Below the pieces are notes generated by a model. The model was not told the DNA's origin and did not search any database. It saw only the letters and a list, made by a program, of their open reading frames with translations. This document shows, piece by piece, positions 1 through 64,000 of a stretch of 64,000 nt of DNA. Source of the DNA: Candidatus Chloroploca sp. Khr17 (GTDB lineage: Bacteria; Chloroflexota; Chloroflexia; Chloroflexales; Chloroflexaceae); contig NZ_RYFF01000007.1 in assembly GCF_004138165.1 (NCBI RefSeq), forward strand, positions 62,001-126,000. Reading direction: 5' to 3'. Each line of letters starts with the position of its first letter. Position 1 is the stretch's first letter. The translations under genes were made by a program, and so were the position numbers.

Positions 1-1
1 T

Positions 2-145
2 ACCGATCAAGAAAAACCGATCCTGCATATTTATGGGTATCAGCCTATGCCTGTGGCATATCTTGACGTAGCACAAGGTAATCGTTGGTTTGATCAAGCT
101 TTTGGACATGCAGCTGCGATGTTTTCGCTGGCGACAACGCCGTAG
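2..145 (+). CDS. 3' end of an unidentified protein gene
   Basis: An open frame enters from the left edge and runs 47 codons to a TAG at 143-145. The visible tail reads ILHIYGYQPMPVAYLDVAQG and ends FSLATTP. It has no membrane segment and no motif I recognise. It is read on the same strand as the GT87 genes that follow and is separated from them by about 70 bases, so it may belong to the same surface-glycan locus. The 5' part lies outside the window, so function cannot be assigned. Confidence 0.5.
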   Translation, partial: TDQEKPILHIYGYQPMPVAYLDVAQGNRWFDQAFGHAAAMFSLATTP

Positions 146-192
146 CCAGGATGTGTCTGATACTCCGTCTATCTTATTGTGATAGGTTCAAA

Positions 193-216
193 ATCCACCC
201 ATGACAGACAAACAAT
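193..216 (+). repeat. Leader direct repeat, copy 1
   Basis: The 24-base sequence ATCCACCCATGACAGACAAA plus CAAT recurs with one mismatch at 2153-2176. Each copy lies just before, or overlapping, the start codon of one of the two near-identical GT87 genes. It marks the left boundary of the tandem duplication. Confidence 0.75.
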
Positions 217-217
217 A

Positions 218-1165
218 ATGCAAAGCCTGCCTAAAACAATGCTTGCCTCACCGCGCTTCTGGCTTGCCTGCGGCATCGGAGTCATTGCGGGTCTGCTCGT
301 TGGCATCATCCGCCCCGACTTTTACCGCGTATTGACCGACATCGGCTGGGCCTTTCAGGCCGCCCGCGATCTGGTTGCTCATCGTGATCCCTACCGCCAC
401 TCCATTGCAGAGGGTCTTGTTCCATATCCTTTAACCGCAGCTATCATTGTCATGCCATGGGCCTTGCTTCCTGACAACCTCGGCATCATGCTCTTCTTTG
501 GGGGTAGCAGTGCCCTCCTTGCCTATGGTCTGCTTCGTGATGGGCAGTACTGGCGCTTGATCGTCTTTGTTTCACCTTCGTACTTTATCGCCCTCAAAAC
601 CGTCCAGTGGAGTCCGCTCTTGATGGCGGTCTTCTTCTTCCCGATGCTGGCGCCCCTGCTGCTTGCCAAGCCAACCCTGGCACTGCCGATAGCCCTAACC
701 ATGCGCTGGAACCGCTACGCGATCATCGGCACAGCGGCCATCGTGGGACTATCGCTGCTTGCGATGCCTGACTGGCCGGTGCGCTGGCTTGCCCAGACAG
801 GTCAGTATCAGGGCTTTATTCCTCTCTTCACATGGGCCGGCCCCCTGTTGCTCACCAGTCTCTTCTTCTGGCGTAACCGGCAAGCGCGCATCTTTTTTCT
901 GTTGACGATCACCCCACAACACTACTTTTTCTACGACCAACTCTTGTTATGGATGATCCCACAAACACGTCGGCAGATGCTCATTCTGACCATCACGGCG
1001 TGGATCGGCATCATGCTTACCTGGCACAACCATCCTTCGCTGTGGTATAGCGAGCCATACCTCTTGCTTTTCGTTTACCTCCCAGCCTTGCTCATCGTGC
1101 TGTGGCAACAAGCACGGGTGCAGCAGGGCATTGCCTTTGTGCTAACGCGCATGCGGCTTTTCTAA
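218..1165 (+). CDS. GT87-like (DUF2029) multispanning membrane protein, duplicate copy A
   Basis: A hydrophobic protein of about 315 residues with roughly eight to ten membrane segments. An early loop carries the pattern D-IGWAFQAARDLVAHRDPYRH, which resembles the acidic first extracytoplasmic loop of GT87 polyprenyl-phosphate-dependent mannosyltransferases. Such enzymes add single sugars to glycolipids or glycans outside the membrane. ATG 218 is chosen because it aligns with the start of its near-identical copy at 2175; a GTG at 179 would add 13 unsupported residues. The middle two thirds of the protein are almost identical to the copy at 2175-3119. Donor and acceptor cannot be read from sequence. 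The family call is by topology and loop pattern, so it is moderately sure. Confidence 0.7.
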   Translation: MQSLPKTMLASPRFWLACGIGVIAGLLVGIIRPDFYRVLTDIGWAFQAARDLVAHRDPYRHSIAEGLVPYPLTAAIIVMPWALLPDNLGIMLFFGGSSALLAYGLLRDGQYWRLIVFVSPSYFIALKTVQWSPLLMAVFFFPMLAPLLLAKPTLALPIALTMRWNRYAIIGTAAIVGLSLLAMPDWPVRWLAQTGQYQGFIPLFTWAGPLLLTSLFFWRNRQARIFFLLTITPQHYFFYDQLLLWMIPQTRRQMLILTITAWIGIMLTWHNHPSLWYSEPYLLLFVYLPALLIVLWQQARVQQGIAFVLTRMRLF

Positions 1166-1186
1166 GCAAGGCTCCACACCAGTACT

Positions 1187-1210
1187 GGTAATACCCACCT
1201 GCTACAATAG
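1187..1210 (+). repeat. 24-base promoter-like repeat, copy 1 (GGTAATA...TGCTACAAT)
   Basis: GGTAATACCCACCTGCTACA plus ATAG. Copies lie at 3139-3162 and 3216-3239. TGCTACAAT resembles an extended -10 element. This copy lies after GT87 copy A and 111 bases before the next start codon, so it may drive the middle gene. No convincing -35 is seen. Confidence 0.55.
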
Positions 1211-1321
1211 AGGCCATGTGACGAACCGAGAGCGCGATGGCACACCATAGCGCCAACGGGTGGCTATCCGCCCCATCTGCCACAATTTCCAGGTAAGAAG
1301 AGACATCATTAGGTCAAACGT

Positions 1322-2164
1322 ATGCGAGGAGCCTTCCTCTTTGCCCTCACCATTGGACTCATCGTAGGCAGCATCCGATTGACCCAGGGATTGCAAACAA
1401 ACGATCTCTGGCTCGCGTATGGGTCTGCCCAACTCTGGTGGGCAGGTCAACCACCCTATGATTATCCAACCAACGGATGGCCTTCCAACCCGATGACAAC
1501 CATTCTTGTCTTACTACCCTTTGCTTGCTGGTTGCCACTAGATATTGTTGGCGCAGGCATGATCGCATTGTCAACCGGTGTCCTCGTCTATGGAATTGCG
1601 CATAGTGGCAACCTGGCAAAACTCTGGGTTCTCGCAAGCTGGCCCTTTTGGTACAACGTCATCTATGCACAATGGGGCATCCTCTTTCTCGCGATCCTGA
1701 TGGTGCCAAAGCTCACGTGGCTGACACCGATCAAACCACAACTGGGGATGGGGATCTTTCTCGCCAACGTGCGGTGGCGACAGTTCGTGTACACCAGCCT
1801 CTTTCTTGTGCTCAGCTGGCTCGCCGATCCTGGATGGCCCAATCGCTGGCTCGCACAAGTTGATTCATATGATGGATTTCTTCCCCTACTTTATGCTCCA
1901 CTCGCAATTGGAGGCCTCCTAACCATTCTTCTACCCTACCGAGGATTGAATCGTAAACATCTCTGGTTTTTGATCTTTTGCCTTACACCCCAACGGCCCT
2001 GGCACGATCAAGTCCTGCTTTGGCATGGCCCGAGTCAATGGTGGATGTTAGCATTAATGTCCGCGATGTCGTGGACAGCGATCCTATACCCAACAATTGA
2101 TCATACGCCTGTGTTGGTAGGTTTATTTGTCGCAGCGGGCGTAGGGTTGATCATCCACCCGTGA
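1322..2164 (+). CDS. GT87-like membrane protein, diverged middle paralogue
   Basis: A 280-residue multispanning protein with the same overall plan as its two neighbours. It has an early loop NDLWLAYGSAQLWWAGQPPYDY, a central GWPNRWLAQVDSYDGFLPLL that matches DWPVRWLAQTGQYQGFIPLF in the neighbours, and a late CLTPQRPWHDQVLLW that matches ITPQHYFFYDQLLLW. It is about 35 residues shorter and clearly older in divergence. Its last codons lie inside the 24-base leader repeat of the next gene, so the present C-terminus was probably set by the duplication junction. A weak ribosome site precedes ATG 1322. It is probably a polyprenyl-phosphate-dependent glycosyltransferase, with unknown donor. Confidence 0.65.
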   Translation: MRGAFLFALTIGLIVGSIRLTQGLQTNDLWLAYGSAQLWWAGQPPYDYPTNGWPSNPMTTILVLLPFACWLPLDIVGAGMIALSTGVLVYGIAHSGNLAKLWVLASWPFWYNVIYAQWGILFLAILMVPKLTWLTPIKPQLGMGIFLANVRWRQFVYTSLFLVLSWLADPGWPNRWLAQVDSYDGFLPLLYAPLAIGGLLTILLPYRGLNRKHLWFLIFCLTPQRPWHDQVLLWHGPSQWWMLALMSAMSWTAILYPTIDHTPVLVGLFVAAGVGLIIHP

Positions 2165-2176
2165 CAGACAAACAAT
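2153..2176 (+). repeat. Leader direct repeat, copy 2
   Basis: This is the second copy of the 24-base leader at 193-216, with one G/A difference. It overlaps the stop codon of the middle GT87 gene (2162-2164) and runs into the ATG of copy B at 2175. It therefore looks like a recombination junction. Confidence 0.75.
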
Positions 2177-3119
2177 GCGAAGCCCCACAAAAACAATGAT
2201 GCGCTCACCGCGCTTCTGGCTTGCCTGCGGCATCGGGATCATTGCGGGTCTGCTCGTCAATGTCGTTCACCCCAATTTCGATCAGGCCTTGACCGATATT
2301 GGATGGGCCTTTCAAGCCGCCCGTGATCTGGTTGCCAACCGTGATCCCTACCGCCACCCCGTTTCACCGCACCTTGTTCCCTATCCCCTCACCGCAGCCA
2401 TCGTCGTGATGCCATGGGCCTTGCTCCCCGACAACCTCGGCATCATGCTCTTCTTTGGCGGTGGCAGTGCCCTGCTTGCCTATGGTCTGCTTCGTGATGG
2501 GCAGTACTGGCGCTTGATCGTCTTTGTCTCGCCTGCGTACGTCATGGCCCTCAAAAGCATCCAGTGGAGTCCGCTGTTGATGGCGGTCTTCTTCTTCCCG
2601 ATGCTAGCGCCCCTGCTGCTTGCCAAACCAACGCTGGCGCTGCCGATAGCCCTAACTATGCGCTGGAACCGCTACGCGATCATCGGCACAGCGGCCATCG
2701 TGGGACTATCGCTGCTTGTGATGCCTGACTGGCCGGTGCGCTGGATCACCCAGACAGGTCAGTATCAGGGCTTCGTTCCTGTCTTCACATGGGCTGGCCC
2801 ACTCTTGCTCACCAGCCTCTTCTTCTGGCGTAACCGGCAGGCGCGCCTCTTTTTTCTGCTGACCATCACCCCACAACACTACTTTTTCTACGACCAACTC
2901 TTATTATGGATGATCCCGCAAACACGACGCCAGATGATCGTCCTGACCCTGACGGCGTGGAGTGGCTTCCTCTATGTCTGGCAAACCCATCCCACGCTCT
3001 GGACGAGCAGGCCCTACCTACTTGGGTTCATCTACCTGCCAGCTTTGCTCATCGTGCTGTGGCAACAAGCACGGGTGCAGCAGGGCATTGCGGTTGTGCT
3101 GATGCGCATGCGGCGTTGA
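2175..3119 (+). CDS. GT87-like (DUF2029) multispanning membrane protein, duplicate copy B
   Basis: A 314-residue membrane protein, near-identical to the protein at 218-1165 across most of its length. From PYPLTAAI through MIPQTRRQM only scattered conservative changes occur. It shares the early loop DIGWAFQAARDLVANRDPYRH. Changes cluster in the loop after the first acidic motif (HPVSPHLVPY against HSIAEGLVPY) and near the C-terminus, so the copies may differ in acceptor use. The gene starts 10 bases after the middle paralogue and is probably cotranscribed with it. It is followed by two copies of a 24-base promoter-like repeat. Confidence 0.7.
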   Translation: MRSPTKTMMRSPRFWLACGIGIIAGLLVNVVHPNFDQALTDIGWAFQAARDLVANRDPYRHPVSPHLVPYPLTAAIVVMPWALLPDNLGIMLFFGGGSALLAYGLLRDGQYWRLIVFVSPAYVMALKSIQWSPLLMAVFFFPMLAPLLLAKPTLALPIALTMRWNRYAIIGTAAIVGLSLLVMPDWPVRWITQTGQYQGFVPVFTWAGPLLLTSLFFWRNRQARLFFLLTITPQHYFFYDQLLLWMIPQTRRQMIVLTLTAWSGFLYVWQTHPTLWTSRPYLLGFIYLPALLIVLWQQARVQQGIAVVLMRMRR

Positions 3120-3138
3120 GCGCAAGGCAACACCGATC

Positions 3139-3162
3139 GGTAATACCCATCTGCTACAATAA
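3139..3162 (+). repeat. 24-base promoter-like repeat, copy 2
   Basis: GGTAATACCCATCTGCTACA plus ATAA. It differs at only a couple of positions from the copy at 1187-1210 and lies at the same place relative to its GT87 gene, about 20 bases after the stop. It is probably part of the duplicated unit. Confidence 0.6.
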
Positions 3163-3189
3163 AAGCGATGAAGCGAGCGAAGTTGCATC

Positions 3190-3206
3190 GCGTCTGGCAC
3201 AGACGC
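3190..3206. repeat. Small perfect hairpin
   Basis: GCGTCTG, loop GCA, CAGACGC. It lies between promoter-like copies 2 and 3. No T-run follows, so it is not a convincing terminator. It could be an operator. Confidence 0.35.
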
Positions 3207-3215
3207 AAGCCTCTT

Positions 3216-3239
3216 GGTAATAGCCATCTGCTATAATCT
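3216..3239 (+). promoter_or_regulatory. Candidate promoter of the pse operon (repeat copy 3, extended -10)
   Basis: GGTAATAGCCATCTGCTATA plus ATCT is the third copy of the 24-base repeat. It contains TGCTATAAT at 3229-3237, a perfect extended -10. No good -35 stands 17 bases upstream. Transcription from here would give a leader of about 300 bases before pseB at 3542. A second, weaker extended -10 (TGCTAGGAT, 3490-3498) lies closer to the gene. The rest of 3240-3541 holds only a doubtful 66-codon frame (3268-3468). Confidence 0.45.
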
Positions 3240-3541
3240 AACAAAGAGATTAGGCAGTCGATCGGCTATGAGACTCACTCAGAATGCTAATCTTCAGACC
3301 GAGCGTATCGTCGGTAAATATTCATTTTATGACTATGGCAGAGGGTTTCTTCACGCCATTGGCTGTGCCCTCTCGGTAGTACCTGTTGTGCAAGAGTTTA
3401 TCTTCTATCAGTACATCCTAGTTTGTAGACCAGTCGCAAATGAGTTGCGCTCAAGCGCCGAGGTGTAACATGTATCGCGTACAAGTTTTTGCTAGGATCA
3501 CAGCTAAGCGCCGGATCGCATAGCGAGACAAGGAGTTCCAA

Positions 3542-4528
3542 ATGAAACTTGGTGATCTCAATGGGAAAACGATCCTTGTCACCGGCGGGACAGGCTCCTT
3601 CGGCAAAAAGTTTACCGAGGTTGTGCTCCGTGACTACCGTCCAAAGAAGTTGATCATCTTTAGTCGGGATGAACTGAAGCAGCATGAGATGCGTCAGGTC
3701 TTTTCCGACAGTGGCACATCGCCAATGCGCTACTTCATTGGTGATGTGCGCGACCGTGACCGGCTCTACCGTGCATTTAACGGTGTTGAGATTGTTGTCC
3801 ACGCTGCGGCGCTCAAGCAGGTGCCTGCCTGCGAATATAACCCGTTTGAAGCCATTCAGACCAATATCCTGGGCGCTAAAAATATTATTGACGCTGCCAT
3901 TGATCAAGGCGTCAAAAAAGTGCTAGCGTTGAGCACCGATAAAGCCGTCAATCCAGTCAATCTGTATGGTGCGACCAAACTGTGTGCCGAAAAGATGTTT
4001 GTGCAGGCCAACTCTTACACTGGTGATAGCGAGACGCGCTTGGCTTGTGTGCGCTATGGCAATGTCCTCGGTAGTCGTGGCAGTGTCATCCCTGTCTTCC
4101 AGGAGCAACGCAAGCGTGGGGTCATCACCATTACCGATGAGCGTATGACGCGCTTTTGGCTGACCCTAAGCCAGGGCGTTGAGTTTGTCATCAACTCCAT
4201 CGATCGTATGCATGGTGGTGAAATTTTTGTGCCTAAGATCCCGAGTATGCGGCTGATGGATTTAGCCAATGTGATCGCTGAGGGTTGTGAGATTCAGTTG
4301 ATTGGCATCCGTCCGGGCGAAAAGCTACACGAGATGTTGCTCTCACAGGACGAAGCTCGCCATGCAGTTGAACTCGACGATAGTTATGTGATTGAGCCCT
4401 CACAGCCGTTTTGGGGGTACCATAGCTGGCGTGAAGGGGTGCGCCCGCCTGATGGTTTTTCCTACGCTAGTGATACCAACACCAACTGGCTGAACCATGC
4501 CGACCTGCAGAGGCTCATCAATGAGTAG
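3542..4528 (+). CDS. pseB: UDP-GlcNAc 4,6-dehydratase (inverting), PseB
   Basis: First enzyme of CMP-pseudaminic acid synthesis. It converts UDP-GlcNAc to the 4-keto-6-deoxy-L-arabino sugar. The 328-residue length is typical. It is a short-chain dehydrogenase fold: the NAD(P)-binding TGGTGSFGKKF stands near residue 15, SRDELKQHEMRQ follows the second strand, AALKQVPACEYNPFEA is the family signature, and the YGATK pair lies near residue 141. A strong AAGGAG (3531-3536) precedes ATG 3542. Its stop overlaps the start of pseC by eight bases, which suggests coupled translation. The inverting subfamily is assigned from these motifs and from the following pseC, G, I and F genes. FlaA1-type retaining enzymes are larger membrane proteins, which this is not. 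Confidence 0.93.
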   Translation: MKLGDLNGKTILVTGGTGSFGKKFTEVVLRDYRPKKLIIFSRDELKQHEMRQVFSDSGTSPMRYFIGDVRDRDRLYRAFNGVEIVVHAAALKQVPACEYNPFEAIQTNILGAKNIIDAAIDQGVKKVLALSTDKAVNPVNLYGATKLCAEKMFVQANSYTGDSETRLACVRYGNVLGSRGSVIPVFQEQRKRGVITITDERMTRFWLTLSQGVEFVINSIDRMHGGEIFVPKIPSMRLMDLANVIAEGCEIQLIGIRPGEKLHEMLLSQDEARHAVELDDSYVIEPSQPFWGYHSWREGVRPPDGFSYASDTNTNWLNHADLQRLINE

Positions 4529-5735
4529 GCCGCACGCTCTTGACCAAGCGCTCGCACTCTATGGTGGAAGGCCAGTGCGCCAGACTATGTTGCCCTACGG
4601 ATGCCAAACGATCACTGATGACGATGTGCAAGCTGTTGTCGAGACATTGCATTCGGCTTGGTTGACCACCGGGCCGAAGGTTAGCGAGTTCGAGCAGGCA
4701 TTTGCCGCATTCGTCGGTGCCCGTGAGGCGGTGGCCGTCGCTAACGGCACTGCTGCGCTTCATGCTGCCGTCTATGCGCTTGGCATTGGCCCAGGCGACG
4801 AGGTAATTGTCCCGCCGATGACCTTCGCCGCAAGCGCGAACTGCATCGTCTTCCAGGGTGGTACGCCCGTCTTCGCCGATGTGGATGCGGAGACTCTGCT
4901 GCTTGATCCCGCCAGGGTTGAGGCACTGATTACACCCCGCACGCGAGCGATCATCGCCGTTGACTACGCCGGCCAACCCTGCGACTATGAGGCTTTGCGA
5001 GTTGTCGCCGCACGCCACGGACTGCGCATCATCGCCGATGCTTGCCATGCCGTCGGCGGAAGCGACCGCGGCCGGGCCGTCGGCACCCTGGCCGATCTGA
5101 GCACGTTTAGCCTGCACCCGGTCAAGCACTTTACCACTGGTGAGGGAGGCCTGATCACCACCGACGACCCCGAGCTAGCCAGGCGCATGCGGCTCTTCCG
5201 CAACCACGGCATTACCAGCGACCATCGTCAACGCGAGCAACAAGGCTCGTGGGCCTACGAAATGGTTGATCTAGGCTACAATTATCGCCTGAGTGACATC
5301 CAGTGTGCCTTGGGATTGAGTCAACTCACTAAACTGCGTGGTTGGGTCGAGCGACGGCAGGCTATTGCCGCCCGCTACGATACCGCCTTTGCCGCGATGA
5401 CTTCGGTGCGACCACTGGCCGTCCGCCCCGAAACCACTCACGCCTATCACCTCTATGTGATACGTTTTGACTTGAACGCTCTGGGGATTGACCGATCAAC
5501 CATTTTCCAAGCGTTACGTGCCGAAGGCATTGGCGTCAACGTCCACTACATCCCTGTCCACCTACACCCGTTTTATCGGCAGCGCTTTGGCACTGAGCCG
5601 GGCCTCTGCCCAGTGGCGGAAGCAGCCTACGAAGAGTTAATGACCCTACCGCTGTTTCCAGCAATGAGTGAGCAGGATGTGGATGATGTGGTCATATCTG
5701 TCGAAAAGATCGTCACTGCTTTTTATGCAGCATGA
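4521..5735 (+). CDS. pseC: UDP-4-keto-6-deoxy-N-acetylaltrosamine aminotransferase, PseC
   Basis: PLP-dependent DegT/DnrJ/EryC1-type aminotransferase of about 404 residues that adds the 4-amino group in pseudaminic acid synthesis. Visible family marks are the TVSNGTAAL-like AVANGTAALHAAVYAL, the aspartate motif IIADACHAVGG, and the PLP lysine in FSLHPVKHFTTGEGG. The dimer-loop motif NYRLSDIQCALG follows, then HAYHLYVIRF. ATG 4521 gives the normal N-terminus (MSRPHALDQALALYGG) and overlaps the pseB stop; an earlier in-frame start at 4497 adds eight unlikely residues. Product identity rests on the family plus position directly after pseB. Confidence 0.92.
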   Translation: MSRPHALDQALALYGGRPVRQTMLPYGCQTITDDDVQAVVETLHSAWLTTGPKVSEFEQAFAAFVGAREAVAVANGTAALHAAVYALGIGPGDEVIVPPMTFAASANCIVFQGGTPVFADVDAETLLLDPARVEALITPRTRAIIAVDYAGQPCDYEALRVVAARHGLRIIADACHAVGGSDRGRAVGTLADLSTFSLHPVKHFTTGEGGLITTDDPELARRMRLFRNHGITSDHRQREQQGSWAYEMVDLGYNYRLSDIQCALGLSQLTKLRGWVERRQAIAARYDTAFAAMTSVRPLAVRPETTHAYHLYVIRFDLNALGIDRSTIFQALRAEGIGVNVHYIPVHLHPFYRQRFGTEPGLCPVAEAAYEELMTLPLFPAMSEQDVDDVVISVEKIVTAFYAA

Positions 5736-5756
5736 CTTGAACTGAGGAGTAATCCT

Positions 5757-6923
5757 ATGGGTTCGTACCATATTCGCTATTGTCGGCGATGCGTTATGCC
5801 TGAAACAAAACCCGATCTTTTGATTGATGAAGAGGGCGTCTGCAATGCCTGTCGAAGTTATGAGCAGCGGACGGTGATTGATTGGGAAAGCCGCAAGCAA
5901 GCATTACTGAATATTCTTGAACGGTATCGAGCAAAGCATAGCAATAATTACGATTGTATTGTGCCAGTTAGTGGAGGGAAAGACAGCCACTTTCAGGTTA
6001 TTCGTATGCTTGAATTAGGAATGAACCCTCTATGTATTACTGCATCAACCGATCACTTGACTGAGATAGGGCGTCAAAATATTGAGAATCTCAAACATCA
6101 GGGTGTAGATTATATTGAAGTTACACCAAACCCAGTGATACGGCGTCGCATCAATCGCTTGGCGTTGGAGCAAGTGGGTGATATATCATGGCCAGAACAT
6201 GTAGCGATCTTTACCATCCCAGTGCGTTTAGCTGTGCAGCTTCATATTCCATTGATCATCTGGGGCGAAAACTCGCAACATGAATATGGCGGGCCAGCAT
6301 CGGCAGCAGAGAATAATGTTCTCACACGGCGCTGGCTTGAGGAATTTGGGGGTCTACTTGGCTTGCGTGTCTCTGATTTGATCGGGCAAGTCGGTATTCA
6401 GAACCACCACCTCATCCAATTTACGTACCCCTCCGATGAGGAACTGCAAAGGGTTGGGGTTACTGGGCTCTTTCTGGGATATTATTTGCCTTGGGATGGC
6501 TACAGTAACGCGCTCATTGCCCAAGCCCATGGCTTTCAAACATACCACAAACCCGTTGAGGGTTCATTGGTTAATTACGAGAATCTTGATAATGCGCATA
6601 CTGGCATCCATGATTACTTTAAATTCCTTAAGTATGGGTTTGGTCGTACGACCGATCTTGCCTGTCTCCATATTCGGCGTGGTAGAATTTCGCGTCAGGA
6701 TGCCATAAAACTCGTACAAAAACTAGATGGTAGATTTCCGTGGGAGTATTTGGGCGTACGCCTTGAAACCATTCTTGATAGTATTGACATGTCGCTAGAT
6801 GAATTCATACGCATCTGTGATCGATTTACCAATAAGAAACTGTTTGTGTGTGATAATCGAGGAAAGCTCATGAAAGACAAACTGGGCAACCTTACGCGAG
6901 TCAACGATGACAATCTCGCGTGA
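5757..6923 (+). CDS. N-acetyl sugar amidotransferase (PseA/WbpG type)
   Basis: 388-residue PP-loop ATP pyrophosphatase. The adenylation loop VSGGKDSHF stands near residue 70. Paired cysteines occur early (CRRCVMPETKPD and CNACRSYE), as in the N-acetyl sugar amidotransferase family. These enzymes turn an acetamido group on a nucleotide sugar or nonulosonate into an acetamidino group, using ammonia supplied by HisH/HisF-like partners. Those partners follow at once (6947 and 7575), which strongly supports the call. Codon use is visibly more AT-rich than in pseB and pseC. A GAGG site precedes ATG 5757. The exact substrate (Pse5Ac7Am or a relative) is inferred from the surrounding pse genes. Confidence 0.85.
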   Translation: MGSYHIRYCRRCVMPETKPDLLIDEEGVCNACRSYEQRTVIDWESRKQALLNILERYRAKHSNNYDCIVPVSGGKDSHFQVIRMLELGMNPLCITASTDHLTEIGRQNIENLKHQGVDYIEVTPNPVIRRRINRLALEQVGDISWPEHVAIFTIPVRLAVQLHIPLIIWGENSQHEYGGPASAAENNVLTRRWLEEFGGLLGLRVSDLIGQVGIQNHHLIQFTYPSDEELQRVGVTGLFLGYYLPWDGYSNALIAQAHGFQTYHKPVEGSLVNYENLDNAHTGIHDYFKFLKYGFGRTTDLACLHIRRGRISRQDAIKLVQKLDGRFPWEYLGVRLETILDSIDMSLDEFIRICDRFTNKKLFVCDNRGKLMKDKLGNLTRVNDDNLA

Positions 6924-6946
6924 ACTTGGTTTCAGCAAGGCAAGTT

Positions 6947-7564
6947 ATGAATATTGTTGCAATCATTGACTATGATATGGGTAATTTAGATTCGGTTAGC
7001 CGAGCAGTGGAAGAGTGCGGCGGATCACCTTTGATCATAACCCATCCTCATCAGTTGTCCCAGGCTAATCGCATTATCCTCCCTGGTGTTGGTTCGTTCA
7101 AAGATGCAATAAGTAATCTTCATCTTCGAGGGTTTGTCGAAGCATTAGCTATCCAAGTATTTGAGCACAAGATTCCATTTTTAGGTATCTGCCTTGGCAT
7201 GCAGTTGCTCGCAACAACTGGATGGGAGGGTGGAGAAACACCCGGTTTAGGATGGATCGATGGCGAAGTTCAGCGTCTTATCCCAACAACCGAGGATCGG
7301 CGCATTCCTCATATTGGCTGGAATGAAGTTCATATCGAAAGAGAATCGCATCTGTTTAAAGAGATTCGATCAGGTTGTGATTTTTACTTTGTTCACAGTT
7401 ACCACTTTTGTCCGTACAACTCGGATGATATTGTTGGGCGAACACCATACGCAAGTGGATTTGCCTCAGTCGTGCAGCGTAACCATATCTATGGGGTACA
7501 GTTTCATCCAGAGAAGAGTCAACGCATCGGGTTTCAAGTGCTCCGTAACTTCTTGACACTGTAG
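6947..7564 (+). CDS. HisH-like glutamine amidotransferase of the acetamidino module
   Basis: Class I glutamine amidotransferase of 205 residues, related to the HisH subunit of imidazole glycerol phosphate synthase. The nucleophile cysteine is in LGICLGMQLLA, and the His-Glu pair is in YGVQFHPEKSQ, so the glutaminase triad is intact. It should release ammonia from glutamine for the preceding PP-loop enzyme, through the HisF-like protein encoded next. ATG 6947 gives the standard HisH opening (MNIVAIIDYDMGNLDSV); a GTG at 6920 overlapping the previous stop is possible but adds nine unusual residues. It is not expected to serve histidine synthesis, since no his genes are near. Confidence 0.87.
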   Translation: MNIVAIIDYDMGNLDSVSRAVEECGGSPLIITHPHQLSQANRIILPGVGSFKDAISNLHLRGFVEALAIQVFEHKIPFLGICLGMQLLATTGWEGGETPGLGWIDGEVQRLIPTTEDRRIPHIGWNEVHIERESHLFKEIRSGCDFYFVHSYHFCPYNSDDIVGRTPYASGFASVVQRNHIYGVQFHPEKSQRIGFQVLRNFLTL

Positions 7565-7574
7565 GAAGTATGCT

Positions 7575-8336
7575 ATGCCGACAAAAATACGGATCATGCC
7601 AACGCTGCTATACAAAGAAGTAGGACTAGTCAAAGGCGTAGGTTTTGATGCCTGGCGTCGCGTCGGGAGCGCAATGCAAGCCATCCGAGTTTACAATATG
7701 CGTGAGGTAGATGAACTTATCTTGCTTGATATTACAGCAACACGAGATAAGCGTCCCCCAGATTTTGAATTAGTAGATGAACTTGCCGATGAATGTTTTA
7801 TGCCACTTACTATCGGTGGTGGTGTGCGTACTATCGAGGATGTACGACATCTCTTACAGGTGGGTGCCGACAAAATTGCACTCAATACTGCTGCAATTGA
7901 AGAACCTAATCTGATTACTCAGATCGCAAATCATTTCGGTTCACAGTGTGTCGTTGTGTCAATTGATGTCCGATGCCACGCTCAGCAAAAGTATGAAGTC
8001 TTTACACATGCTGGCACCATTGCTACGGGGAGAGATCCTGCAAGTTGGGCACAAGAAGTTCAGGATCGTGGTGCTGGCGAGATTTTGCTTACCTCGATCG
8101 AGCGCGACGGTACGATGAGTGGCTATAACAATGATCTTACGGCCAAAGTTTCTACTACCGTCTCCATTCCTGTGATTGCATCAGGCGGTGCAGGTAACTA
8201 TCAACACATGGCATCTGTCTTGCGTGAGGGGGGAGCATCGGCAGTAGCAGCAGCAAGTATTTTTCATTTTACCCAACAAACCCCACTTGAAGCGAAACGA
8301 TATCTCCACGAACATGGTTTTATGGTGCGCCTGTAG
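7575..8336 (+). CDS. HisF-like ammonia-channel protein of the acetamidino module
   Basis: 253-residue (beta/alpha)8-barrel related to HisF. The barrel marks LTIGGGVRTIEDV, VSIDVRC and VIASGGAGNYQHM are clear. In true HisF the first strand carries the catalytic aspartate in a PCLD context; here it reads IMPTLLYKEVGLVKG, with leucine at that position. The second acidic residue (SIDV) remains. This loss is typical of HisF homologues in O-antigen loci, which pass ammonia to an amidotransferase rather than make imidazole glycerol phosphate. The gene sits 10 bases after the HisH-like gene and shares its AT-rich codon use. Confidence 0.86.
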   Translation: MPTKIRIMPTLLYKEVGLVKGVGFDAWRRVGSAMQAIRVYNMREVDELILLDITATRDKRPPDFELVDELADECFMPLTIGGGVRTIEDVRHLLQVGADKIALNTAAIEEPNLITQIANHFGSQCVVVSIDVRCHAQQKYEVFTHAGTIATGRDPASWAQEVQDRGAGEILLTSIERDGTMSGYNNDLTAKVSTTVSIPVIASGGAGNYQHMASVLREGGASAVAAASIFHFTQQTPLEAKRYLHEHGFMVRL

Positions 8337-8412
8337 ATGATAGGTAAAGCTTGTAATGCTTTCATTGTCTATCAAAGTTCCAAGATGATCGTTTTGCTAG
8401 ATGAGGAGACCT

Positions 8413-9039
8413 ATGAGCAACGACTCACGTAGCGCTGCAGAAGCCAAACGTTTGGAGCAATTGTGGTCAGGTGAGTTCGGAAATGCCTATATTGAGCGCA
8501 ATCGCACTGCCGGCGAACACCGTGCGGCATTCTGGGCAGCAACGCTAGCTGCGTTCCCAGTCCAGCGCATTCTTGAGGTTGGGTGCAATCTCGGCGGCAA
8601 CCTGCAACATATCGCTTCACAGCTACCACCTGAGCAAGTGTATGGCATTGATATTAATCAGCAAGCTCTTCTTGAACTACATCGCCTCGTCCCAGGGGTC
8701 AATGCCCTCTATAGTCCCGCCCGTGAACTGCCTTTCCGCGATCGTTGGTTCGATCTGGTCTTCACCATGGGAGTGCTGATCCATCAGCCTGAAACTACGT
8801 TGCCTCTGGTCATGGCTGAGATCGTCCGTTGCTCGCGACGTTATGTCCTTTGCGGTGAGTACTATGCAGAACAAACGACGGAGATCTCCTACCGTGGTGA
8901 GCATGCAGCCCTCTTTAAACGTGACTATGGGCGTATCTACCAAGAGTTGTTCCCCGACTTACAGTTGCGCCAGACAGGTCTGCTTGGTCGTGATGAAGGT
9001 TGGGATGATGTAACCTATTGGCTCTTCGAGAAACCGTGA
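8413..9039 (+). CDS. Pseudaminic acid biosynthesis-associated methyltransferase
   Basis: Class I SAM-dependent methyltransferase of 208 residues. The SAM loop is ILEVGCNLGGNLQHI near residue 50, followed by an acidic VYGIDIN. The N-terminal LWSGEFGNAYIERN and the central GVLIHQPETTLPLVMAEIVR match a small methylase family commonly found beside pse genes. It may methylate pseudaminic acid or a precursor. ATG 8413 is chosen because AGGAG (8404-8408) lies at the right distance; an in-frame ATG at 8401 lies upstream of that site. GC-rich codon use returns from here onward. Confidence 0.8.
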   Translation: MSNDSRSAAEAKRLEQLWSGEFGNAYIERNRTAGEHRAAFWAATLAAFPVQRILEVGCNLGGNLQHIASQLPPEQVYGIDINQQALLELHRLVPGVNALYSPARELPFRDRWFDLVFTMGVLIHQPETTLPLVMAEIVRCSRRYVLCGEYYAEQTTEISYRGEHAALFKRDYGRIYQELFPDLQLRQTGLLGRDEGWDDVTYWLFEKP

Positions 9040-9057
9040 CGTAGCGCAGGAACGCCT

Positions 9058-9807
9058 ATGAGACGCGTGATTATTGTTCAGGCACGGATGACCTCAAGCC
9101 GTCTACCGGGCAAGATCCTGATGGATGTTGCTGGGCAACCCATGCTGGCCCAGCAATTGCGTCGCTTGAAAGCCTGTAAGGCGGCTGACGAAATCATCAT
9201 AGCCACAACAACGAATCCTGCTGATGATTCGGTCATTGAGCTGGCGCGACACGAAGGTGTTGGCTGGTTCCGTGGGAGCGAACCTGATGTGCTGGCACGC
9301 TATGTTGGCGCAGCACACCAAGCGCGTGCTGATGTCGTCGTACGGGTAACCGCAGATTGTCCCCTCATTGATCCTGAGGTAACCGATCAAATCATCAATG
9401 AGTTGGTAAACCACCGCGCAGAGTGCGACTACGTGAGTAATGTCGAGGAGCGTACCTTTCCGCACGGGCTTGATGTCGAGGCATTCTTCTTTGATACGCT
9501 GCTCCGCGCCGAGCGCCTAGGCCGTTCAGCCGCAGCGCGTGAGCACGTGACAGTGGTGATGCGCGCTGAATACCCCGATCTGTTTCTGCGTCGTTCAGTG
9601 CATGCCCCACATAACGCGGCTGACCTACGCTGGACAGTCGATACGGCTGAAGATTTGCAACTTGTGCGGTCGCTCTACGACGATCTTGATCTTGGAACAC
9701 GCATGCTAGGCTATGAGGTGATCGTGGCGTATGCCCGAGCACATCCCGAGTTGGCACGTATCAATGCCAGTAGCCACACATGGCAACCGAAACCATGCAA
9801 TACCTGA
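9058..9807 (+). CDS. pseF: CMP-pseudaminic acid synthetase (cytidylyltransferase), PseF
   Basis: 249-residue nucleotidyltransferase of the SpsF/PseF group. The nucleotide-binding start is IIVQARMTSSRLPGKIL, with the basic residues expected for CTP binding. VVRVTADCPLIDPEV supplies the metal-binding acidic residue. It should activate pseudaminic acid with CTP to CMP-Pse, the donor for glycosyltransferases. Family resemblance alone would also fit spore-coat SpsF proteins; the neighbouring pseG and pseI genes decide it. Its end overlaps the next gene by up to 28 bases. Confidence 0.85.
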   Translation: MRRVIIVQARMTSSRLPGKILMDVAGQPMLAQQLRRLKACKAADEIIIATTTNPADDSVIELARHEGVGWFRGSEPDVLARYVGAAHQARADVVVRVTADCPLIDPEVTDQIINELVNHRAECDYVSNVEERTFPHGLDVEAFFFDTLLRAERLGRSAAAREHVTVVMRAEYPDLFLRRSVHAPHNAADLRWTVDTAEDLQLVRSLYDDLDLGTRMLGYEVIVAYARAHPELARINASSHTWQPKPCNT

Positions 9808-11303
9808 TCATCCGTGCCGACGCAAGCACTCAGATGGGCACAGGCCACGTGATGCGCTGTCTGGCCATCGCCCAGGCCTGGCAAGATAGCGACGGCACAG
9901 GTATGCTTGCAGCAGCGACGCTCCCTCCCGCACTCCACGAGCGACTACGCGCAGAGGCGGTGGATGTACGACTGATTGATGCCGAGCCGGGTAGCCCAGC
10001 CGATGCTGCGCAGACTGCGACGATCGCTCGTGCGTACCGTGCTGCATGGGTGGTGGTTGATGGCTACCAATTCGGCAGCAGCTACCAACGGGCGCTCAAA
10101 GACGCCGGGCTACAGGTACTCTTCATTGACGACTATGGTCATGCTGATCGCTATGATGCTGATCTGATCTTCAATCAAAATATTTATGCCAATAAAAGTC
10201 TATACACTAATCGTGCATCAAATACAAAATTGTTACTCGGGGCACGCTACGCGCTGTTAAGGCGCGAGTTCTGGCCTTGGCGTGGTTGGAGACGCGAGAT
10301 TGCGCCAGTGGTGCGCAAGGTGCTCGTTACGCTGGGTGGATCCGATCCCCCCAACGTGACGATCAAAGTCATACAGGCGCTTGAACTCCTTGACCTCCCT
10401 GAACTAGAGATCGTGATCGTCGCTGGCAGCGGCAATCTGCACTATGAAGATCAGCAGACGGCAGTGAACAACAGTCGTCACACTATGCGCATTCGGCACG
10501 ACGTTACTGATATGTCAGGCTTCATGGCATGGGCCGATATCGCGATCAGTGCAGGAGGCAGCACAACCTATGAGCTAGCCCGCATGGGCTTGCCCACGTT
10601 GTATATCTTGCTTGCAGAAAACCAACATGCCAGTGCGACAGCCCTTGCTATGGCAGGCGTGGGGATATGCCTAGGTTGGTACAGCCAATTAACTGCCGAG
10701 ACGATTGCAGGTGCCATATGTAGCCTCCTAGCCAACGCCGATGTGCGCCACAAACTAACACACAGTAGTCAAGACTTGATCGATGGCTATGGAGCCAATC
10801 GCGTGATTGCCAAGCTCTGCCGTGAACCGATCACGTTACGACAAGCTACCACTGAAGACTGCTACCTGATCTGGAATTGGGCGAATGAACCAACTACACG
10901 GGCCGCCTCATTCTCTTCAGCATCAATCCCTTGGGAAGAGCATATGGCATGGTTTGCCCAACGTATCGCAAGCCAAGAGCATCGGATCTGGATCGGGGTT
11001 GATGCCAAGGCCACACCCATTGGTCAAGTGCGTTTTGAGCGCAAGCACCACGAAGCAGTTATCTCGGTCGGCATTGCTCAGCATGCACGTGGCCAAGGCT
11101 ATGGCAGCACCATCATTCGTCTAGGGGCAGAGGCTGTTTTTGCCGAGTGGCCTATTCGTCAGATCATCGCTTATCTAAAGCCAGATAATCAAATCTCATT
11201 ACGCGCCTTTTTAGATGCGGGCTTTGTTGAACGTAGCCCATCTAACGTGCATGGAGTCCATGCCTTGTGCCTGATCCTTATGCGGAAGGAGGATGTCGCT
11301 TGA
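9795..11303 (+). CDS. PseG-PseH fusion: UDP-sugar hydrolase joined to an N-acetyltransferase
   Basis: About 502 residues in two parts. Residues 1 to about 340 are PseG, the hydrolase that removes UDP from UDP-2,4-diacetamido-2,4,6-trideoxy-L-altrose. It has a GT-B fold, with the catalytic histidine in IIRADASTQMGTGHVMRC (His18 from this start) and the sugar-nucleotide site ISAGGSTTYELARMGLP. Residues about 345-500 are a GNAT acetyltransferase (TLRQATTEDCYLIWNWANE, then VGIAQHARGQGYGSTII for acetyl-CoA). This is PseH, which acetylates the 4-amino group one step earlier. No separate pseH is present, so the fusion completes the pathway. ATG 9795 fits the usual PseG N-terminus; ATG 9780 is an alternative. 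Confidence 0.88.
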   Translation: MQYLIIRADASTQMGTGHVMRCLAIAQAWQDSDGTGMLAAATLPPALHERLRAEAVDVRLIDAEPGSPADAAQTATIARAYRAAWVVVDGYQFGSSYQRALKDAGLQVLFIDDYGHADRYDADLIFNQNIYANKSLYTNRASNTKLLLGARYALLRREFWPWRGWRREIAPVVRKVLVTLGGSDPPNVTIKVIQALELLDLPELEIVIVAGSGNLHYEDQQTAVNNSRHTMRIRHDVTDMSGFMAWADIAISAGGSTTYELARMGLPTLYILLAENQHASATALAMAGVGICLGWYSQLTAETIAGAICSLLANADVRHKLTHSSQDLIDGYGANRVIAKLCREPITLRQATTEDCYLIWNWANEPTTRAASFSSASIPWEEHMAWFAQRIASQEHRIWIGVDAKATPIGQVRFERKHHEAVISVGIAQHARGQGYGSTIIRLGAEAVFAEWPIRQIIAYLKPDNQISLRAFLDAGFVERSPSNVHGVHALCLILMRKEDVA

Positions 11304-12373
11304 GTAACCTTATGCAGATCAACAATCGACACATTGGCCCTGATGCACCAACCTACATCGTTGCTGAACTTTCGGCCAACCACAACCAAGATTTCGACGA
11401 GGCGATCCGGCTGATTCATGCCGCCCACGAGGCCGGTGCCGACGCGATCAAGCTCCAGACCTATACTCCCGATACGATCACCATTGATAGCGACCTTCCC
11501 CCCTTTCAGATCGGTGGCGGAACACTCTGGGATGGGCGTAACCTTTACGATCTCTACGGGGAGGCCTACACACCTTGGGAATGGCAGCCCAAGCTGAAGC
11601 AAGCAGCTGAAGATCTAGGTATGGATCTTTTTTCGACACCTTTTGATGCGACAGCCGTTGATTTTTTGGAAGAGATGCATGTTCCTGCCTACAAGGTCGC
11701 ATCATTTGAGCTCATCGATCTGCCCCTCATCGCGAAGATCGCTCGCACCGGCAAGCCAATGATCATTTCGACGGGCATGGCCAGTTTGGGCGAGATCGAA
11801 GAGGCGGTCGCAACGGCGCGGGGGGCTGGAGCGACGCAGGTTGCATTGCTCAAGTGTACCAGCGGGTATCCCTCACCACCGGAAGAGATGCATTTGCATA
11901 CCATTCCACACCTAGCTGCGGCCTTCGCGGTGCCAGTCGGGCTCTCCGACCATACCTTGGGCATCGCGGTTCCCGTAGCTGCAATCGCACTAGGTGCCGC
12001 CATCGTTGAGAAACACTTCACCATGTCACGCGCTGTCCCTGGGCCCGATAGCGCCTTCTCGCTTGAACCACACGAGTTCAAGGCAATGGTTGAAGCAATC
12101 CGCGTCGCCGAACGAGCACTTGGGCGAGTTCATTATGGCGTGAGCGAGCGTGAAACGGCGAGCAAAGTCTTTCGCCGTTCGCTCTTTGTTGTAGCTGATG
12201 TCGCCGCCGGCGAGCTTTTTACCGAGGCGAACGTGCGCTCGATCCGTCCAGCCCACGGCTTGGCCCCAAAGTACCTACCCGAAGTCTTGGGTCGGCGCGC
12301 AGTACGAGCTATCGAACGAGGTACGCCGCTCAGTTGGGAGTTGGTGGGTACATACGACGAGGATAGATCTTGA
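11300..12373 (+). CDS. pseI: Pseudaminic acid synthase, PseI
   Basis: NeuB-family synthase of about 357 residues that condenses the 6-deoxy-altrose derivative with phosphoenolpyruvate. Visible marks are YIVAELSANHNQDFDEA, ADAIKLQTYTPDTIT, STPFDATAVDFLEE, LLKCTSGYPSPPEEM, and GLSDHTLGIAVPVAAIALGA. It ends in an antifreeze-like SAF domain (RRSLFVVADVAAGELFTEAN to RRAVRAIERGTPLSWELV). TTG 11300 is preferred because GAAGGAGG (11285-11292) lies seven bases upstream and the TTG overlaps the pseGH stop (TTGA). ATG 11312 is the alternative but is too far from that site. The pse rather than neu or leg assignment follows from context. Confidence 0.9.
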   Translation: MSNLMQINNRHIGPDAPTYIVAELSANHNQDFDEAIRLIHAAHEAGADAIKLQTYTPDTITIDSDLPPFQIGGGTLWDGRNLYDLYGEAYTPWEWQPKLKQAAEDLGMDLFSTPFDATAVDFLEEMHVPAYKVASFELIDLPLIAKIARTGKPMIISTGMASLGEIEEAVATARGAGATQVALLKCTSGYPSPPEEMHLHTIPHLAAAFAVPVGLSDHTLGIAVPVAAIALGAAIVEKHFTMSRAVPGPDSAFSLEPHEFKAMVEAIRVAERALGRVHYGVSERETASKVFRRSLFVVADVAAGELFTEANVRSIRPAHGLAPKYLPEVLGRRAVRAIERGTPLSWELVGTYDEDRS

Positions 12374-14361
12374 TGCGTATCATTCTATGCGAGACGGCCA
12401 GCCAAATCCGACAGATTGTGGCCTTCCAAATAGCTGAACCTGAGATCTCCATCGTTGCCCTAACCCCTGACGCAGCGTGGGCATGCCAACGCCTAGGTCG
12501 CACCTACATAAAACCTGAAGACATCTATAGTGATGAGGAATTAGCTTGTAATAGCAGTCAAATATTCACTAGTTCGTTTGAGTGGATTGATGAGATTGAT
12601 GGCTCTTTGCAGGCGCACATTCCGCAATTTGCTGATGCGCAGTTTGGTCCAGCACAGGCATGGTGCCTCGTACTACAATCTTGGCTTGGCGAGTACTATC
12701 GGGGGTGGCACATCCTCCAACGGTTATTTAAGCAATATCAGCCAAATCATGTACTGTGCTGGCCATATCATGAGATTGAGCCTCGTTGGAATTTTGTTGA
12801 GGATCAATCTGTTTTAAGCCTGCTACTACCACAAGTAGCCTCATACTGCGGAGTACCATTCAAGATCCTCCCAGAGGTTTCTGAACATAATAGTACCATT
12901 TCACAAAACTCAACAACTCGATCTTTACCTTACTCACGATTTGCTCTTGAACGATTCATCAGATCATATATAAATCCCTTGATCATGGCCGCACAGCGTC
13001 AATTTGGAAGCAGCAAATGGTGGGCCGAAGTACGCCACATCTATAAAACCGGCTTGATGAATGTGCCAATCCCAAAGATCACATCCGCACACAAACGTAT
13101 GCGGTTATTAACTATTGGGAGAGGTTATGATTTAGATCCGACTATTACAATACTACGGCGCGAAGGTATACCAATCGACTGGCTAGATATGTATGTTCCC
13201 GGGACAAGCCACGGCCCGACGTGTGCTGATCCACCACTTGATGCTGGACTTCAAACGTTACTGCATCAGCTGTGGAAGAGCATCACCCCAGAATCAATGT
13301 TATGGAAACTCTTCAAGGCCTGGGGGCTTCAACCTGTGCAACGAGCTCAACAGCAGTTCTCTCACTGGTGGCACGAGATTATCCCCCAACTTTGGTCGGG
13401 TCACCAACGTGCAGCAGTGCAACTCGCACGCAAGCGCTACCATGCCGTCATCGGTATGGATGCAGGTGGCGAGACGCTGAGTGGGGCAATGATGCAAGCA
13501 GCGGCTGCAGCTAACGTGCCGCGTATCCTGTATCAGCATGGAAGTTCATCACGTATTCGAACTGTCGGTTGGCAACATTTTTTAGTTAACACCGATCTGT
13601 TCTTTGTCTATGGCTCTGGCACCGCTCAATTGATTGAGCGTGACCGACTTAGACATGCGGAAACGATAGCACAAATTAGCTTAATAGGATCTGCTCGCCT
13701 GGATTTTCTACGCACCGGAACGAGCAAACTACTCATCTCGTCACTTCGTGCGCTATTGCACCGTAATGACCCACGTCCACTCATCCTCTATATCCCCACC
13801 AATTTTGGTGGACCAGCGCGACCTTTTGGTGAACAAACTGGCTACCCCGATGTCTCCTACTTCGAGCTCCAGCAGCGTATCCTCCGCATCTTCAAGGGCT
13901 ACCCGAGCGTGCGGCTGCTCTACAAGGACTTTAGCCTCGCCAATAGCAGCTATAACCCTGTTCCCGATTTCATTCGGGCCGAACTCCCAGACGTGACGAT
14001 TGTTCACGATTTGCCCCTTACCCGCCTGATGTGGGCTGTTGACGCCATTATTGTTGACCACGCGATCACGGCTCTTGGCGAAGTGCTGTTGACCAAGAAG
14101 CCAATTGTGGTTTACGATCCCGATCCAATCGAAGGGCTTGAACTGCCCGATGCCCGCGACCTGCTGCGCCGCCGAGCCACCGTAGCCATCACACCTGACG
14201 AGTTTGAAGCAGCGGTACGAACGCTGTTAAACAGGGGAGACTTCACTGAGGTGAACCAGCCCGACGACAGTTTCCTACGCGCCTACTGCACTCATCTCAA
14301 CGATGGCAAGTCGGCCGAACGTGCTGCCGCCGAAGTCATGCGCATTATGAGGCACTCGTGA
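12373..14361 (+). CDS. Large GT-B-like transferase, candidate nonulosonate transferase
   Basis: 662 residues, no membrane segment. The C-terminal third resembles capsule and CDP-glycerol-type GT-B transferases. RILYQHGSSSRIRTVGWQHFLVNTDLFFVYG stands near residue 380, and VTIVHDLPLTRLMWAVDAIIVDHAITALGEVLLTKKPIVVYDP near residue 540, where the latter would bind the donor nucleotide. The N-terminal half (about 330 residues) matches nothing I recognise. Position directly after pseI, with ATG overlapping the pseI stop (TGATG), makes transfer of CMP-pseudaminic acid a reasonable guess, but that is inference. Base composition is more AT-rich in the first two thirds (12480-13200) than in the last, as if assembled from two sources. 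Confidence 0.55.
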   Translation: MRIILCETASQIRQIVAFQIAEPEISIVALTPDAAWACQRLGRTYIKPEDIYSDEELACNSSQIFTSSFEWIDEIDGSLQAHIPQFADAQFGPAQAWCLVLQSWLGEYYRGWHILQRLFKQYQPNHVLCWPYHEIEPRWNFVEDQSVLSLLLPQVASYCGVPFKILPEVSEHNSTISQNSTTRSLPYSRFALERFIRSYINPLIMAAQRQFGSSKWWAEVRHIYKTGLMNVPIPKITSAHKRMRLLTIGRGYDLDPTITILRREGIPIDWLDMYVPGTSHGPTCADPPLDAGLQTLLHQLWKSITPESMLWKLFKAWGLQPVQRAQQQFSHWWHEIIPQLWSGHQRAAVQLARKRYHAVIGMDAGGETLSGAMMQAAAAANVPRILYQHGSSSRIRTVGWQHFLVNTDLFFVYGSGTAQLIERDRLRHAETIAQISLIGSARLDFLRTGTSKLLISSLRALLHRNDPRPLILYIPTNFGGPARPFGEQTGYPDVSYFELQQRILRIFKGYPSVRLLYKDFSLANSSYNPVPDFIRAELPDVTIVHDLPLTRLMWAVDAIIVDHAITALGEVLLTKKPIVVYDPDPIEGLELPDARDLLRRRATVAITPDEFEAAVRTLLNRGDFTEVNQPDDSFLRAYCTHLNDGKSAERAAAEVMRIMRHS

Positions 14362-15851
14362 CGACAGTTCCGTCACCAGCATCCAAGCTCAACCCACTGA
14401 CTATGCTGGGTCGGTCTTCGCGCTTGACCCTTGGTACCCAGATCGGTGCGGTGCTCAACTTTGCGGCAAGCCTACTGGTTGCCCGTACACTTGGCCCTGA
14501 GCAGTTTGGTTCAATCTCGTTGGTCACTCTGGCGCTGCTCTATGCCTCATTTATGCGCCTGGGCATCTTCGATGGCGGTGAACGTGAGCTTCTTGATCGA
14601 CTTGGTCGCGGGGAGCAGGCCGCAGCCGAGCGGATCCAACGCATTGCTTTTACCGGTGAGTTGGTGTGGAGTATCTTGCCAGCGCTTGGGTTGCTTGCAA
14701 TGAGCTTCATGTTCGATGAGCCAGTTCGCCGCATTGGCTTTCTGCTCGCACCGCTGATGGCGTTCGGTACCACGCTCTACCGGATGCTGATGCGGCTACA
14801 TCTAGCCCACCAGCGGCTTGATCTTGTTGCCCCAATCAATGCACTCAGAGCAATTGGGGTACCAGTGCTCACCGTAGCGTTGTTGTATCCACTTGGAGCG
14901 TTTAGCCTACTGGTTGCCCCCCTCGTCGTAGAGTGGATCTTGGTCGGCGTGTATCTGCTACGCACACCGCTGCATCTACGTCCGTGCTTTGATCAGTCTA
15001 CCTTGCGTCGCCTCGTCGTAGTCGGGCTACCCTTGAGTTTGATGAGCCTGATCTATTGGACTTATCGGCTGGTAGGTGCCAGTAGTGTCGCGATCTTTTT
15101 GCCGGTGCAAGACCTCGGCTACTACAACTTTGTCAGTGGCCCTATTAACATTATCTTGGTCGCCTTTGCCGAGTTTTCGGCTATTCTTACACCAACCCTC
15201 TGGTCAGAGCTGAGTCGGGTTGGTGCTGCCGAGCGCCTAAGCCAAGAGTGTGCCCGCATAACTATTTTTACGACATTGGTAGCGTGTGTGTTGGTTAACA
15301 TGGCTCAGGCTGGATTTAGACCTTTTGTCGTGCTTGTAGCACCCGCATTTGCGGTAGCAACCCCTACATTCGACATCTTAGCATTCAGCATTGTGCTCTT
15401 GACGATCACTTTTGTGCCGGGCCTGATCCTTGACTCGGCTGTCGTAAATCGTCAATGGCAGCATTTGAGCATCTGGGTGGGAGGCTTGATCATCAATGTA
15501 ACGGCAAACTTCATGGCGATCCAACTCGGCGGTGGCATAGAGGCAATTGCCTTCAACAGTATCTGGGTTCAGCTTGGAGTGGTCATAGCCTTATTTATGT
15601 TGGCCCAACCCTTCATTTTCCAACAGCCAGCAGCTGCGCTGCGCCTCTATGCCGTGCTAGCTGGGATATTGACCCTATGTCTTGCAACATATTTTCTTAT
15701 CCAAATCGTTACGCTCCATTCGACAGCAAGCATGAAAGAGTTGATCATAGCTACCGTGCTGCGCGTGGGTCTCGTCCTAGCGATCTGGTTTGCCCCCAGT
15801 GTGTGGCTATGGCGAAACATAAGCCAGCGTACGGACGAACAATCGCTGTAG
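14358..15851 (+). CDS. Wzx-type polysaccharide flippase
   Basis: 497-residue integral membrane protein with about 12-14 hydrophobic segments of the MATE/MOP superfamily. The opening RLTLGTQIGAVLNFAASLLVARTLGPEQFGSISLVTLAL is the usual first-helix signature of O-unit and capsule flippases. It should move a polyprenyl-linked glycan unit across the membrane. GTG 14358 overlaps the stop of the preceding transferase gene by four bases, which suggests coupled translation. Family identity is clear; the transported glycan is inferred to contain pseudaminic acid. Confidence 0.85.
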   Translation: MTTVPSPASKLNPLTMLGRSSRLTLGTQIGAVLNFAASLLVARTLGPEQFGSISLVTLALLYASFMRLGIFDGGERELLDRLGRGEQAAAERIQRIAFTGELVWSILPALGLLAMSFMFDEPVRRIGFLLAPLMAFGTTLYRMLMRLHLAHQRLDLVAPINALRAIGVPVLTVALLYPLGAFSLLVAPLVVEWILVGVYLLRTPLHLRPCFDQSTLRRLVVVGLPLSLMSLIYWTYRLVGASSVAIFLPVQDLGYYNFVSGPINIILVAFAEFSAILTPTLWSELSRVGAAERLSQECARITIFTTLVACVLVNMAQAGFRPFVVLVAPAFAVATPTFDILAFSIVLLTITFVPGLILDSAVVNRQWQHLSIWVGGLIINVTANFMAIQLGGGIEAIAFNSIWVQLGVVIALFMLAQPFIFQQPAAALRLYAVLAGILTLCLATYFLIQIVTLHSTASMKELIIATVLRVGLVLAIWFAPSVWLWRNISQRTDEQSL

Positions 15852-15866
15852 TCTGAACATAACCCA

Positions 15867-16850
15867 ATGACGATGACGTATCATCAGCCACCAACCCATA
15901 ACGTGCCTACCCTCTCGATCATCATCGTCAATAGCGATGGGCTGAGGGATACGCTGGCGTGCCTTGCATCCATCTACCAACATCCACCGCAAGTGTCTTT
16001 TGAGGTCATCGTGGTTGATAATTGCTCACGTGAGGCTTGTCTTCCAGTTATTGGCGAGCATTTCCCACAAGTACGAGGACTGATGGCACCTACACGCCAG
16101 GGCTTTGCCAAAAACTATAACCAGGGGCTGCGTACAGCGAGTGGCGACTACCTGCTGGTACTCAACAACGATACGCTGATTCCGGCGGGGGCACTCGATA
16201 TGCTGCTTGAGGCGCTGCGGGCCGAATCAAGCTATGCTATGGTTGGCCCTCGTTTAGTTGGTATTGATGGCGTGCTCCAACCCGTATGCGCCCGCGATCT
16301 CCCTACCCCGCTCGACTACCTTATCGCTCAAGGGCTGCTCGACGCCGGGCTGCCGTTGGGTCGCCTCTGGCAACGTTGGTTGATACGACAAGTTACCCGC
16401 CGCCGTAGCGGGCCGGTTCCTTCTATTAGTGGGGCATGTATGCTGCTCAGACGCAGCGATGTAGAGACAGTCGGCTTTCTTGATGAAGGTTTTGATTTCT
16501 ACTATGAAGATGTAGAATGGTGCCACCGTTTTCAACGCCATGGACGAGCGATTGGCTTTGTTGCCGAGGCCGCGATCACCCACCTAGGTGATCAAACACT
16601 TTCACGGGTCAAAGTCTGGGCAAAACGGAGCGAGTATCTGAGCGCACAGCGTTATTTTATTCACTACTATCGTCTTTCAAATCGACAGCAAAATCTAATC
16701 TGGTTAGCAACAAGTTTTAACTATTTGATGCGTGGACTAGTTATGCTGCTTGCCGAAGCGATAGGAAAACAAACGCTTTACGCTCGCGAGTATCTTCTGC
16801 TTTGGGCATGGCTGCTCACTCAACGCCCCAATGGGCACAAGAGGGACTGA
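15867..16850 (+). CDS. GT2-family glycosyltransferase
   Basis: 327-residue GT-A transferase like rhamnosyltransferases of surface glycans. The N-terminal nucleotide-binding LSIIIVNSDGLRDTLACLASI leads to the acidic metal motif in YLLVLNNDTLIP near residue 107. The acceptor-site GFDFYYEDVEWCHRFQRHG stands near residue 215, where the DVEW pattern is typical of this family. It has no membrane anchor except a weakly hydrophobic tail. It lies 15 bases after the flippase gene. Sugar specificity cannot be read. Confidence 0.85.
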   Translation: MTMTYHQPPTHNVPTLSIIIVNSDGLRDTLACLASIYQHPPQVSFEVIVVDNCSREACLPVIGEHFPQVRGLMAPTRQGFAKNYNQGLRTASGDYLLVLNNDTLIPAGALDMLLEALRAESSYAMVGPRLVGIDGVLQPVCARDLPTPLDYLIAQGLLDAGLPLGRLWQRWLIRQVTRRRSGPVPSISGACMLLRRSDVETVGFLDEGFDFYYEDVEWCHRFQRHGRAIGFVAEAAITHLGDQTLSRVKVWAKRSEYLSAQRYFIHYYRLSNRQQNLIWLATSFNYLMRGLVMLLAEAIGKQTLYAREYLLLWAWLLTQRPNGHKRD

Positions 16851-16854
16851 GTTT

Positions 16855-17970
16855 ATGCATTTCGCCTTCCTTGCGCGCCTGCTCGGCCCGGCGTATGCGG
16901 GCTACGGGGTGCAGACGCTGCTGCTGGGTCTGCTCCGTGCCATCGCCGAGCTAGATACCGAGCATGAACTGACGTTGTTCGTGGGTTCTGATCAGCACGT
17001 ACCGGAAGAGCTGCGTGGTGCGTTTCGAATCGCGCCGCTGGCACCGGCACCCAATGCTGCCGCTGCTCGTCTCTGGTGGGATCATGTGGCGATTGGGATG
17101 CTCTGCCGTCAGCTTGGTGTTGATGCGCTCTACTGTCCGGCCCATGTGCGCCCACTCTATGTACCCTGTCCAACCGTAGTCTTGGTGCCAGATATGATGT
17201 ACCACCGCTTCCCGGAACAGTGGCCGTGGAGCGAACAAGCTTACATTCGCTGCACGGTTTCAGGGCTGACGAGCAGAGCAACACGGATTGCGGCGCTCTC
17301 TGAAGCGACAAGGCGCGATCTGTTGGCCCTGACAGCTACGCCATCTGAGCGAGTCGAGGTCATCTACCCCGGTGTCCCACTGGGTTTTCACCCAAGGAGT
17401 GCTGCGGACGTAAGCAGGCGCTACGATCTGCAGCAGCCCTACATCTTATCGGTTGGCAGCGATCATCCCCGGAAGAACCTGCTCGGGATGCTTCGGGCCT
17501 TTGAGCAAATTGCCCCATCGATCACGCACGACCTGGTTCTCGTTGGGCCTGCGGTCTGGCCGAGCGCCGCATTGGAGCAACGGATTGCAGCGAGTCCCGT
17601 CATTAACCGCATCAGGCGACTAGGCCTCGTCTCCGAGGCCGATCTCGTCGCGCTCTACAGCGGTGCCGACCTTTTTGTCTTCCCATCGCTCTACGAAGGC
17701 TTCGGCTTCCCTGTCCTTGAGGCAATGGCCTGTGGCTGCCCGACGATCACCAGCAATGTCAGCTCGCTTTCCGAGGTGGCCGGTGAGGCCGCGCTCCTCA
17801 TTCCACCCGGCGACACCACCGCCCTAACGGCAGCTATGCGGCGTGCCCTGGACGACTCCTCGCTGCGCGTCGAGTTGCAACGACGTGGCATCGAACGGGC
17901 CAAGGCCTTCAGTTGGCAGGCGACAGCCCAACAGACACTGGAACTGCTGATCCGTGCAGGAACAGCATAG
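16855..17970 (+). CDS. GT4-family glycosyltransferase
   Basis: 371-residue GT-B transferase. Donor-site marks include YILSVGSDHPRKNLLGMLRAFE near residue 205 and the E-x7-E signature in FVFPSLYEGFGFPVLEAMACG near residue 285, followed by SSLSEVAGEAALLIPPGD. These are typical of mannosyl- and related retaining transferases that act on the cytoplasmic face. ATG 16855 gives the expected GT4 opening (MHFAFLARLLGPAYAGYGVQT) and lies four bases after the GT2 stop. An in-frame ATG at 16831 overlapping the previous gene is less likely. Confidence 0.87.
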   Translation: MHFAFLARLLGPAYAGYGVQTLLLGLLRAIAELDTEHELTLFVGSDQHVPEELRGAFRIAPLAPAPNAAAARLWWDHVAIGMLCRQLGVDALYCPAHVRPLYVPCPTVVLVPDMMYHRFPEQWPWSEQAYIRCTVSGLTSRATRIAALSEATRRDLLALTATPSERVEVIYPGVPLGFHPRSAADVSRRYDLQQPYILSVGSDHPRKNLLGMLRAFEQIAPSITHDLVLVGPAVWPSAALEQRIAASPVINRIRRLGLVSEADLVALYSGADLFVFPSLYEGFGFPVLEAMACGCPTITSNVSSLSEVAGEAALLIPPGDTTALTAAMRRALDDSSLRVELQRRGIERAKAFSWQATAQQTLELLIRAGTA

Positions 17971-17982
17971 TAAGGGAACCCC

Positions 17983-18774
17983 ATGAGCCCACTTCCCAGC
18001 GATTACCCCCGTTATGCCTGGCAGATGCTGACCGGCCAAAGGGCCGCGAAAGAGGCTGAGACCTATGCCCAGCGCATCCGTGATCTTGAGCCCTGGCTTG
18101 ATCTACGTCAACCACGTGCGATCCTCGATGTCGGCAACGGGAGTTTGCGGCCACAGTATGCGTTGTTGCGCAAGGCAAATCATCAGGTGACTGGCATTGA
18201 TTATGTCAATCGACCAGGCAAAGGTTGGAGGCGAGGGGCGTACCAGGTTTTGCGGCGGATGTTTGCGGCGCAATTGGGTCTGACGCAAGCGGCCATGGCC
18301 GCGCAAGGATTAGTGGGGGGCGACGTCACGGTTCTGCCTTTTGCTGCCGCTAGTTTTGATCTTGCTGTTTCGCAGGCAGCCTTTGAGCATTTTCTGGATG
18401 TCCCTGCGGTCGTGCAAGATCTCGCCCGGGTTGTGCGTCCAGGAGGCATGCTCTGGATTGGCATCCACCTCTTTACGAGCCCGTCGGGTGGGCATAATGT
18501 CAGTTTCACACAATACCCATTGCGGACACTCCCGCGAGGGGCCGAACCATGGGATCATCTACGCCAGCGGCGACGACCGTTTACCGTCCCGCTCAACCAG
18601 TGGCGGAAACACCAGTATCTCGAAGCCTTTGCGCAACATTTTGCCATTCTCAAGGCATATTGCAACCTACGCGAAGGCGAACAATGGCTCACCCCCGCAC
18701 TCGAAGCCGAACTGAGTGCGTATACCCGTGATGAATTGACATGTGCGACATTGGTGATTGTGGCGCGGAAGTAG
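17983..18774 (+). CDS. Class I SAM-dependent methyltransferase
   Basis: 263 residues with a type-11-like methyltransferase domain. The SAM loop is AILDVGNGSLRPQYALL near residue 45, then VTGIDYVNRP. Later come VLPFAAASFDLAVSQAAFEHFLD and DLARVVRPGGMLWIGIHLF, the usual motifs II-III. It lies 12 bases after the GT4 gene in the same operon and may methylate a glycan end or sugar. Substrate is unknown. Confidence 0.75.
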   Translation: MSPLPSDYPRYAWQMLTGQRAAKEAETYAQRIRDLEPWLDLRQPRAILDVGNGSLRPQYALLRKANHQVTGIDYVNRPGKGWRRGAYQVLRRMFAAQLGLTQAAMAAQGLVGGDVTVLPFAAASFDLAVSQAAFEHFLDVPAVVQDLARVVRPGGMLWIGIHLFTSPSGGHNVSFTQYPLRTLPRGAEPWDHLRQRRRPFTVPLNQWRKHQYLEAFAQHFAILKAYCNLREGEQWLTPALEAELSAYTRDELTCATLVIVARK

Positions 18775-18794
18775 GGCAAGCAGGCAGGGTCTCT

Positions 18795-19949
18795 ATGATC
18801 ATCTTTGCGACTGATCGATCTCGTCAACGCTTCATTATGCTCCTGATGATCATCTTAACGATACCGATTGTGATCTATGTAATCACAATGAGCCGCATGA
18901 TTCCTCTTGGCTTTGATGCGTGGAGCTATATAGCCGCAGCGCGTGCCCTGATGAGCGGCAGTGATCCCTATGCGCAAAGTTTGCGTGATCTGGTTCCTGA
19001 AGGAACATTATTGACATCACGATTTTATTTGCAAAATACACCCTATATTTATCCACCATTTCTTGCTTTTTTATGCATGCCAATAGTTTCGATGAACATG
19101 CAAATGGCTATGTATATATGGATTTTGATTATTGGGATTATAAATGTTCTTCTTGTTTTCTCTTTAAAACAACTGATGGAATGGAAAATAGCCTGGTTTT
19201 CGGTTTTCTTCTTTTTACCAATCTGGGAAAGCTGGTATAACGGACAGGTCAATGCTCTCATTGCTTTATTATTCATCATCAGTATCAATAGTATATCAAA
19301 TCATCGCGTTTTTACTAGCATATTCTCTCTTTTTCTTGGCACTATGATCAAAATAACCCCGCTCGCTGGGCTTCTTGTTCTTATGTTCTATCACCCACGT
19401 CGCACCCTTATGACAAGCCTAGGCATAGCAAGCGTGGTTGTAATCATCACCTTGCCACGCATCAGCCTCGATACCTGGCTGAAGGGTTTTCTGGTGCCTT
19501 TTCAAATCGAGCGTCAAACCGCAACGCTTGTTTCACTGGGTTCACTGATAAAAGGGTTGTCGGGGTCTAGTTTGATAGCAATGGGCCTGGCAGGTGGCCT
19601 AATAGCCATTACCTTATATCGAGCCAGGCATCTTGCTCCAGCCACTGCACTGGCAGCCATCTTGCTGGTGCCACTTTTTACCGCACCAATCGGATGGAGT
19701 CATCACCTCGTGATGGCGTTACCTGCTCTTGCCGTGCTCTGGTCATCTGGTGGCTTAAACCGATGGTTAGCAGGAGCAACATGGCTTTTGCTTACGTTGT
19801 CTGCCACGCAGCCACTGGCACTGGTGCTGCTACCCGTCTGTTGGGGTACGCTCTGTTTTGGACAAGCCCAGATACCGGCAGCCTCACGAACGCAAATGAG
19901 CTACGACCAGGCCGGAATTGAAGCGAAGACGAAGGTGGTAAAAACATAA
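18795..19949 (+). CDS. GT87-like (DUF2029) membrane glycosyltransferase
   Basis: 384 residues with about ten membrane segments. The first extracytoplasmic loop is IPLGFDAWSYIAAARALMSGSDPYAQSL, whose acidic residue matches the GT87 pattern. YIYPPFLAFL and ESWYNGQVNALIALL follow, also typical. ATG 18795 gives a normal N-terminal segment; starting at 18741 would overlap the methyltransferase gene. The stretch 19011-19330 is notably AT-rich compared with the flanks, unlike its convergent paralogue at 19955-21088. It probably transfers a sugar from a polyprenyl phosphate donor outside the cell. Confidence 0.75.
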   Translation: MIIFATDRSRQRFIMLLMIILTIPIVIYVITMSRMIPLGFDAWSYIAAARALMSGSDPYAQSLRDLVPEGTLLTSRFYLQNTPYIYPPFLAFLCMPIVSMNMQMAMYIWILIIGIINVLLVFSLKQLMEWKIAWFSVFFFLPIWESWYNGQVNALIALLFIISINSISNHRVFTSIFSLFLGTMIKITPLAGLLVLMFYHPRRTLMTSLGIASVVVIITLPRISLDTWLKGFLVPFQIERQTATLVSLGSLIKGLSGSSLIAMGLAGGLIAITLYRARHLAPATALAAILLVPLFTAPIGWSHHLVMALPALAVLWSSGGLNRWLAGATWLLLTLSATQPLALVLLPVCWGTLCFGQAQIPAASRTQMSYDQAGIEAKTKVVKT

Positions 19950-19954
19950 ACCCT

Positions 19955-21088
19955 CTAGCCTGAAATATGATCAACCTTGCTTATCGCACTTGTTCCCGAG
20001 AGGCTCTCTCTCGATCCCAGCAGGTTCGGCCAGCAACAAACAAGCCAGCAGAGCGTAAGCATGATCGGTTGAAAGATCCCTCCTATCAGCGAGATCATGG
20101 CCCACGTGACCAGTGCAAGCAGGCGTGCGCGTGCATTGTGTTGCCACAACACGGCAAGGGCGGGGAGAACCGTGACGGCCGAGTAGTGCCACACCACCCC
20201 TGCGATCAGGAGGGGCAGAATGATGCTCACGGCAAAACCCATGGCCGGGCTAAGCTGACGCATGCGGAGCAGGCTGACGAGCAGCATGATTGCCGTCACA
20301 ACCAGTGGCCCAACCGTAGCGATGCTTCCAGGCTGCTGACGCAGAATGGCGGTCCACGAAAGCAAAAGGGGTGAAGTCCAGGTGCTGGTTGCAGCATAGA
20401 GCGATCCGGTATACCAGACATCAATGGTCGTGAGAAGGAGTGAGCCAACCACCACGATCAATCCGGTCACGGCCGCAGCGACCAGACCACGCCACCGTTG
20501 GTGAAAACCAAGGACAAGCAAGCTCAAGGCTGGGGTGATTTTCAACAGGGCACCAATCGCCAAGGCAACGCCAGCACGCACATCTTTCTGCTGCACGCAA
20601 GCCAGCAGCGCAAGCGTCAGCAGCACCGCAATCAGCGCATTAATTTGCCCAAGCCAGAGCGACTGCCAGGTTGGCAAAAAGAAGAGCACACCGCACAACG
20701 CGACATACCATGGAACCAGACGTTGCAGTACAATGATGAGCACAAGCGTTGTTACGCCAACCAGAATCATCCAGAGCGCAAGCGCGGTAGCATAGGGCAA
20801 CTGCGCAAGGGGAAGCAAGAGCAGCGCCAGGAAGGGTGGGTAGAGGTAAACTGGAATCTCAGCCTCGGCCTCGGGAAGGAACCGTTCAAGCTGCACCTCG
20901 ACTGGATTCTGACCTTCACGCAAGACCCGTGCAGCGGCGATATACGAACGAGCATCGCCACCCAGAGGAATGACCGTCGCAGCATAGCGCATCACAAGGA
21001 AGATATGCACGCACGAGAGAACCAGAAGCGCACTCATTGCGACTGAGCGCATCAGTGTGGTTGGCTGGATTGATCGTGAATGAGACAC
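19955..21088 (-). CDS. GT87-like (DUF2029) membrane glycosyltransferase, convergent paralogue
   Basis: 377 residues with about ten membrane segments. IPLGGDARSYIAAARVLREGQNPVEVQL aligns directly with the first loop of the protein at 18795-19949. YLYPPFLALLLLPLAQLPYATAL and WQSLWLGQINALIAVLL also align, so the two are paralogues facing each other with stops five bases apart. Its codon use is GC-rich, unlike the partner. It starts at ATG 21088. It is the only gene of this glycan region on the minus strand, so it is separately transcribed from the 21089-21576 gap. Confidence 0.75.
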   Translation of the reverse strand: MSHSRSIQPTTLMRSVAMSALLVLSCVHIFLVMRYAATVIPLGGDARSYIAAARVLREGQNPVEVQLERFLPEAEAEIPVYLYPPFLALLLLPLAQLPYATALALWMILVGVTTLVLIIVLQRLVPWYVALCGVLFFLPTWQSLWLGQINALIAVLLTLALLACVQQKDVRAGVALAIGALLKITPALSLLVLGFHQRWRGLVAAAVTGLIVVVGSLLLTTIDVWYTGSLYAATSTWTSPLLLSWTAILRQQPGSIATVGPLVVTAIMLLVSLLRMRQLSPAMGFAVSIILPLLIAGVVWHYSAVTVLPALAVLWQHNARARLLALVTWAMISLIGGIFQPIMLTLCWLVCCWPNLLGSRESLSGTSAISKVDHISG

Positions 21089-21116
21089 AAATGATCCTTA
21101 TTGTTTGGGCAGAACT

Positions 21117-21144
21117 TGATTAGTCTGTAAAGTATGTTTTCTGG
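21117..21144 (+). repeat. Direct repeat TGATTAGTCTGT..TTTTCTGG, copy 1
   Basis: The sequence TGATTAGTCTGTAAAGTATG plus TTTTCTGG recurs in altered form at 21272-21298. The gap between the divergent GT87 and GT39 genes (21089-21576) is made largely of such repeats. Confidence 0.5.
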
Positions 21145-21247
21145 GGTCGTTCGCCGTCCACGAATGAGGGCCACGAAGAAACGAATACCGCACCACAACG
21201 CCCATATTCGGTTATTCGTGCTCAGTATTCGTGGTCGGCGGCGCTAC

Positions 21248-21297
21248 CAGAAAACTTTGTTGACACACTACTGATTAGTCTGTGAACGAAGTTTTCT
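21248..21297. repeat. Inverted repeat in the 21.1-21.6 kb gap
   Basis: CAGAAAACTTTGTTGACA (21248-21265) and TGTGAACGAAGTTTTCTG (21280-21297) pair at 16 of 18 positions. The right arm is also part of the direct repeat that starts at 21272. It may be a small mobile or regulatory repeat. Confidence 0.45.
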
Positions 21298-21305
21298 GAT
21301 ATTTT

Positions 21306-21447
21306 GTCACCCTGAGCGCAGCGAAGGGTCTCAGGCGTCCCCTCGGCAGAGATGCTTCGCTCCGCTCCTAAGCAACAAACCGTGTTGTCGGCTCCAGCGT
21401 GTCCTCTGTCATTCCGAACGGAGCGGAGCGGAGTGAGGAATCTGCAT
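21306..21447. repeat. Intergenic GTCACCCTGAGCGCAGCGAA-type repeat pair
   Basis: A GTCACCCTGAGCGCAGCGAA block (from 21306) and a GTCATTCCGAACGGAGCGGA block (from 21408) are the two halves of a widespread non-coding repeat style seen in many bacterial genomes. No coding capacity is visible. Confidence 0.4.
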
Positions 21448-21513
21448 AGGACTACGTATACCAAGGTAATGGTATTATGCCACTAGCGCAAACGTCACGC
21501 TGTCATCTGCGTC

Positions 21514-21547
21514 AGACCTCACAGGTCTGCGAGACCTTGTGAGGTCT
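21514..21547. repeat. Hairpin of nested AGACCT/AGGTCT repeats
   Basis: AGACCTCAC at 21514-21522 pairs with GTGAGGTCT at 21539-21547, with inner AGGTCT/AGACCT also pairing. It sits 29 bases before the GT39 gene and could end transcripts or stabilise a leader. Confidence 0.5.
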
Positions 21548-21576
21548 CTATTGTACCAGTCTAGTAAAGCCAACCC

Positions 21577-23190
21577 ATGAACAACACGCTCAACCCTAAT
21601 CACGCTACAAAAAACCGCTTGTTATCTTCTTTTCAATGGCTCCTACTCACCGTCGTCTTGCTCGCCTTTGGCCTTTGGAATCTGGACGGGCCGCCGATGT
21701 GGTGGGACGAGGGGTGGACGTTGTCGGTGGCACGGCACTGGGTGGAACTGGATCATTATGGGCGTTTGCGCGATGGCGAACTCGCCCGGGGCGGGCTCGA
21801 GGCATCGTTTGTCGTGACGGTTCCGGTTGGCGTCAGCATGAAGCTCTTTGGGGTGGGGCTATGGCAGGGCCGACTCTTTGGGGTGCTCTGTGCCGTCGGC
21901 GTCATCCTGCTGCTCGCCGCGCTGGGAGATCGCCTCTTTGACCGGCAGATAGCCTGGACAACCGTCTTTGCTGCACTCCTGTTGACCATGCAAATCCAGA
22001 TCCACCCCTTGCTCCAGGGACGCCAGGTGCTCGCCGAGATGCCCATGATGTTCGCTTTATTGGCGGGCTATCTGGCGCTCTGGTGGGCCTTGCGGGGCCA
22101 ATGGCTGGCCTTGCTGCCAGCCATGCTTGGCCTCGGGTTCGCCTGGATCAGCAAAGGTCAGACCGCGCCCTTTTTGCTCGCCTCGCTCGGGACAACGCTG
22201 GGCGCGGCGTTGCTCTGGCGGCAGTGGCGGGTCGCCGGGATGGTCGGGCTTGCCATGCTTGGCGCTTATGGGACGACCCGCCTTCTTGGGCTGTTGAGCG
22301 GGTGGCTCCCAGTTGATCCAGCCTTGCCCCTCGATCCGGTTGAGGGTCTCCTTGGGGTCGTTGCGCTTGTCCTGAACCCTTTTAACCGCCAATTTGCGCT
22401 GATCATCCTCTTTGTTCTGGGATTACCAACCCTGGTAGCGCTGGGATGGGGGCTACGAAGCCTGTGGCAGCAGCGAGCTATGGCTACGGGTGGCAAAGAG
22501 ATAGACGCATACGGCCTGGTTGAAGAAGGTCAGCACATCAAGCGTGACAACCTGGCCCGCTGGTATATGCGGCTGGCGCTGCTGGCCTTTATCGGCAGTT
22601 GGCTTGGCTGGTTTGTGCTGCTTTCGGTAGGGGTACCACGTTATATTGCGCCGCCCGTTGTGATCGGCAGCATCTTTGTCGCTACGATGCTCCGCGACTT
22701 CACCGCAAACTTTGCCCTGGGCCAGAGCATGCGGCGCCTGACTGATCTCTTGACACTACGGAGCCCGAGCTGGCAAGGTGCTGGGGCACTGGTTGCCATC
22801 ATTATGACGACAACAGCCCTGGCCCTTACGATCCAGACCCTTGTGAACCACTATTCCAGCGAAGACCGGGCCGCCTTTCGGGTCGCCGCGCTGCTCAACG
22901 CCGAGCCACCGGGAACGCGCATCGAGACCTACGAGAGTGAGTTGCACTTTCTGCTCAATCAGCCCTACACCTTTCCACCGGATCAACTGCATGTTGAACT
23001 GAATCGGCGCAGCCTGCTGGGTGAAGAGGTGGGGATTGATTACGACCCGCTAAAGAACGACCCTGATTACCTGGTTGTGGGGCGCTTTGCACGCGAGAAT
23101 CGCCTCTACGAACCAGTTATCGAAACTGGGGCCTTCCGGCTGATCCTGGAAGACAGCCAGTACAAAGTCTTCGAGCGCGTACGGCCCTGA
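21577..23190 (+). CDS. GT39/PMT-like membrane glycosyltransferase
   Basis: 537 residues with about ten to twelve membrane segments in the first 430. The first loop has PPMWWDEGWTLSVARHW, with Asp44-Glu45 at the place of the catalytic acidic pair of dolichyl-phosphate-mannose and ArnT-type transferases. Residues 440-537 form a soluble extracytoplasmic tail (IETYESELHFLLNQPYTFPP and following). It should transfer a sugar from a polyprenyl carrier to protein or lipid outside the cell. It follows a repeat-rich gap and converges on the anti-sigma gene nine bases away. Donor is unknown. Confidence 0.75.
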   Translation: MNNTLNPNHATKNRLLSSFQWLLLTVVLLAFGLWNLDGPPMWWDEGWTLSVARHWVELDHYGRLRDGELARGGLEASFVVTVPVGVSMKLFGVGLWQGRLFGVLCAVGVILLLAALGDRLFDRQIAWTTVFAALLLTMQIQIHPLLQGRQVLAEMPMMFALLAGYLALWWALRGQWLALLPAMLGLGFAWISKGQTAPFLLASLGTTLGAALLWRQWRVAGMVGLAMLGAYGTTRLLGLLSGWLPVDPALPLDPVEGLLGVVALVLNPFNRQFALIILFVLGLPTLVALGWGLRSLWQQRAMATGGKEIDAYGLVEEGQHIKRDNLARWYMRLALLAFIGSWLGWFVLLSVGVPRYIAPPVVIGSIFVATMLRDFTANFALGQSMRRLTDLLTLRSPSWQGAGALVAIIMTTTALALTIQTLVNHYSSEDRAAFRVAALLNAEPPGTRIETYESELHFLLNQPYTFPPDQLHVELNRRSLLGEEVGIDYDPLKNDPDYLVVGRFARENRLYEPVIETGAFRLILEDSQYKVFERVRP

Positions 23191-23199
23191 GATGGAGCC

Positions 23200-23967
23200 T
23201 CACTCCTCCATCTCAATCATCACCATCAGCGTGCCATGATCCTGGCGCAGTTGTTCAGCCGAGAGGTCGATCACCTGAGCAATGCCCTGCTCATCAAAGG
23301 GGGCTTGATAACGATTGGCCCCGAGCTGCACCACGGCATGGCCGACCACGGGCGGAATAACACAGACACGAATCGCCCAGGTACCGTCGGGCTGCGGATG
23401 CACACTGAGCTGAAAACTATAACCCTCTTGCTCAACCTCAGTGATGAAGAGATCTTCCTCTTCGCCATAGGCCACACTAAGCGCCTCACGGGCCTGGATC
23501 ATCCGCACCACCATTTGCGAAGCCACAGCGATGCGCCCAAGGAGGCGATGCGAGCGCAGGGATGGCGGGGCGGGGCGGCGTACCGGAACGCGGGAGGCAA
23601 AAGGGGGCAACAACCGACCTTCACGTTCAGCCGTCGCGAGCGCAGCGGTACGGACAAACACCTCGGTACAATCAGCGCACTCCCAGAGATACCACCAGAC
23701 CTGAGGGAACGCCACGGCGGCGGCGCGGGCACCGGCATCAAGCGAGCGATCAACATACGCAGCCAGCGCATCGTGGCACGCCTGACAACCGCCGCGAGGC
23801 TCATCGGCACCGGGGAGCAACAGGCCAAGAATGTGGGTACGGAGGGCCATGCACTCGGGGCAACGGCGCATATGGCGGGCAATCGCGGGCGTCTGCAGCG
23901 GCTTGTGGGTACTAGTAAGTGTCAGCAGCAACGCCTCACGGATATCGTTACAAGAGGGTAGATTCAT
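23200..23967 (-). CDS. Zinc-finger anti-sigma-like protein, soluble
   Basis: 255 residues, no membrane helix. The N-terminus carries H32-x3-C36-x2-C39 (ARHMRRCPEC), the zinc anti-sigma pattern. Two further CxxC pairs follow: CQAC near 61 and CADC near 97. The C-terminal half (YGEEEDLFITEVEQEGYSFQLSVHPQ and following) looks like a beta-rich sensor domain. It lies downstream of the sigma gene on the same strand but beyond a strong palindrome, with its own promoter-like element at 24034-24064. The likely role is to hold the sigma factor inactive, with its own synthesis raised by that sigma factor. The zinc motif is seen; the partnership is inferred. Confidence 0.7.
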   Translation of the reverse strand: MNLPSCNDIREALLLTLTSTHKPLQTPAIARHMRRCPECMALRTHILGLLLPGADEPRGGCQACHDALAAYVDRSLDAGARAAAVAFPQVWWYLWECADCTEVFVRTAALATAEREGRLLPPFASRVPVRRPAPPSLRSHRLLGRIAVASQMVVRMIQAREALSVAYGEEEDLFITEVEQEGYSFQLSVHPQPDGTWAIRVCVIPPVVGHAVVQLGANRYQAPFDEQGIAQVIDLSAEQLRQDHGTLMVMIEMEE

Positions 23968-24033
23968 GATACAACCTTTGTCCGAGTGTGCAACACCACC
24001 CGAACAGCAAAAACACCTATCTCATTCTACCCT

Positions 24034-24064
24034 ATCTGTACCAAATTGCGCCAATTGACTCTTG
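24034..24064 (-). promoter_or_regulatory. Bipartite element, minus-strand copy (anti-sigma promoter)
   Basis: Read on the minus strand: CAAGAGTCAA, eight bases, ATTTGGTACAGAT. It ends 66 bases before the anti-sigma start codon at 23967. The identical 10- and 13-base blocks with the same eight-base gap occur on the plus strand at 25365-25395, 65 bases before the first secretion-locus gene. The simplest reading is a promoter read by the sigma factor encoded between them. Confidence 0.7.
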
Positions 24065-24106
24065 TTTTCGTCACACCGAGCCGAGCCACGGGGATAGGGC
24101 TGAAAG

Positions 24107-24157
24107 GCAACCTCTTAGGAAAAAGCCAGCTAAGCTGGCTTTTTCCTAAGAGGTTGC
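24107..24157. terminator. Perfect 24-bp-arm palindrome after the sigma gene
   Basis: Arms 24107-24130 and 24134-24157 pair over 24 bases with a TAA loop. The inner part reads AAAAAGCCAGC/GCTGGCTTTTT, giving T-runs on both strands. It abuts the sigma-factor stop codon (24158), so it should end that transcript and separate it from the anti-sigma gene. Its unusual length also fits a small repeat element. Confidence 0.75.
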
Positions 24158-24928
24158 TTAATAGATCCCACCATCATACCAATTGCGCAGATCAGGCCTA
24201 GCGCGGAGGTACGCCCGTGCCTCAGCAATAATCGCGTGGATGCGGGCCGTACTGAGATGCACCCGATGGCTAATCATCTCAGCGGTGAGATCATCGCACG
24301 CCCAGAGATGAAAAATCCGCGCATTGCGCTCACCCATAGTCCGGATCAATTCAGTCTCAACCAAACGATCGAGCATCTGACCGAGGGCCATCTTGTCGGG
24401 CGTATCGGGATCAGGATCTTCGACCGGCAGCGTCATCCAATCAACGGTACGATCAAACGTACCGGAGCGTTTGCGTGCGTGGAGATCGCGCAGATGGCGA
24501 TTGACCGCATTGGAAATGACCTGATAGGCCCAGGTAGAAAAGCGACTAGCAAAGCGAAACGAAGCGAGCGAGCGCAGCAACTCAAGCAAGGCCACCTGCG
24601 CGAGATCATCGAAATCGACGGCATCATCGCTCACCCAATCGAGGCCCGTATGGTGAAGTATCGCCCGCACCTGACCAAACCACGCCAACCACTCAGCTTC
24701 GTGGCCGGTCAAATCACCAGAGCGCAACGCATCAACGAGAGGCGCATCAAAATAGACATTCCACACCACCGAGCGCACATCCTCATCGCTGCTATCAGGT
24801 GAGACACACATCGCCACGCGTTGAGCCAGCGCCAATTGCGCGGCCTCAGTCAACGACCACTGTTCAGCCACCACCACACGGCGCACCACGGCGAGACATC
24901 GCAAACCAGAGGAATCACACGGCTCCAT
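24158..24928 (-). CDS. Alternative sigma-70-family (ECF-like) RNA polymerase sigma factor
   Basis: 256 residues from ATG 24928. Region 2 is clear: VDFDDLAQVALLELLRSLASFRFASRFSTWAYQVISNAVNRHLRD, about residues 115-160. A linker and a region 4 helix-turn-helix follow (IFHLWACDDLTAEMISHRVHLSTARIHAIIAEARAYLR), giving a two-domain group IV layout. The first 100 residues are an unusual N-terminal extension rich in hydrophobic and acidic residues. ATG 24928 has a GGAG nine bases upstream; a GTG at 25027 would add 33 residues. It sits between an anti-sigma-like gene and a type VII-like locus that share a promoter-like element, so it probably controls both. Confidence 0.85.
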   Translation of the reverse strand: MEPCDSSGLRCLAVVRRVVVAEQWSLTEAAQLALAQRVAMCVSPDSSDEDVRSVVWNVYFDAPLVDALRSGDLTGHEAEWLAWFGQVRAILHHTGLDWVSDDAVDFDDLAQVALLELLRSLASFRFASRFSTWAYQVISNAVNRHLRDLHARKRSGTFDRTVDWMTLPVEDPDPDTPDKMALGQMLDRLVETELIRTMGERNARIFHLWACDDLTAEMISHRVHLSTARIHAIIAEARAYLRARPDLRNWYDGGIY

Positions 24929-25028
24929 CAGAGGCTCCGACTTGCTACAGAAGGATCGAGTGAACAGAAACAAGTCACGTGACAGGGGTAGTGGCGTACC
25001 AGGAGCCAGGGCGGCCCACGCCAGCACC

Positions 25029-25095
25029 GTAACCTTTTCACAGACCTATCATAGCATATATGACAGGCATTACCAACATATGACCAAAAGGTTAC
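25029..25095. promoter_or_regulatory. 10-bp inverted repeat flanking the sigma promoter
   Basis: GTAACCTTTT (25029-25038) and AAAAGGTTAC (25086-25095) are perfect inverted copies that bracket the putative promoter at 25048-25076. They could be paired operator half-sites for a regulator or form a DNA loop. Confidence 0.45.
25048..25076 (-). promoter_or_regulatory. Candidate promoter of the sigma-factor gene
   Basis: On the minus strand: TTGGTA (25076-25071), a 17-base spacer ending in TGC, then TATGAT (25053-25048). This fits an extended -10 housekeeping promoter, so the sigma gene may be read by the main sigma factor. The leader to ATG 24928 would be about 110 bases. Confidence 0.5.
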
Positions 25096-25229
25096 AAGAA
25101 TCTAACCCTGGTTAAGGCGGGGTTAAGAGGGCAAGGTACGACTCTTGATGAGGGCCGCCCAAGGCCAACGCGCAGACCGGTGCGGTCTGGTCGAGCGGAT
25201 TAATGTCTGGAACACCAGAAGCCGGCACT

Positions 25230-25269
25230 AGGGAGTGCCGGCTTTAGCCGGCTAAAGCCGGCACTCCCT
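25230..25269. repeat. Perfect 40-bp palindrome
   Basis: AGGGAGTGCCGGCTTTAGCC followed directly by its reverse complement. A third GCCGGCACT block precedes it (25221-25229). The style matches intergenic repeats widespread in Chloroflexota genomes. It splits the 433-base gap between the sigma gene and the secretion locus. The rest of the gap is A-rich and without coding potential. Confidence 0.7.
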
Positions 25270-25364
25270 TCGGCAGCAGCGCAGAAAGCGTACGCTACAT
25301 ACCAGTTCGTCATTAGAGCAAAAAAAACACAACCCCAACGATTAAAAAATCTTAACCAAAAAAG

Positions 25365-25395
25365 CAAGAGTCAAAAAGGGGGATTTGGTACAGAT
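25365..25395 (+). promoter_or_regulatory. Bipartite element, plus-strand copy (secretion-locus promoter)
   Basis: CAAGAGTCAA (25365-25374), eight bases, ATTTGGTACAGAT (25383-25395). It ends 65 bases before ATG 25461. It matches the minus-strand copy at 24064-24034 in both blocks and spacing, while the eight bases between differ. Conservation of the blocks with a variable spacer is what a -35/-10 pair looks like. Confidence 0.7.
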
Positions 25396-25460
25396 GGAGT
25401 GATGGGTAAAACTCTGAGGTTTTGTGCGGGAAGATCAAACAGAGAGCGTAAGGTAGGCGT

Positions 25461-26189
25461 ATGGCTGAGGTAAAGATTCGTCTTCGTTTAGGTCCATCTT
25501 CAGCTGATCAACGAGAACTAAATATTTCAGATGAGAAGATTGTTGGTGACCTGATTACCTATTGGAAAAAAGATTATCGCCTGGCCGAACAGGATGTCCA
25601 GGGTGAATTAATCCCCTATGCGCTCTACCGCGATCACGGCTCACATAAAGAACGTATTGACCCAAAACGCACGCTGCGCAGCCTGCGCATGCAAGCTTTT
25701 GAAGAGCTCTATCTGACCGATGCCCGCCAACCCTGGTGGCAAGGGCAAAAGCCTACAACACAACCACTAAAAGAGCCAAAGACTCCAAATCCTGTACCAC
25801 GACCAGATCCCATCACCAGGCCAGCGTTTGGCCCATGTTCGATTGAAATCGCACCGGGATGCGTCCACCAGATTGGGGAAAAAGGCCTGGTGCTAAACCG
25901 CGAATATTTGCTCAATGAGTTACCAAAGTCAGTCGTTGCGCGCGAACGAGCTTTGACGATGCTCGGGATCGAATCACGCCTTAGCGCAGTGAGTCGCGGT
26001 GAGCCAGGGCATTGCAGCATTATCTGGCGTCAAAATTGGTACCTCATCGCTCATCATCAGATCTACATCAGTGGAACAAAATACACGCGGAACGAGGCTG
26101 TTCACATTAATCAAACCACAACCCTCCTCCTGGGTCGCGAGGGTTGGCCAATCACCATACGGCTCCATTCAACGATTATTGCACGCTAA
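25461..26189 (+). CDS. Ubiquitin-like (YukD/EsaB-type) plus FHA-like protein
   Basis: 242 residues, soluble. Residues 1-90 (EVKIRLRLGPSSADQREL and following, to LRMQAFEELYLTDARQPW) look like the ubiquitin-like fold of YukD/EsaB and the EccD N-terminus. A proline-rich linker (residues 95-118) leads to a C-terminal domain. Its pattern VSRGEPGHCSIIWRQNWYL, then IYISGTKYTRNEAV and LLLGREGWPITIRL, resembles a degenerate FHA domain. It is the first gene of the secretion locus, directly behind the shared promoter element. It may be a cytosolic adaptor of the EccC motor. Both domain calls are by pattern and are not certain. Confidence 0.55.
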   Translation: MAEVKIRLRLGPSSADQRELNISDEKIVGDLITYWKKDYRLAEQDVQGELIPYALYRDHGSHKERIDPKRTLRSLRMQAFEELYLTDARQPWWQGQKPTTQPLKEPKTPNPVPRPDPITRPAFGPCSIEIAPGCVHQIGEKGLVLNREYLLNELPKSVVARERALTMLGIESRLSAVSRGEPGHCSIIWRQNWYLIAHHQIYISGTKYTRNEAVHINQTTTLLLGREGWPITIRLHSTIIAR

Positions 26190-26261
26190 CATCTCCCGCA
26201 AGGGCTGGCTTGATAGACCGCACAGGTATAGACGGATTCGCACACACAGGAGGTTACACCC

Positions 26262-26540
26262 ATGGCCATGATTCGGATGGATATCGACCAGGCACAGCAA
26301 ACGATCGATACGATGCGGCGGACAATGGAGGAATTCAATTCGCAACTGACAGCTTTGGGGGGCTCAGTTGAAGGTCTGATGGGTGCCTGGGAAGGCAATG
26401 CACAGATGAAGTTCTCGAATGTTTGGCAAGAATGGCGCACGCGGTTTCAGGCTTCGATCAACGATCTGGAACCAATGATTAGTGGTGTGACCAACGAACG
26501 CCAGCAGATTATTGATGCAGACAGCAGTGGCAGTTTTTGA
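26262..26540 (+). CDS. WXG100-family protein (EsxA-like)
   Basis: 92 residues, all helical. The turn between the two helices holds W43-E-G45 (LMGAWEGNAQMKF), the defining motif. Such small proteins are secreted as dimers by EccC/EssC motors. A strong AGGAGG precedes ATG 26262. The C-terminal YxxxD/E export motif of actinobacterial partners is not present; the tail ends ERQQIIDADSSGSF. A 15-bp hairpin follows the gene (26580-26617), then the motor gene, the classic neighbour. Confidence 0.92.
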   Translation: MAMIRMDIDQAQQTIDTMRRTMEEFNSQLTALGGSVEGLMGAWEGNAQMKFSNVWQEWRTRFQASINDLEPMISGVTNERQQIIDADSSGSF

Positions 26541-26579
26541 GACTAGCGATCTGATTAAGAATAATCGGTGAATCTGATA

Positions 26580-26617
26580 ATGCATCGTAGTGCTATCAAA
26601 ACAGCACTACGATGCAT
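26580..26617 (+). terminator. 15-bp hairpin between WXG100 and EccC genes
   Basis: Arms ATGCATCGTAGTGCT (26580-26594) and AGCACTACGATGCAT (26603-26617), loop ATCAAAAC. No T-run follows, so it may act as a 3'-end stabiliser or partial terminator. That would let the small secreted protein be made in excess over the motor. It also argues against a motor-gene start at 26590. Confidence 0.6.
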
Positions 26618-26700
26618 ATCGTCAAAACGTACGAACGAGACTATCTTCGAGCTTAAGGCAACTTGAACCTTGTGCTTGTCCTATCGCCAGGAGCTTTGCG

Positions 26701-29700
26701 ATGACATTTGCGACTGCCGAAAAAGTAGGTGATGCGGATCTGGCAGCATCAGGCGGATCAAACGAGCAACCGCTTACGCTCTTCAATCGTCCTCCGCGCA
26801 TTTTGCGCACCCTGCCTGATGATGAGATCAATATCCCTGGGCCACCGCAAGAGCCAACGATGCGCGGTGGGATGCGGTTAATTAGCATCCTGATTCCACT
26901 CATCTCGTCCCTCGTCTATCTTGGCATTGCAGGAGCACGGAGCAGCACAGCTGGGGCAGGTTCAATGCTGAGTGCCTTACCGATTGTCGTGATTGGTATG
27001 CTCACTGGCGGAGCGGCTTTTTATACCTATCGGCAGCAGAAGCGTGAATACGAAGCGGCGCTGGTGACGTATCGCGAGACCTACCAGGCGGCCCTAGAAA
27101 AGATTCGCCGCCAACTCCAGCAACTCGAACGTCAACAGCGCAGCTATTATGAGGAGAATGACCCAGATCTGAAAACCCTGCTCCAGATCGCCCATGGTGA
27201 GATCAACAAAAAGAATGAACCAGTACCATCAAGTCGGCTCTGGGAACGTCGGCCTGAAGATGCTGATTTTCTTGCGTTGCGCATTGGGCGCGGTGATCGA
27301 CCAACCAGTGTGACGATCAAGCCGCCCAGCGTCAATGCCTACACCAAAGACGTTGAAGACTCGCTGCTCATCGCTGAGCAATTTCGCCTTGTACGCGATG
27401 TTCCCGTTAGTCTCAATCTGCGCACCGTGGGGTCAATTGGCATCGCAGGCCCCGACGGACGAACACTCAATCTATTGCAGGCCCTGATCTGGCAACTTGT
27501 TATCCACCATTCATCAAGCGAAGTGCGGATTGCGGCCTTCTGGGATGCAACCTTTGATGACTCATGGGACTGGCTCCGCTACCTGCCCCATACACGGCCC
27601 CTGGATGGCGATGAGAGTTATCGCCTTCTGGCCCGCTATGACCGCAATCCAGAAGATAGCGTCCGCGTTCTCTCAGCCTTGAGTAAAGAACTCAAACGGC
27701 GGCGTGAAGATGACCAGCGTGGACAACGTCCCCACCTCGTTGTGATTCTGAGCAGTTACCTGCTGCATCGTGAAGACTACCCGCTCTTTGCGCAACTTAT
27801 TACCGGGCGAACAGCTGATATCAGTGCCATCTGCCTTGTCCCTGAGGTACGTGACGTGCCAAGTGAATGTGGTGGGTACATTGATCTGGTTCATGGAGGT
27901 TCCCCTGAACACGCACGGCTTGGGGTTGCAGGCAAAGGTGGCGGCTACAGTATCTTCAAAGCAGATATGGCAACAACCGAACAGAGTCGGGAACTCGCTC
28001 TACGCATAGCCCCGGTCGAATTGGCTGATACCGATGGTGGCCGTGAAATGCCCCGTAATGTTCCGCTGCTCTCGTTGCTTGGTATCCTCGACGCAGCAAC
28101 CTATGATCCGCAAATCCTCTGGGCGAAGGCACCTACCGATAGCTGGCATCCTGTGCCGGTTGGGGCTCAGGGTGCTGGAGTGCCAATGGAAATCAATTTG
28201 AATGAGGGCATTCACGGGGTGCATGGCATGATTGCCGGGGCTACCGGTGCCGGTAAAAGTGAATTGCTCTTGAGTTTTCTAATGGCCTTGGCGATTCGTC
28301 ATCACCCAGATCGACTCAATTTTCTCTTGATCGACTTCAAGGGTGGGGCCACTTTCCGCGATCTTGAAGCCTTGCCCCATACCTCCGGGATGGTCACAGA
28401 TCTCTCGGGTTTTATGGCTGAACGAGCATTGATTGCGATGAATAGCGAGCTCGATCGCCGTAAGCGCCTGTTGAGCGCCAAGGGAGTGCCCAATATTAAA
28501 AGCTACCGCCGGGCCGGTTTCGACCAGCGCGGCGAGCCCTTGCCCAACCTTTTCATTGCGATTGATGAATTTGATGAGATGATTCGCGACTATCCTCAGT
28601 TTCAGGATGAATTGATCCGCGTAGGCAAACAAGGGCGCAGTCTAGGGGTGCATTTGCTCTTTGCTACGCAGCAGCCTTCGCTGATTAAAGAAGGTCTACA
28701 AAATAACCTAAGTTATTGGATGTCACTACGGGTCAATTCAAAAGATGATAGCCGTACGATGCTTGGCCTACCCGACGCTGCCCAACTGGGGACAGATACA
28801 CCCGGGCGAGGTTTTCTGCGCGATAAGAATAGTGGTGTGCGGGTTTTCCAGTCGGCCCTCATTACGTCAACCTATCGCCAGGTTACGGGGCGGAGTACAA
28901 GCGAGATTGATCTTACAGGGCATTTGCGCATCAATACAAGTGAAACACGTGCCCAACAGATGTTTGAAGTGGAATTAGACGATCTGGTCAATCAACTCAA
29001 AACAACGCTGACTGAAAGCGGGCGCAACAAGTTGATTGAGGCAAGCATAGCCTCGATGTGCAAACAGTTCAATGAACTGTTCGAACGCAACCTGACTGAA
29101 ACCGAATTGAAAGAACAGCACCGGACAACCCGCGCTGCTATTGACCTCTTTCTCCAGGCTCTCCATCAACTCTCGTATGACCCGAAGGAGATGAGTGAAG
29201 CTGAAGCAATTGACCATCAAATCAATCTGGCTTCACGCAAACTCATTACCCTATTAATGGGTAATCGCGAGCAGATTAGTGAGATTCGTCTGGTTGCACG
29301 CCATATGGTTGAGGCGCAAGGGGCACGCTATGCAGCACAAAAGTATCGCATCTGGGAAGAACCCCTCCCCGCCACCTTGCCCCTCGCCGAACTAATGCAA
29401 CGTAGCGGCGGCAAGGCCAACTGGCTTGATGTGCCCTTTGGCGTTGTTGATCAGCCCGAACTTGCCTGTCACGATCTGCTAACAACTGATCTCGCAGGTG
29501 CCGGGGGCAATTTGCTGGCACTGGGAGCTTCGGGCAGCGGCAAAACAACCCTGCTCCAGACCATCATGCTGGCCTTAGCTCATAGCCTCAGCCCAACCGA
29601 GCTCTGGTTTTATGTCATTGATAGTACTGGCGCAGGCATTGGTCTGCAAGGCAAGCTACCGCATCTTGCCCATGTGCTTGGGCCACGCCAACATCTGTTG

Positions 29701-31167
29701 ATTGAACGTATGTTTGTCGAGTTGCAGAATCAACTCGAAGATCGTCGCACCATGTTCCAACAACAGGGCGTAGCTTCGCTGAGCCAGTACCGCGAGCGCT
29801 ATAGCCGACAGCCGGATGGTCTTCAACCTCCGCCCCCAGCGCTTGTCATTGTCATTGACAATCTGGCCGAGGTAACGAATCAGAATGAACTGGTGCTTGA
29901 GACCCTTAAAACCTTCATGCGTGAGAGCCGCGCCTATGGGATCTATTTTCTTGTGTCAGCCTACACGATGCGTGAAGTTGGCTCGCTCTTGGCCAATTTC
30001 GAGACCCGTATCGCGCTCCGGCTCAATAGCGACGATGATTCAGCCGCGCTGATTGGCAAAGATTATGCGAGCAAGCTGATCAAACCTGATCAACCTGGAC
30101 GTGCGTTTTTGCGTGGTACCCCACGCCCCATCGAAGTGCAACTGGCGTTGCCAGCCCTGCGTTCGCGCAAGGTAGCGGCAGATGTTGATGTGCAAGCCGA
30201 AGAGAAGGAAGTTGCGTACAGCGACCTTGTTGAGGAACTGCAACGGTCAGCCGATCTCATACGAGCAACCTGGCAGCACATCATGGCAAGCGGTGATCCT
30301 CGCAAACCCCAGGGCTTACATCTGCTGCCGCCAACAGTTGAAGTGGGAACCTTGCTCACACAGTTGCCTCCAGACTCAAGCCCGACGATCCCCCTGGGAA
30401 TCGAGAGCGCTTCACTCCAACCGTTGCTCTGGTCGCTCGAACAAAATGCGCATCTCTTGATCACAGGCGGCTTGCGCAATGGCAAACGCTCGCTCTTACG
30501 CACACTGATACTTGCGGCAACCCGGCGGATGGCGCTTGACGATGTCGAATTTGTGCTGGTTGACTATAGTATGCGCGCCCTGCGCGATCTTGCTGCACTG
30601 CCCCAGGTGCGCACGTTTGCGGAACTGACGCTGGCAAACAAAGAAGTCCGTGACATCACTGTTGTGACGGAGAAGGATGAATTCCTAGCGGTGCTCCAAA
30701 AATTGACGGGCGAACTGGCTGAACGACTCAACCTGCTGCGCCGTGGCCTCCCAATTACCCGACGTACCATCGTGATCATCCATAACTGGGATCTGGTCGC
30801 GCAGGATAATCCGATGACAACCGCGTTTGACCCCTTTGTTCGCCGTGGTAGTGATGTCGGCTTGCATTGTGTGATCTCCTATACCGATCCGATGAGCCTC
30901 AATAGTGGCACGCTGCTACGAGCCGTCCGGGCTAGTGCGATTGAGGTGATTAGTGGACGCCCCCCCAGCGATTCGGCACCCTATGCTCCGCCCATTACCA
31001 AACGGTTCAAGAGCGTGCTTGCCAGTGAGATGCCCCCTGGCCGTGGGTTTGTCCTGGAAACCGGGCAACCTGCCCGCCTCGTGCAACTTGCCTATGCCAG
31101 CCCGGAATATGTTAGGGAAGAACTGAAACGCATTGGAACCGACTCACATCATCCCATCGCACAGTAG
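26701..31167 (+). CDS. eccC: EccC/EssC-type three-ATPase secretion motor (FtsK/SpoIIIE family)
   Basis: 1488 residues. An N-terminal RPPRILRTLPDDEINIPGPP is followed by two membrane helices (about 57-77 and 92-109), a coiled region, then three FtsK-type ATPase domains. Domain 1 has an intact Walker A (GATGAGKS, K519) and LLIDFKGG. Domain 2 has LGASGSGKTT (K948). Domain 3 has GGLRNGKRS (K1262), with arginine in place of the usual Ser/Thr after lysine. It powers export of WXG100 proteins through the membrane. ATG 26701 follows AGGAG by seven bases; an earlier start at 26590 would run through the upstream hairpin. The fused three-domain form is as in EssC and in mycobacterial EccC. Confidence 0.92.
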   Translation: MTFATAEKVGDADLAASGGSNEQPLTLFNRPPRILRTLPDDEINIPGPPQEPTMRGGMRLISILIPLISSLVYLGIAGARSSTAGAGSMLSALPIVVIGMLTGGAAFYTYRQQKREYEAALVTYRETYQAALEKIRRQLQQLERQQRSYYEENDPDLKTLLQIAHGEINKKNEPVPSSRLWERRPEDADFLALRIGRGDRPTSVTIKPPSVNAYTKDVEDSLLIAEQFRLVRDVPVSLNLRTVGSIGIAGPDGRTLNLLQALIWQLVIHHSSSEVRIAAFWDATFDDSWDWLRYLPHTRPLDGDESYRLLARYDRNPEDSVRVLSALSKELKRRREDDQRGQRPHLVVILSSYLLHREDYPLFAQLITGRTADISAICLVPEVRDVPSECGGYIDLVHGGSPEHARLGVAGKGGGYSIFKADMATTEQSRELALRIAPVELADTDGGREMPRNVPLLSLLGILDAATYDPQILWAKAPTDSWHPVPVGAQGAGVPMEINLNEGIHGVHGMIAGATGAGKSELLLSFLMALAIRHHPDRLNFLLIDFKGGATFRDLEALPHTSGMVTDLSGFMAERALIAMNSELDRRKRLLSAKGVPNIKSYRRAGFDQRGEPLPNLFIAIDEFDEMIRDYPQFQDELIRVGKQGRSLGVHLLFATQQPSLIKEGLQNNLSYWMSLRVNSKDDSRTMLGLPDAAQLGTDTPGRGFLRDKNSGVRVFQSALITSTYRQVTGRSTSEIDLTGHLRINTSETRAQQMFEVELDDLVNQLKTTLTESGRNKLIEASIASMCKQFNELFERNLTETELKEQHRTTRAAIDLFLQALHQLSYDPKEMSEAEAIDHQINLASRKLITLLMGNREQISEIRLVARHMVEAQGARYAAQKYRIWEEPLPATLPLAELMQRSGGKANWLDVPFGVVDQPELACHDLLTTDLAGAGGNLLALGASGSGKTTLLQTIMLALAHSLSPTELWFYVIDSTGAGIGLQGKLPHLAHVLGPRQHLLIERMFVELQNQLEDRRTMFQQQGVASLSQYRERYSRQPDGLQPPPPALVIVIDNLAEVTNQNELVLETLKTFMRESRAYGIYFLVSAYTMREVGSLLANFETRIALRLNSDDDSAALIGKDYASKLIKPDQPGRAFLRGTPRPIEVQLALPALRSRKVAADVDVQAEEKEVAYSDLVEELQRSADLIRATWQHIMASGDPRKPQGLHLLPPTVEVGTLLTQLPPDSSPTIPLGIESASLQPLLWSLEQNAHLLITGGLRNGKRSLLRTLILAATRRMALDDVEFVLVDYSMRALRDLAALPQVRTFAELTLANKEVRDITVVTEKDEFLAVLQKLTGELAERLNLLRRGLPITRRTIVIIHNWDLVAQDNPMTTAFDPFVRRGSDVGLHCVISYTDPMSLNSGTLLRAVRASAIEVISGRPPSDSAPYAPPITKRFKSVLASEMPPGRGFVLETGQPARLVQLAYASPEYVREELKRIGTDSHHPIAQ

Positions 31168-31197
31168 CTATGCAGTGTTGCAGAAAGGTTTACCGAA

Positions 31198-31989
31198 ATG
31201 ACGACCCAAGCCACCTTCGTGTTGAGCCAGGAAGAAGTCTATGTTGCCCTTTCTTACGTACGTGCCCGAGGACTCCTTGGCATTGATCCGGCCTCGCTCG
31301 CCAGTGTTAACGCTGAAGAGCGTCAGGCGCTGCTTGCCGCAGCTGGGCGTGCTCTGCAAGCACGAGGGATGTTGAACCGCGATGAAGAGAAGCAACTCGT
31401 CCTGGAAGAAACCGTCCGTACAACGCTCAATGGGGCAGCCCGAGCGCCACGTTCACTCTCAACGATTACCCGTAAAGCTGGACAGGAAGCCTTGCAGAGC
31501 TATATCGTCCATCACAACGATGGTCTTTGGATCAAGCATACGCAGCCCGAGAGTGGCTTGCATCAGTTTACGCTTGCCCGTGAAAGGCTGTCCCTCCAGG
31601 AAGATTTGACTGCACTGTTTGCGATCGCCGATCAGACACGGCCACAAGCGACAACTTTTACGCTTGATCAAGCCGAGTTAGAGCAAATCCAGAACGCCGT
31701 GCAAGCAGAACCAGATCATGTGGCAGAACGCGTGGTTGCAGCCGGGGCCGACGAGGCAACTGGACAACTATTTGCCGAATTGCTCACTGGCGAACGTGAC
31801 TCGGCCATCGTGCAAACGATTGATCGCACAAACCCGGGAGCGGAAGAAGAGACGCGCACCGTAACGCTCTTGCATAACCATCAGGGCTTCTGGATGATGC
31901 GAACCTTGAATCCAACTCAACTACAGTGCCAGCCAGCCAGTGCCGAAGAAGTCAGGCAGATGCTGAAGGAACTGATTGACCTGTTGTAG
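31198..31989 (+). CDS. EspG-like putative secretion chaperone
   Basis: 263 residues, soluble. The opening TFVLSQEEVYVALSYVRARGLLG, then EERQALLAAAGRALQARGMLNRDEEKQL, and a beta stretch ALQSYIVHHNDGLWIKHTQPESGLHQFTLA recall the EspG family of ESX chaperones. A second similar beta stretch near residue 215 (RTVTLLHNHQGFWMMRTLNPTQ) suggests the quasi-twofold fold of that family. Such proteins hold effectors before export. It stands between the motor and the WXG-lipase gene, the place expected for a dedicated chaperone. The assignment is by pattern and context only. Confidence 0.5.
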   Translation: MTTQATFVLSQEEVYVALSYVRARGLLGIDPASLASVNAEERQALLAAAGRALQARGMLNRDEEKQLVLEETVRTTLNGAARAPRSLSTITRKAGQEALQSYIVHHNDGLWIKHTQPESGLHQFTLARERLSLQEDLTALFAIADQTRPQATTFTLDQAELEQIQNAVQAEPDHVAERVVAAGADEATGQLFAELLTGERDSAIVQTIDRTNPGAEEETRTVTLLHNHQGFWMMRTLNPTQLQCQPASAEEVRQMLKELIDLL

Positions 31990-32120
31990 CGCCTGCGCAA
32001 CCGGGTTCGACGAAGAGCCAGCCAAGCACACCAACGGTTTCACCCAGACCATGTGGAGCCTCGAACATCATTCATATTCTGTTTTGACCTCTATATCACG
32101 GACACAAAGGAGCTCAAACC

Positions 32121-33338
32121 ATGCCAGGCATCATTCGTGCTGATACCGATCAACTCCGTGCCGTCGCCAACCAGATGCGTACAACTGCCGAACAGATTTC
32201 CACCGGAACTGGTTCGATGCAACAGTCAATGGAGATGCTCGATATGGTCTGGAGTGGCAAGGCGCGTGATCGTGGCATGGAGGCATGGGCACGCATTGTC
32301 GCCCGCTACAACCCCGAGGTCAACACCCTGCTTCACCTTGCCAAAGAACTCGAAGCCCTGGCGCAACGCATGGACGAGGCTGCGGCTGTCTTTGGCGATA
32401 GCGGAAGTGGGAGTGGGGGAGGTACAGCAGGCGGCATCGGCGAGGGCCAGGAAAAACCGTGGTATGAAGATAAACCAAAACTTGAGCAACCACCGCAAAA
32501 CATGGGTGAAATTTTTGATCTTTTAGGCCCAGATAAAAATAATGGCAATGAAATCCAAATCTACCAGGTTGGCCCAAATGAGTTTGCCGTGCTACTGCAA
32601 GGGAGTGATCAGAGCCGTACCGGGATCAATTCGCTCTGGACAGATGCGCCTGAGGCTGGTTTCGGTGGAGACACTGAATATGCGCGAAAGGTGCGGGAGA
32701 TGTTGCAGGAGTTGGGTGAAAAACACCCTGGCGCAGCGGTCAATCTGTTTGGTTATAGCCTGGGAGGCATTGTTGCCCAGCAAGTGGCGAGTAACACGTC
32801 TTTTTTCAACCAGAATGGCTTGAATCTCAAGACTGTCAGCACCTATGGAGCACCAAAAATCGACACTGTGCCAGAGGGCAAGACCTATGCAGATTTTGAT
32901 GCCCCGGGTGACATTGTGAGTGGCTTACCTGTTTCGGTTACACCTGAGTCGGTTTTAACAACCGTTGCTTTTGGGTTAAAGCCAGGAGAAACACTTGCGG
33001 TAGGTGGTGCAATGCATATGACTGGATATCAACATGATTTTATGCCAACACGCCAGGACATGAATAATACAACTCCTCCCTTCAACGCCGATACATGGGT
33101 TCTGGTTGACAGCTATAACGATGCAACGGACTACGGCGCACAAGCTGATGAGAACATCGGAGATATCGTACAAGATACCGGTAAGTCCATCGGCGAAACC
33201 ATAAAAGATACGGGCCAGAAGATAGGTGATCAAGCCGAGAAGATTGGCCAGGAAGTTCAGAACAAGGTTCAGGAGGGCAAAGAACAGGTTGATACATACA
33301 TAAACAAGTTAGGCGCATGGATACCCGATCCTTTCTAA
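32121..33338 (+). CDS. WXG100-lipase fusion, candidate type VII effector
   Basis: 405 residues in four parts. Residues 1-92 are a WXG100 helical hairpin with W44-S-G46. Residues 93-112 are a Gly/Ser linker. Residues about 140-310 are an alpha/beta hydrolase of the class 3 lipase type: nucleophile elbow GYSLGG with Ser213, Asp264 in APGDIVSGLP, and His305 in TGYQHDF form a plausible triad. Residues 335-395 are amphipathic, with repeating IGETIKDTGQKIGDQAEKIG-like units that could bind membrane. The WXG part should direct export, and the hydrolase would act on lipids or esters outside the cell. AAGGAG precedes ATG 32121. No immunity-like gene is evident next to it. Confidence 0.78.
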   Translation: MPGIIRADTDQLRAVANQMRTTAEQISTGTGSMQQSMEMLDMVWSGKARDRGMEAWARIVARYNPEVNTLLHLAKELEALAQRMDEAAAVFGDSGSGSGGGTAGGIGEGQEKPWYEDKPKLEQPPQNMGEIFDLLGPDKNNGNEIQIYQVGPNEFAVLLQGSDQSRTGINSLWTDAPEAGFGGDTEYARKVREMLQELGEKHPGAAVNLFGYSLGGIVAQQVASNTSFFNQNGLNLKTVSTYGAPKIDTVPEGKTYADFDAPGDIVSGLPVSVTPESVLTTVAFGLKPGETLAVGGAMHMTGYQHDFMPTRQDMNNTTPPFNADTWVLVDSYNDATDYGAQADENIGDIVQDTGKSIGETIKDTGQKIGDQAEKIGQEVQNKVQEGKEQVDTYINKLGAWIPDPF

Positions 33339-33374
33339 CTGAAAGCGCATGGAATAAGTGAGAGGGAGCAGCAT

Positions 33375-34199
33375 ATGAACAGTTTCGAGTTCTGGGCGCA
33401 TATGCAGAGCTACGCGCAGATGAGTCGCCTCTGGTGGTACACATTTGCCGCGTTGCCCGCAATGATCATTGCCGGTGGGGCGTATCCGTTGATGGCATTT
33501 GCGTTGCGGCGCAAGACGTCGCCGCCAATGATCTTTTTCTGGCTCGTCGTCGCTGGCATTCCGGCCTTGATGGTCTTTCCATCGTTTTATGTCAGCACCA
33601 ACCTTGAGGCCTCGCTTGCTCACGTGGAGTTTGCGATCCCTGGCCGACCACAGGATTTTCCCCTTGCGCAGGCACGGATGCTCGGGGCAAGCCTTGATAC
33701 GCTGGCCCTCTATGGCATTGTGGGGGCAGCCCTGACGATGATCATCATGGTAGCAGGCTCGCTCGTTGGTGATGTGCCAGTCGCAAGCCCGATTGTGCAA
33801 CAGATTTCACAGTCGCTGACCAAAGCCGTGACGAGAGCGATGAATCCTGGGCGAAGTGCAGCGGCCCTCAGTAGTCAATACGGTGTGCTGAAAGTCACCC
33901 AGGGGTCAGCAACTGGCAGCCAGTATGCGGTACGCAATGGCACCATTGGCAAACAGGATGCCGATATTTTGATTACCGATACCGTGGTCTCACGCAAACA
34001 TGCCCGCCTCGAAGTCAAAGGTGGCACGCCACAACTCATTGATGATGGCAGCATGAATGGAACCTATATTGTGCGGGCCGGGCAAGAATATGAGCTCAAT
34101 GGGGCCGCGATGGAACTGCAACCAGGCGATACGATCTATCTTGGTCCACCGAGCCTACCGACGGCTGTGGCAATGGTCTATGAGCGAAATGGAGCCTAG
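33375..34199 (+). CDS. Membrane-anchored FHA-domain protein
   Basis: 274 residues. Three membrane helices (about 20-44, 52-73, 106-131) precede a cytosolic FHA domain. Its core reads TIGKQDADILITDTVVSRKHARLEV, then DDGSMNGTYIVR and LQPGDTIYLG; the Ser-Arg-x-His and Asn-Gly residues that bind phosphothreonine are present. It is probably a receptor for a target phosphorylated by the kinase at 35456. FHA proteins sit in many type VII loci, where they link phosphorylation to the motor. Confidence 0.85.
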   Translation: MNSFEFWAHMQSYAQMSRLWWYTFAALPAMIIAGGAYPLMAFALRRKTSPPMIFFWLVVAGIPALMVFPSFYVSTNLEASLAHVEFAIPGRPQDFPLAQARMLGASLDTLALYGIVGAALTMIIMVAGSLVGDVPVASPIVQQISQSLTKAVTRAMNPGRSAAALSSQYGVLKVTQGSATGSQYAVRNGTIGKQDADILITDTVVSRKHARLEVKGGTPQLIDDGSMNGTYIVRAGQEYELNGAAMELQPGDTIYLGPPSLPTAVAMVYERNGA

Positions 34200-34201
34200 C
34201 A

Positions 34202-35446
34202 ATGCGTTATCTGCTCATCCTCGTTGTTATGCTGGCCCTGTTGGTGCCAACCTTTGCGGCAGCTCAGGGAAGCCCAGACGTTCAGGTTGACACCTATGGC
34301 CTGCGCATTGATGGCCGGACGGTCGAGGTGCTCTTTCGTGTCCGCGATCGAGCAACTGGCCGTGACCTGCAAGGGATCACCCCACGCGATCTACGGCTCA
34401 TTGAGGATAATCTCACGATCAATCCACGCCTTGAAGTGAGCGAAACCCAAACCGATGCCGTCAATCCATTTCAGAGTGTCGATCTGGCGACGCTGCCAGG
34501 TGGTACCCAGCCAGTCGCAGGGAGTCAGGCAGTTGAGTTGGAGGTTGTAGGTTCAACCATTGGCATTGTCTACGATGCCAGTTTGCTGATGAATGCGGCG
34601 GGCGATCCAACCGATTACGTGGCGCGTGGGCGGGGATTGATTATTGATTTTCTGGAAGCCGGACGAACGATCGCCCCGAACAATCCCGAGCACATCGGAC
34701 TCTTTATCCCTCTCAGTGTTCCTACCGTCAGTGGTGAAAACATACGACCGATGGAACTACCCGATTTTGTGCATGATCGCAATGCAGTCATCAACACTCT
34801 CAATCAGATGGCACCACGTACCGGCAAGACCAATATCTTTGATACGATTTCGCTTGCAGTGGCGGCAACAGCCGATGCAGCCGCTGAGCGAGGGGCCGAG
34901 GCCTATGTGCTGGTGGTGACCGATGGTGGCGACTCGACCAGCGTTGGTTCACTTGATGCACTGATGGCCGAGGCAAGCGCACGCAATGTCAGGATGCTCA
35001 TTGTTGGCGTTGGCCCACAGCAACGCCTCGCAAGCAATGCTGCCACCCTGACGACCCTGGCAAACAAAACCAAGGGTGCGTATATTGGCAACCCCTCAGG
35101 CGAAGAGATCCAGAATTTTTATGGCAGTCATGTCAACGTTGTCAGTCAAAGCGCGTATGTGTTGCGCTACACAACTGACCTGATTGATGACGGCAAAACC
35201 CATAATCTGATCATTCGTGTTGAAGGCCCCGGACGGGGCGAAAGCCCGGCTGTGCCACTCTTTGTTGACATCCCTATTGATGGACCCGAAGGTGGGCTCA
35301 ACCTGCGCCCAGCTTTGCAGGGATACGCGCTACGAGCCGTGCCATTGCTCATCGTCGTCTCCGTCTTGATGACTTCATTGGTCTGGTTTAGTCGACGGTT
35401 CAAAGGGCCAAGCAGTTCGATCAGTGGTGGTATTACCCGAACATAA
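34202..35446 (+). CDS. Secreted/membrane von Willebrand factor A domain protein
   Basis: 414 residues. It has a signal-type helix (1-21, MRYLLILVVMLALLVPTFAAA), a beta domain (about 28-80), then a VWA domain (about 115-330) with IGIVYDASLLMN and VLVVTDGGDST, and a C-terminal membrane helix (about 378-396). The metal-site motif D-x-S-x-S reads D125-A-S127-L-L, so its second serine is missing and metal binding may be weak. The layout places the VWA domain outside the cell. It lies three bases after the FHA gene and ten before the kinase gene. It is probably a structural partner of the export apparatus or its cargo. Confidence 0.75.
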   Translation: MRYLLILVVMLALLVPTFAAAQGSPDVQVDTYGLRIDGRTVEVLFRVRDRATGRDLQGITPRDLRLIEDNLTINPRLEVSETQTDAVNPFQSVDLATLPGGTQPVAGSQAVELEVVGSTIGIVYDASLLMNAAGDPTDYVARGRGLIIDFLEAGRTIAPNNPEHIGLFIPLSVPTVSGENIRPMELPDFVHDRNAVINTLNQMAPRTGKTNIFDTISLAVAATADAAAERGAEAYVLVVTDGGDSTSVGSLDALMAEASARNVRMLIVGVGPQQRLASNAATLTTLANKTKGAYIGNPSGEEIQNFYGSHVNVVSQSAYVLRYTTDLIDDGKTHNLIIRVEGPGRGESPAVPLFVDIPIDGPEGGLNLRPALQGYALRAVPLLIVVSVLMTSLVWFSRRFKGPSSSISGGITRT

Positions 35447-35455
35447 GAGGTTGTT

Positions 35456-36835
35456 ATGCAAGATCTGGCCCCTGGATCACGCTATGGCAGCTTTCAGATC
35501 ATTACGAAACTAGGACGTGGTCTGACTGGCCCTGTCTACAAGGCAGTCTATACAAGGGACGGTTCTGAAGTGGCCCTTAAATTTCTCGATGGGCAGGACG
35601 AGAGTGTTAAATCCTATTTCTTCAATGAAATGGGCCTCTTACGTCGCGCCAAAGAGCATGGTCGCAACCATACGCATCTAGTTGAGTATGTTGCAAGTTA
35701 TACCACACAGCAACCTTTCTGTCTGGCAACCCGGTTTTATGATGGACAAGAGCTGACTGAGTTATTGACAAGTTGGGTCGCCCCTGGGTTGGCCTTACGC
35801 ATTATTGAGCAGATTGCCGGGGCACTCGATTATCTGCACTATGGGCATCCCGATGCACCTGTTGTCCACCGCGACGTCAAGCCTGGCAATATTATGGTAA
35901 ATTCCGCCGGGGATGCACTGCTCATTGATCTGAGTGCAGGCAAGTACCCAGGGTTTATGCGCGAAAACGAGCGTAGCCTGGGCACGCCACAATATATGCC
36001 CCCCGAACAGTATGAAGGCGACGAACAGCCACAAACGGATCAGTTTGCCCTGGCAATGGTCGCTTACCAGCTGCTGAGTGGCAAGGCCCTGCTCGGTGGA
36101 CATGCCGACCGTGAGCAGAAGCAGATGCGTGCGTTGCGCGATAGTGGGTATGCCCGCATCCGCCAGGGCCTCTCCAAGATGCCTGCCACGGCAGACGTGA
36201 TCATTCGTGCGGTGGCATATGAATGGACGTTACGTTATGCAACCTGCGAAGAGCTTGCCTATGAATTGCGCCGTGCCCTCGCGAGCGATGGGATTTCGCT
36301 TGATCTGATGGCCCCGGTACCCGTTCAGCACAAATACAAACAATGGTTGGCGTACGGGGTAATGGGCGTGGCAGTGGTCATAGCCCTCTTGATCCTCGTG
36401 ATGAATCCGTTTCAGACAAGCTCCCCTCAAGTACCTGGACGAACGGTGAATCCACCAACAGCAACCCTGGCGGTTATCGAGCAACCTGGAACAGGCGCGA
36501 ATCAAGCAGGGTTCGTCATTAATCCACCAGGCGCGGGGTCGGTCGCAATCGATCCAACCACGGGGCTTGCACCAACCACAAGCATTGCTGCGCCGAGTAC
36601 AGCCTCACTGAATACCGGTGGCAGCATCACTCCAGCCCGTTCGGGCTGTGCGCTGCGCAACATACCCTCGACCGACGGCAGCATTATTCCATACAGTGCG
36701 CAGAGCCGGTTGATTCCTTCTGGGGTCAACCTGACCATCCTTGAACAACGGAACACATGGTATAACGTGCGCCTGCCCGACAGTCGCACCGGCTGGTGTC
36801 CAGATTATCAACTCAACCTGGGAGGTATCCGATGA
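35456..36835 (+). CDS. Ser/Thr protein kinase with external SH3-like domain
   Basis: 459 residues. The PknB-like kinase domain (10-280) has the glycine loop LGRGLTG, Lys42 in VALKF, HRD at 138-140, Asn145, Asp158 in a DLS rather than DFG context, and GTPQYMPPEQY. A membrane helix (297-317) and a Pro/Thr-rich linker lead to an extracytoplasmic SH3b-like domain (about 390-459, ending RTGWCPDYQLNLGGIR). It probably senses the cell wall or envelope and phosphorylates FHA-linked targets. The kinase-helix-exterior plan also recalls EssB/YukC, which is a pseudokinase, but here the catalytic residues look intact. Confidence 0.87.
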   Translation: MQDLAPGSRYGSFQIITKLGRGLTGPVYKAVYTRDGSEVALKFLDGQDESVKSYFFNEMGLLRRAKEHGRNHTHLVEYVASYTTQQPFCLATRFYDGQELTELLTSWVAPGLALRIIEQIAGALDYLHYGHPDAPVVHRDVKPGNIMVNSAGDALLIDLSAGKYPGFMRENERSLGTPQYMPPEQYEGDEQPQTDQFALAMVAYQLLSGKALLGGHADREQKQMRALRDSGYARIRQGLSKMPATADVIIRAVAYEWTLRYATCEELAYELRRALASDGISLDLMAPVPVQHKYKQWLAYGVMGVAVVIALLILVMNPFQTSSPQVPGRTVNPPTATLAVIEQPGTGANQAGFVINPPGAGSVAIDPTTGLAPTTSIAAPSTASLNTGGSITPARSGCALRNIPSTDGSIIPYSAQSRLIPSGVNLTILEQRNTWYNVRLPDSRTGWCPDYQLNLGGIR

Positions 36836-38163
36836 CGGCCAAAACGTTCACCCAGGCCTTTGACATTGGCAGTCAATGTGACAAAGGCCGTCGCCCAAAT
36901 AACGAAGACCGGGTCTTGCGGGTTGAGGAGCAAAAGCAGGTCACTGAAGCCCAGCGCCGAGCCCTGGGACGACTCTACATTGTTGCTGATGGCGTTGGTG
37001 GCAATGATAACGGCGAGGTCGCGAGCAAACGGGTCGTCGAAAGGTTAATGTTCCACTACTACGAGGGCGAGCACCCGGAGGGAAGTAGCTATGCCGAGCG
37101 TTTCCAACGTGCGATCCAGGCGACAACCCGCGAGATCTTTGAGGAGTCAGTCGCCGCCAATAATAATATGCGCTCGACCATGGCAGCGGCGCTGATTCTT
37201 GATCATCAAGGCCAGCCAGACAAACGCCAAGCCATCATTGCCAATGTGGGCGATAGTCCCGTCATCCTCTTTCGCAAAGGGGCAAAACCACAAAAACTAA
37301 GCCAGGATCACGTGAGACGCGACCAGTCGCTGTCGCAGGCCATGGGCGACGCAATGGTCAACGTCACGATCTTTAACCAGACTCTCCAGCCCGATGATAT
37401 CCTCGTGATCTGTTCCGACGGGCTCAGCGACGGGGCCAAGGGGCCTGTTCCGCCCAGTGCCATCGAAAAAATAGTCCGCACGATGCCTTCACAGGCCGCC
37501 GCCGACGAACTGGTGCGCTTAGCCAAACGGATCGGCAGCAACGACAACATCTCAGCGATTGTGATCCGCAATGGCGAGCGCCCGCTGCCCGTGCGCCTGA
37601 TAACGCAAGGGGTCGGGGCATTCTTTGGGGTTGCCGTGCTGATCCTTGCGGCCTTTCTGCTGATCAGAGCAACCGACCCGGAAGGCAGTTTCTTGCCTGA
37701 AGGCATTGAAATCAATTTCCAAGGACTTGACGATCAAGGCAGTGGCCTTCCGCCTGACCCGACAACTGGCATCAAGCCAAGCTCGACACCAGCGCCAACA
37801 GCCACCCCCGTGCCAATCCAACCAGTTACAACAAATCGCCCTGGGGCGCCTGCTGCTGCAACCCCAAGGCCAAACCCGCCGCAACAGCAACAAGGCGGGC
37901 CGACAGCAACCCCGAGTGTAGCCACAGCGGCACCAAGTGCAACGGTGGATCCTAAGCTATTGGCACCACAACCGACAGAAACGCCGACACCGACGCCGAC
38001 ACCGACGCCGACACCACCGCCAACCCAACCGGAACCAGAACCAGAACCGGAACCAGAACCAGAACCAGAACCGGAACCAGAACCGGAACCGGAACCGGAA
38101 CCACAACCGGAACCACAACCGGGAGATGGCAATGGAAATAAAGATCGTGATCCTTATCCATAG
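36832..38163 (+). CDS. PP2C-family protein phosphatase with Pro/Glu-rich tail
   Basis: 443 residues. The PPM domain (1-250) has the metal-site residues in RPNNEDRV, VADGVGG, CSDGLSD and GSNDNISAIV. A membrane helix (257-277) follows. The rest is a low-complexity exterior tail: a Thr/Pro/Gln part, a TPTPTPTP run, then a long Glu-Pro run and PQPEPQPGDGN. The enzyme should reverse the action of the preceding kinase; its ATG overlaps the kinase stop (ATGA) behind GGAGG, so the two are translationally coupled. The Glu-Pro stalk could span the wall. Confidence 0.9.
   Translation: MTAKTFTQAFDIGSQCDKGRRPNNEDRVLRVEEQKQVTEAQRRALGRLYIVADGVGGNDNGEVASKRVVERLMFHYYEGEHPEGSSYAERFQRAIQATTREIFEESVAANNNMRSTMAAALILDHQGQPDKRQAIIANVGDSPVILFRKGAKPQKLSQDHVRRDQSLSQAMGDAMVNVTIFNQTLQPDDILVICSDGLSDGAKGPVPPSAIEKIVRTMPSQAAADELVRLAKRIGSNDNISAIVIRNGERPLPVRLITQGVGAFFGVAVLILAAFLLIRATDPEGSFLPEGIEINFQGLDDQGSGLPPDPTTGIKPSSTPAPTATPVPIQPVTTNRPGAPAAATPRPNPPQQQQGGPTATPSVATAAPSATVDPKLLAPQPTETPTPTPTPTPTPPPTQPEPEPEPEPEPEPEPEPEPEPEPEPQPEPQPGDGNGNKDRDPYP
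37983..38128 (+). repeat. Low-complexity coding repeats (ThrPro and GluPro)
   Basis: Tandem CCGACACCGACG-type units followed by GAACCAGAACCGG-type units inside the PP2C gene. Repeat number is likely to vary between strains through slippage. Confidence 0.8.
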
Positions 38164-38198
38164 CCCACACCTCTAAGAAACTGCCTGAAAAGGGCGGT

Positions 38199-38247
38199 TG
38201 GGTGCGCGGCCTCTGGCCCGCATGCGGGCCAGAGGCCCGCGCACCCA
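38199..38247. terminator. Long GC-rich hairpin after the PP2C gene
   Basis: Arms 38199-38221 and 38224-38247 pair over 23 bases with one bulge; the outer part reads TGGGTGCGCGG. It lies between the phosphatase gene and the surface-protein gene and probably ends or slows the upstream transcript. No T-run follows, so it may be a repeat element. It rules out a start at 38202 for the next gene. Confidence 0.55.
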
Positions 38248-38312
38248 GGTTGTCCCAAGGATTTATCGCTAATGCACTAGCCGCACCCTCACTATTTGGA
38301 AGTAGCATCATC

Positions 38313-40172
38313 ATGATTTGGAAGAACCATCGCATAACACTGACTTCACTCGGCCTTAGTGCCATAATCATGCTCCTTGTGGCCCTGATGAATTTGGTCG
38401 AGGTGATGCAGCCGGTTGGGGCAAGCGAAGGCGAGCCATCCCCTCATCTGAAGGTGGAGAGCATTCCGGCAGCAGATAACCCACTCGCTGCGGGAGACCA
38501 ACTCATGTTGGTAATGACGATCAGCAATACTCTTGATCATGAACTCGAGATCTTCAGGCTTGATCAGGTGCTGTCACCAACGCTTCCGCTGGAAGGTACT
38601 ATCTATTTTAGTGATGCCATCAGCGGATGCACAACTCTGCCGTGCGAGACTGCGACAGTAGTGAGCAATACGACAGCGCTCATTACCACAACATACACTG
38701 TCAAGGCAGATGCCATTGTAGGAAATGTGATTAGTCATACAACCACACTGAGCGCACCAATTCTAGCAGCGCCGCTCGTCTGGCTAGGGGTAACAAGCCA
38801 GGTTGATGGCCCGCAATTGCATGTGAACACGCACTATGATAGTGAAGACCCCACGATTGATGGGCATCTTAGCCTGACTATCGTCATCACAAATCCGTCG
38901 CAACGGGCCATTGAAAGCATGACTGTATCGCAAACGCTTGTACCAGAACTACCACTGGTAAACGTAGAGCTAGGTGATCAGATTGCCAATTGTGAAGCAT
39001 GGCCGTGTGATACGCTGACAATCTTGAGCAATACAACTGGATTGATTACGGCCACCTACTACATCGATCAGGTGGTTGATCAACCGATTACTCATACTTC
39101 CACCTTGAGTTCTAGCATTCTGCCCAAGCCACAAGTCTTCATTGATGCAACTCGACCAGTCAAACGGCAACGCCTCTTTTTACCCATCATTCAAGATACC
39201 TACCCCGATATCTATGCCCAATGGGTGCAATTGGCACAGCCAGCAGGTGGGACTTCAATCAACTATATCTATGTCTCACAAGCAACCATGGCATGCAGCG
39301 GACCAACCAAAGAGCAATATCTGCCAACAACAATTCTCGCAGCCACAAACAATGGCATCTATCAATTGCGTCACGCCAGTGTGCCAGGTGAGCTACCAAC
39401 CTGGGAACTACGTGGGAGTAACACGATTTCGGTTTCACACATCATTAGCACAACCAATGGCTACTTTGCCAGCAGTTTCAACCAAAACAGCATCTTTCGC
39501 AGCACTGATGGAGGTCAAACCTGGCAGACTGAAACACTTCCAGAAGATAATCGGTTTGTCTACTGGCTTGCGGCAAGTGGCGAACGAATCCTCGCCGCTG
39601 GCAATCGTGGCTTGTTTATCAGGGAAACTGACGGAGGATGGGTACAAGATACACAGGTAACCGGAAGCATCTTTGGTGTAGCGGCCCGTGGAACCAATGC
39701 TTATGCCATCCAAATCGGCAATGACAAAGACACTCTCTGGGGCAGCACGGAAGGTGGCGCACCAGGCACATGGGCAAGCATCGGAGCATTGCCTGGGACA
39801 GCCAACTTTATGCAAACCCTCTATGCTGACAATGAGAGCTCAGATGCTCTTCTCATTGGAGTAATAGGCGGTGGCATCTACCGGCTACATGCTGACGGAA
39901 CCTTCACTCCTTTCAGCCAGGATGCCAACTTGACCGTCTACGGCATGTGGCGTGACGCTCAACAGCGTCTGTACGCTGCATTTCGTGAACCAGGCGGCCT
40001 ACAACGCTTTGCGCCAGAAGGTGGTGCGGGTGAACCCTTGCATACACTTGGCGGAGACGCACCATCGAACAACGAGCGGATCTACAGCATCAATGGCAAT
40101 GCCGGCGATCAGTGCGGGATGATTATTACCGGAAGTCGCCAGGGCACGATCCACCTTCGTCGCATTCCGTGA
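38313..40172 (+). CDS. Surface protein with two DUF11-like domains and a BNR-type propeller
   Basis: 619 residues. A membrane or signal helix (about 9-33) precedes two repeated beta domains. The first contains GCTTLPCETATVVSNTTALITTTYTV and the second NCEAWPCDTLTILSNTTGLITATYYI, clear internal copies of a DUF11-like fold, each with a cysteine pair. Residues about 340-619 look like a beta-propeller with an Asp-box (IFRSTDGGQTW) and later blades. It is probably displayed on the cell surface. ATG 38313 has GGAAG ten bases upstream; the region before it is a hairpin. It may be an export substrate or an adhesin, but that is inference. Confidence 0.65.
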   Translation: MIWKNHRITLTSLGLSAIIMLLVALMNLVEVMQPVGASEGEPSPHLKVESIPAADNPLAAGDQLMLVMTISNTLDHELEIFRLDQVLSPTLPLEGTIYFSDAISGCTTLPCETATVVSNTTALITTTYTVKADAIVGNVISHTTTLSAPILAAPLVWLGVTSQVDGPQLHVNTHYDSEDPTIDGHLSLTIVITNPSQRAIESMTVSQTLVPELPLVNVELGDQIANCEAWPCDTLTILSNTTGLITATYYIDQVVDQPITHTSTLSSSILPKPQVFIDATRPVKRQRLFLPIIQDTYPDIYAQWVQLAQPAGGTSINYIYVSQATMACSGPTKEQYLPTTILAATNNGIYQLRHASVPGELPTWELRGSNTISVSHIISTTNGYFASSFNQNSIFRSTDGGQTWQTETLPEDNRFVYWLAASGERILAAGNRGLFIRETDGGWVQDTQVTGSIFGVAARGTNAYAIQIGNDKDTLWGSTEGGAPGTWASIGALPGTANFMQTLYADNESSDALLIGVIGGGIYRLHADGTFTPFSQDANLTVYGMWRDAQQRLYAAFREPGGLQRFAPEGGAGEPLHTLGGDAPSNNERIYSINGNAGDQCGMIITGSRQGTIHLRRIP

Positions 40173-40183
40173 GGACACCTAGG

Positions 40184-41617
40184 ATGAGCACTTCAAATCA
40201 TGCTTCAAGCAATCAAATGACAAGAACTTTCCGCATCCATTTCAGTGAGCGTCATGTGTTGCAAGAGGATCTCGAAATCGACACGCCGCTCTATCTGGTG
40301 ATCAGCCAGTTGGCGCAGCGGCATCAGTTGCCGGTCGTCGAAGGAGGCTATGGCTTCTTTGCTGGTGCTGAGCGACGGCCACTCAGTCGCGAGGTGCCCT
40401 TGACCCGTACGCCTTATGCGAATGGGGGCGAACTCTATCTTGCCCCGGTGCATACACCCTGGTGGGCACCGATACCCACTGTGGCGGCGATGCCGACGCC
40501 AGCAGTGCCTGTCAAGCGAACCCCAACGCTGAGTCTGCCAGCGCGCCCTCGCTTGAGCCTCACACCACAGAATATCCTGCTGATCACGATTGGCGTTATC
40601 GCCATCGCGATGCTGGGCTTGCTTTTCTGGCCCCAGGGGACAACGAATGGCACAGGCAGTAATCAGAGCGTCAGCATCGTTGCACCAAGTGAAGTCATTG
40701 CGCTGCCAACGGCCACGCTCTTACCCGCAACCCCAACGCCTGATGCGGCAACACAAGCGCGTCAGCATTACCAGGATGGCATGACAGCCTATGCCGCCGA
40801 AAACTGGTCCGTCGCCGCTGAACATTTCCAGGAGGTCTATGCCTACGATGCGAGCTATCGCGAGATTGCGTCGGTCTTGAGTGCAAGCTTCTACAACTGG
40901 GGCATTACGACACGCGATGAAGGCGATATCACGACAGCCCTGGCTCATTTTCAATCAACGATCAAGGTCGATAGCAACCACACGCTGGCCCGCACCGAAA
41001 TCCAGAAAGCGAATATCTATCTGGATGCGCAAAAGAAGGTCGCAAATGGCAACCTTGACGGCGCGATTCAACGGTATCAAAGCCTGATCGAAATGAATGG
41101 CGGCAATTATGCCGATGCAACGACGCAGATCTACGAACTCCTGTTAAACCAAGCCGAAACAGTTGCCCAACAGGGCGGCGATGAGAATCTGCAACGTGCG
41201 TTGGAGCTCTATCGCGCAGCGGCGGGAGTTGAAGTTATCGATCGCAGCAAGGCTGAGCAAGGCGTGGTCGAGATTCAGGCGCTCCTGCCAACTCCTACAC
41301 CCATACCCAGACCAACGGCAACACCTCAACCAAGGCCAGCTGCACGGCTACGCTTTTCGGTCGCCAACTATAACGATGATCCTGGGTGCATCTCGATCAA
41401 GATCAATGGCATCTCTCCGGCTGGTTGGTACTTCTCGGTCGATGGCATTCGCGGGGTAAGCGGACGTTTCGATGGGGGAGGCAATGCGCGCGCCTGTGGC
41501 CTTGCGCCAGGGCAGGAGGTTACGATCTCGGTAATTGATGGCAATGGACGAGTTGTCCCCGGAGGCAGTGGCGTTCCTTCAAAGGGAAGTGCGATCATGA
41601 TTGCAAATTGGAACTAG
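40184..41617 (+). CDS. Ubiquitin-like, single-helix membrane protein with TPR repeats
   Basis: 477 residues. Residues 12-90 (MTRTFRIHFSERHVLQEDLEI to GGELYLAP) look ubiquitin-like, similar in plan to the protein at 25461. A Pro-rich linker and one membrane helix (131-149) follow, then an exterior region with TPR-like helices (about 175-360, e.g. YQDGMTAYAAENWSVAAEHFQEVYAYD). A C-terminal beta domain (about 395-477) ends it. A ubiquitin-like domain on a membrane anchor recalls EccD, but the eleven helices of EccD are missing. It may be the membrane adaptor of this reduced apparatus. The last gene of the locus. Confidence 0.6.
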   Translation: MSTSNHASSNQMTRTFRIHFSERHVLQEDLEIDTPLYLVISQLAQRHQLPVVEGGYGFFAGAERRPLSREVPLTRTPYANGGELYLAPVHTPWWAPIPTVAAMPTPAVPVKRTPTLSLPARPRLSLTPQNILLITIGVIAIAMLGLLFWPQGTTNGTGSNQSVSIVAPSEVIALPTATLLPATPTPDAATQARQHYQDGMTAYAAENWSVAAEHFQEVYAYDASYREIASVLSASFYNWGITTRDEGDITTALAHFQSTIKVDSNHTLARTEIQKANIYLDAQKKVANGNLDGAIQRYQSLIEMNGGNYADATTQIYELLLNQAETVAQQGGDENLQRALELYRAAAGVEVIDRSKAEQGVVEIQALLPTPTPIPRPTATPQPRPAARLRFSVANYNDDPGCISIKINGISPAGWYFSVDGIRGVSGRFDGGGNARACGLAPGQEVTISVIDGNGRVVPGGSGVPSKGSAIMIANWN

Positions 41618-41650
41618 ATTTTAGAATTTATTTACATCGCGCCCCCCGGT

Positions 41651-41669
41651 GTGCCAGCTACGCTGGCAC
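41651..41669. terminator. Hairpin between convergent secretion locus and icd
   Basis: GTGCCAGC, loop TAC, GCTGGCAC, flanked by CCGG and CCGAGGG. It lies between the stops of two convergent genes, so it probably ends transcripts from both sides. Confidence 0.55.
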
Positions 41670-41686
41670 CCGAGGGCCGCGATCTT

Positions 41687-43498
41687 TTACGCCTGCTCTT
41701 CAACCGAGCGGAAGATGTCGGTTTCGCTGATGATGCCGATGGGGTGGTTGTCGCGGGCGACGACGATGCGGCGGATGTTCTTTTCGAGCATGACGCGCGC
41801 GCATTCTTTGAGGCTTACGTCAGGCGCAATGGTGATCAGGGGCCGGGTGGCGATGTGATCGACGGTGATGCCGTCGAGTGACCGGTCTTCGCGGACGATC
41901 TTTTTGAGCACGTCGCGCATGGTCATGATGCCCCATCTGCCGGCGGCGTCGGGTTCGACGACGACGCTGGTGATGCCCCGTGACCGCATTAGGTGCGTGG
42001 TGTCGTGTAGCGGGGCTGACCCGGCTACCGAGACGATGCCGCGGGTCATTAATGCGCCCACAGTGTCGCGTGGATAGGTGGCAGTTTCGATGGGGCGGAC
42101 GAGTTCTGGGCCGAAGGCGGGGTGAATGCGCTGTTCGTCACCCAGTAGCCGATCCATGTTGGCGATCATGGCGTCGGCAAATTCTGAGGTTTTCACCTCT
42201 TTGGCGTCGGGCATCATGCGCGCAAAGTCGTAGGTGACGATTTTCTGCCCAATGGTGCGTTCGAGTGAGCCGATGATGAGATCCGCCGCTTCGGTCCAGC
42301 CCATGTAGCGCAGCATCATGTCGCCCGAGAGGATCACTGAGCCGGGGTTGACTTTGTCGAGGTTGGCGTATTTCGGGGCTGTGCCGTGCGTCGCTTCGAA
42401 GATGGCATGCCCGGTGACGTAGTTGATGTTGCCGCCAGGGGCGATGCCGATGCCGCCTACCTGCGCCGCCAAGGCGTCAGAGAGGTAGTCGCCGTTGAGG
42501 TTGAGCGTCGCAATGACGTCAAATTCGTCGGGGCGCGTCAAGATTTGCTGGAGCGTGATGTCGGCGATGGCGTCTTTGACGAGGATTTTGCCGCTGGCAA
42601 GGGCGGCCTTCTGCTCGTCGTTCGCCGCCGATTCGCGATACATCGAACGGGTGCGCTCCCACTGGGCCCAGGTGTAGACATAGTCGCCAAAGGTGCGTTC
42701 GGCGTATTCGTAGCCCCAGTCGCGAAAGGCGCCTTCGGTGAATTTCTGGATGTTGCCTTTGTGAACCAGGGTGACGCTCTTGCGCTTGAAGGCGATCGCG
42801 TATTGGATCGCGGCCCGCACGAGCCGTTCCGTACCAACGCGGCTGACCGGTTTGATGCCAATGCCCATGTCAACACGGCCATCGGCAGGCGCACCGATCA
42901 TGGCAAGGAATTCGTCAACCTTTTCGGCCGTGCCAAAACGGATCTTGGCAAAGTCTTTGGGATAGCTCTGCTCAATGAATTCGAGCACCCGGCTGGCCTC
43001 GGGTGTGCCCGCACGATACTCGATACCGGTGTAGATGTCTTCGGTATTCTCCCGAAAGATGACCATGTCCACCCGTTCGGGATGAAACACCGGCGAAGGG
43101 ACGCCGGTAAAGTAGCGCACCGGGCGCAGACAGACATAGAGGTCGAGCATCTGGCGGAGCGCCACGTTGAGTGAGCGGATGCCCCCGCCGATCGGCGTGG
43201 TCAACGGCCCTTTAATGCCAACCAGATAGTATTTGAAGTCCTCAACCGTCTGGTCAGGAAGCCAGTTGCCCGTCTCGCGGAAAGCCTTTTCGCCAGCCAG
43301 AACTTCGTGCCAGGCAATTTTGCGAGCGCCGTCGTAGGCCTTGGCGACCGCAGCATCAAAGACCCGCACACTGGCCCGCCAGATGTCAGGGCCGGTGCCA
43401 TCACCTTCAACAAACGGGATGATCGGGTTGTCTGGAACAATCAGCGTGCCGTCCTTGAGCGTAATGCGCTCGCCGGTTGGGGTTGTTCGCGTGGGCAT
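41687..43498 (-). CDS. icd: NADP-dependent isocitrate dehydrogenase with C-terminal CBS pair
   Basis: 603 residues. The first 460 are a bacterial-type isocitrate dehydrogenase. [24 protein letters not shown] carries the substrate serine, [12 protein letters not shown] and [19 protein letters not shown] follow, and [27 protein letters not shown] supplies the metal aspartates. [20 protein letters not shown] has the Lys-Tyr pair of NADP enzymes. It makes 2-oxoglutarate in the TCA cycle. Residues about 470-603 are two CBS domains ([25 protein letters not shown] and [26 protein letters not shown]). Such pairs often bind adenine nucleotides, so allosteric control by energy charge is likely. The extension is absent from ordinary bacterial enzymes of about 410-420 residues. 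Confidence 0.93.
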
Positions 43499-43549
43499 GC
43501 TTTGTTTCTTCCTCTCCTCTATTCGTCAAAGCCTGAGTACATTGCCGCC

Positions 43550-43555
43550 ATTATA
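43550..43555 (-). promoter_or_regulatory. Candidate -10 of the icd promoter
   Basis: A perfect TATAAT on the minus strand about 50 bases before the icd start codon. No clear -35 stands 16-18 bases upstream, so the call rests on the -10 and its position. Confidence 0.4.
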
Positions 43556-43593
43556 GCCTATGAGAAGGATTTAGGAGATAGAAAAGAGGAAAG

Positions 43594-43672
43594 GTAGGGG
43601 CACGGCGATGCCGTGCCCCCGCCGCCGCCGCCCTGCCATCCCCGTACGGGCACGGCGCCGCCGTGCCCCTAC
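43594..43672. repeat. Nested inverted repeats GTAGGGGCACGGC / GCCGTGCCCCTAC
   Basis: A first hairpin (GGGGCACGGC 43597-43606 with GCCGTGCCCC 43610-43619) and a second (near 43648-43669) are joined by a CCG-rich spacer. The outermost arms (43594-43606 and 43660-43672) are also inverted copies. It lies between the divergent icd and nuo promoters. It is probably an intergenic repeat element. Confidence 0.65.
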
Positions 43673-43721
43673 TCATGGCAAATCAATAGAATGCAATGCT
43701 CTTGTTCACTCTTCGTTCCCG

Positions 43722-43749
43722 TTGACACAAGTTTGATCATTGGTATAAT
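43722..43749 (+). promoter_or_regulatory. Consensus housekeeping promoter of the nuo operon
   Basis: TTGACA (43722-43727), 16 bases, TATAAT (43744-43749), with TGG before the -10 giving an extended element. Transcription would start near 43756, about 125 bases before nuoA. This is the best promoter in the window. Confidence 0.85.
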
Positions 43750-43881
43750 TCCAATGCACATCTGAGCACACCGCCCGCGTATTGTGTTGGTTCTTGCCTA
43801 TTCGTCTGGGTAGGCTGGCACAGTCGCACCACTGCACGCTGCGACGCATCGCTTGGCGTCACGTCGCCTGGAGAGGGTCCT

Positions 43882-44238
43882 ATGCTCGGTTCATTTCTAC
43901 CCATTCTTGTTCTCTTCCTCATCGCTGCGTTTATCGCTGTTTTTGTGATTACGGTTTCGTCGCTGCTTGGCCCTCGTAAGAGTACCCCGCGTAAGCTAGC
44001 ACCCTATGAGTCGGGCATGGAGCCGATTGGGGCGGCGATTCGTCGTATTCCGGTCAAGTTCTATGTGGTGGCAATGCTCTTTATCGTCTTCGATATCGAG
44101 GTCATCTTCTTCTATCCCTATGCACTCGTCTTTCGCGAGCTGGGGGTGCCGGGGTTGATGGCAATGGGCTTCTTCTTCCTGGTGCTGGTGGTGGGCTTTG
44201 TGTATGAGTGGAAGAAAGGGGCGCTGAAATGGGATTAG
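43882..44238 (+). CDS. nuoA: NADH-quinone oxidoreductase subunit A
   Basis: 118 residues with three membrane helices. The loop between helices 1 and 2 carries [13 protein letters not shown], and helix 2 is [22 protein letters not shown], both diagnostic for NuoA. It is a membrane subunit near the quinone site of complex I. First gene of the operon, starting at an ATG about 125 bases after the promoter start. Its end overlaps nuoB. Confidence 0.95.
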
Positions 44239-44771
44239 AAACGAAGGCTGGCGATCTGGGGGTCGTGACGACTTCGCTCGAATATGTGGTCAATTGGGGT
44301 CGTACCAATGCGATGTGGCCGCTGCTCTTTGGCCTGGCTTGCTGCGCCATCGAGATGATGGGGGCGCAGAGTCCTAATTATGATCTGTCCCGCTTTGGGA
44401 TGGAGATTAATCGGGCTTCGCCTCGTCAGGCTGATCTGATGATCGTGGCCGGCCGCGTGAGCCGCAAGATGGCCCCCGTGGTGCGCCGCCTCTATGATCA
44501 GATGAGTGAGCCCAAGTGGGTGATCGCGATGGGCGATTGCGCCTCGTGTGGGGGCATTTTCAATAATTATGCGATTGTCCAGGGGGTTGATGAGATTGTG
44601 CCGGTGGATGTCTATGTGGCCGGCTGTCCTCCACGCCCCGAGGCGCTGATTGATGGCATTATGATGCTGCACGAGAAGGTGAAGCGTGAGAAGATTAGTG
44701 GCATCAAAGAGCAGCCGGTGCGCCTCGAGCAGCCGCTGATCCAGCAGGTGGATGTGAAGAAGTATGGATAA
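44229..44771 (+). CDS. nuoB: NADH-quinone oxidoreductase subunit B
   Basis: 180 residues. It holds cluster N2, the last iron-sulfur centre before quinone: the adjacent cysteines in LACCAIEMM, then the cysteines of GDCASCGG and [18 protein letters not shown] 44229 gives MGLETKAGD and overlaps the nuoA stop by ten bases; a start at 44208 would lie fully inside nuoA. Confidence 0.95.
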
Positions 44772-45282
44772 TCAGATAATCCGTGATCGGCTTCAGGCGC
44801 AGTTTCCTCAGGCGATCCTGGCCGTTAGCGAACGGTTCGGCGATCTGAGTGTGACGCTCCGTCGTGAGGATCTGCTCGCCGTGGTGACCTGGTTGCGCGA
44901 TCATCCCGAGACGCCCTACGATTTTCTTGAACACCTCTCGGGGGTTGATTACCTTGGACGGACGCCGCGCTTCGAGGTGGTGATCCATCTTATGAGCCTC
45001 CGCTATCTCCATCGGATCTGCCTGAAGGTCACGGCACCCGAGGATGATCCCCACGTGCCCTCGCTGACGCCGCTCTATCCGACGGCGAATTATCAAGAGC
45101 GCGAGACCTGGGATCTGCTTGGCATTGTCTTTGACGGCCATCCTTCGTTGCAACGCATTCTGATGCCCGATGATTGGATCGGCCATCCCCAACGCAAGGA
45201 TCATCCGCTCGGCGAAGAAGAGGTTGCGTTTACCTTTAATCAGGAACGTATCTACGCCCAGAAGCCTTTTGCAAAAGAGTAA
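44764..45282 (+). CDS. nuoC: NADH-quinone oxidoreductase subunit C
   Basis: 172 residues, a separate NuoC rather than the fused Nuo[30 protein letters not shown], then [17 protein letters not shown]-like [22 protein letters not shown] and the late [22 protein letters not shown], are family signatures. It is part of the hydrophilic connecting module. Its start overlaps the nuoB stop by eight bases. Confidence 0.94.
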
Positions 45283-45286
45283 GTCT

Positions 45287-46519
45287 ATGACGATCCTTGA
45301 GGTTCCAACCCCTCACGATATTACCGAGCCAGCCCTCGCTGGTACCACCGAGACGATGGTGCTCAATATGGGGCCGCACCATCCGAGTACCCACGGGGTG
45401 CTGCGCCTGGTGCTTGAGCTCGATGGCGAGATTGTGATTAGCGCTGCCCCTGATGTCGGCTTCCTCCATACGGGTATCGAGAAGAATATGGAGAGCAAGA
45501 CCTATCAGAAGGCGCTGGTCATGACTGACCGGATGGATTATCTTGCCCCGCTCTCCAATAATCTCTGTTATGCGCTGGCTGTTGAGAAGTTGATGCAGGT
45601 GGAGATCCCGGAACGGGTGCAGGTGATCCGGGTGTTGCTGGTCGAGTTGCAACGCATTTCGTCGCATCTGGTCTGGCTCGGGACGCACGCGCTTGACCTG
45701 GCGGCGATGAGTGTCTTTCTCTATGCGATGCGTGAGCGCGAGCAGATCCTCGATATTTTTGAACTGGTCTCGGGCGCACGGATGATGACCAGTTATATTC
45801 GGATCGGTGGGCTCGCCTATGATGTCCCGGCTGATTTCTTGCCCACGGTTGATGCGCTGGTTGAGGTGATGCCGAGCCGCATTGATGAGTATGAGGATCT
45901 GTTGACCGGGAATCCGATCTGGCTGGAGCGGACGGTTGGCGTCGGGGCGCTTGATGGCAAGGCTGCGGTTGCCTATGGGCTGACAGGCGCGAATCTGCGT
46001 GCGACCGGGGTGCCCTACGATGTGCGCAAGGCACAGCCCTATTCGGGCTATGAGACCTATGAGTTTCAGGTGCCGATTGGCAAGAATGGCGATATTTATG
46101 ACCGCTATCGCGTGCGGATGGCCGAGATGCGCCAGAGTGTGTTAATCTGTCGACAGGCCGCTGAACGCCTGCGGGCCATCGGCCCCGGCCCCTATGTGAC
46201 GCCCGACCGCAAGGTCGCCCCACCCCCCAAGAGCGAGATTACCCATAGCATGGAGTCGCTCATTCATCACTTCAAGCTCTGGACCGAGGGTTTCAAGCCG
46301 CCGGTCGGTGATGCCTATGTGAGCATCGAGAGTCCGCGGGGCAGCCTGGGCTGTTATGTGGTGAGCGACGGTGGCCCTAAGCCATGGCGGGTACATTTTC
46401 GTAGTCCTTCTCTGATCAATTTGCAGGGCCTGCACCATATGGCGAAAGGTCGCCTGGTCGCCGATCTTGTGGCCCTGATTGCCAGCCTTGACCCGGTGCT
46501 GGGTGAGGTAGATCGGTAA
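45287..46519 (+). CDS. nuoD: NADH-quinone oxidoreductase subunit D
   Basis: 410 residues, 49-kDa-type subunit that lines the quinone pocket with NuoB. MVLNMGPHHPSTHGVLRLVLELDGE holds the quinone-site histidine, and VGFLHTGIEKNMESKTYQK and the C-terminal SPSLINLQGLHHMAKGRLVADLVALIASLDPVLGEVDR are typical. ATG 45287 lies four bases after nuoC; the frame is open further back into nuoC but that part does not resemble the family. Confidence 0.95.
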   Translation: MTILEVPTPHDITEPALAGTTETMVLNMGPHHPSTHGVLRLVLELDGEIVISAAPDVGFLHTGIEKNMESKTYQKALVMTDRMDYLAPLSNNLCYALAVEKLMQVEIPERVQVIRVLLVELQRISSHLVWLGTHALDLAAMSVFLYAMREREQILDIFELVSGARMMTSYIRIGGLAYDVPADFLPTVDALVEVMPSRIDEYEDLLTGNPIWLERTVGVGALDGKAAVAYGLTGANLRATGVPYDVRKAQPYSGYETYEFQVPIGKNGDIYDRYRVRMAEMRQSVLICRQAAERLRAIGPGPYVTPDRKVAPPPKSEITHSMESLIHHFKLWTEGFKPPVGDAYVSIESPRGSLGCYVVSDGGPKPWRVHFRSPSLINLQGLHHMAKGRLVADLVALIASLDPVLGEVDR

Positions 46520-46523
46520 GCAT

Positions 46524-47207
46524 ATGCTGCTTGAGACACATCGCGAAGCGATTGAGACGATTGTTGGCCGTTATGCCTCGCCGCGCAGCGCGGTGCTGCC
46601 GTTGCTCTATCTGGCCCAGGATGTCTATGGGCATCTGAGCAATGCGGCAATCCGCGAGGTGGCTGGCATCCTGGCTTTGCCCGAGACTGATGTCTTTGAG
46701 GTGGTGGGCTTCTATACGCTCTTTTATAGCCGGCCTGTGGGCACCTGGATGCTGCAGGTCTGTGATGATGTGCCCTGTTGCTACCTAGGCGCCGAAGAGT
46801 TGATCACGGCACTCAAAGATAGTTTGCAGATCAAGGAAGAGCAAACGAGCGCCGATGGGATGTTTACGCTGCAACGGGTGAAGTGCCTCGCGGCATGCGA
46901 CCGTGCGCCGGTGCTTCAGGCAAACCTTGATTATGTCTATGATGTGACGCCTGAGAAGGTCGAGGCGCTGCTCAAGGATCTGCGGAGCCGCGCCGCTGAC
47001 GCGCGACGCCGAGGGGTTTCAGGGCGTTTTGCCGAAGATTTTGCGGTAACAGAGCAGGGTGCGGTCGAACTGGTTGCGCGTGATGCACCCTATCAGTCCC
47101 GTCAGTTTGAGGTGCAAGGCCCGCCCCCGCCCCCCGAGCCGATTCCACCTCCCGAGGTTGAGTCAGGGCAAGATCGAGCCGAGACGCGGCGGGCGTCGCC
47201 TCTGTAG
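46524..47207 (+). CDS. nuoE: NADH-quinone oxidoreductase subunit E
   Basis: 227 residues. The [2Fe-2S] ligands are C-x4-C in QVCDDVPCCYLG and C-x3-C in KCLAACDRAPV, about 40 residues apart as expected. It belongs to the NADH dehydrogenase module. About 60 residues at the C-terminus (after residue 165, RRGVSGRFAEDF and on, with PPPPPEPIPPPE) exceed the usual family length. Confidence 0.93.
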   Translation: MLLETHREAIETIVGRYASPRSAVLPLLYLAQDVYGHLSNAAIREVAGILALPETDVFEVVGFYTLFYSRPVGTWMLQVCDDVPCCYLGAEELITALKDSLQIKEEQTSADGMFTLQRVKCLAACDRAPVLQANLDYVYDVTPEKVEALLKDLRSRAADARRRGVSGRFAEDFAVTEQGAVELVARDAPYQSRQFEVQGPPPPPEPIPPPEVESGQDRAETRRASPL

Positions 47208-47231
47208 GGGGCATTGTCACCCCCTCCCCAG

Positions 47232-47252
47232 CCCTCCCCCGCTGGGGGAGGG
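47232..47252. terminator. Hairpin between nuoE and nuoF
   Basis: CCCTCCCCC, loop GCT, GGGGGAGGG. It belongs to a CCCTCCCCAGCCCTCCCCC-type intergenic repeat. It splits an otherwise tight operon and could reduce or process the transcript. Confidence 0.5.
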
Positions 47253-47294
47253 AGCCGAGCGCTCACAGATGCGTACACTAGCAGGAACATGCAT

Positions 47295-48608
47295 ATGGGA
47301 TTGAGTGAATATATTATTATGCGGGAATTGAATTTCCCCGAGATTAATCGCTTTGAACGCTACTGCCAGGTTGGTGGCTGGGAGGCCTATCGTACGGCGG
47401 TGAAAGAGCAGACACCAGCCACGATTGTGCAGATGGTGAAAGAGGCCGGTCTGCGCGGACGCGGTGGCGCGGGCTTTCCGACCGGTATGAAATGGGGCTT
47501 TTTGCCCAAAGGCGTCTATCCACGCTATCTGCTCTGCAATTGCGATGAGTCTGAGCCTGGCACCTTTAATAATCATCAGATTATTGATCGTAATCCGCAT
47601 CAACTTATTGAAGGTGTGGCGCTCTCGGCGTATGCGATTGAGTGCAATACGGCCTATATTTATATGCGGGGCGAGTTTGCCGCTGCGGCGTTGACCCTCG
47701 AGCAGGCCATTGACGAGGCGTACCGCGCTGGTCTGCTGGGCAAGAATATTCTCGGGACGGGTTACGACCTCGATATCTATGTGCATCGCGGGGCCGGGGC
47801 GTACATCTGTGGCGAAGAGACGGCGCTGATGGAGTCGCTCGAAGGCAAGATCGGGCAGCCGCGCCTCAAGCCGCCCTTCCCGGCGGTCGCCGGGCTCTAT
47901 GGCAAGCCGACGATCATCAACAATGTGGAGACGCTGGCGAATGTGCCGCGCATTGTCGAGAAGGGTGTGGCCTGGTACCGTTCGCACGGCACCGAGAAGA
48001 GTCCCGGCACCAAGTGTTTTTCGCTCTCGGGGCATGTGAATCGCCCCGGCAACTATGAATTGCCCTTTGGCTTGCCGCTGCGCGAGTTGATCGAGAGCCC
48101 CGAGTATGGTGGCGGCATGAAGGGTGGCCGCCCGGTCAAGATCATCATCCCCGGCGGCGCCTCGGCACCCTGGTTGACGGCCAAACACCTGGATGTGCCG
48201 CTCGACTATGAAGGCGTGGCGGCGGCGGGTTCGATGCTTGGCTCGGGGGCAGTGATTGTGCTCAATGATACGGTCAAAGCACCGCATGTCGCCTACAAAA
48301 TGGACGAATTCTTCAAGCACGAGAGCTGTGGCAAATGCACGCCGTGCCGCGAAGGTACGCACTGGCTGGTCAAGGTGCTGCATCGCCTCGCCGAAGAGGG
48401 CCACGCCGAGCCCGATGATATTCCGACGTTGCACGGTATCTATCGCCAGATGGCAGGGAATTGCTTCTGTCTGCTCGGTGAAAGCGCCGTGATGCCGATC
48501 AAATCGGCGCTTGAACTCTTCCCGGAAGAGTTCGAGGCGATTATCAAGGCGAGCAACGAACGACACCAGCGCAATGGCGCCCACGCGATCCCGTTGAGAG
48601 TGAGTTGA
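47295..48608 (+). CDS. nuoF: NADH-quinone oxidoreductase subunit F
   Basis: 437 residues. It binds NADH and FMN: GLRGRGGAGFPTGMKWGF and YICGEETALMESLEGK. A [4Fe-4S] cluster is carried by SCGKCTPCREG and the later cysteine in GNCFCLLGESAV. It accepts hydride from NADH and passes electrons to NuoE and NuoG clusters. ATG 47295 lies eight bases after AGGA; ATG 47289 is too close, and the longer frame back to 47214 is translated repeat sequence. Confidence 0.95.
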   Translation: MGLSEYIIMRELNFPEINRFERYCQVGGWEAYRTAVKEQTPATIVQMVKEAGLRGRGGAGFPTGMKWGFLPKGVYPRYLLCNCDESEPGTFNNHQIIDRNPHQLIEGVALSAYAIECNTAYIYMRGEFAAAALTLEQAIDEAYRAGLLGKNILGTGYDLDIYVHRGAGAYICGEETALMESLEGKIGQPRLKPPFPAVAGLYGKPTIINNVETLANVPRIVEKGVAWYRSHGTEKSPGTKCFSLSGHVNRPGNYELPFGLPLRELIESPEYGGGMKGGRPVKIIIPGGASAPWLTAKHLDVPLDYEGVAAAGSMLGSGAVIVLNDTVKAPHVAYKMDEFFKHESCGKCTPCREGTHWLVKVLHRLAEEGHAEPDDIPTLHGIYRQMAGNCFCLLGESAVMPIKSALELFPEEFEAIIKASNERHQRNGAHAIPLRVS

Positions 48609-48612
48609 GACT

Positions 48613-49191
48613 ATGGTAGAGGCAACCCTCGCGATCCACCCACACTGGACCGTCGACCTGTTGCGGCAGATGCCGCAGGTCGCGGGTGAGCGCTATGAGT
48701 TGATCCAGGGAGAGTTGCATGCGACGACCCAGTCCCATACCCGGCATCAGATTGCGTGTACCCGCCTTGCCACTGAACTCAACAACTGGAGTCAGCCGAC
48801 CGGGGTCGGCATCGCAATTGGCGCTCCTGGACTGGTGTATGCAGATAATGAAGCCGTGGCCCCCGATGTTGTCTGGGTGAGCCATCAACGCCTGGCCGAA
48901 CTGCTCGGTGACGATGGCAAGTTGCACGGTTCGCCTGAATTGATTGTTGAAGTGCTGTCGCCTGGTAAAGCCAATGAAGTGCGTGATCGCGAACTAAAAT
49001 TGGAACTCTATGCACGCCATGGGGTCAGAGAGTATTGGATTGCCGATTGGCGCACGAGCATGATCAGCGTGTATCGTTGGGTAGAAGCAGATTTCGCCCT
49101 GGTCGAGACATTGCAGAGCGGTGAGATCCTTACGTCCCCCTTGCTACCAGGTTTTGCATGTGCGGTTGAGCGGTTGTTTGCCCTGGCATAA
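48613..49191 (+). CDS. Uma2-family (DUF820) putative restriction-like endonuclease
   Basis: 192 residues with the PD-(D/E)xK-like Uma2 fold: ERYELIQGELHATTQSHTRHQIACTRL, then AVAPDVVWVSHQRL, PELIVEVLSPGKANEVRDRELKLELYARHGVREYWIADW. The aspartate of APDVVW, the glutamate of IVEVLS and the lysine of the following helix form the usual nuclease set. These genes are numerous in Cyanobacteria and Chloroflexota, but their role is unknown. It lies four bases after nuoF and 21 before nuoG, in frame with operon transcription, so it must be cotranscribed with complex I genes. Confidence 0.85.
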   Translation: MVEATLAIHPHWTVDLLRQMPQVAGERYELIQGELHATTQSHTRHQIACTRLATELNNWSQPTGVGIAIGAPGLVYADNEAVAPDVVWVSHQRLAELLGDDGKLHGSPELIVEVLSPGKANEVRDRELKLELYARHGVREYWIADWRTSMISVYRWVEADFALVETLQSGEILTSPLLPGFACAVERLFALA

Positions 49192-49212
49192 GCTTGCTGG
49201 AAAGAGCTATCT

Positions 49213-52002
49213 ATGGCCGATGTTACGATCACAGTGAACGGTGTCAGCTTCAAGGTACCTGCGGGTACGAATGTGGTTGATGCCGCACGCATAGGCGGTA
49301 TTTCGATCCCGGTCTTCTGCTACCATCCACGGATGAAACCAGTCGGTATGTGCCGGATGTGCCTGGTGCAGGTTGGCACGCCCCGCCTCGATCCCGCGAC
49401 CCGTCAGCCGATGCTGGGTGAGGATGGCCGTCCCGTGATCGCGATGATGCCCAAGTTGCAGACCGGGTGTACGACGCCGGTCAGTGAGGGCATGGTGATC
49501 AATACGGAGACCGATGAGGTGCAGTTTGCCCAGAAGGGTGTGCTGGAGTTTTTGCTGACCTCGCATCCGCTCGATTGTCCGGTGTGCGATAAGGGCGGCG
49601 AATGCCCGTTGCAAAACCTGACGATGGCATGGGGGCCAGGCAACAGTCGCTTTGATTACAACGACAAGGTTCACTTCGAGAAGCCGGTGCATCTCGGCGA
49701 TCTGATTCTGCTCGACCGCGAGCGCTGTATCCTCTGTGCGCGGTGTGTGCGCTTCCAGGACGAGCTCGCCGATGATCCGGTGCTTGGCTTTGATAACCGT
49801 GGCCGCAACTGGATGATTATCTCCAAGAGCGACCCGCCGTTCAATAGCAAGTTCTCGGGCAATACAACCGATATCTGCCCGGTTGGTGCTCTGACCAGTG
49901 CCGACTTCCGCTTCAAAGCCCGCGTCTGGGAACTCAGTTCGAAACCGGTGGTCTGTACGCTCTGCCCGGTCGGCTGCAATCTCAGCCTGGATATGCGGCA
50001 CGACCAGTTGATGCGGGTGATGCCGCGTGAGAATGGGGCGGTCAACGATATCTGGATCTGCGATAAGGGCCGTTTTGGGCACCGCTTTATCGAGCACGAG
50101 AGTCGCCTGACGACACCGCTGATCCGCAAGGGTGGGCACCTGGTCGAGGCGAGTTGGGACGAGGCGTTGGCCCTCGTCGCCGAGAAACTCGCGGCTGTGC
50201 AGAGTAGTCGCGGGGGCAGTGCGATCGCGGGCCTGGCTTCACCGCGCCTTAGCAATGAGGATCTCTACCTCTTCCAGAAGCTCTTCCGTGAGTACTTTGG
50301 CAGCCACAACCTTGACCATATGCCTGGCAGTGCTGCCGATGTTGATTACGACGAGCACGGGGCGTTGATGGGGGTGGGCAAAGGCACCAATTTGATGGAG
50401 ATGGGGGCCGAGAGTCTGGTGCTGGTGATCGGGGCTGATCCCGAAGAAGAAGCGCCACTCTATGTGCTGCGCTTGCGGGCGATGCTCGAGCGCGGGGCGA
50501 AACTGGTGGTCGCAAATATGCGCCCGACCAAGTTGGAACGCTCGGCGACAACCAAGCTCTATTATCAGCCGGGCAGCGAGCTTGCGTTTGTGCGCGGCTT
50601 GCTGCGGGCGGTCTTTGATCAGGTTGGTCACGAACGGTTGCACCTCAAGCATAGTGGGCTTGAGCAGTTGCGCAAGACGTTGAGCGACCTGAGTGTTGAG
50701 CAGACTGCCGAGTTGTGCGGCGTGCCTGCGGCGACGATCCGGGCGGTGGCCCAGGCATTGCTCGAGGCGAAACAGGGCCTGATTATGTACGGGGCTGAAG
50801 CGCGGAGTGCCGGCCCTGGGATGAGCGAGAGTCTCGGGGTGCTGGCGGCGTTGGCGGGGAAAGTCGGCAAGCCAGGCAGCGGGCTGATCGCATTGCTACC
50901 GGGAGGCAACAGTCGCGGGGCGCTTGATATGGGCGTGCGGCCCGATGCCCGCCCCGGCTATGCTGTGCTTTCGCAGCGCGGCCTGGGGGCACGCGAAGTC
51001 TGGCCGGCGTTGCGCGAAGGGCGCGTCAAGGCCGTCTGGATCGCCGGGCTTGATCCGGCGGCACAGTTGCCAGCGGCCCGTGCGGCCCTGGAAGCGGCTG
51101 ACTTTGTGGTGGTACAAGAACTCTTCTTGACCGAAACCGCGCAACTGGCCGATGTGGTCTTGCCCGCCGCGAGCGTTGCCGAACGCGACGGAACGTATAC
51201 CAATGCCGAGCGCCGGGTGCAACGGTCGCGCCAGGCCCGTCAGGCCCACGGCGAGGCGCGCCCCGACTGGCAGATCATCCAGGGTGTTGCCCAGCACCTG
51301 AGCGACCTGAGTGTCCCTGTGGCCGTGCCAATGCAGAGTAGCGAAGAGCAGGAGAAGCCCGTCGGTGGCAAAGGCAAAAGCAAAGGCCCGGGCAAGACGA
51401 CTGCGGTCGCCGTGGTCGAGCCGTCAACCTGGGATTACCTGACCCCCAGTGAGATTGCCGCCGAGATTGCCGAACGGGTGCCGGGCTATGCCGGGATCAC
51501 CTACAGTGCGCTCGCCGCCACAGGCCAGGGTGGAGCCTGGGGACGCCAGACCAACGAGGCGATCTTCTATGATGGTACCAACTACGAAAATAGCGAAGGC
51601 ATCGGAATTCAACTGCCGAATCTGATCGAGGTACAAAAGACCGCGGTGAGCCTCGGCGTACGACCCTTGAGCAAACCGACGCACGAACGCAGCCTGCTGT
51701 TGGTGAGCCAGAGCCTCGCCTATGATGGCGATCTGCTGCTGCGTGGGTCCTTGCTGGAACGCAAGATCCCGCAACCCTACGTCGCACTCAGCCAAACTGA
51801 TGCAGACAAACTCAATATCAAACCGGGCGATACGGTACGGCTCGACTCGGCGGTGGGCGAACTGACGCTCAGCGCACGCGTTGTTGACGATGTACCCGCC
51901 GGGGTTGCGCTGATCCCGGCGAACCTGCCAAACTTCAGTGCGGCAGCCGTGCAGACCGGACCGCGCACACGGGTCAATCTGGTGAAGGTTGTAACGGGAT
52001 AG
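49213..52002 (+). CDS. nuoG: NADH-quinone oxidoreductase subunit G
   Basis: 929 residues. The N-terminus binds a [2Fe-2S] (CYHPRMKPVGMCRMCLVQV and GCTTPV). Next is the N5 [4Fe-4S] with a histidine ligand (HPLDCPVCDKGGECPLQ), then CILCARCVRFQDE with DICPVGAL for N4. A further site, CTLCPVGCNLSLD with WICDKGRF, matches the N7 cluster found in some bacteria. The rest is a molybdopterin-oxidoreductase-like domain without expected cofactor activity. A Gly/Lys linker (GGKGKSKGPGK) stands near residue 720. It conducts electrons from NuoF toward NuoI. Confidence 0.95.
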   Translation: MADVTITVNGVSFKVPAGTNVVDAARIGGISIPVFCYHPRMKPVGMCRMCLVQVGTPRLDPATRQPMLGEDGRPVIAMMPKLQTGCTTPVSEGMVINTETDEVQFAQKGVLEFLLTSHPLDCPVCDKGGECPLQNLTMAWGPGNSRFDYNDKVHFEKPVHLGDLILLDRERCILCARCVRFQDELADDPVLGFDNRGRNWMIISKSDPPFNSKFSGNTTDICPVGALTSADFRFKARVWELSSKPVVCTLCPVGCNLSLDMRHDQLMRVMPRENGAVNDIWICDKGRFGHRFIEHESRLTTPLIRKGGHLVEASWDEALALVAEKLAAVQSSRGGSAIAGLASPRLSNEDLYLFQKLFREYFGSHNLDHMPGSAADVDYDEHGALMGVGKGTNLMEMGAESLVLVIGADPEEEAPLYVLRLRAMLERGAKLVVANMRPTKLERSATTKLYYQPGSELAFVRGLLRAVFDQVGHERLHLKHSGLEQLRKTLSDLSVEQTAELCGVPAATIRAVAQALLEAKQGLIMYGAEARSAGPGMSESLGVLAALAGKVGKPGSGLIALLPGGNSRGALDMGVRPDARPGYAVLSQRGLGAREVWPALREGRVKAVWIAGLDPAAQLPAARAALEAADFVVVQELFLTETAQLADVVLPAASVAERDGTYTNAERRVQRSRQARQAHGEARPDWQIIQGVAQHLSDLSVPVAVPMQSSEEQEKPVGGKGKSKGPGKTTAVAVVEPSTWDYLTPSEIAAEIAERVPGYAGITYSALAATGQGGAWGRQTNEAIFYDGTNYENSEGIGIQLPNLIEVQKTAVSLGVRPLSKPTHERSLLLVSQSLAYDGDLLLRGSLLERKIPQPYVALSQTDADKLNIKPGDTVRLDSAVGELTLSARVVDDVPAGVALIPANLPNFSAAAVQTGPRTRVNLVKVVTG

Positions 52003-52010
52003 GGGTAGCT

Positions 52011-53237
52011 ATGAACTGGCTGGGCCTTTTGATCATCATTATCCAGTCTGTGGTGATCGCGCTGGCGGTCACCACGGCCTTCGCCTATTTGACCCTCTTT
52101 GAGCGGCGGCTGCTGGCGCGCTTTCAGAACCGGGTGGGGCCAAACCGGGCCGGGCCGAACGGCTTTCTCCAACCCGTCGCCGACGCAGTCAAGCTCTTTT
52201 TCAAAGAGGATATTGTGCCCTCGGCAGCCGACAAGGCGGTCTATCTGCTGGCGCCTGCCATCGCGGTGATCCCGGCGATCATCATCTGGGCCGTGATCCC
52301 CTTTGGATGTCTGAATATTGACTGGAATTACCGGGCCTGCTTTGCCGAGTCGTCGAGCGGGGTCAATAATATTCTGCAGATTGCCGACATCAATGTAGGC
52401 GTGCTCTATCTGCTCGCCATCACCAGCATCGGGGTCTATGGCATTACGCTGGCAGGCTGGGCAAGCAATAACAAATACTCGATGATGGGCGGCATCCGGT
52501 CAACGGCGCAGTTGATTAGCTACGAACTCGCGCTCGGAACGGCGGTGCTGGCCGTGGTGATGACCTTCAGCACGCTCAGCACGCACGAACTGGTCTATCA
52601 CCAAGGGACGCTCTGGGGCATCGTGCCGCAATTCCTCGCCTTTGTGATCTTTATGATTGCCTCGACCGCCGAGGTGGTGCGTGCGCCGTTTGACCTGGTC
52701 GAAGCCGAACAGGAACTGGTCGGTGGCTACAATACCGAGTATGGCTCGATGAAGTTCGCGCTCTTCTTTATGACCGAATACATCAAGTTGATTGCGGTCA
52801 GCGCAATGGCCGTCACCTTCTTTTTTGGTGGCTGGCGCTTTCCGGGGCTCGAAATGCTCGGGGCAGGGGTCGAAGGCCTGGCAGGACCGGTGGTTGCCAG
52901 CATTGCGGTGGGCCTAGCCTCACTCGGGTCGTTCCTGTTGAAACTGGTTGGGTTCCTCTTTCTCTCGGTCTGGATTCGGGCCTCGTGGCCGCGTATTCGC
53001 TACGACCGCCTGATGGATCTGGGGTGGAAGTGGCTGCTTCCGCTGGGACTGATCAATCTTGCGGCGACGGCGGTGGCCTTTGTGCTCATTGAGAGCTTTG
53101 TGCTGGCGTCGTTTATGCTGCTCGCCTTTAGCCTGCTCAGCCTTGCTATTGCAGCAGGCATCAATCGTGTGCCCAAACCAGTTGACAATGTCACCTATGT
53201 GAGTGATGTTCGTAGCCGGGCCGAGACAGGTCAGTAG
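52011..53237 (+). CDS. nuoH: NADH-quinone oxidoreductase subunit H
   Basis: 408 residues with about eight to nine membrane helices. FERRLLARFQNRVGPNRAGPNGFLQPVADAVKLFFKED and STAEVVRAPFDLVEAEQELVGGYNTEYGSMKFALFF are diagnostic. It forms the quinone-chamber entrance in the membrane. It is somewhat longer than typical (about 320-350), with extra length in the loop near 100-125 and at the C-terminus. Confidence 0.95.
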   Translation: MNWLGLLIIIIQSVVIALAVTTAFAYLTLFERRLLARFQNRVGPNRAGPNGFLQPVADAVKLFFKEDIVPSAADKAVYLLAPAIAVIPAIIIWAVIPFGCLNIDWNYRACFAESSSGVNNILQIADINVGVLYLLAITSIGVYGITLAGWASNNKYSMMGGIRSTAQLISYELALGTAVLAVVMTFSTLSTHELVYHQGTLWGIVPQFLAFVIFMIASTAEVVRAPFDLVEAEQELVGGYNTEYGSMKFALFFMTEYIKLIAVSAMAVTFFFGGWRFPGLEMLGAGVEGLAGPVVASIAVGLASLGSFLLKLVGFLFLSVWIRASWPRIRYDRLMDLGWKWLLPLGLINLAATAVAFVLIESFVLASFMLLAFSLLSLAIAAGINRVPKPVDNVTYVSDVRSRAETGQ

Positions 53238-53280
53238 CCGCAACAACGCCCCGGTGCGGGCACACGATAAGGAGTAGTTG

Positions 53281-53778
53281 ATGATCGGACAATTGTTGAA
53301 GGGGTTGCGCACAACCTTTGGCTATATCTTCACGCAGCCGGTAACGGTGCAGTACCCCGAAGTCAAGCGCCCGGTGCGTGAGCGGTTTCGTGGACGGCAC
53401 GAGCTCAAACGGTTTGCCGATGGCAAAGAGCGCTGCATTGGCTGTTCGCTCTGCGCGGCGGCGTGCCCTGCCGATGCGATCCTGGTCGTACCCGCCGAGA
53501 ATACGCCCGATCATCAGGTCTCGTATGGTGAACGGTATGCGGCGACGTACGAGATCAATATGCTGCGCTGCATCTTCTGTGGCTATTGCGAAGATGCCTG
53601 CCCGACCAATGCGATTGTGCTTGAGCATCAGTACGAGCTTTCGTTCTATGATCGGCGCGACTCGATCTATACCAAAGAGATGCTGCTGGTACGCGAAGAT
53701 CAGGGCCACGGCGATCCGCCGCCCATTCTGAGTCAGCTCGAGCGCCGCCCAAGCCCACCAGCGCAGATCGACCTGTAG
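53281..53778 (+). CDS. nuoI: NADH-quinone oxidoreductase subunit I
   Basis: 165 residues with two [4Fe-4S] motifs, CIGCSLCAAACPADAI and CIFCGYCEDACPTNAI, for clusters N6a and N6b. FRGRHELKRFADGKERCIGC is typical of the family. AAGGAG precedes ATG 53281 by seven bases. It links NuoG to the N2 cluster in NuoB. Confidence 0.95.
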   Translation: MIGQLLKGLRTTFGYIFTQPVTVQYPEVKRPVRERFRGRHELKRFADGKERCIGCSLCAAACPADAILVVPAENTPDHQVSYGERYAATYEINMLRCIFCGYCEDACPTNAIVLEHQYELSFYDRRDSIYTKEMLLVREDQGHGDPPPILSQLERRPSPPAQIDL

Positions 53779-53787
53779 GGAGTGACC

Positions 53788-54345
53788 ATGGATTTTGTGC
53801 TCTTTTTCCTTACGGCAGCCATCGCCCTCGCAGGGGCCATTGCCATGATCGTTGCACGGAACGCTGTCCATAGCGCCCTCTTTTTGTTGTTGAATTTCGG
53901 GGCAATTGCCGTTCTCTTTTTGCTCTTGCAATCACCATTTCTCTTTACAATCCAGCTCTCAATCTATGCCGGCGCGATCATGGTGCTCTTTCTCTTTGTG
54001 GTGATGCTGCTCGGGGCAGAACAGGTAGAGGCGGCACAGGACAAGTTGCCGTGGCAACAGCCGCTGGCGTTGGTGATGGGGGCGGGCTTGCTGGTGATTG
54101 CGATGATCACGGCGGTACGCGGTGGTTCGAACGATGCGCCGCCGGGGGGTGAAGCTGCCGAAGCCTTTGGTGACCCGGCGAGCCTGGGCGAACTGCTCTT
54201 TACCAAGTATCTGTTGCCCTTTCAGATTACCGGGATCATCCTGCTGGTCGCGGTCATCGGCGTCGTGGTGCTTAACCAGCAGCGCAACCAGGCGCAAACC
54301 GAGGAGACGCCGGGCGAGCGACCGAGTTCGAGCGTGCAACCGTAG
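53788..54345 (+). CDS. nuoJ: NADH-quinone oxidoreductase subunit J
   Basis: 185 residues with about five membrane helices. ALAGAIAMIVARNAVHSALFLLLNFGAIAVLFLLLQSPFLFTIQLSIYAGAIMVLFLFVVMLLG is the conserved helix pair of NuoJ. ATG 53788 follows AGGGAG by five bases; a GTG at 53782 sits on the ribosome site itself. The tail after residue 165 is hydrophilic. Confidence 0.94.
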   Translation: MDFVLFFLTAAIALAGAIAMIVARNAVHSALFLLLNFGAIAVLFLLLQSPFLFTIQLSIYAGAIMVLFLFVVMLLGAEQVEAAQDKLPWQQPLALVMGAGLLVIAMITAVRGGSNDAPPGGEAAEAFGDPASLGELLFTKYLLPFQITGIILLVAVIGVVVLNQQRNQAQTEETPGERPSSSVQP

Positions 54346-54375
54346 TCGTCTGATGCAATCGTATAAGGATCTTGC

Positions 54376-54678
54376 ATGGTTCCCACGACCTTTTATGTTC
54401 TGTTGAGTGCCGTCTTATTCACGATTGGCGTGCTGGGGGTCTTGATTCGTCGCAACGCGATTGTGGTCTTTATGTCGGTTGAGTTGATGCTCAATGCGGC
54501 CAACCTGGCCCTGGTCGCCTATGCACGCGAACGGCTCGCGGTTGATGGTCAGGTACTCGTCTTTTTTGTGATTACGGTAGCAGCGGCTGAGGTAGCCGTC
54601 GGCCTTGCGCTGCTGGTGGCGATCTTCAAATCGAAACGAACCGCCGATATCGACGAGGTCAGTATGCTCCGAGGATAA
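54376..54678 (+). CDS. nuoK: NADH-quinone oxidoreductase subunit K
   Basis: 100 residues with three membrane helices. The core [21 protein letters not shown] holds the conserved glutamate of helix 2, and [22 protein letters not shown] that of helix 3, both needed for proton pumping. An AAGGA precedes ATG 54376. Confidence 0.95.
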
Positions 54679-54726
54679 GGGAGGCGCAGTGGCCCTTCCT
54701 TTGGCTTTGCCCATTGAGGTTGTGTG

Positions 54727-56685
<1,959 letters not shown>

Positions 56686-56701
56686 GATAAAAGGAAGCCG
56701 C

Positions 56702-58258
56702 ATGCAAGTTCCGATCCTGTCATTTGTGCTCTGGCTGCCCGCACTCGGAGCCCTGCTGTTACTCACGGTGCCACGGAAGAGCGATGAACTGGCGCGCCGG
56801 ATTGCCCTGGTCGTTGCTGTGGTCACCTTTCTCGTTTCGTTGACCCTGCCGCTCCGGTTTGTGCCCGAAAGTGCGCTCGGTGCGGGGCCGGTGACGATGC
56901 AGTTTGCCGAGACGCTGCCCTGGTTGCCCTCGTGGGGCATCAGCTATAGCCTTGCAATTGATGGCGTCAGTCTCTGGCTGGTGATGTTGACGACGTTTCT
57001 GACGCCAATTGTGGTGCTCTCGACCTGGGACTCGGTACACAAGGAAGTTCGCAATTTCCAGATCCTGCTCTTGCTCTTGACCACGGCGATGCTCGGGGTC
57101 TTTATGGCCCAGGATCTCTTGCTCTTCTATATCTTCTGGGAATTCACGCTGATTCCGATGACCTTTTTGATCGGGATCTGGGGTGGCAGCAACCGGGTCT
57201 ATGCGGCGCGCAAGTTTTTCCTCTATACGTTTGCCGGATCGGTGCTGATGCTGCTGGCCGTGATCGGGCTCTATGTCTTGCACCGCGAGAGCATCGCGGT
57301 GAGTCAGCCCGGCTATCAGGGCACGCTCAACTTTGGCGCGATTGTGGCCGATCTGCGGAGCGGGGCGTTCGTGCTGGAGACAGCGACCGAGCGGTTGCTC
57401 TTTGGGGCGTTCTTCCTCGCCTTCGCGATCAAGGTGCCGCTCTGGCCGTTCCACACCTGGTTGCCCGATGCGCACGTCGAAGCGCCTACGGCTGGCTCGG
57501 TGGTGTTGGCGGGTGTGCTGCTGAAACTTGGTGGCTACGGCATGATCCGCTACTGCCTGACGCTCTTTCCCGAGGCGTCGCGCTGGGCGGCCCCGGCGAT
57601 CGGGGTGCTGGCGGTGATTGGCATCATCTATGGCGCGATTGTCGCTTTTGCCCAGACCGATATGAAGAAACTGGTCGCCTATTCGTCGGTGAGCCATATG
57701 GGCTTCATTGTGCTTGGCATCTTCGCGCTCAACAGCGAGGGCATCAGCGGTGCCATCATCCAGATGATCAACCACGGCCTCTCGACCGGCGCGCTCTTCT
57801 TGATTGTCGGCGTGCTCTACGAGCGACGGCATACCCGCGAAATGGCGGCGTACAGCGGCATCTGGACGGTGATGCCAATCTATGCGGGCATCACCTTGCT
57901 GGTGGCGCTCTCGTCGGCAGGCTTGCCCGGGCTGAATGGTTTCATTGGTGAATTTGTGATTATGCAGGGGGCGTTTCTCTCGCCTGAGCTTGGCTGGCCC
58001 TTTCTGGCGTTTGCCGTGCTCGGCGTTGTGTTGGCGGCGATCTACCTGCTGAAGCTCTACCGGGAAGTCTTTATGGGCGAAGTGAACGAAGCGAGCGCGG
58101 GCCTGCCCGATCTCAACCAGCGCGAACTAGTCACGCTGGTGGCTCTGTGCATCCCGATTGTGATCATCGGCCTCTATCCCGGCTTTCTCTTTGGCCCGAT
58201 GCAGAGCAGTGTCGCCGAGGTGGTCAATGGTCTGGCCCCTGTGATTGCAGGACGTTGA
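56702..58258 (+). CDS. nuoM: NADH-quinone oxidoreductase subunit M
   Basis: 518 residues with about 14 helices. FYIFWEFTLIPMTFLIGIWG carries the pumping glutamate, and KVPLWPFHTWLPDAHVEAPTAGSVVLAGVLLKLGGYGM and DMKKLVAYSSVSHMGFIVLG are family signatures. It is a proton-pumping antiporter-like subunit, next to NuoL and NuoN in the arm. Confidence 0.95.
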   Translation: MQVPILSFVLWLPALGALLLLTVPRKSDELARRIALVVAVVTFLVSLTLPLRFVPESALGAGPVTMQFAETLPWLPSWGISYSLAIDGVSLWLVMLTTFLTPIVVLSTWDSVHKEVRNFQILLLLLTTAMLGVFMAQDLLLFYIFWEFTLIPMTFLIGIWGGSNRVYAARKFFLYTFAGSVLMLLAVIGLYVLHRESIAVSQPGYQGTLNFGAIVADLRSGAFVLETATERLLFGAFFLAFAIKVPLWPFHTWLPDAHVEAPTAGSVVLAGVLLKLGGYGMIRYCLTLFPEASRWAAPAIGVLAVIGIIYGAIVAFAQTDMKKLVAYSSVSHMGFIVLGIFALNSEGISGAIIQMINHGLSTGALFLIVGVLYERRHTREMAAYSGIWTVMPIYAGITLLVALSSAGLPGLNGFIGEFVIMQGAFLSPELGWPFLAFAVLGVVLAAIYLLKLYREVFMGEVNEASAGLPDLNQRELVTLVALCIPIVIIGLYPGFLFGPMQSSVAEVVNGLAPVIAGR

Positions 58259-58325
58259 GGCGCTGCCAGGCGCTATGTGTGAGCCGCGATGGGCCAGTGG
58301 CCCGTGACCCTCGCCGGGAGGCGTA

Positions 58326-59789
58326 ATGGACTCAATTCAGATTCCACCAGTTGATTTCAGACTGATAGCACCATTGCTCGTGGTGACTGGCTGGGCAATG
58401 GTCTTGCTGCTTGTTGATGTCTTTGCCATTCCAGCCAACCGCAAAAAGCTGACGGGCTATCTTGCCATTGCCGGGTTGGTGGTCGCGGGCCTGGTTGCCA
58501 TTCCGCTCTGGGATGTGAGTGGCAGCACCTTTAGCAATATGCTTGTGCTCGACCGCTATAGCCTGATCCTGACCTGGATCTTCCTGATCATCGGGGCGCT
58601 GAGCATCACGATGGCGCTCGACTATCTACCGCGGCACGGCATCGAACAGGGCGAGTTCTACCCGCTGATCATGTTTGCCGTCGCCGGCATGATCGTGATG
58701 GCCCAGGGCACCGATCTGATCGTGCTCTTCCTCGGCGTCGAGTTGCTCTCGATCACGCTCTATATTTTGACCGGCTTTGCCTATCCACGCCTCACCTCGG
58801 AAGAGGCGGCGATGAAGTATCTGGTGCTCGGGGCGTTTGCGGCAGGCTTTTTCATTTATGGCATCGCACTGACCTATGGAGCCGTGGGGACAACGAATCT
58901 CGCCCTGATTGCCGAGCGCCTGGCTGACCCGGCGGCCGAGACCAATCAGTTGCTGCTACTCGCCGGGGCGTCGCTCATTCTGATCGCCTTTGCCTTCAAG
59001 GTTGCGCTGGTACCCTTCCACATGTGGACGCCCGATGTCTACGAAGGCTCGCCAACCCCGGTGGCGGCGTTTATGAGTGTCGGCACCAAAGGCGCGGCGT
59101 TTGCCGGCCTGTTGCGCATCCTGGTGACCGCCCTGCCCGCGCTCCAACCCTTCTGGCTGCCAGTCCTCGGCGTGCTCGCGGCGCTGACAATGCTCATCGG
59201 CAACCTCGGTGCCTTGAGCCAGACCAACGTCAAACGCATGCTCGCCTATTCGAGTATCGGGCACGCAGGCTACATTCTGCTGAGCATCATGGTCGCCTCG
59301 GAGCGCGGGGCGCAAGCGTTTCTCTTCTACATGCTCGCGTATGCGCTGACCAACCTGGGGGCGTTTGCGGTCGTCATTGCGCTGGAGCAGCGCAGCAACG
59401 CAACCTGGAGCCTCGACGATTTCACGGGGTTGTACAAACGGCAGCCGTTGCTCGCGCTGGCAATGGCCGTCTTTATGTTCTCGCTGGCCGGGGTGCCGCC
59501 AACCGCCGGCTTTATGGCGAAGTTCTATGTCTTCACCACCGCCTACGAAGGTGGCCTGGGCTGGCTCGTCTTGATTGGCGTGCTGACGAGTGCGCTGGCC
59601 GTCTTCTTCTACCTGCGCGTCGTCATCCGCATGTTTATGCACGAACCGCAAGGCGACCTCGAACCCGCGCTGAACCGAGGGCTCTCGACCGACATCGCAA
59701 TTGCCGGCGGGCTAACCTTGCTCTTTGGCATCGTACCGGCACCGATCATCTTCCTGGTCGAGCGTTCGCTAGTCGCGGCGGGAGGCTAA
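58326..59789 (+). CDS. nuoN: NADH-quinone oxidoreductase subunit N
   Basis: 487 residues with about 14 helices. VLFLGVELLSITLYILTGF, AFKVALVPFHMWTPDVYEGSPTPVAAFMSVGTKGAAF and NVKRMLAYSSIGHAGYILL mark it as NuoN. It is the third antiporter-like subunit and the last gene of the operon. A 67-base spacer with a small GGGCC/GGCCC hairpin separates it from nuoM. Confidence 0.95.
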   Translation: MDSIQIPPVDFRLIAPLLVVTGWAMVLLLVDVFAIPANRKKLTGYLAIAGLVVAGLVAIPLWDVSGSTFSNMLVLDRYSLILTWIFLIIGALSITMALDYLPRHGIEQGEFYPLIMFAVAGMIVMAQGTDLIVLFLGVELLSITLYILTGFAYPRLTSEEAAMKYLVLGAFAAGFFIYGIALTYGAVGTTNLALIAERLADPAAETNQLLLLAGASLILIAFAFKVALVPFHMWTPDVYEGSPTPVAAFMSVGTKGAAFAGLLRILVTALPALQPFWLPVLGVLAALTMLIGNLGALSQTNVKRMLAYSSIGHAGYILLSIMVASERGAQAFLFYMLAYALTNLGAFAVVIALEQRSNATWSLDDFTGLYKRQPLLALAMAVFMFSLAGVPPTAGFMAKFYVFTTAYEGGLGWLVLIGVLTSALAVFFYLRVVIRMFMHEPQGDLEPALNRGLSTDIAIAGGLTLLFGIVPAPIIFLVERSLVAAGG

Positions 59790-59879
59790 CGCAGCTCCTT
59801 CCGCCGGTTAAAAGTTGTGAATTTTTCGCCTGTTTGCACCCAAAGTGGCGATTTTGCTACCCGCAAACGGACACGGCAA

Positions 59880-59888
59880 TGCTAGAAT
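59880..59888 (+). promoter_or_regulatory. Possible extended -10 ahead of the hdr leader
   Basis: TGCTAGAAT lies upstream of the terminator at 59942-59993 and 172 bases before hdrA. No -35 is clear. If active it would make a leader or small RNA of about 100 bases ending at the hairpin. Confidence 0.3.
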
Positions 59889-59941
59889 AGCCCGCAAAGA
59901 ACTCCTCAACCATCAATTTGCGGTAACTTCATACTGCTTGC

Positions 59942-59993
59942 AAAGACGCAGGGGCACGAGGCAAAGACGCACGGCATGCCCCTGCGTCTTTTT
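59942..59993 (+). terminator. Rho-independent terminator after nuoN
   Basis: AAAGACGCAGGGGCA (59942-59956) pairs with TGCCCCTGCGTCTTT (59977-59991), followed by a T-run (59989-59993). The loop contains a second copy of GCAAAGACGCA (59961-59971), which could pair with the same right arm instead. Confidence 0.8.
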
Positions 59994-60060
59994 GTGTTCC
60001 GTGTAGAATCGTCGCCCGCGTTGCCATGCTCGTGATGACACCGCGAAGGGTTGCAACTCT

Positions 60061-63000
60061 ATGGAAGCGCACGCCTACGATGCCTTGGTGATTGGGGCCG
60101 GGATTAGCGGGATGCAGGCGGCCCTGGATCTTGCCGAGAAGGGCTATCAAGTGCTCGTCGTAGAACGCCAGGCAAGCATTGGCGGCACGATGGCGAAGCT
60201 GGACAAGACCTTCCCCACCAATGATTGCGCGATCTGCATCACCGCGCCAAAGATGGTCGAGTTGGCGCGCCATCCCAACATTACGCTGCTCACCTCGGCG
60301 CAAGTCGAGCGGGTCGCGGGGTCGGTTGGGCATTTCGAGGTGACGATCTGGCGGCAGACGACCTATGTTGACCCCGAGAAGTGTACGGGCTGCGGCGATT
60401 GCGCCCGCGCATGTCCCGTTGAGGTGGCCGATACATTCAACGGACGACTGTCGCAACGCAAGGCGATCTATCTCCAGTTTCCCCAGGCGGTGCCGGCGGT
60501 CTATACGATTGACTATGCCCAGTGTACGGGCTGTGGGGCCTGCGACCGCGCCTGTGGCCCCGGGGCCATCTCGTTTCTGCGACGCTCGCAACCGCTGACG
60601 GTCACGGTCGGCAGCATTGTGGTCGCCACGGGTTTCGAGGTGCTCGAGCCGACTGAGTTGCGGCGCGAGTATGGCTACGGGCGCTTTGCGAATGTGCTGA
60701 CGGCGCTGCAGTACGAGCGGTTGATGGCTGCTTCCGGGCCAACCGATGGGCATGTGACCAGGCCTTCCGATGGGCAGGCACCACGCAGCATCGCCTGGAT
60801 CCAGTGCGTCGGCTCGCGCAGTACCCAGGGCGGCCATCCCTACTGCTCGAAGATCTGTTGCATGTATGCGACCAAAGAAGCGCTCATTACCCGCGAACAT
60901 GCTCCTGACACCGCCACAACGATCTTTTATATGGATCTGCGGGCCTATGGCAAAGATTTTCAGCAGTACTACCAGCGTGCCGCCAGCCACGGCGTGCGGT
61001 ATGTGCGAAGTCGGCCCGCGAGCGTGAGTGAAAATGCCGATCAGAGTCTGCTGCTTGAGTATGAGGATACGTTGACGGGAGAAGTAGCGAGCGCGACCTT
61101 TGATCTGCTGGTGCTCTCGACTGCCGTGGTGCCCCCGCCCGAGAATCGGCGCCTGGCGCAGGCGCTCGGCATTGCGGTTGATGAACATGGCTTTTTTGTC
61201 GCCCGCGATGCATTGCGCGCCCCGCTGCACGCGACCCGCGAAGGCATCTTCCTCGCCGGGGGTGCCCAGGGACCCAATGACATCCCCGATTGCGTGGCGC
61301 AGGCCAGCGGGGCCGCCGGGCTCGCGGCGCTTCCGCTGAGTCAGCGCCAGCGCACCGCCGAACCGGTGCCGCCCGCCGAGCGCGATGTCGCCGCTGAAGC
61401 CCCGCGTACTGGCGTCTTTGTCTGTAGCTGCGGCAAGAATATCGGCGGGTTTGTTGATGTCGAGGCCGTGACCGCCTCGGCGCGTGCGTTGCCCGAGGTA
61501 GCCTTCGCCGAGGCCTGTATGTTCGCCTGCTCGGAGGATGCCCAGCGCAAGATCAGGGGGGCCATCGAGGCCAACGGGCTCAATCGGGTTGTCGTGGCGG
61601 CCTGCTCGCCCATTACCCACGGCCCGGTCTTCCAACAGACCTGCGCCGAAGTTGGGCTCAATGCCGGACTCTTTGAGATGGCAAATATCCGCAATCAGTG
61701 CTCGTGGGTGCATTCGTCTGAACCCGGCCCCGCGACCACCAAGGCCGCCGATCTGGTGCGCATGGCAGTTGCGCGTGCTAGTTACGTCAAGTCATTACCT
61801 GTCCAGACGATCGAGGTAACCCCGGGATGCCTGGTGATTGGCGGTGGCACGGCTGGCATGACGGCGGCGATCACCCTGGCCGAGATGGGCATCGCGACCT
61901 ATCTGGTTGAACGCGAGACGGTACTGGGGGGCAAGCTGAATCTGCTTGGCAAGCTGGCCCCCAATGATCTGCCGGCCAGGGCGTTTCGCGAACAACTGGT
62001 TCACGAGGTACAACGCCGCCCACTGATCAAGGTCTTTACGGGCACCGAGGTGGGTGCGCTTGCCGGTCATGTCGGCAATTTCGAGGTGACGCTCGACGGC
62101 GGGTTGGGTGAAACAGTGACGCAGGTGCAGGTTGGCACAATCATTGTGGCAACAGGCTTTCGTGAGGTTGATCTGCGCGGGCGCTATGGCTATGGTGATG
62201 ACCCGCGCATTATCACGCAGCTTGAACTCGAGCGCCGCCTGCGCGACGGCACGCTCGGCAAGCCCCGTTCGGTGGTGATGATCAACTGCGCTGGCTCGCT
62301 CGACGCCGAAAATCCGTCGTGCTGCCGCATCGGGTGCAGCGTCGCCGTCAAAAATGCGCGCCTGGTGCATCAGGCCGCCCCCGGCTCGCAGGTCTTTCTG
62401 CTCTACCAGGATCTGCGCGTCTATGGCAAAGGCCAGGAAGAGGCTTTTACTCAGATGCTCGCTGAGGTCGCACCACAGCGCATCAGGTACGATGCCGAGC
62501 GTCCGCCCCGGGTGAGCCTCGAGCACGGGCGCATCATGGTGACGGTCTACGACACCCTGCTGCGCGACGAGCTTGAGGTCGAGGCGGATCTGGTGGTGCT
62601 GACGGCTGCCTTGCGCGGCGATGGCGAAACACCGCGCCTCAAGCAGATGCTCAAGGTTGGGGCGAATGCCCAGGATTTTTATCACGAAGCCCATGCAAAG
62701 ATCCGGCCACTCGACTTTACCACCGAGGGCATCTATCTCTGCGGGGGCGACCATTACCCCCGCAGCATTCCTGATACGCTGGCGCAGGCCGCCGGTGCTG
62801 CGTCACGTGCGGCGATCCCGCTGTTGCGCGGGCGGGTCAAGGTTGAGCCAATCGTCGCCGAGGTTGAGGCAGCACGCTGTTCGGGCTGCGGTCTCTGCGT
62901 GCCGCACTGCCCGTATGGCGCCATGAGGCTCGATGCTGAACGGGGCGTGCTGGTGATCGAAGAGGTCTTGTGCAAGGGTTGCGGCACGTGCGTTGCGGCC

Positions 63001-63090
63001 TGCCCATCGGGGGCGCTGCAGCAACGTGGCTTCGCCGATGCACAAGTGCTGGCCATGATCGAGACCGCCTGGGAGGGGGCGCTGGTATGA
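60061..63090 (+). CDS. Double HdrA-like flavoprotein with four ferredoxin-type clusters
   Basis: 1009 residues that look like two HdrA-type flavoprotein halves in one chain. The first half has an FAD site (VIGAGISGMQAALDLAEKGYQVLVVE, residues 10-35), two [4Fe-4S] motifs (CTGCGDCARACPVEV near 108; CTGCGACDRACGPGAI near 155) and the HdrA cysteine pattern CVGSRSTQGGHPYCSKICC. The second begins near 420 (VFVCSCGKNIGGF), has another FAD site (VIGGGTAGMTAAITLAEMGI) and ends in CSGCGLCVPHCPYGAM and CKGCGTCVAACPSGAL. HdrA proteins move electrons between ferredoxin, NADH and thiol or quinone partners, often by flavin-based bifurcation. Next genes encode MvhD- and FrhB-like partners. The QmoA/B-like fused form and the actual partner are unresolved. 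Confidence 0.85.
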   Translation: MEAHAYDALVIGAGISGMQAALDLAEKGYQVLVVERQASIGGTMAKLDKTFPTNDCAICITAPKMVELARHPNITLLTSAQVERVAGSVGHFEVTIWRQTTYVDPEKCTGCGDCARACPVEVADTFNGRLSQRKAIYLQFPQAVPAVYTIDYAQCTGCGACDRACGPGAISFLRRSQPLTVTVGSIVVATGFEVLEPTELRREYGYGRFANVLTALQYERLMAASGPTDGHVTRPSDGQAPRSIAWIQCVGSRSTQGGHPYCSKICCMYATKEALITREHAPDTATTIFYMDLRAYGKDFQQYYQRAASHGVRYVRSRPASVSENADQSLLLEYEDTLTGEVASATFDLLVLSTAVVPPPENRRLAQALGIAVDEHGFFVARDALRAPLHATREGIFLAGGAQGPNDIPDCVAQASGAAGLAALPLSQRQRTAEPVPPAERDVAAEAPRTGVFVCSCGKNIGGFVDVEAVTASARALPEVAFAEACMFACSEDAQRKIRGAIEANGLNRVVVAACSPITHGPVFQQTCAEVGLNAGLFEMANIRNQCSWVHSSEPGPATTKAADLVRMAVARASYVKSLPVQTIEVTPGCLVIGGGTAGMTAAITLAEMGIATYLVERETVLGGKLNLLGKLAPNDLPARAFREQLVHEVQRRPLIKVFTGTEVGALAGHVGNFEVTLDGGLGETVTQVQVGTIIVATGFREVDLRGRYGYGDDPRIITQLELERRLRDGTLGKPRSVVMINCAGSLDAENPSCCRIGCSVAVKNARLVHQAAPGSQVFLLYQDLRVYGKGQEEAFTQMLAEVAPQRIRYDAERPPRVSLEHGRIMVTVYDTLLRDELEVEADLVVLTAALRGDGETPRLKQMLKVGANAQDFYHEAHAKIRPLDFTTEGIYLCGGDHYPRSIPDTLAQAAGAASRAAIPLLRGRVKVEPIVAEVEAARCSGCGLCVPHCPYGAMRLDAERGVLVIEEVLCKGCGTCVAACPSGALQQRGFADAQVLAMIETAWEGALV

Positions 63091-63503
63091 GTGAGCCGTT
63101 CGAACCAAAAATCGTGGGGTTGCTCTGTAGCTGGTGCGCGTATGCGGGGGCCGACACCGCAGGCGTCAGTCGCGTCCAGTACCCGCCCAACCTCCGCATT
63201 GTGCGCGTGATGTGCAGCGGGCGCGTTGATCCGCTCTTTGTGGCGCGTGCGTTTGAACATGGTGCCGATGGGGTGCTGGTCGCGGGGTGCCATCCCGGTG
63301 ACTGCCACTATCTTTCGGGCAACAACTACGCCGAAGAGCGCTTTGCCAAATTTGCCCAGTTGCTCGACTTCTTTGGCCTTGACCAGCGTCGCTTCAAACT
63401 GGCCTGGGTCTCGGGATCAGAAGGTGCGCGTTTTGCCGCGCTTGTGGCCGAGATGACCGAGGAATTGCGTGCCCTCGGGCCACTCGAGTTGAAGGTGCAG
63501 TGA
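63087..63503 (+). CDS. MvhD-like (hydrogenase delta) electron-transfer protein
   Basis: 138 residues. LLCSWCAYAGADTAGVSRVQYPPNLRIVRVMCSGRVDP, then VAGCHPGDCHYLSGNNYAEER, is the cysteine pattern of the MvhD/FrhD family, which binds a [2Fe-2S] cluster and docks on HdrA. It relays electrons between a hydrogenase or dehydrogenase and HdrA. ATG 63087 overlaps the hdrA stop (ATGA). No hydrogenase gene is visible here. Confidence 0.88.
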   Translation: MSEPFEPKIVGLLCSWCAYAGADTAGVSRVQYPPNLRIVRVMCSGRVDPLFVARAFEHGADGVLVAGCHPGDCHYLSGNNYAEERFAKFAQLLDFFGLDQRRFKLAWVSGSEGARFAALVAEMTEELRALGPLELKVQ

Positions 63504-64000
63504 TGACAACCTCGCTTGAAACCCAACTCCAGAGGCGTGCCCACGACCTGCTGGCCGAGGGCGTTGTTGAGCTCTTTCTCGGCTACCGCCAGGGTTCCAA
63601 CCCGCTGCGGGTTGCCCCTTTTGTCGCCCGCACGCCGCTCGAAACGGCCAAACTCGTCTGGAATGCGGTCTGTGTGCCGAATCTGGCCGGTACGCTGGCG
63701 AAGCATGCCGGCCAGCGGATCGGGGTGGCGCTGAAAGCGTGTGATGCGCAGTCAGTCCGCGAGTTGCTGAAGTTGAACCAGCTTGAACGCAGCCGCCTCT
63801 ATCTCATTGGCATCGGCTGCGCAGGCATGGCTGACCCCGAAGCGATCACCAAAGCCGCCCCAGGGCGGGTCACTGGTCTCGCTGAAGATGGCCCCGACTT
63901 GGTGATCACCACGGCGGACGACGTTGTCCGCCGTGAACGGGGTACGCTGCTGCTGACAAAATGCGCAACGTGTATCGGGATGCCAACCGATTTCTGTGAC
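63503..64000 (+). CDS. FrhB/FdhB-like iron-sulfur protein, 3' end cut by the window
   Basis: The frame starts at ATG 63503, overlapping the previous stop (TGATG), and remains open for 166 codons to the right edge. VALKACDAQSVRELLKLNQLERSRLYLIGIGCAGM matches the FrhB/FdhB pattern for a cysteine next to a Lys-rich loop, and LLTKCATCIGMPTDFCD begins a cluster-binding segment. Proteins of this family bind flavin and pass electrons to F420, NAD or formate modules. Here it follows HdrA and MvhD-like genes and may be their input or output module. The remainder lies outside the window. Confidence 0.7.
   Translation, partial: MTTSLETQLQRRAHDLLAEGVVELFLGYRQGSNPLRVAPFVARTPLETAKLVWNAVCVPNLAGTLAKHAGQRIGVALKACDAQSVRELLKLNQLERSRLYLIGIGCAGMADPEAITKAAPGRVTGLAEDGPDLVITTADDVVRRERGTLLLTKCATCIGMPTDFCD

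Follow-up and report, generated by a model that had tools for sequence, protein, structure and literature searches.

In mycobacteria, the ECF sigma factor SigM activates ESX-4, a type VII secretion locus (PMC10117145; references 33, 34, 57 and 58 there). ECF sigma factors are also known to be paired with class I (ASDI, Hx3Cx2C) anti-sigma factors, as in SigR-RsrA and RpoE-ChrR (PMC7406223). In the window, by which we mean the whole 64-kb stretch of Chloroploca DNA that was analysed, an ECF-type sigma gene stands beside an anti-sigma-like gene and a type VII secretion (T7SS)-like locus. The arrangement resembles SigM/ESX-4 in that an ECF sigma factor would act on a type VII locus, a relationship predicted here from promoter sequences and not measured. 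It differs in belonging to another phylum and another sigma factor, and in a predicted regulon that also takes in peptidoglycan hydrolases destined for export and RCC1 propellers. As in SigR-RsrA and RpoE-ChrR, a sigma2-sigma4 protein adjoins a zinc-motif anti-sigma factor of the soluble type, and the anti-sigma gene is predicted to be under the sigma factor's own promoter. Control of a T7SS by an ECF sigma factor is thus already known; the promoter code, the wider regulon and a feedback loop confined to the anti-sigma gene would be new variants.

The sigma factor, its putative inhibitor and the T7SS-like locus

The sigma gene (24158..24928, minus strand) encodes 256 residues from an ATG at 24928, in a reading frame that is open to a GTG at 25027. 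Its product matches Sigma70_r2 (E 9.4e-11) and TIGR02937 (61.8 bits, against a cut-off of 42.9). Region 4 is weak in the window protein (0.029) and significant in 10 of 21 relatives, and in a structure model the two regions correspond to sigma-E region 2 and sigma-70 region 4, joined by a low-confidence linker. Sigma70_r3 was matched in one of the 21 family members; with sigma2 and sigma4 present and neither sigma3 nor sigma1.1, the protein belongs with the ECF (group 4) sigma factors. Unlike SigR and RpoE, it carries about 60 extra N-terminal residues, which structure-search matches hardly cover. Relatives were sought within the class Chloroflexia and occur in 24 of 158 genomes, all 24 of them in the order. 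We found no account of this family in the literature, in a search that covered mostly papers outside subscription.

The anti-sigma-like gene (23200..23967, minus strand; 255 residues) encodes two tandem zinc motifs, H32-x3-C36-x2-C39 and (Y93)-x3-C97-x2-C100. The N-terminal Hx3Cx2C, the class I signature, is present in all 13 alignment rows long enough to show the N-terminus, and the second motif is present in 16 of 16 rows, where the three Chloroploca have Y in place of H. The zf-HC2 profile scores 13.3 bits, below its cut-off of 22.2, and no convincing membrane segment was found in the protein. The tandem motifs and a C-terminal beta domain set it apart from RsrA and ChrR. This domain dominates the structure search, in which the zinc part is hardly covered, and in the model it resembles MATH/TRAF sandwiches (Z 8.3, 109 residues, rmsd 3.1), a likeness that may be just a common arrangement. 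Adjacency of the sigma and anti-sigma genes is often preserved in relatives, even at about 30% identity, and we infer that the anti-sigma-like protein would bind and inhibit the neighbouring sigma factor.

The T7SS-like locus lies on the plus strand. Its first gene (gene 1, 25461..26189; 242 residues) has no Pfam match and accompanies EccC-like genes in other Chloroflexales. Downstream lie genes for a WXG100 protein (26262..26540; PF06013, 3.9e-11; TIGR03930, 53.9 bits, cut-off 44.85), an EccC/EssC-type ATPase (26698..31167; PDB matches to EccC5 and YukB), a weakly EspG-like protein (31198..31989; PF14011, E 7.7e-5, below cut-off) and a WXG100-lipase fusion recognised by profile matches (32121..33338), followed by the FHA, VWA, Ser/Thr kinase and PP2C phosphatase genes of the cluster (33375..38163). 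Two components of a type VII system, an EccC-type ATPase and a WXG100 substrate, are present, with TIGR03924, TIGR03925 and TIGR03930 above cut-off; Pfam recognised no EccB, EccD, EccE or MycP membrane core in the cluster. The T7SS loci of other Chloroflexales share the set of gene 1, WXG100, EccC, FHA, VWA and kinase genes, with PP2C in some. The WXG100-lipase fusion is a probable T7SS substrate. It is 45% identical in C. mongolica, as against 89-97% for nearly all its neighbours, which suggests that this putative substrate may be rapidly exchanged.

A paired element upstream of two genes

The original prediction held that two identical 31-base copies of a bipartite element stand before the anti-sigma-like gene and gene 1, and both its coordinates and its strands proved exact. 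The element has the form CAAGAGTCAA-N8-ATTTGGTACAGAT. One copy occupies 24034..24064 on the minus strand, with a -35 box CAAGAG at 24064-24059 and a -10 box GGTACAGAT at 24042-24034; the other occupies 25365..25395 on the plus strand, with CAAGAG at 25365-25370 and GGTACAGAT at 25387-25395. There are zero mismatches outside the 8-base spacer, which, as predicted, is equal in length and unlike in sequence (TTGGCGCA and AAAGGGGG). The distance to the start codons, given as 65-66 bases, measures 66 bases from the minus copy to the anti-sigma ATG at 23967 and 65 bases from the plus copy to the gene 1 ATG at 25461. Dinucleotide shuffles of the window gave a chance expectation of 0.00 for the paired element, and a scan of the whole 6.38-Mb genome, which the original prediction had proposed, detected no further copy when up to 3 mismatches were allowed. 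The core motif, CAAGAG-N16-GGTACA.AT, is shorter than the sequence originally proposed.

We consider it highly probable, from sequence comparison, that both copies serve as promoters for the ECF-type sigma factor encoded beside them and drive an export and cell-wall regulon. The shared sequence might instead be a dispersed repeat or a recent regional duplication with no regulatory role, and unrelated repeats (GCCGGCTTTAGCCGGC) are indeed present in the vicinity; however, the spacers and flanks of the two copies differ, the match is limited to the two boxes and is not expected by chance, and the motif is kept across genera with different flanks. Contradicted by this cross-genus conservation and by the lack of a third copy, a repeat or duplication has a negligible chance of being correct, and we rejected it.

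The sigma gene has no CAAGAG/GGTAC site before it, and so lacks the ECF promoter of its own that is common, but not universal, among such genes. It had been predicted to have a TTGGTA/TATGAT promoter instead, and a sigma-70-like candidate, TTGGTA-N17-TATGAT, is indeed present (25048..25076, minus strand) and kept in two congeners. This is the sole sigma-70-like site found upstream of the gene, although shuffles give 0.8 such matches. Between the sigma and anti-sigma genes lies an intrinsic-terminator-like hairpin (24111..24153, minus strand; 20 pairs counted by scan); computed over a slightly longer stretch, its minimum free energy is -44.1 kcal/mol and its z -12.7. Two congeners and a genome of another genus, G054, likewise have a strong hairpin at the equivalent position, though its sequence differs. 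Given the hairpin that follows the sigma gene, the sigma and anti-sigma genes are probably on separate transcripts, such that, of the two, the element governs the anti-sigma gene alone. In both respects, a sigma gene without the promoter and a hairpin separating it from the anti-sigma gene, the locus departs from SigR-RsrA and RpoE-ChrR.

Conservation of the motif within and beyond Chloroploca

We scanned one genome per species, about 85,000 species in all, for exact matches to the paired element; this set may lack the window's own genome. The element was found in Ca. Chloroploca asiatica and Ca. Chloroploca mongolica only, with two copies in each at corresponding places. The minus copy is identical in the two congeners, but the three Chloroploca genomes are nearly identical along the whole anti-sigma side, and conservation on this side is therefore of little weight. 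On the T7SS side, almost all of the C. asiatica sequence is different, the exception being the element with some 25 bases preceding it; the element has one mismatch there, despite other flanks and other downstream genes. At the T7SS position, behind the matching promoter element, C. asiatica has a 15-kb replacement cluster (L035 from 8834 onwards, then L096) with PP2C, VWA, kinase and FHA genes and without EccC.

With one mismatch at most, the three Chloroploca genomes contain 4, 7 and 8 motif sites. Across 82 genomes of the order, there are 27 matches at this stringency, compared with 3 for the reversed pattern; 19 fall in Chloroploca, two in G054, two in G024, and the rest are singletons in four other genomes. 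Every one of the 82 genomes with more than one match is on the sigma-family list. The pattern CAAGAGTC-N13-TGGTACNNAT, with up to 2 mismatches, matched 8, 13 and 12 times in the three Chloroploca, compared with 2, 0 and 0 times when reversed. A control pattern with a spacer one base longer, which also included one extra fixed A, gave no match in Chloroploca; two good-looking matches to it, in G024 and G013, fall within a coding gene and were rejected as sites.

In Chloroploca, most sites with 0-1 mismatch are followed within about 250 bases by a long ORF on the same strand, the exceptions being two sites at 283 and 480 bases and two that overlap an ORF start. Many copies in unrelated, non-promoter positions had been named as an outcome that would speak against regulation by the sigma factor; they were not seen at up to one mismatch, whereas half of the 2-mismatch matches fall inside unrelated ORFs. 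Proteins encoded downstream contain M23 peptidase, amidase, CHAP, RCC1, cohesin/dockerin and DUF4012 domains, and a subtilase domain at a 2-mismatch site. Most of them start with a hydrophobic, signal-like stretch, as judged by eye. Thus, the original prediction of a regulon comprising the secretion locus and a feedback loop was supported in both its parts but was too narrow, with sites genome-wide standing mostly before further genes for exported proteins.

Small HTH genes just downstream of several sites raise the alternative that a DNA-binding activator or repressor, such as a LuxR-type or excisionase-like HTH protein, uses the element as its operator, with ordinary promoters nearby. We regard this as improbable: the two halves are unlike, with neither a dyad nor a direct repeat, the 16-base gap is fixed, as the longer-spacer control shows for Chloroploca, most sites point to a start codon at a distance of 5-250 bases, and the window pair has no such HTH genes beside it.

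Sites of the same layout occur in other genera. In G054, the sigma factor is 49% identical and the anti-sigma factor about 45% identical to those of the window, and the pair adjoins a different T7SS operon, with genes for WXG100 proteins and an EccC-like ATPase. Upstream of this operon are two sites with the identical 31-base layout, CGAGAGTC..TTTGGTACAGAT and CAAGAGTC..GTTGGTACAGAT, and the G054 anti-sigma gene is preceded by the -10 half of the motif. Sites with equal spacing precede the anti-sigma gene in G056, the T7SS in G021 and, in G024, a WXG100 operon as well as a gene for a VWA protein. A weight matrix built from nine sites outside Chloroploca ranks the minus copy first and the plus copy second among about 128,000 positions in the window, with scores of 34.0 and 27.6, the next being 16.0. 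The predicted sigma-controlled promoter pair is thus strengthened both by the recurrence of motif and spacing at anti-sigma genes, T7SS loci or both, and by the recovery of the window sites with a matrix built from other genera only. Among sigma homologues of about 37% identity or less, the -10 part alone or nothing recognisable is found nearby, which argues that promoter specificity drifts. G021, a draft assembly, has the T7SS-side site and no sigma relative stronger than E 7.5e-4, and the two G024 sites are on a contig without any of that genome's family sigma factors. Unlike the window, the T7SS loci of G030, G031 and G046 lack a sigma pair of this kind in their vicinity, and the motif is not repeated in these genomes.

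These comparisons also bear on whether the promoters, if real, are read by another sigma factor, either the paralogue, whose gene is on contig C62, or the housekeeping sigma factor with an extended -10. The genome does encode a second family member (31% identity), and TGG-TACAGAT resembles an extended -10. However, no GGTAC site flanks the paralogue. The consensus of 20 sites is C-A-A-G-A-G, 16 bases, G-G-T-A-C-A-n-A-T, with G23, G24, A26, C27 and A30 invariant, and the constancy of G23, G24 and C27 is unlike a TATAAT box. Furthermore, the motif flanks orthologues of the window sigma factor in four genomes, and repeated sites are confined to genomes of the sigma family. We consider another sigma factor unlikely, marginally more so than an operator.

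The predicted circuit

Assignment of the promoters to the window sigma factor leads to the following scheme, in which both its specificity and the start points are predicted from the sequence. RNA polymerase with the window sigma factor would recognise CAAGAG as the -35 and, 16 bases on, GGTACA.AT as the -10, and transcripts would start about 7 bases downstream of each copy. Transcription would run rightwards from the plus copy into the T7SS-like locus and leftwards from the minus copy into the anti-sigma gene; elsewhere in the genome, the sigma factor would transcribe genes for large exported proteins, among them peptidoglycan hydrolases and RCC1 propellers. With a candidate housekeeping-type promoter before the sigma gene and a strong terminator-like hairpin at its end, the active sigma factor would raise its own inhibitor and not itself, and the feedback loop would therefore be solely negative. 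Very probably, the two copies switch on together the T7SS-like machine, exported cell-wall-cutting and surface proteins, and the sigma factor's brake.

Behind the switch lies a T7SS in two species and the FHA/VWA/kinase/phosphatase cluster in C. asiatica, which suggests a fixed switch with exchangeable secretion loci. More tentatively, this Chloroflexales sigma family may bring a T7SS, peptidoglycan hydrolases for export and giant RCC1-propeller proteins under a single switch, with only the anti-sigma gene subject to feedback; the switch would stay put as one secretion locus behind it gives way to another. If so, it would represent a programme by which filamentous phototrophs manage contact or their cell envelope. 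CAAGAG-N16-GGTACA.AT offers a testable promoter code and target list for the sigma family in bacteria known mostly from enrichment cultures, and it predicts when the T7SS is made and which other exported proteins accompany it.

Other features of these regions were also observed. A small excisionase-like HTH gene lies between the promoter, or promoter-like site, and the next locus in four other genomes (loci L082, L085, L083 and L036) and is absent from the window. A hairpin repeat, GCCGGCTTTAGCCGGCTAAAGCCGGC, is located at 25226-25270, and relatives of it occur in both intergenic regions of G013; pairwise comparison of the two upstream regions of G013 found this intergenic hairpin repeat and nothing else. 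CTTAACC repeats, 11 bases apart, lie at 25080-25135, upstream of the sigma gene's own promoter, and are mostly kept in congeners. A single CTTAACC is present at 25352-25359, before the T7SS element, and these copies are possibly a response-regulator site.
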